Below are positions 1 to 10,909 of a stretch of DNA of 10,909 nt, one piece after another (the stretch's first letter is position 1; each line of letters opens with the position of its first letter). This stretch comes from Microbacterium sp. (GTDB lineage Bacteria; Actinomycetota; Actinomycetes; Actinomycetales; Microbacteriaceae). The position numbers were made by a program, and so were the translations under genes. The notes beneath the pieces are model-generated. The model ran no database searches. It was not told where the DNA came from and saw nothing but the letters and a program-made list of their open reading frames with translations. The DNA is taken from NCBI GenBank assembly GCA_029267645.1, contig JAJUIM010000040.1, positions 1 to 10,909 on the forward strand, written 5' to 3'.

Positions 1-1495
1 CCTCGCCCGCCGCCCACTCGGGCACCCGCACGTTGAGCGTCAGGGCGACGGGCTCTCCCTGCGGTTCGATCTCGATGCGCGCCTCGTCCGACCACGGATA
101 CGCCGCGTCGACCGAGACCGCGACGCCCTGCTCGCGCCAGGTCAGGCGCGCGGGCGCGAGCTGGGCGATCCACAGGGCGGGCGCGCCGTCGGCGGCGCGG
201 AAGAACACGCTGTCGTGGTGCGTCACGTGGTTCTCGAGCCCCGTGCCCCCGCAGCACGTGCCCGTGTTGTCGTACTCGGGCAGCGCGCCCGGGTCGACGG
301 GGAACATGTAGGTCACCTCCGGGCTCGTGTCGGAGCCCGCCGCGCGCCGCGACCCGAGGAGGTGATTGAGCGAGGCGCGCTCGCAGTAGTCCATGAATCG
401 CGGCTCGAGCGTGTGCAGGAACAGGAGCCTCGCGAGCTTGCGCAGGTTGTAGGTCGCGCAGGTCTCGGCGTTGCGGCGGCCGATGTTGCCCGCGACCGTG
501 CCGGGGGCGCCCCAGATCTCGCTCTCGCCCGTGCCGCCGTGCGCGAACATGCGGCCCGGCACGACCTGATCCCAGATCCCGATCGCCGCGTCGAGATAGC
601 GGCGCTCGCCCGTCAGCTCGTACTCGTGCACGTAGCCGACGAGCTGCGGCAGGTGCTGGTTCGCGTGCATCCCCGTGAGCACGTCGTCGCCCGACGACCC
701 CGCGGCGAGCAGCTCGTCCTGCTCGAACAGGCGCGCCGTGTCGAGCAGCTCGGGCGCGTCCGCGACGACGCTCAGCCGCGCGAGCGTCTCGTTCATGCCG
801 CCGTACTCGCCCGCGATGTACAGCGACCACATCCGCTGCAGGTGCGCGCGGTCGAGCCGGCCGAGCCGGTGCGCGACCCACCGGCCCATCGCGGTCGCGA
901 CCTCGAGCGCGCGCTCGTTGCCCGCGAGCTCGTACGCGTCGAGCAGCCCGGCCATGATCTTGTGGCACGTGTAGTACGGCGCCCAGATCTCGCCGTAGGG
1001 GGCGAGCTCCTCCAGGCGCGCGAACTGCCACTCGCCGTAAGCCGCGAGGAAACCGGGGTGCGAGAACCGCCCCGTCGCCGCGAGCGCCGACTGCACCTCG
1101 GCGAGGCCGTCGACCAGCTCGCCGACCTTTCGCCGCAGCGCCTCGTCGCGCTCCCCCTCGGCGGCGAGCGCGAGCATCGACAGGAAGTGCCCCGCGTAGT
1201 GGCCGCGCAGGAGGTTCGCGGTCTGCGCGCTGTCGGCGCCCGGGTAGTCGTGCTCGCCCCAGGCCTCCTCGTTCGGGTGCCCGAACTCCTCCCAGCCCCC
1301 GGGCGGGCGAGCACCGCGCGTGTCGAGGCCGGCGTTCGCGCGGAACACCGCGAGCAGACGGTCGACGGGGTAGACCCGCGCGAGATGGAGCATGCCGTCG
1401 CGCGCACGCAGGAAGACGCTGCCCTCGCCGAGCTCGACGTCGCCGAGGTCGAAGGGCTCGACGAGGCGGGCGGGCCGCGCGGCGGGCGCGGTCAT
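1..1495 (-). CDS. DUF1680 glycoside hydrolase (GH127/GH146-like), probable cytoplasmic beta-L-arabinofuranosidase, C-terminus cut by window edge
   Basis: I translated this frame by hand; 498 residues are visible and it is open to position 1. The start is the ATG at 1495-1493, which overlaps the stop of the preceding peptidase gene (ATGA) and has GGGAG about 8 nt upstream. The family is recognised from a YYTCHK motif (about 174-179), GGMNE (232-236), ETCATYN (344-350) and GTCCGGTGLE (412-421). In characterised beta-L-arabinofuranosidases of this fold, a Glu, a Cys and a Cys-Cys pair bind zinc and one of the paired cysteines is the nucleophile. E344, C346, C414 and C415 fit those roles, and E324 or E326 could be the acid/base. 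The N-terminal style (FRANAGL, GGWEEFG, GHYAGHFLS) resembles the GH146 side of DUF1680 more than Bifidobacterium HypBA1. No signal peptide or lipobox is present, so the enzyme is probably cytoplasmic. The family also includes pectin- and arabinan-active members, so the exact substrate is uncertain. Confidence 0.88.
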   Translation of the reverse strand, partial: MTAPAARPARLVEPFDLGDVELGEGSVFLRARDGMLHLARVYPVDRLLAVFRANAGLDTRGARPPGGWEEFGHPNEEAWGEHDYPGADSAQTANLLRGHYAGHFLSMLALAAEGERDEALRRKVGELVDGLAEVQSALAATGRFSHPGFLAAYGEWQFARLEELAPYGEIWAPYYTCHKIMAGLLDAYELAGNERALEVATAMGRWVAHRLGRLDRAHLQRMWSLYIAGEYGGMNETLARLSVVADAPELLDTARLFEQDELLAAGSSGDDVLTGMHANQHLPQLVGYVHEYELTGERRYLDAAIGIWDQVVPGRMFAHGGTGESEIWGAPGTVAGNIGRRNAETCATYNLRKLARLLFLHTLEPRFMDYCERASLNHLLGSRRAAGSDTSPEVTYMFPVDPGALPEYDNTGTCCGGTGLENHVTHHDSVFFRAADGAPALWIAQLAPARLTWREQGVAVSVDAAYPWSDEARIEIEPQGEPVALTLNVRVPEWAAGE

Positions 1496-2922
1496 CGGAT
1501 CCGCTCCCGCGTCCACCGCTCGAGCCCCGCCGCGTCGATGGGAAGGGCGTCAGAGAGCACCTCGGAGCCCGACGCCGTGACGAGCACGTCGTCTTCGATC
1601 CGCACGCCGATTCCCCGCAGCTCGGGCGGCAGCGTGAGGTCGTGCGCGTGGAAGTAGAGACCGGGTTCGACCGTCATGACGACCCCCTGCTCGAGCGGGG
1701 CGCCCATGTAGTCCTCGTAGTGCGCCTGGCTGCAGTCGTGCACGTCGAGGCCGAGGTGGTGTCCGATCCCGCACGCGAGGTACCGGCGATGCTGCTGCCC
1801 CTTCGGCGAGAGCGCCTCGTCGACCGACACGGGCAGCAGCCCCCAGTCGTGGAGCCCCTGGGCGATGACCTCCATCGCCGCGAAGTGGAAGTCGAGATAC
1901 TCGGTGCCGGGGCGGATCCGGTCGAGCCCCGCGCGATGCGCGCGCTCGACAAGGTCGTGCACGGCGCGCTGCTCGGGCGAGAAAGAGCCCGTCACGGGAA
2001 TCGTGCGCGTGACGTCGGCCGTGTAGAGCGACCGCGCCTCGACGCCCATGTCGAGCAGCAGGAGCTCCCCCGGCACGAGGTCGCCGTCGCACCGCACCCA
2101 GTGCAGCGTGGGCGCGTGGGCGCCCGCTCCGACGATCGTCGCGTACCCCGGGCCGTTGCCCCGCGTGCGCGCGAGCCTGTCGAACGTGCCCTGCAGCCAG
2201 CGCTCGCCGAGCCCGTCCGCAAGGGCGCGGGGGATCTCGGAGGCGACCTGGGAGAAGCCTTCGACCGTCGCGTCCACGGCCTCGCGCAGCTGCGCGATCT
2301 CCCAGTCGTCCTTCACCATGCGCAGCCGCGACAGCGTGCGCTCGAGCTCGGCGGAGGGCGCCCATCCCGCGAGCGCCGCCGCGGCCGCCCTCGTCACGCT
2401 CGCGCCGGTTGCCCGCGAGAGCACCGACTCCAGCTCCGCGCGGGGGCGCACCTCGATGCCGAGCGCCTCGGACCACTCCGCGAGCCCCGCGGAGGGCCCC
2501 ACCCAGAGCTCGCCGTGCGCGGCGTCCGCGAAGAAGCCCGTCTCGCCCGGGCGGAATGGCGGCGGCAGGAAGAGGATCGCGTCGTGCCCGTCCGGACCGG
2601 CGCGCATGACGAGCACGGCGTCCTCCGCCTGGCACCCCGTCAGCCACACGAAGCTGCTGTCGGCGCGGAACCCGTATGCGCTGTCGTCGTTGCGCGTCGG
2701 CGCGGTGCCCGAGGCCGCGACGATCGTCGTCCCCGGCATCGCGTCGCTCAGCCGCCGCCGGTGCGCCGCGCTCGCCGCCGCCTGGCCCGCCACGAGATCG
2801 GGCGCGGGGGTGCGATCGTCCCACCCCGTCGCGATCCACTCGGTGAAAGCGGGCACCTCGGCGAGGCGCGGGTATCGCGTGCCCGCGTACGGCGGGCGCG
2901 CGTCGTGTCGGTCGGTCGTCAT
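1492..2922 (-). CDS. pepP: Xaa-Pro aminopeptidase (aminopeptidase P, peptidase M24B)
   Basis: The protein has 476 residues and should release an N-terminal amino acid that precedes proline, using a dinuclear metal centre (usually Mn2+) in the cytoplasm. Residues about 55-185 form the AMP_N domain, with the typical YGFRADSSFVWLTG stretch. The pita-bread catalytic domain follows from about 200. Expected metal ligands are all present: D291 (LLLDMGVE), D303 (YTADVTRT), H388 (GIGHHLGLDVHD), E419 (TVEPGLY) and E443 (GVRIEDD); H395 is the conserved second histidine. Length is slightly above E. coli PepP (441). The ATG start overlaps the prolyl aminopeptidase stop by 4 nt and has GAGGAGGA 8 nt upstream (plus 2931-2938). 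The frame stays open far upstream, but that extension is a shadow of the neighbouring gene. Its stop overlaps the glycosidase start. The role inferred from context is processing Pro- or Hyp-containing peptides brought in by the adjacent transporter. Confidence 0.95.
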   Translation of the reverse strand: MTTDRHDARPPYAGTRYPRLAEVPAFTEWIATGWDDRTPAPDLVAGQAAASAAHRRRLSDAMPGTTIVAASGTAPTRNDDSAYGFRADSSFVWLTGCQAEDAVLVMRAGPDGHDAILFLPPPFRPGETGFFADAAHGELWVGPSAGLAEWSEALGIEVRPRAELESVLSRATGASVTRAAAAALAGWAPSAELERTLSRLRMVKDDWEIAQLREAVDATVEGFSQVASEIPRALADGLGERWLQGTFDRLARTRGNGPGYATIVGAGAHAPTLHWVRCDGDLVPGELLLLDMGVEARSLYTADVTRTIPVTGSFSPEQRAVHDLVERAHRAGLDRIRPGTEYLDFHFAAMEVIAQGLHDWGLLPVSVDEALSPKGQQHRRYLACGIGHHLGLDVHDCSQAHYEDYMGAPLEQGVVMTVEPGLYFHAHDLTLPPELRGIGVRIEDDVLVTASGSEVLSDALPIDAAGLERWTRERIR

Positions 2923-4205
2923 CGTCGCTCTCCTCCTCTGTCCCGAACGAGCTCGCGAAGCCGCGTGAAGGTGCGCCCCGAGCCGATGCCGTCGTGCTCG
3001 AACTCGTTCGTGACCCAGCGCGTCGCGTTGCCGACGCGGCCGAGCGTGTCGAGCTGCAGGCCGGAATCGACGTACATGTCGTCGAAGTACACGGCGGCGG
3101 CGACCGGCACCTCGTTCGCGGCGAGCTGCCGCTCGTCGTAGAGCGGCGACCAGTCGGACTTCCGCGCGAGCTCCTCGACCGCCGGCCGGAAGCCGCGAAG
3201 CGCGCGGATCTCCTCGAACATCCACGGGAACGCCATCTCCCCCGTGAACAGCAGCGGGCGTCGCTCCTCGTCGAACTCGGGACGGCGGTCGCGCTCGGCC
3301 TGCGCGGCCCAGCCCGTCGGCCCGTGCCCCGGGTCGCCGTAGATGGCCTCCTGGAGCGTCCAGAACAGCGGGTTGTTCGCCGTCGTCGACAGCGCGAGCA
3401 CGTCCTGCAGGAACCCCTCCGAGAACCGCCCTGGCCGCACGAAGGCCTTCTCGAACAGCCAGTGCAGGCGCTCGTGGCCGGGCTTCATGCCCATGTCGAT
3501 GCCGAGCGACTGCAGCCGCCGCACCGTGAGCCTGTCGCCGTCGGGCAGCCGCACGTCGTCGCTCGCGAGCGCGTCGGCGATCCGGGCGACGCGCGAGGCA
3601 TCGCCCGGATAGCGGCGATAGAGCTCGGCCGTCTTCGCGGCGACGCGATCGAACGTGCGCCGATAGACCTCGGCCGCACGGGGCGGCACGCCGGGCACGC
3701 CGCCGCAGATGTAGCTCGCGGCGAGCCCCTCCGGCGCGAACGACAGGTACGTCAGGGTGATCCAGCCGCCGAAGCTCTGGGCGAGCGTCGACCACCGGCG
3801 GCCCTCGTAGAGCGTGCGGCGCACGTGCTCGAGATCGCGCACGATCGAGTCGGCGCGGAAGTGCGCGAGGAATCGGGCGCCCGCCGCGCCGTCGCCGCGC
3901 TCGGCCACGACGCGCGCGTCGACCGGGGTGCTGCCGCCCGTTCCGCGCTGATCGACGAGCACGAGCCGGTAGTCGCGGAGCGCCTCGTCGATCCAGCCGT
4001 CGCGCGCGAGCGGCCGAGGGTTCGCGCCGCCGGGGCCGCCCTGCAGGTAGGTGAGCAGGGGCAGGTCCTCGTCCGCGCGATCGGGGTCGACCAGCTCGCG
4101 CACGAGCAGCTCGATCGCCTCGCCGTCCGGATCCGCCCAGTCGAGCGGCACCGGCACGCGCCGGTCGGTCACGCGGATCCCGGGCAGCAGGTATGCGCCG
4201 CTCAC
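2919..4205 (-). CDS. pip: Prolyl aminopeptidase (proline iminopeptidase, peptidase S33, large type)
   Basis: This 428-residue alpha/beta hydrolase should remove N-terminal proline from peptides in the cytoplasm. The oxyanion motif LQGGPGGANPRP spans about 54-65 and VDQRGTGGS follows at 84-92. The nucleophile elbow is AQSFGGW with Ser144. The helical cap carries GEMAFPWMFEE around E323, where the family recognises the substrate amino group. The acid is D375 or D376 in YFDDMYVD, and the histidine is H404 in NEFEHDG. The length matches the large Aeromonas/Hafnia-type enzymes (about 425 residues) rather than the roughly 317-residue small type. As I recall, enzymes of this family also accept hydroxyproline derivatives. 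The start is GTG at 4205-4203, overlapping the ATPase stop as GTGA, with GGAGG 7 nt upstream. The stop overlaps the pepP start. No signal peptide is seen. A general alpha/beta hydrolase annotation is the fallback. Confidence 0.93.
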   Translation of the reverse strand: MSGAYLLPGIRVTDRRVPVPLDWADPDGEAIELLVRELVDPDRADEDLPLLTYLQGGPGGANPRPLARDGWIDEALRDYRLVLVDQRGTGGSTPVDARVVAERGDGAAGARFLAHFRADSIVRDLEHVRRTLYEGRRWSTLAQSFGGWITLTYLSFAPEGLAASYICGGVPGVPPRAAEVYRRTFDRVAAKTAELYRRYPGDASRVARIADALASDDVRLPDGDRLTVRRLQSLGIDMGMKPGHERLHWLFEKAFVRPGRFSEGFLQDVLALSTTANNPLFWTLQEAIYGDPGHGPTGWAAQAERDRRPEFDEERRPLLFTGEMAFPWMFEEIRALRGFRPAVEELARKSDWSPLYDERQLAANEVPVAAAVYFDDMYVDSGLQLDTLGRVGNATRWVTNEFEHDGIGSGRTFTRLRELVRDRGGERR

Positions 4206-5086
4206 AGGCCCGCCTCCGCGACGCCGCCCGCGCCGCGCGCGGCCGACTCCCGCCGGCGCTGCGCCTCGCGCCGGCGGCGGTCCCACTCCGGGTTGATGCG
4301 GGGCACCGCGCTCAGCAGCTTCCGCGTGTACTCGTGCCGCGGCGCGCGGAAGAGCTCGTCGCGATCGCCCGTCTCGACGATCCGCCCCTGGCTCATGACG
4401 GCGACGCGGGTGGCGATCTGCCGCACGACCGCGAGGTCGTGCGCGATGAAGAGGTAGCCGAAGCCCTCCTCGCGCTGCAGTTCGCGCAGGAGGTTGATCA
4501 CCTGGGCCTGCACCGAGACGTCCAGCGCCGAGACCGCCTCGTCGCAGATGATGAGCTTGGGCTGCACCGCGAGCGCCCGGGCGATCCCGATGCGCTGGGC
4601 CTGTCCGCCCGAGAACTGCGAGGGCAGCCGGTCGGAGAAGTCGGGATTCAGGCCGACGCGATCCATGAGGTCCTTCGCGAACGCCCGCGCGCCGCCGGGG
4701 ATCGGGCGGCGCTGGTACACGAGCGGCCCCGTGATGAGCCGCTCGACGCTCTGCCGGGGATTCAGCGACGAGAACGGATCCTGGAAGATGACCTGCACGC
4801 CGCCGCGGAACGCCCGCAGGTCGTTCCCCTTCAGCTGCGAGACGTCCTCGCCCTCGAACTCGATCGATCCCGCCGTCGGCTCCATGAGGCGCGCGACGAG
4901 CCGCGCCGTCGTCGACTTGCCGGATCCGGATTCGCCCACGACCGCGAGCGTCTCGCCGCGATCGACCTCGAAGGAGACGTCGTCGACCGCGCGGAACGAC
5001 GGGCGCCGGCCGAAGAGGCCCCGCCGGCCCGAGGGGAACTCCTTGACGAGCCCCGTGGCGCGGCACAGCGGACTCTGAGCGCTCAT
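4202..5086 (-). CDS. dppF: Peptide ABC transporter ATP-binding protein, DppF/OppF type
   Basis: This 294-residue ATPase is one of two that power the peptide importer on the cytoplasmic membrane face. Visible motifs are Walker A GESGSGKS (51-58), Q-loop Q102 within FQDPFSSLNP, signature FSGGQ (158-162), Walker B LIICDE (178-183) and switch H216. FQDPFSSLNPRQSV and the tail HEYTRKLLSAVPRINPEW are typical of the nickel/peptide transporter subfamily. After that tail the protein ends in an Arg-rich stretch (about 268-282) followed by a Gly/Ala-rich end. It lacks the cysteine-containing C-terminal region often seen in OppD/OppF. The ATG at 5086 overlaps the upstream ATPase stop (ATGA), with GGGAGGTG a few bases before it. 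Its own stop overlaps the GTG of the prolyl aminopeptidase gene. It is assigned as the F-type partner because it is the second ATPase and carries GRRPSFRAVDDVSFEV near the N-terminus. Confidence 0.95.
   Translation of the reverse strand: MSAQSPLCRATGLVKEFPSGRRGLFGRRPSFRAVDDVSFEVDRGETLAVVGESGSGKSTTARLVARLMEPTAGSIEFEGEDVSQLKGNDLRAFRGGVQVIFQDPFSSLNPRQSVERLITGPLVYQRRPIPGGARAFAKDLMDRVGLNPDFSDRLPSQFSGGQAQRIGIARALAVQPKLIICDEAVSALDVSVQAQVINLLRELQREEGFGYLFIAHDLAVVRQIATRVAVMSQGRIVETGDRDELFRAPRHEYTRKLLSAVPRINPEWDRRRREAQRRRESAARGAGGVAEAGL
4213..4217 (-). promoter_or_regulatory. Ribosome binding site supporting the GTG start of the prolyl aminopeptidase gene
   Basis: GGAGG on the minus strand lies 7 nt before the GTG at 4205-4203, inside the last codons of dppF. 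It supports the GTG start. The first in-frame ATG is well inside the conserved domain and would remove the GGPGG oxyanion motif. Confidence 0.65.
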
Positions 5087-5943
5087 CGCGCACCTCCCGG
5101 GAACGTGCCGACCGTGTCGGTCGTGCGCATGTATCCGATCTCGTCGTCGATGCGGGGCACCGCGTCGAGCAGCCGCTGCGTGTAGTCGGCCTGCGGATCC
5201 GAGAAGATCTGCTCGGTCCTGCCGCGCTCGACCATGCGGCCGCCTCGCATCACGACGATGCTGTCGGTGACCTCGCTGACCACCGCGAGGTCGTGGGTGA
5301 TGAGGATCATGCTCGCGCCGCTGGCGGCCCGGATCTCGTCGAGCAGGTCGAGGATCTGCGCCTGCACCGTCACGTCGAGCGCCGTGGTCGGCTCGTCGGC
5401 GATGATCAGGTCGGGCTCCATCGCGAGCGCCATCGCGATCATGATGCGCTGCCGCATGCCGCCGGAGAACTGGTGCGGGTAGTGATCGACCCGCGTCGAG
5501 GCCTCGCGGATGTGCACGCGCTCGAGCGCCTCGATCGCGACGCGCCTCGCCTCGCGGCGCGTGACGCCCGATCGATGCGAGCAGTACGCCTCGATGATCT
5601 GCGTGCCGACCGTGTAGTACGGATTCAGCGACGACAGCGGATCCTGGAAGATCATCGCGATCCGGTCCCCGCGGATGGCGCGCATGCGGCGCTCGGACAG
5701 CGACGTGAGCTCCTGCCCGTCGAACCGGATCGATCCCGTCTTCTCGCCGCCCTTCGGCAGCAGGTCCATGATCGCGAGGCTCGTCATCGACTTGCCCGAA
5801 CCCGACTCGCCCACGATGCCGACGGACTCGCCGCGAGCGACGTCGAAGGACAGGTCCTCCACGACGTCGGTCGTGCCGCCCGCCGTGCGGAAGGACACCG
5901 TGAGACCGGACACCTGGAGCAGGGGGTCTGCTGCGTTCGTCAT
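5083..5943 (-). CDS. dppD: Peptide ABC transporter ATP-binding protein, DppD/OppD type
   Basis: This is the first of two ATPase subunits of the importer (286 residues). Motifs in order are Walker A GESGSGKS (45-52), Q-loop Q100 in IFQDPLSSLNP, signature FSGGM (159-163), Walker B LIIADE (179-184), D-loop ALD and switch H217. The N-terminal pattern LLQVSGLTVSF and the MRQRIMIAMALA block are characteristic of DppD/OppD. The C-terminal extension after DYTQRLLDAVPRID is only about 20 residues and has no cysteine cluster. The ATG at 5943-5941 overlaps the DppB stop by 4 nt, with GGGAG about 8 nt upstream. A much longer upstream reading of the same frame is a shadow of the permease gene and was not used. 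The paired ATPase begins on this gene's stop codon, implying stoichiometric co-production of the heterodimer. Confidence 0.95.
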   Translation of the reverse strand: MTNAADPLLQVSGLTVSFRTAGGTTDVVEDLSFDVARGESVGIVGESGSGKSMTSLAIMDLLPKGGEKTGSIRFDGQELTSLSERRMRAIRGDRIAMIFQDPLSSLNPYYTVGTQIIEAYCSHRSGVTRREARRVAIEALERVHIREASTRVDHYPHQFSGGMRQRIMIAMALAMEPDLIIADEPTTALDVTVQAQILDLLDEIRAASGASMILITHDLAVVSEVTDSIVVMRGGRMVERGRTEQIFSDPQADYTQRLLDAVPRIDDEIGYMRTTDTVGTFPGGAR

Positions 5944-6938
5944 GCGGTTGCTCCCGTTCGCACGCGCGGATCGATGACGGAGTAGAGGAGGTCGACGACG
6001 AAGTTGCCGATGATGACGAAGAACGCCGACAGCAGCGTGACCGCCATGATGACGGGCTGGTCGTTGCTCGAGATCGAGTCGGCCGTGAGCTTGCCGATGC
6101 CGTTCAGGCCGAAGACCGTCTCGGTGATGAGCGCGCCGCCGAGGAGCCCCGCGATGTCCATGCCGAAGATCGTCACGATCGGGGTCAGCGCGGGGCGCAG
6201 CGCGTGCCTGCGCCAGACGAGGCTCGGGCGCAGGCCCTTCGCGCGGGCCGTCCGGACGAAGTTCTCCTGCATCGTCTCGATGACGTTCGCCCTCGTGAGG
6301 CGCGTGTAGATCGCGGCGTAGCTGATCGCGAGCACGATCCACGGCATGAGGAAGTTGAGGAACCAGCGAACGGGGTCGTCGCCGAACGGCACGGCCTGCG
6401 GGAACGGCAGCCAACCGAGCACCACGACGAGGAGGAACTGCAGCGCGAGCGCGAGCACGTAGTTCGGGATCGACATCGAGCCGAGCGTGAGCCCCGCGAA
6501 GAAGCGGTCGAGGAACTTCCCCTCCTTCGCCGCGCTCAGCACGCCGGCCGCGACGCCGCCGAAGAGCCACAGCACGGCCGCGCCGAGCGCGATCGTCGCC
6601 GAGATGGGCAGGCGCTGCACGATCATGTCGCCGACGAGCTGGCTCGTCTGGAACGAGTACCCCAGGCACGGCGCCGAGCAGGCGACCTCGCTCCCCGCGA
6701 CGAGGAACGTCCTCCCCGCGAAGAGCCCGCCCACGTAGGTGGCGAATTGCTGCCAGAACGGCAAGTCGAGCCCGAGGCTCGCTCGGATCTGGTCGATGCG
6801 ATCGGGCGTGCAGTTCTTTCCGCAGATCTGCACGGCGGGATCGGGCGAGAGCACGAAGAAGATGACGTACGTGAACAGCGTCACGAGGAAGAGCACGACG
6901 ATCATGCCGCCGAGCCGGTTGAGCATCATGCGGATCAT
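5940..6938 (-). CDS. dppB: Peptide ABC transporter permease, DppB/OppB type
   Basis: This 332-residue integral membrane protein forms half of the peptide translocation pore. The N-terminal block MIRMMLNRLGG followed by a hydrophobic helix (about 12-31) and the SLGLDLPFWQQF segment are typical of the DppB family. Further membrane segments lie near 112-133, 150-176, 196-213, 255-275 and 297-320. The EAA coupling loop, which docks on the ATPases, spans about 225-251 (ENFVRTARAKGLRPSL onward). The large loop after the first helix contains two cysteine pairs, C39/C43 and C87/C91, which probably lie outside the membrane. The ATG at 6938 overlaps the DppC stop by 4 nt, with GGAGGTG 5 nt upstream (plus 6944-6950). 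The stop overlaps the dppD start. It lies downstream of the C-type permease, the reverse of the classical B-C order. Confidence 0.95.
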   Translation of the reverse strand: MIRMMLNRLGGMIVVLFLVTLFTYVIFFVLSPDPAVQICGKNCTPDRIDQIRASLGLDLPFWQQFATYVGGLFAGRTFLVAGSEVACSAPCLGYSFQTSQLVGDMIVQRLPISATIALGAAVLWLFGGVAAGVLSAAKEGKFLDRFFAGLTLGSMSIPNYVLALALQFLLVVVLGWLPFPQAVPFGDDPVRWFLNFLMPWIVLAISYAAIYTRLTRANVIETMQENFVRTARAKGLRPSLVWRRHALRPALTPIVTIFGMDIAGLLGGALITETVFGLNGIGKLTADSISSNDQPVIMAVTLLSAFFVIIGNFVVDLLYSVIDPRVRTGATA

Positions 6939-7906
6939 GCGCGCACCTCCCCCGCGTCGGCGATCCCACGCACGCGGTCGCCCAGCGTCGTGAACGACAT
7001 GACGAGCAGGAAGAGGAAGACGCCGGGGATGATGAAGTACATCGGATCGACGGCGTACCACGGCGCGGCCGAGGCGATCATCTGCCCCCAGCTGGGCGTC
7101 GGCGGGACGACGCCGACGCCGAGGAACGAGAGGCCGGCTTCCGTGCCGACGTAGCCCGGCACCGCGAGGGCGGCCATCACGATGATCGTCGACTGCAGGT
7201 TCGGCAGGATCTCGCGGAAGATGATCTGGCGGTGCGTTGCGCCCGACGCCCGCGCCGATTCGACGAACTCGCGCTCCTTCAGGCTGAGCGTCTGCGAGCG
7301 CACGATGCGCGCGAGATACGGCCACCCGAAGAGCGAAATCACGAGCACGAGCAGCACGACGCGGTTGTCGGCGGGGAGCGCCGAAAGGATCGCGATCATG
7401 AAGATCAGCGCGGGGAAGGCCATGAGGAACTCCATGGCCCGCGAGATGACGGCGTCGACGCGGCCGCCGAAGTAACCGGCGAGCAGGCCGAAGACCGTGC
7501 CGAGCAGCGTCGTGAGCGCCGTCGCGCTCAGCGCGACCGTGAGCGAGACTCGCGCGCCGTAGACGATGCGGGCGAAGATGTCGCGGCCGTTGCCGGGCTC
7601 GACGCCGAACCAGTGCTCGGCGCCCATCCCGCCCAGCGGGCCGATCGGCAGCGCGCCGAGGTTGGGATCGATCGAGTCCTGGTCGAACTCGTAGGGGCCC
7701 CAGCCGCTGAGGCGCACGATGAGCGGCGCGAAGACGGCGGCCACGATCATGAGCACGATGTACGCGGACGACAGCATCGCCGGCACATCCGAGAGAAAGG
7801 CCCGCAGGAAGCGACTTCCGGCGCGCGGCTGCGGACCCGACGTGATGACCGTCGAGTCGCCGCCGCGCGCCGCCGCTGCCGTGAGCTCGGGCGTCGCGGA
7901 AGTCAT
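6935..7906 (-). CDS. dppC: Peptide ABC transporter permease, DppC/OppC type
   Basis: This 323-residue permease is the second half of the peptide channel. An N-terminal cytoplasmic segment rich in Ala, Gly and Ser (about 1-40) precedes the first helix (about 44-66). The family hallmark, normally GTDxxGRDxxSRxxYGARxS, appears as GVEPGNGRDIFARIVYGARV (101-120). Other helices lie near 122-147, 153-175, 182-199, 240-262 and 288-306. The EAA loop is EFVESARASGATHRQIIFRE (213-232), ending ILPNL. GLSFLGVGVVPPTPSWG (258-274) is another DppC signature. The ATG at 7906 follows the lipoprotein stop by a single nucleotide (TGA-T-ATG), with AAGGGC just upstream inside the preceding gene. Its stop overlaps the dppB start. 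Confidence 0.95.
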   Translation of the reverse strand: MTSATPELTAAAARGGDSTVITSGPQPRAGSRFLRAFLSDVPAMLSSAYIVLMIVAAVFAPLIVRLSGWGPYEFDQDSIDPNLGALPIGPLGGMGAEHWFGVEPGNGRDIFARIVYGARVSLTVALSATALTTLLGTVFGLLAGYFGGRVDAVISRAMEFLMAFPALIFMIAILSALPADNRVVLLVLVISLFGWPYLARIVRSQTLSLKEREFVESARASGATHRQIIFREILPNLQSTIIVMAALAVPGYVGTEAGLSFLGVGVVPPTPSWGQMIASAAPWYAVDPMYFIIPGVFLFLLVMSFTTLGDRVRGIADAGEVRA

Positions 7907-7907
7907 A

Positions 7908-9593
7908 TCAGCCCTTCGAGGGGTCCTTGAGCCCGATGATCGTGAGGTCGGTCATGTTCGTGTTCGGGTGGTAGCCCGCGATGTTCTCGCCAGGGACGAA
8001 GATGCCGTTCTCGAGCACGAGGGGCGCGATCGGCGCCTGCTCCATGATCTGCTCGTCGAGGTCGCCCCACGCCGTCGCCGCCTCGTCCGTCGCGCCCATC
8101 GCCTTGATCTCATCGATGCGGCTGTTGACGTCGGCGTCGTCGAACTGCGCGAGGTTCTGGTTGCCGCGATCCGTGATGTTGCGGCCGTCGAACAGCGGCG
8201 GGATGAACGTGCTCGCGCTCGACGCCCAGTCGGGGCACCAGCCCGTGATGGCCGCGTCGTTCTGCTGCGACGGCGTCGCGATCGTCTCGTAGTAGATCGC
8301 CGAGTCGATGACGTTGAGCTTGACGTCGATGTTCGCCTTCGCGAGCGACTCCTGCACGGCCTCGGCCTGGGCCCGCGCCGTCGGGTTGGAGCGGATATCG
8401 AGCGTGAACTCGAGGCCGTCGGCGTAGCCCGCCTCTTCGAGCAGCGCTGTGGCCTTGTCGACGTCGCCCGCGTTGCCGTCGCTCGGGTAGAGGTCGAAGT
8501 CCTTGTGGCCCGTGACCGCCGGGGGAATGATCGTCGTCGCTACGTCGGCGAGCTGCGTGCCGCCGGAGGCGTTCTGCACCGAGGCGCGGTCGATCGCCCA
8601 GTTCACGGCCTGGCGCACGCGGACGTCGTCGAAGGGCTCCTTCGTCGTGTTCATGCCCATGTACGTCGTGCAGTACGCGGGCGCCGTGATGGCCCGCTCC
8701 TGCAGCTCGGGCGTCTGGATCCGCGCGAGGGTCGCGCCGCCGATCTTGGGGCCGATGGCGTTCTGATCGGCGCCCTGTCCCGCGATCATCCGTTCGTCGA
8801 TCGTCGCGGGGTCGATGCCGATCTCGAACTCCCACGCGTCGGGGTACGCCTTTCGCACCTCATCCGTCGCCGGATCCCAGTGCTCGTTCCGCACGAGCTT
8901 GATCGAGCTGCCCGGGGTGTAGCTGTCGAGCGTGTAGGGCCCGGATGCGATGACGTCGTTGATGAACTCGTCGCCGCCACCCGTTCCCTCCGGGAAGGGC
9001 ACGGCGTTCGCCTGGGCGAGCACGTTGTCGAACTCGGGGAACGGCTCCTTGAGGTGGAAGACGATCGTCTGCGCATCGGGGGTCTCGATCGTCGGCAGGT
9101 CGCCGCTGACGTAGGGGCCCTCGTAGTCGTCGGGCGCGTCGATGACGTTCTTGAGGTACGGGGAGCCGATGCCGATCTGCGGATCCCAGGCTCGCGAGAT
9201 GCCGAACTTCACCTCGGCGGAGGTGATCGGATCGCCGTTGTCGAACGCGAGGTCCTCCTTGAGCGTGTAGGTCCACGTCAGGCCGTCCTCGGACTCTTCG
9301 CCGAGCGAGGTCGCCATGTCGGGAACGATCGCGTTGGGGTCCTCCGCGTCGCCCGCCGCCTGCATCGTGAGGCCGCGGTACATGAGGCGGTAGAACGCGT
9401 TGACGCCGCCGTCCCACCCGCGCGCGGGGTCGAGATAGGAGAAGTCGGTGTTCTGCAGCATGTGCACGGTACCGCCCTGCTGCGGCTCGTCGCCTGCGTC
9501 GGCAGGACCTTCTGCTGTGCCGGCGCAGCCCGCGAGAGCGAGCGCTCCCACGATCGTCAGCGCGAAGGCGGATTTCCGGGCGACCTGGGACAT
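7908..9593 (-). CDS. Peptide-binding lipoprotein, solute-binding protein family 5 (SBP_bac_5)
   Basis: This is the extracytoplasmic receptor of the importer: 561 residues, anchored to the outer face of the membrane as a lipoprotein. The signal peptide has a basic start (R6, K7), a hydrophobic core (9-20) and a lipobox LAGC with acylated C23. An acidic, Gly/Ala-rich linker follows, then the family 5 fold, with typical stretches FSYLDPARGW (about 51-60), LAFDNGDPITSAEVKFGISR and DDVRVRQAVNWAIDR. The ATG at 9593-9591 was chosen because GAGGAG lies 7 nt upstream and the lipobox sits at the right distance. An in-frame ATG at 9626 falls near the predicted transcription start and has no good Shine-Dalgarno; a GTG at 9674 lies upstream of the promoter -35. 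It is the first gene of the operon, directly downstream of the promoter. The ligand cannot be read from the sequence; a peptide or glycopeptide is expected from context. Confidence 0.95.
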   Translation of the reverse strand: MSQVARKSAFALTIVGALALAGCAGTAEGPADAGDEPQQGGTVHMLQNTDFSYLDPARGWDGGVNAFYRLMYRGLTMQAAGDAEDPNAIVPDMATSLGEESEDGLTWTYTLKEDLAFDNGDPITSAEVKFGISRAWDPQIGIGSPYLKNVIDAPDDYEGPYVSGDLPTIETPDAQTIVFHLKEPFPEFDNVLAQANAVPFPEGTGGGDEFINDVIASGPYTLDSYTPGSSIKLVRNEHWDPATDEVRKAYPDAWEFEIGIDPATIDERMIAGQGADQNAIGPKIGGATLARIQTPELQERAITAPAYCTTYMGMNTTKEPFDDVRVRQAVNWAIDRASVQNASGGTQLADVATTIIPPAVTGHKDFDLYPSDGNAGDVDKATALLEEAGYADGLEFTLDIRSNPTARAQAEAVQESLAKANIDVKLNVIDSAIYYETIATPSQQNDAAITGWCPDWASSASTFIPPLFDGRNITDRGNQNLAQFDDADVNSRIDEIKAMGATDEAATAWGDLDEQIMEQAPIAPLVLENGIFVPGENIAGYHPNTNMTDLTIIGLKDPSKG

Positions 9594-9600
9594 GGTGGCG

Positions 9601-9606
9601 CTCCTC
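9601..9606 (-). promoter_or_regulatory. Ribosome binding site of the peptide-binding lipoprotein gene
   Basis: On the minus strand GAGGAG lies 7 nt before the ATG at 9593. It is the strongest Shine-Dalgarno match in the leader and decides the start in favour of the shorter, 561-residue protein with a normal lipoprotein signal peptide. Confidence 0.8.
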
Positions 9607-9632
9607 GAGTGAATGCTCCGTTGCATACGGTG

Positions 9633-9661
9633 ACAGTAGCAAGGGAGGTGTGACGGTGCAA
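9633..9661 (-). promoter_or_regulatory. Probable sigma-70-type promoter of the peptide/glycosidase operon
   Basis: On the minus strand, -35 TTGCAC (plus 9656-9661) and -10 TACTGT (plus 9633-9638) are separated by exactly 17 nt. TGC directly precedes the -10, giving an extended -10 element. The -10 matches the TAxxxT actinobacterial pattern. The predicted start near 9626 would leave a leader of about 33 nt carrying the GAGGAG ribosome binding site. The region is AT-richer than its surroundings and sits between the terminator and the first operon gene, where a promoter is expected. The match is good but not proven; regulation cannot be read from it. Confidence 0.55.
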
Positions 9662-9678
9662 TGTAAAACCTCACTCCT
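9646..9678. promoter_or_regulatory. Candidate operator: interrupted inverted repeat around the -35 box
   Basis: AGGTGTGA (9646-9653) and TCACTCCT (9671-9678) form an inverted repeat with 7 of 8 bases paired and a 17-nt spacer that contains the -35 element. Such placement would suit a repressor or activator site for substrate-controlled expression. The arms are short and chance occurrence is plausible. No regulator gene is present in the window. Confidence 0.22.
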
Positions 9679-9701
9679 ATTCCTACCGTGATCTCGGCAT
9701 G

Positions 9702-9747
9702 ACGAAAGCCCGCGTCACGTGATCTTCACGTGACGCGGGCTCTTCGT
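9702..9747 (-). terminator. Rho-independent-type terminator of the serine hydrolase gene
   Basis: The arms AGCCCGCGTCACGTGA (9707-9722) and its exact reverse complement (9726-9741) form a perfect 16-bp stem with a 3-nt loop. ACGAA (9702-9706) and TTCGT (9743-9747) extend it by five more pairs after a single bulged base (9742). On the minus strand it lies about 30-70 nt after the serine hydrolase stop and is followed only by a short T run (TTTCGTC), as is common in high-GC actinobacteria. It separates that gene from the operon promoter downstream. Each arm also contains a CACGTG palindrome. Confidence 0.85.
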
Positions 9748-9778
9748 TACCTGCGCGAAATCCGCGAGCGCGGGCGCC

Positions 9779-10909
9779 TCACTCCACGGGGCACACGGCC
9801 GCGTCGGTGACGGCCTGGCGGGCCTGCTCGGCCGTCCACGGCAGCGACGACTCGGGCTTGCGGTCGCTCGGCGCGTCCATGGCGATGGCGGCGAGCTCGC
9901 GCGCGAGCGCGCCCGCGAGGTCTCCCCCGCCGGCCGAGTTGTTGAGCGAGACGACGACAGTGAGGCCCGTGTCGACGTCGCTGTACGCCGCCGTCGCGTA
10001 GCCGAGGATGTCGCCCTGCTGGCCGATCATGGGGCCCATGAGCCGGTCGCCGCCCGCGACGCGCACCCACTGCTCGCCGTCGGCGCTCACGGGGAGCGAC
10101 TCGGCCCAGCGCGGGTTCAGGTCGTCGCTGGATCCCGCGCGCCGGCCGAGGTCGGCGGCGTAGTCGCGCAGATCCTCGAGCGTCGAGACGACGCCGCTGT
10201 CGGCGTAGCCCATCGACGACGAAAGCTCGGTGACCTCCTGCGGCTCCTCCTCGCAGCCCGCCTGGCGCGCGGCGTTCGAGGTGTAGAACCCGGGCATCGG
10301 GTTCGTGCCGGGCTCGGCCGCGGCGACCGTCGGCAGGAAGGTGCGGTCGAGGTCGTTCGGCTCGGCCACGTACTCCTGGTACAGGTCGCGCAGCGACTGG
10401 TGCGAGGCGTTCTCGAGCGCGAGGCCGAGCAGGAAGAAGGACGTGTCGGAGTCGCTCCACACGCCCGCCTCGCCGCGGCCGTGGCCGAGGCCCGACGCGG
10501 CGAACTCGCGCGGGTTCCACACGCGGTCCGGGTTGCTCAGCATGTAGTTCCAGTTGCCCGACGTCGACGACCGCAGGCCCGCGACGCCGTTGCAGAGGTC
10601 GAGCAGCGTGACGTCCTCGAGCTCGGGAACGCTCGAGACGAACTGCGTGACCGAGTCGTCGAGGTCGACGACGCCGCCGTCCATGGCGTAGAGCACGTCG
10701 CACGTCATCGACCGCGTGATCGTGCCGGCGCGGAACGACATGTCGGTCGAGGGCGCCTCACCGGATCCTGGCGCCGTCTCGCCGAGGCCCGCCTGCCACT
10801 CGCCCGCCCAGGGCACCCACACGCCGACGACGGCGCCGGGGGCGCCCGCGGCCGCCATGCCGCGCTCGGCCGCCTGCTGCAGCTGCTCGACGACCTCGTC
10901 GTCGAGAGG
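9779..10909 (-). CDS. Serine hydrolase, beta-lactamase / peptidase S12 (D-Ala-D-Ala carboxypeptidase-like) fold, with eroded active-site motifs; N-terminus cut by window edge
   Basis: The frame is open to the end of the window; 376 residues are visible. An ATG at 10858 is internal, because the 17 residues before it (ending EQLQQAAERG) continue the usual helix leading into GAPGAVVGVW, so the true start lies outside. The family is recognised from GAPGAVVGVW, SFRAGTITRS, DGGVVDLDDSVTQFV, FFLLGLALEN and the late GDILGYATAAYSDVDTGLTV segment. The SxxK motif, normally near FRIGSITK, here reads TITR (plus 10712-10723), so both nucleophile Ser and general-base Lys are replaced. The YxN motif reads WSD (plus 10451-10459), and the usual HxG/KTG turn reads QQGD. 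Scattered cysteines (in MTCDVL, LCNG, AGCEEE and AVCPVE) could pair if the protein is exported; a signal peptide would be outside the window. It is probably a catalytically altered or inactive member. It lies before the terminator and is not part of the peptide operon. Confidence 0.8.
   Translation of the reverse strand, partial: PLDDEVVEQLQQAAERGMAAAGAPGAVVGVWVPWAGEWQAGLGETAPGSGEAPSTDMSFRAGTITRSMTCDVLYAMDGGVVDLDDSVTQFVSSVPELEDVTLLDLCNGVAGLRSSTSGNWNYMLSNPDRVWNPREFAASGLGHGRGEAGVWSDSDTSFFLLGLALENASHQSLRDLYQEYVAEPNDLDRTFLPTVAAAEPGTNPMPGFYTSNAARQAGCEEEPQEVTELSSSMGYADSGVVSTLEDLRDYAADLGRRAGSSDDLNPRWAESLPVSADGEQWVRVAGGDRLMGPMIGQQGDILGYATAAYSDVDTGLTVVVSLNNSAGGGDLAGALARELAAIAMDAPSDRKPESSLPWTAEQARQAVTDAAVCPVE

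What the first reader, a model, noticed from the sequence alone, without database searches (positions are those of the whole stretch)
1..9593. Operon joining a peptide importer, two proline peptidases and a DUF1680 beta-L-arabinofuranosidase: a candidate pathway for arabinosylated hydroxyproline peptides
Seen: one unbroken minus-strand operon encodes a family 5 binding lipoprotein, two permeases, two ATPases, a large-type prolyl aminopeptidase, a PepP aminopeptidase and a DUF1680 enzyme with the zinc/cysteine residues of beta-L-arabinofuranosidases. Established: enzymes of this family release beta-L-arabinofuranose from hydroxyproline-linked oligosaccharides of plant extensins; S33 and M24B peptidases cut next to proline. 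Inference: together they import plant Hyp-rich glycopeptides, strip the arabinose inside the cell and hydrolyse the Pro/Hyp backbone. Known Hyp-arabinoside clusters (as I recall, in Bifidobacterium and Xanthomonas) act on oligosaccharides with extracellular glycosidases; coupling deglycosylation to peptide uptake and proline peptidases would be a different strategy.
Basis: partly seen in the sequence, partly recalled or inferred. Interest (0 to 1): 0.8.

Follow-up and report, generated by a model that had tools for sequence, protein, structure and literature searches.

The report
Operon for eating arabinosylated plant peptides
Soil and plant-associated actinobacteria appear to import sugar-coated hydroxyproline peptides of plant cell walls whole and then strip the sugars and digest the peptide inside the cell, instead of first removing the sugars outside as the known systems do; this rests on genome evidence and is not yet tested in the laboratory.

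Summary
Window 1-9593 (minus strand) is one tight operon: peptide-type ABC importer (SBP, two permeases, two ATPases), large prolyl aminopeptidase (S33), aminopeptidase P (M24B) and a DUF1680 glycosidase cut by the contig end, nearer to GH146 than to GH127. The arrangement recurs: of the 80 best named relatives, 52 have S33 or PepP beside the glycosidase and 44 the complete set; of 53 such loci, in six actinobacterial orders, 37 adjoin at least 5 of 6 hydroxyproline genes. 51 of 52 operon-type enzymes lack an export-like N-terminus; 27 unlinked relatives form one clade, 23 of them with one. A few lineages add GH36 alpha-galactosidase, araD/araA and galT/galK to the cluster, matching the two sugars of extensin: Ser-linked alpha-galactose and Hyp-linked arabinofuranose. 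Best reading: uptake of HRGP (extensin-type) glycopeptides and dismantling in the cytoplasm. Enzyme and ligand specificities are inferred, not shown; the own assembly lacks a detectable D-Hyp dehydrogenase. Known HRGP systems deglycosylate outside; this is a new variant.

The parts
7908..9593 (-). SBP: family-5 solute-binding lipoprotein of a peptide-type ABC importer
   Evidence: SBP_bac_5 1.8e-75; nearest solved chain 2wok, oligopeptide-binding protein 2 of the clavulanic acid cluster, E 1.2e-83, then mostly peptide-binding proteins; lipobox LALAGC read directly in the sequence
6935..7906 (-). PermC: importer permease
   Evidence: BPD_transp_1, OppC_N
5940..6938 (-). PermB: importer permease
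   Evidence: BPD_transp_1, BPD_transp_1_N
5083..5943 (-). ATPD: importer ATPase
   Evidence: ABC_tran, oligo_HPY; best NCBIfam OppD-type, below cut-off
4202..5086 (-). ATPF: importer ATPase
   Evidence: ABC_tran, oligo_HPY; best NCBIfam dipeptide ABC ATPase (PRK11308), below cut-off
2919..4205 (-). S33: large-type prolyl aminopeptidase, GTG start
   Evidence: Abhydrolase_1; near full-length match to 8jgn (AT3G61540) E 6.1e-95; QSFGG, FDDMY and EFEHDG regions, the candidate triad, aligned
1492..2922 (-). PepP: M24B aminopeptidase P
   Evidence: 4pv4 E 3.6e-52, E. coli APP (1a16) 8.4e-49; metal-ligand motifs aligned
1..1495 (-). DUF1680 beta-L-arabinofuranosidase-like enzyme, GH146-like, predicted cytoplasmic; cut by the contig end, continues in G000:C61 1-1385
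   Evidence: PF07944 1.3e-72; nearest solved GH146 5opj 2.7e-49 against GH127 HypBA1 2.7e-9, for the G013 ortholog; exact 141-base overlap with C61
518..520 (-). codon of E326, acid/base candidate
   Evidence: corresponds to invariant E322 of L071 in 35 sequences; position
464..466 (-). codon of E344, Zn ligand
   Evidence: aligned with ETC of 5opj; invariant
458..460 (-). codon of C346, Zn ligand
   Evidence: invariant
251..256 (-). codons of C414 and C415, Zn ligands including the catalytic cysteine of the family
   Evidence: aligned with CC of 5opj; invariant
9656..9665 (-). TACATTGCAC (read on the minus strand), candidate operator 63 bases upstream of the SBP start
   Evidence: 8 matches of the two-way pattern in 1,731,035 bases, all upstream of SBP; shares TGCAATGT with HypR sites of S. 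coelicolor (PMC6608401, passages)

Best explanation
It is an uptake-and-dismantling operon for arabinosylated hydroxyproline peptides of plant (and perhaps algal) hydroxyproline-rich glycoproteins such as extensins. The lipoprotein and ABC importer take up short glycopeptides; the GH146-like enzyme, which has no export signal, removes beta-L-arabinofuranose from hydroxyproline in the cytoplasm; aminopeptidase P (Xaa-|-Pro/Hyp) and prolyl aminopeptidase (Pro/Hyp-|-Xaa) then take the peptide apart by turns; free L-Hyp goes through 4-hydroxyproline epimerase, D-Hyp dehydrogenase, Pyr4H2C deaminase and ketoglutarate semialdehyde dehydrogenase to 2-oxoglutarate, and L-arabinose through araBAD. Shown here: gene content, conservation, linkage, conserved catalytic residues, lack of an export-like N-terminus, shared operator-like sites. 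Inferred: the ligand of the importer, the bond cut, the substrates of the Hyp enzymes of this strain, the order of deglycosylation and proteolysis, and regulation by the GntR protein.
For: Hyp-type genes follow the glycosidase in the window's own genome and at least 5 of 6 adjoin the operon in 37 of 53 loci; of 6 fully flanked loci without them, two genomes were looked at further and hold all six on another contig, and an epimerase ortholog (69% identity or more) was found in 24 of 24 carrier genomes searched. The gene set equals the S. coelicolor operon whose epimerase gene is needed for growth on L-Hyp (PMC6608401, passages). Glycosidase and S33 co-occur in 18 of 18 genomes of the genus. Operon-type enzymes lack a hydrophobic N-terminus (1 of 52 above threshold) as do S33 (0 of 47) and PepP (0 of 51), against 38 of 46 SBPs and 23 of 27 unlinked copies. 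GH36 stands between PepP and the glycosidase in L066 and L069 and, divergent, beside SBP in four Glycomyces loci; L069 adds araD, a FGGY kinase, araA, an aldose epimerase, galT and galK; extensin Ser-Hyp4 carries alpha-galactose on Ser and 1-5 arabinofuranoses on Hyp (PMC5371791, abstract and passages). PF02610 (araA) matches in 6 of 6 carriers searched, the own one in part. GH146 members XeHypBA1 and Bll4HypBA1 cut Araf-beta1-Hyp (PMC10850190, passages).
Against: No activity, binding or expression data. The DAO subunit of D-Hyp dehydrogenase was not found in the window's own assembly at E 1e-20 (90.5% complete, and C61 ends inside the epimerase gene). The C390-C61 join rests on one exact 141-base overlap. 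The deaminase, dehydrogenase and GntR proteins reach no NCBIfam cut-off; even the full-length G032 epimerase ortholog is just under it (358.5 of 376 bits). L080 (sugar-type SBPs beside it) and L087 have glycosidase plus Hyp genes without the peptide importer. No alpha-L-arabinofuranosidase for the outer alpha-linked arabinose of Hyp-Ara4 was seen among the genes that were scanned with Pfam. Other GH146 enzymes act on arabinan or AGP beta-linkages, so the family alone does not fix the bond. Six fully flanked loci have the operon without Hyp genes next to it. GH36, ara and gal genes are in few lineages and not in the window.
Confidence: 0.82

Rival explanations
1. The importer carries free Hyp-arabinosides or beta-arabino-oligosaccharides, not glycopeptides; the two peptidases only clean up ordinary Pro/Hyp peptides.
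For: Some family-5 binding proteins take sugars (recalled). L087 has the glycosidase with Hyp genes but no peptide importer or peptidases, and L080 has PepP, glycosidase and Hyp genes beside sugar-type ABC genes.
Against: S33 and PepP stand with the complete importer in 44 of 80 loci and overlap its genes in the window; nearest solved SBP relatives are mostly peptide binders; GH36 beside PepP fits a Ser-linked galactose on the same peptide.
Confidence: 0.11
2. A general Pro/Hyp-peptide (for example collagen-peptide) utilisation operon in which the glycosidase is incidental.
For: A GH-less variant (SBP, ABC genes, S33, PepP, DapA, GntR) exists in G094 and G059; the HypR regulon of S. coelicolor includes a collagenase (PMC6608401); peptidases and ABC/TRAP transporters are named as neighbours of one proline-racemase-family group of Bacilli (PMC4113996, one passage).
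Against: The glycosidase gene overlaps PepP in the window and is kept across six orders; extra GH127, GH36, ara and gal genes stand beside it in several genera.
Confidence: 0.04
3. The glycosidase cuts another beta-L-arabinofuranoside (arabinan, AGP side chains, RG-II) and its place in the operon reflects arabinose supply only.
For: BT0349 acts on arabinan-derived oligosaccharides and Bll3HypBA1 on beta1,3-Araf of AGP and arabinan (PMC10850190, passages).
Against: No polysaccharide-degrading or sugar-importing genes in the recurrent core; frequent link to Hyp catabolism; no export-like N-terminus.
Confidence: 0.03

Closest known systems
Bifidobacterium longum HypAA/HypBA2/HypBA1 beta-arabino-oligosaccharide system
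   Same: Targets Hyp-linked beta-L-Araf of HRGPs; ABC importer plus an intracellular DUF1680 enzyme (PMC7263609, passages)
   Different: There extracellular GH43 and GH121 act first, releasing Ara and Ara2, and a sugar importer takes up Ara2; no peptidases or Hyp catabolism in the passages read. Here the importer is peptide-type and peptidases and Hyp genes are built in.
Xanthomonas euvesicatoria XeHypBA1/XeHypBA2/XeHypAA cluster
   Same: XeHypBA1 is a GH146 enzyme acting mainly on Araf-beta1-Hyp (PMC10850190, passages)
   Different: Homologs of the three bifidobacterial glycosidases (PMC6085000, start of abstract in the listing); no peptide importer, S33, M24B or Hyp operon is mentioned in what I saw.
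Bll4HypBA1, GH146, 'last enzyme' for removal of oligoarabinofuranosides from HRGPs
   Same: Same family and same predicted bond, Araf-beta1-Hyp on the HRGP backbone (as cited in PMC10850190; original not read)
   Different: Described there as a glycosidase only; not compared with the window enzyme directly here.
L-hydroxyproline catabolism operon, S. coelicolor SCO6289-SCO6293 with HypR
   Same: Same five kinds of protein (DAO, Fer2, FAD subunit, deaminase, epimerase) and a GntR/FCD regulator (PMC6608401, passages)
   Different: That regulon adds a collagenase; importer, proline peptidases and glycosidase are not part of it in the passages read; here they form one cluster.

Membership tests
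GH146 (DUF1680 clan) | PF07944 catalytic domain | tested here: met
   1.3e-72, over cut-off
GH146 (DUF1680 clan) | Zn ligands E-x-C and C-C, acid/base Glu | tested here: met
   present in the window, aligned with 5opj, invariant in 35 sequences; roles as given for Bll3HypBA1 in PMC10850190
GH146 (DUF1680 clan) | nearer to GH146 than to GH127 enzymes | tested here: met
   phmmer 171, 130 and 129 bits against 48 and 39 (G013 ortholog); Foldseek ranks 1-6 all GH146; VIA-align identity 26-30% against 17-20%, though by Z one GH127 (6ex6, 38.4) outranks Bll3HypBA1 (35.7)
GH146 (DUF1680 clan) | beta-L-arabinofuranosidase activity on Hyp-Araf | not testable with these tools
   needs assay
GH127 (HypBA1 type) | Glyco_hydro127C domain PF20737 | tested here: not met
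   not detected in the C61 part, 460 residues, though found in true GH127 neighbours
B. longum/Xanthomonas beta-arabino-oligosaccharide system | GH121 arabinobiosidase and GH43 beside a sugar importer | tested here: not met
   none among the genes of the window and C61; the rest of the genome was not searched for GH121
Opp/Dpp-type importer | family-5 SBP, OppB/OppC-type permeases, two oligo_HPY ATPases | tested here: met
Opp/Dpp-type importer | peptide as ligand | not testable with these tools
   no binding data; no NCBIfam equivalog cut-off reached by the families listed
S33 prolyl aminopeptidase, large type | alpha/beta hydrolase with Ser/Asp/His triad and full-length relative | tested here: met
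   8jgn E 6.1e-95 over 5-411, candidate triad residues conserved; triad assignment and the name 'large type' are recalled
S33 prolyl aminopeptidase of the TIGR01249 kind | equivalog cut-off 259.75 bits | tested here: not met
   25.1 bits
M24B aminopeptidase P | Asp, Asp, His, Glu, Glu metal ligands | tested here: met
   motifs aligned with E. coli APP and 4pv4; ligand identity recalled
L-Hyp catabolism (LhpA/HypRE route) | 4-hydroxyproline epimerase with two catalytic Cys | tested here: inconclusive
   both Cys motifs in the G032 ortholog; own fragment has the first, MCGHGT, and is cut before the second; best NCBIfam 4-hydroxyproline epimerase, 358.5 bits of 376 in the G032 ortholog
L-Hyp catabolism (LhpA/HypRE route) | deaminase, semialdehyde dehydrogenase, D-Hyp dehydrogenase in the same organism | tested here: inconclusive
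   DHDPS-family and Aldedh genes in C61; no NCBIfam cut-off reached; DAO subunit not found in the own assembly, present in relatives

The most novel reading that the evidence does not exclude
Actinobacteria of at least six orders import intact HRGP (extensin-type) glycopeptides, still carrying Hyp-linked arabinofuranose and in some lineages Ser-linked galactose, through a dedicated peptide ABC importer and take sugars and peptide apart entirely in the cytoplasm: a 'selfish' glycopeptide route for plant cell-wall glycoprotein, which could also consume arabinosylated plant peptide hormones in the rhizosphere.
Probability: 0.62. Interest if true: 0.86.

Novelty: new variant of a known kind. Interest (0 to 1): 0.77.

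Why it matters
Hydroxyproline-rich glycoproteins are a widespread wall component, and the microbial routes I could find in print clip their arabinan outside the cell. A conserved importer-peptidase-glycosidase-Hyp cluster would give soil and plant actinobacteria a private route to carbon and nitrogen from wall glycopeptides, would point to Opp-type importers for glycopeptides, and makes substrate, transport and regulation directly testable in culturable strains (Microbacterium, Glycomyces, Streptomyces). It also offers an intracellular enzyme set for trimming Hyp-O-glycosylated peptides, and a possible way in which root bacteria remove arabinosylated peptide hormones.

Tried and rejected
Considered and rejected: glycosidase as a plain GH127 (no PF20737 in the C61 part, nearer GH146); linkage as a general property of S33 genes (of 18 other S33 neighbourhoods fetched, L149 and L173-L189, none has PepP, glycosidase or Hyp genes; four, L178, L183, L184 and L186, do have distant Opp-type importer genes, 25-48% identity, within the stretch); linkage as a general property of DUF1680 genes (27 unlinked loci); the beta-lactamase-like gene 9779-10909 as a member (a similar gene lies upstream of SBP in only two of the 80 named loci).

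Led nowhere: promoter and terminator scan of 9500-9900 (0 and 0); tRNA and Rfam scans; search for a continuation of C61 (no full match); DAO in the own genome (none). Ten library searches listed no paper on this gene combination; listings were capped (20 of 97, 20 of 2,785, 15 of 24) and the library holds only open-licence papers, so absence there is weak.

Limits of counts: one search kept 80 of 122 confirmed relatives; identity thresholds for 'present' were set after seeing and loosened for some Hyp genes; flanks were extended for 15 of 53 loci only; named loci and unnamed genus genomes overlap (for example L078 and G019, L071 and G268, L084 and G201 share contig lengths), so they are not independent. 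The operator patterns were written after looking at the upstream regions. The N-terminus test is a hydropathy threshold on gene starts from a home-made codon-score caller, not a signal-peptide predictor. The tree is a quick one with long distant branches, so its root is unsure.


Full report
WHAT IS THERE. The window is the whole contig C390 (10,909 bases, G+C about 0.7) of a 2.37 Mb, 477-contig assembly. Eight genes run on the minus strand from 9593 to the window end: SBP, permease C, permease B, ATPase D, ATPase F, S33, PepP and a DUF1680 glycosidase. Six of seven junctions are 4-base overlaps and one is a 1-base gap, as in a translationally coupled operon. A beta-lactamase-like gene (PF00144) lies upstream on the same strand, 185 bases away. 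PepP was given in a wrong frame; its identity comes.

WHAT FOLLOWS. The last 141 bases of the minus strand equal the first 141 bases of contig C61 exactly (found through a match). C61 (4,420 bases) encodes the rest of the glycosidase, then on the same strand a DHDPS-family protein, an aldehyde dehydrogenase and the first 171 residues of a proline-racemase-family protein whose best NCBIfam model is 4-hydroxyproline epimerase. The full-length G032 ortholog has the same best model, 358.5 bits, just under its cut-off of 376, and both Cys motifs; the own fragment shows the first. In relatives a GntR/FCD regulator, a DAO protein, a Fer2_4 protein, a Pyr_redox/Fer2_BFD protein and often an ornithine-cyclodeaminase-family protein are part of the cluster. 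This is the L-hydroxyproline route as annotated for S. coelicolor SCO6289-SCO6294, where deletion of the epimerase gene abolishes growth on L-Hyp (PMC6608401, passages). The deaminase, dehydrogenase and GntR proteins reach no NCBIfam cut-off (best models dapA, succinic semialdehyde dehydrogenase and a phosphonate regulator), so their function here rests on context. In the window's own assembly the DAO gene was not found, which may be incompleteness or a real gap.

CONSERVATION. In the genus (247 genomes, the own one included) 18 carry the glycosidase at 69% identity or more and the same 18 the S33 ortholog at 72% or more; gap 1423-1549 bp, same strand. One more genome, G064, has S33 at 65% without PepP, glycosidase or Hyp genes in 20 kb. 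A scan of genome contigs with the ortholog alignment gave 122 relatives, of which the best 80 were kept; all 80 are Actinomycetota. Of these 80, 52 have S33 or PepP beside the glycosidase (46 both) and 44 have all five importer genes and both peptidases. Adding L087, 53 loci were tabulated: 37 have at least 5 of the 6 Hyp genes contiguous, 6 have 1-4, 10 have none; 33 have both the full seven partners and at least 5 Hyp genes (flanks of 15 loci extended through). Of the 10 without, 4 lie near a contig end (L069, L083, L104, L109); the other 6 (L063, L066, L075, L097, L100, L101) are fully flanked; for the two of these that were looked at further (L063, L066) all six Hyp genes were seen on another contig, and all 24 carrier genomes searched hold an epimerase ortholog at 69% identity or more (25 were asked for, L093 not held). 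The 53 loci span Glycomycetales, Kineosporiales, Kitasatosporales (Streptomyces), Micrococcales, Micromonosporales and Pseudonocardiales. In G013 and in Streptomyces, Kineosporia and others the Hyp genes lie upstream of SBP rather than downstream of the glycosidase, so the association has been kept through rearrangement or made more than once.

EXCEPTIONS. L080 (Brachybacterium) has PepP, glycosidase and Hyp genes but no S33 or peptide importer within the locus and has sugar-type SBP genes beside it. L087 (Nesterenkonia) has glycosidase and Hyp genes only. L103 lacks S33; L127 lacks five partners in what looks like a collapsed draft region.

A NATURAL CONTROL. The other 27 loci have no peptidase, operon-type importer or Hyp gene beside the enzyme; they are one clade, support 100 (quick tree). 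By a hydropathy test of the first 45 residues 23 of 27 have a hydrophobic N-terminus, many with a visible SRR motif as in Tat signals, against 1 of 52 operon-type enzymes, 0 of 47 S33, 0 of 51 PepP and 38 of 46 SBPs. So the operon-linked form is the one that appears to stay in the cytoplasm, as import before deglycosylation requires.

THE ENZYME. For the G013 ortholog the nearest solved sequences are BT0349 (5opj, GH146, 171 bits) and Bll3HypBA1 (8k7y and 8k7x, GH146, 130 and 129), against 48 for Ara127N and 39 for HypBA1 (GH127). A model of the M. oryzae ortholog (mean pLDDT 87.7) has GH146 structures at Foldseek ranks 1-6; by VIA-align one GH127 structure ranks among them. The Zn-binding E-x-C and C-C and the acid/base Glu are invariant in 35 sequences and present in the window. 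The GH146 members XeHypBA1 and Bll4HypBA1 act on Araf-beta1-Hyp, whereas BT0349 and Bll3HypBA1 act on other beta-linkages (PMC10850190, passages), so the family fits but does not prove the bond.

SUBSTRATE CLUES FROM OTHER LINEAGES. Having met GH36 and GH127 beside the L066 enzyme, I clustered 228 unlabelled neighbour genes without choosing families: the family found in most genera is a second GH127 (8 genes, 5 genera), followed by GH36 alpha-galactosidase (6 genes, 3 genera) and a LacI regulator (4 genes, 3 genera). In Pseudoclavibacter L066 the order is PepP, GH36, glycosidase, GH127. In Leucobacter L069 (importer beyond the contig end) it is S33, PepP, GH36, glycosidase, LacI, araD, FGGY kinase, araA, aldose epimerase, galT, galK (araD, galT and galK over at least one curated cut-off; the kinase's only NCBIfam match listed is xylulokinase, below cut-off, so araB is inferred from position). 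In M. arabinogalactanolyticum L075 the operon is followed by GntR, LacI, araD, FGGY kinase and araA. In four Glycomyces loci GH36 lies next to SBP on the other strand (L064, L097, L100, L101, Pfam run for L064 only). Extensin repeats carry alpha-galactose on Ser and one to five arabinofuranoses on Hyp (PMC5371791, abstract and passages). The genes thus cover the two sugars and the imino acid of extensin glycopeptides. In 6 of 6 carrier genomes searched PF02610 (araA) matches, in the own genome over part of the domain.

REGULATION. TACATTGCAC (with one variant position, both strands) occurs 8 times in 1,731,035 bases, all upstream of SBP: 7 of 13 Microbacterium loci with SBP, and the window, 63 bases before the SBP start. 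A second pattern, around GTGTGACATA(C/T)TACTG, occurs 11 times: 7 upstream of SBP in six genera, and 4 in Glycomyces between GntR and DAO, at or just before the DAO start. Its presence at both importer and Hyp promoters suggests one regulator; HypR of S. coelicolor binds TGCAATGTCAC-like sites (PMC6608401). The patterns were written after inspection, so only their rarity elsewhere is informative.

A GH-LESS VARIANT. G094 and G059 have SBP, ATPases, permeases, S33 (57%), PepP (59-61%), DapA (59-61%) and GntR without glycosidase, which looks like the same route for unglycosylated Hyp peptides. Eighteen other S33 neighbourhoods in the genus have no PepP, glycosidase or Hyp gene; four of them have distant Opp-type importer genes.

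NOVELTY. Known HRGP systems release arabinose or Ara2 outside and import sugar (PMC7263609, passages; PMC5928203, passages); an in-silico study of Latescibacteria pairs GH127 with general peptidases and transporters, with no operon in the passages seen (PMC4454575); a genome-neighbourhood study names peptidases and transporters near one proline-racemase-family group of Bacilli, with no glycosidase found by term (PMC4113996). Ten library searches listed nothing on this combination. I call it a new variant of a known kind: HRGP utilisation by glycopeptide import.

Noticed in passing
window 9779-10909, minus strand: Serine beta-lactamase-like protein (PF00144, best NCBIfam AmpH, below cut-off) upstream of the operon; the contig end overlaps contig C301 by an exact 141 bases, so it probably runs on there. 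A similar gene lies upstream of SBP in L079 and L096 only.
   Followed up: partly
window 9707-9741: Perfect inverted repeat, two 16-base arms with a 3-base loop, between the beta-lactamase-like gene and SBP; perhaps a terminator or operator, although the terminator scan did not list it.
   Followed up: partly
L152 (G094) 4317-14165 and L153 (G059) 6849-16977: GH-less cluster with a different Opp importer, S33, PepP, DapA and GntR: candidate operon for plain Hyp peptides.
   Followed up: partly
L111, L112, L114-L120, L122-L124, L126, L128-L130, L132-L142 (27 loci): Clade of DUF1680 enzymes related to the operon type but unlinked to it, most with an export-like (often Tat-like) N-terminus; P. 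sukumoe has both types (L095, L128).
   Followed up: partly
G001 and G005, L039 3324-5267 and L036 3697-5751: A second, true GH127 (with PF20737) a few kb beyond the Hyp genes, on the other strand; relatives also near L073, L074, L077.
   Followed up: partly
L087 12955-14085 and L069 16327-17403: Amidohydrolase genes close to the clusters in Nesterenkonia and Leucobacter; role unknown.
   Followed up: no
L041-L042 (G013): Hyp genes lie upstream of SBP and a second, distant peptide-type ABC importer lies some kb downstream of the cluster, unlike the other four same-genus loci compared; its SBP and PermB are also the most divergent from the window among those five.
   Followed up: no
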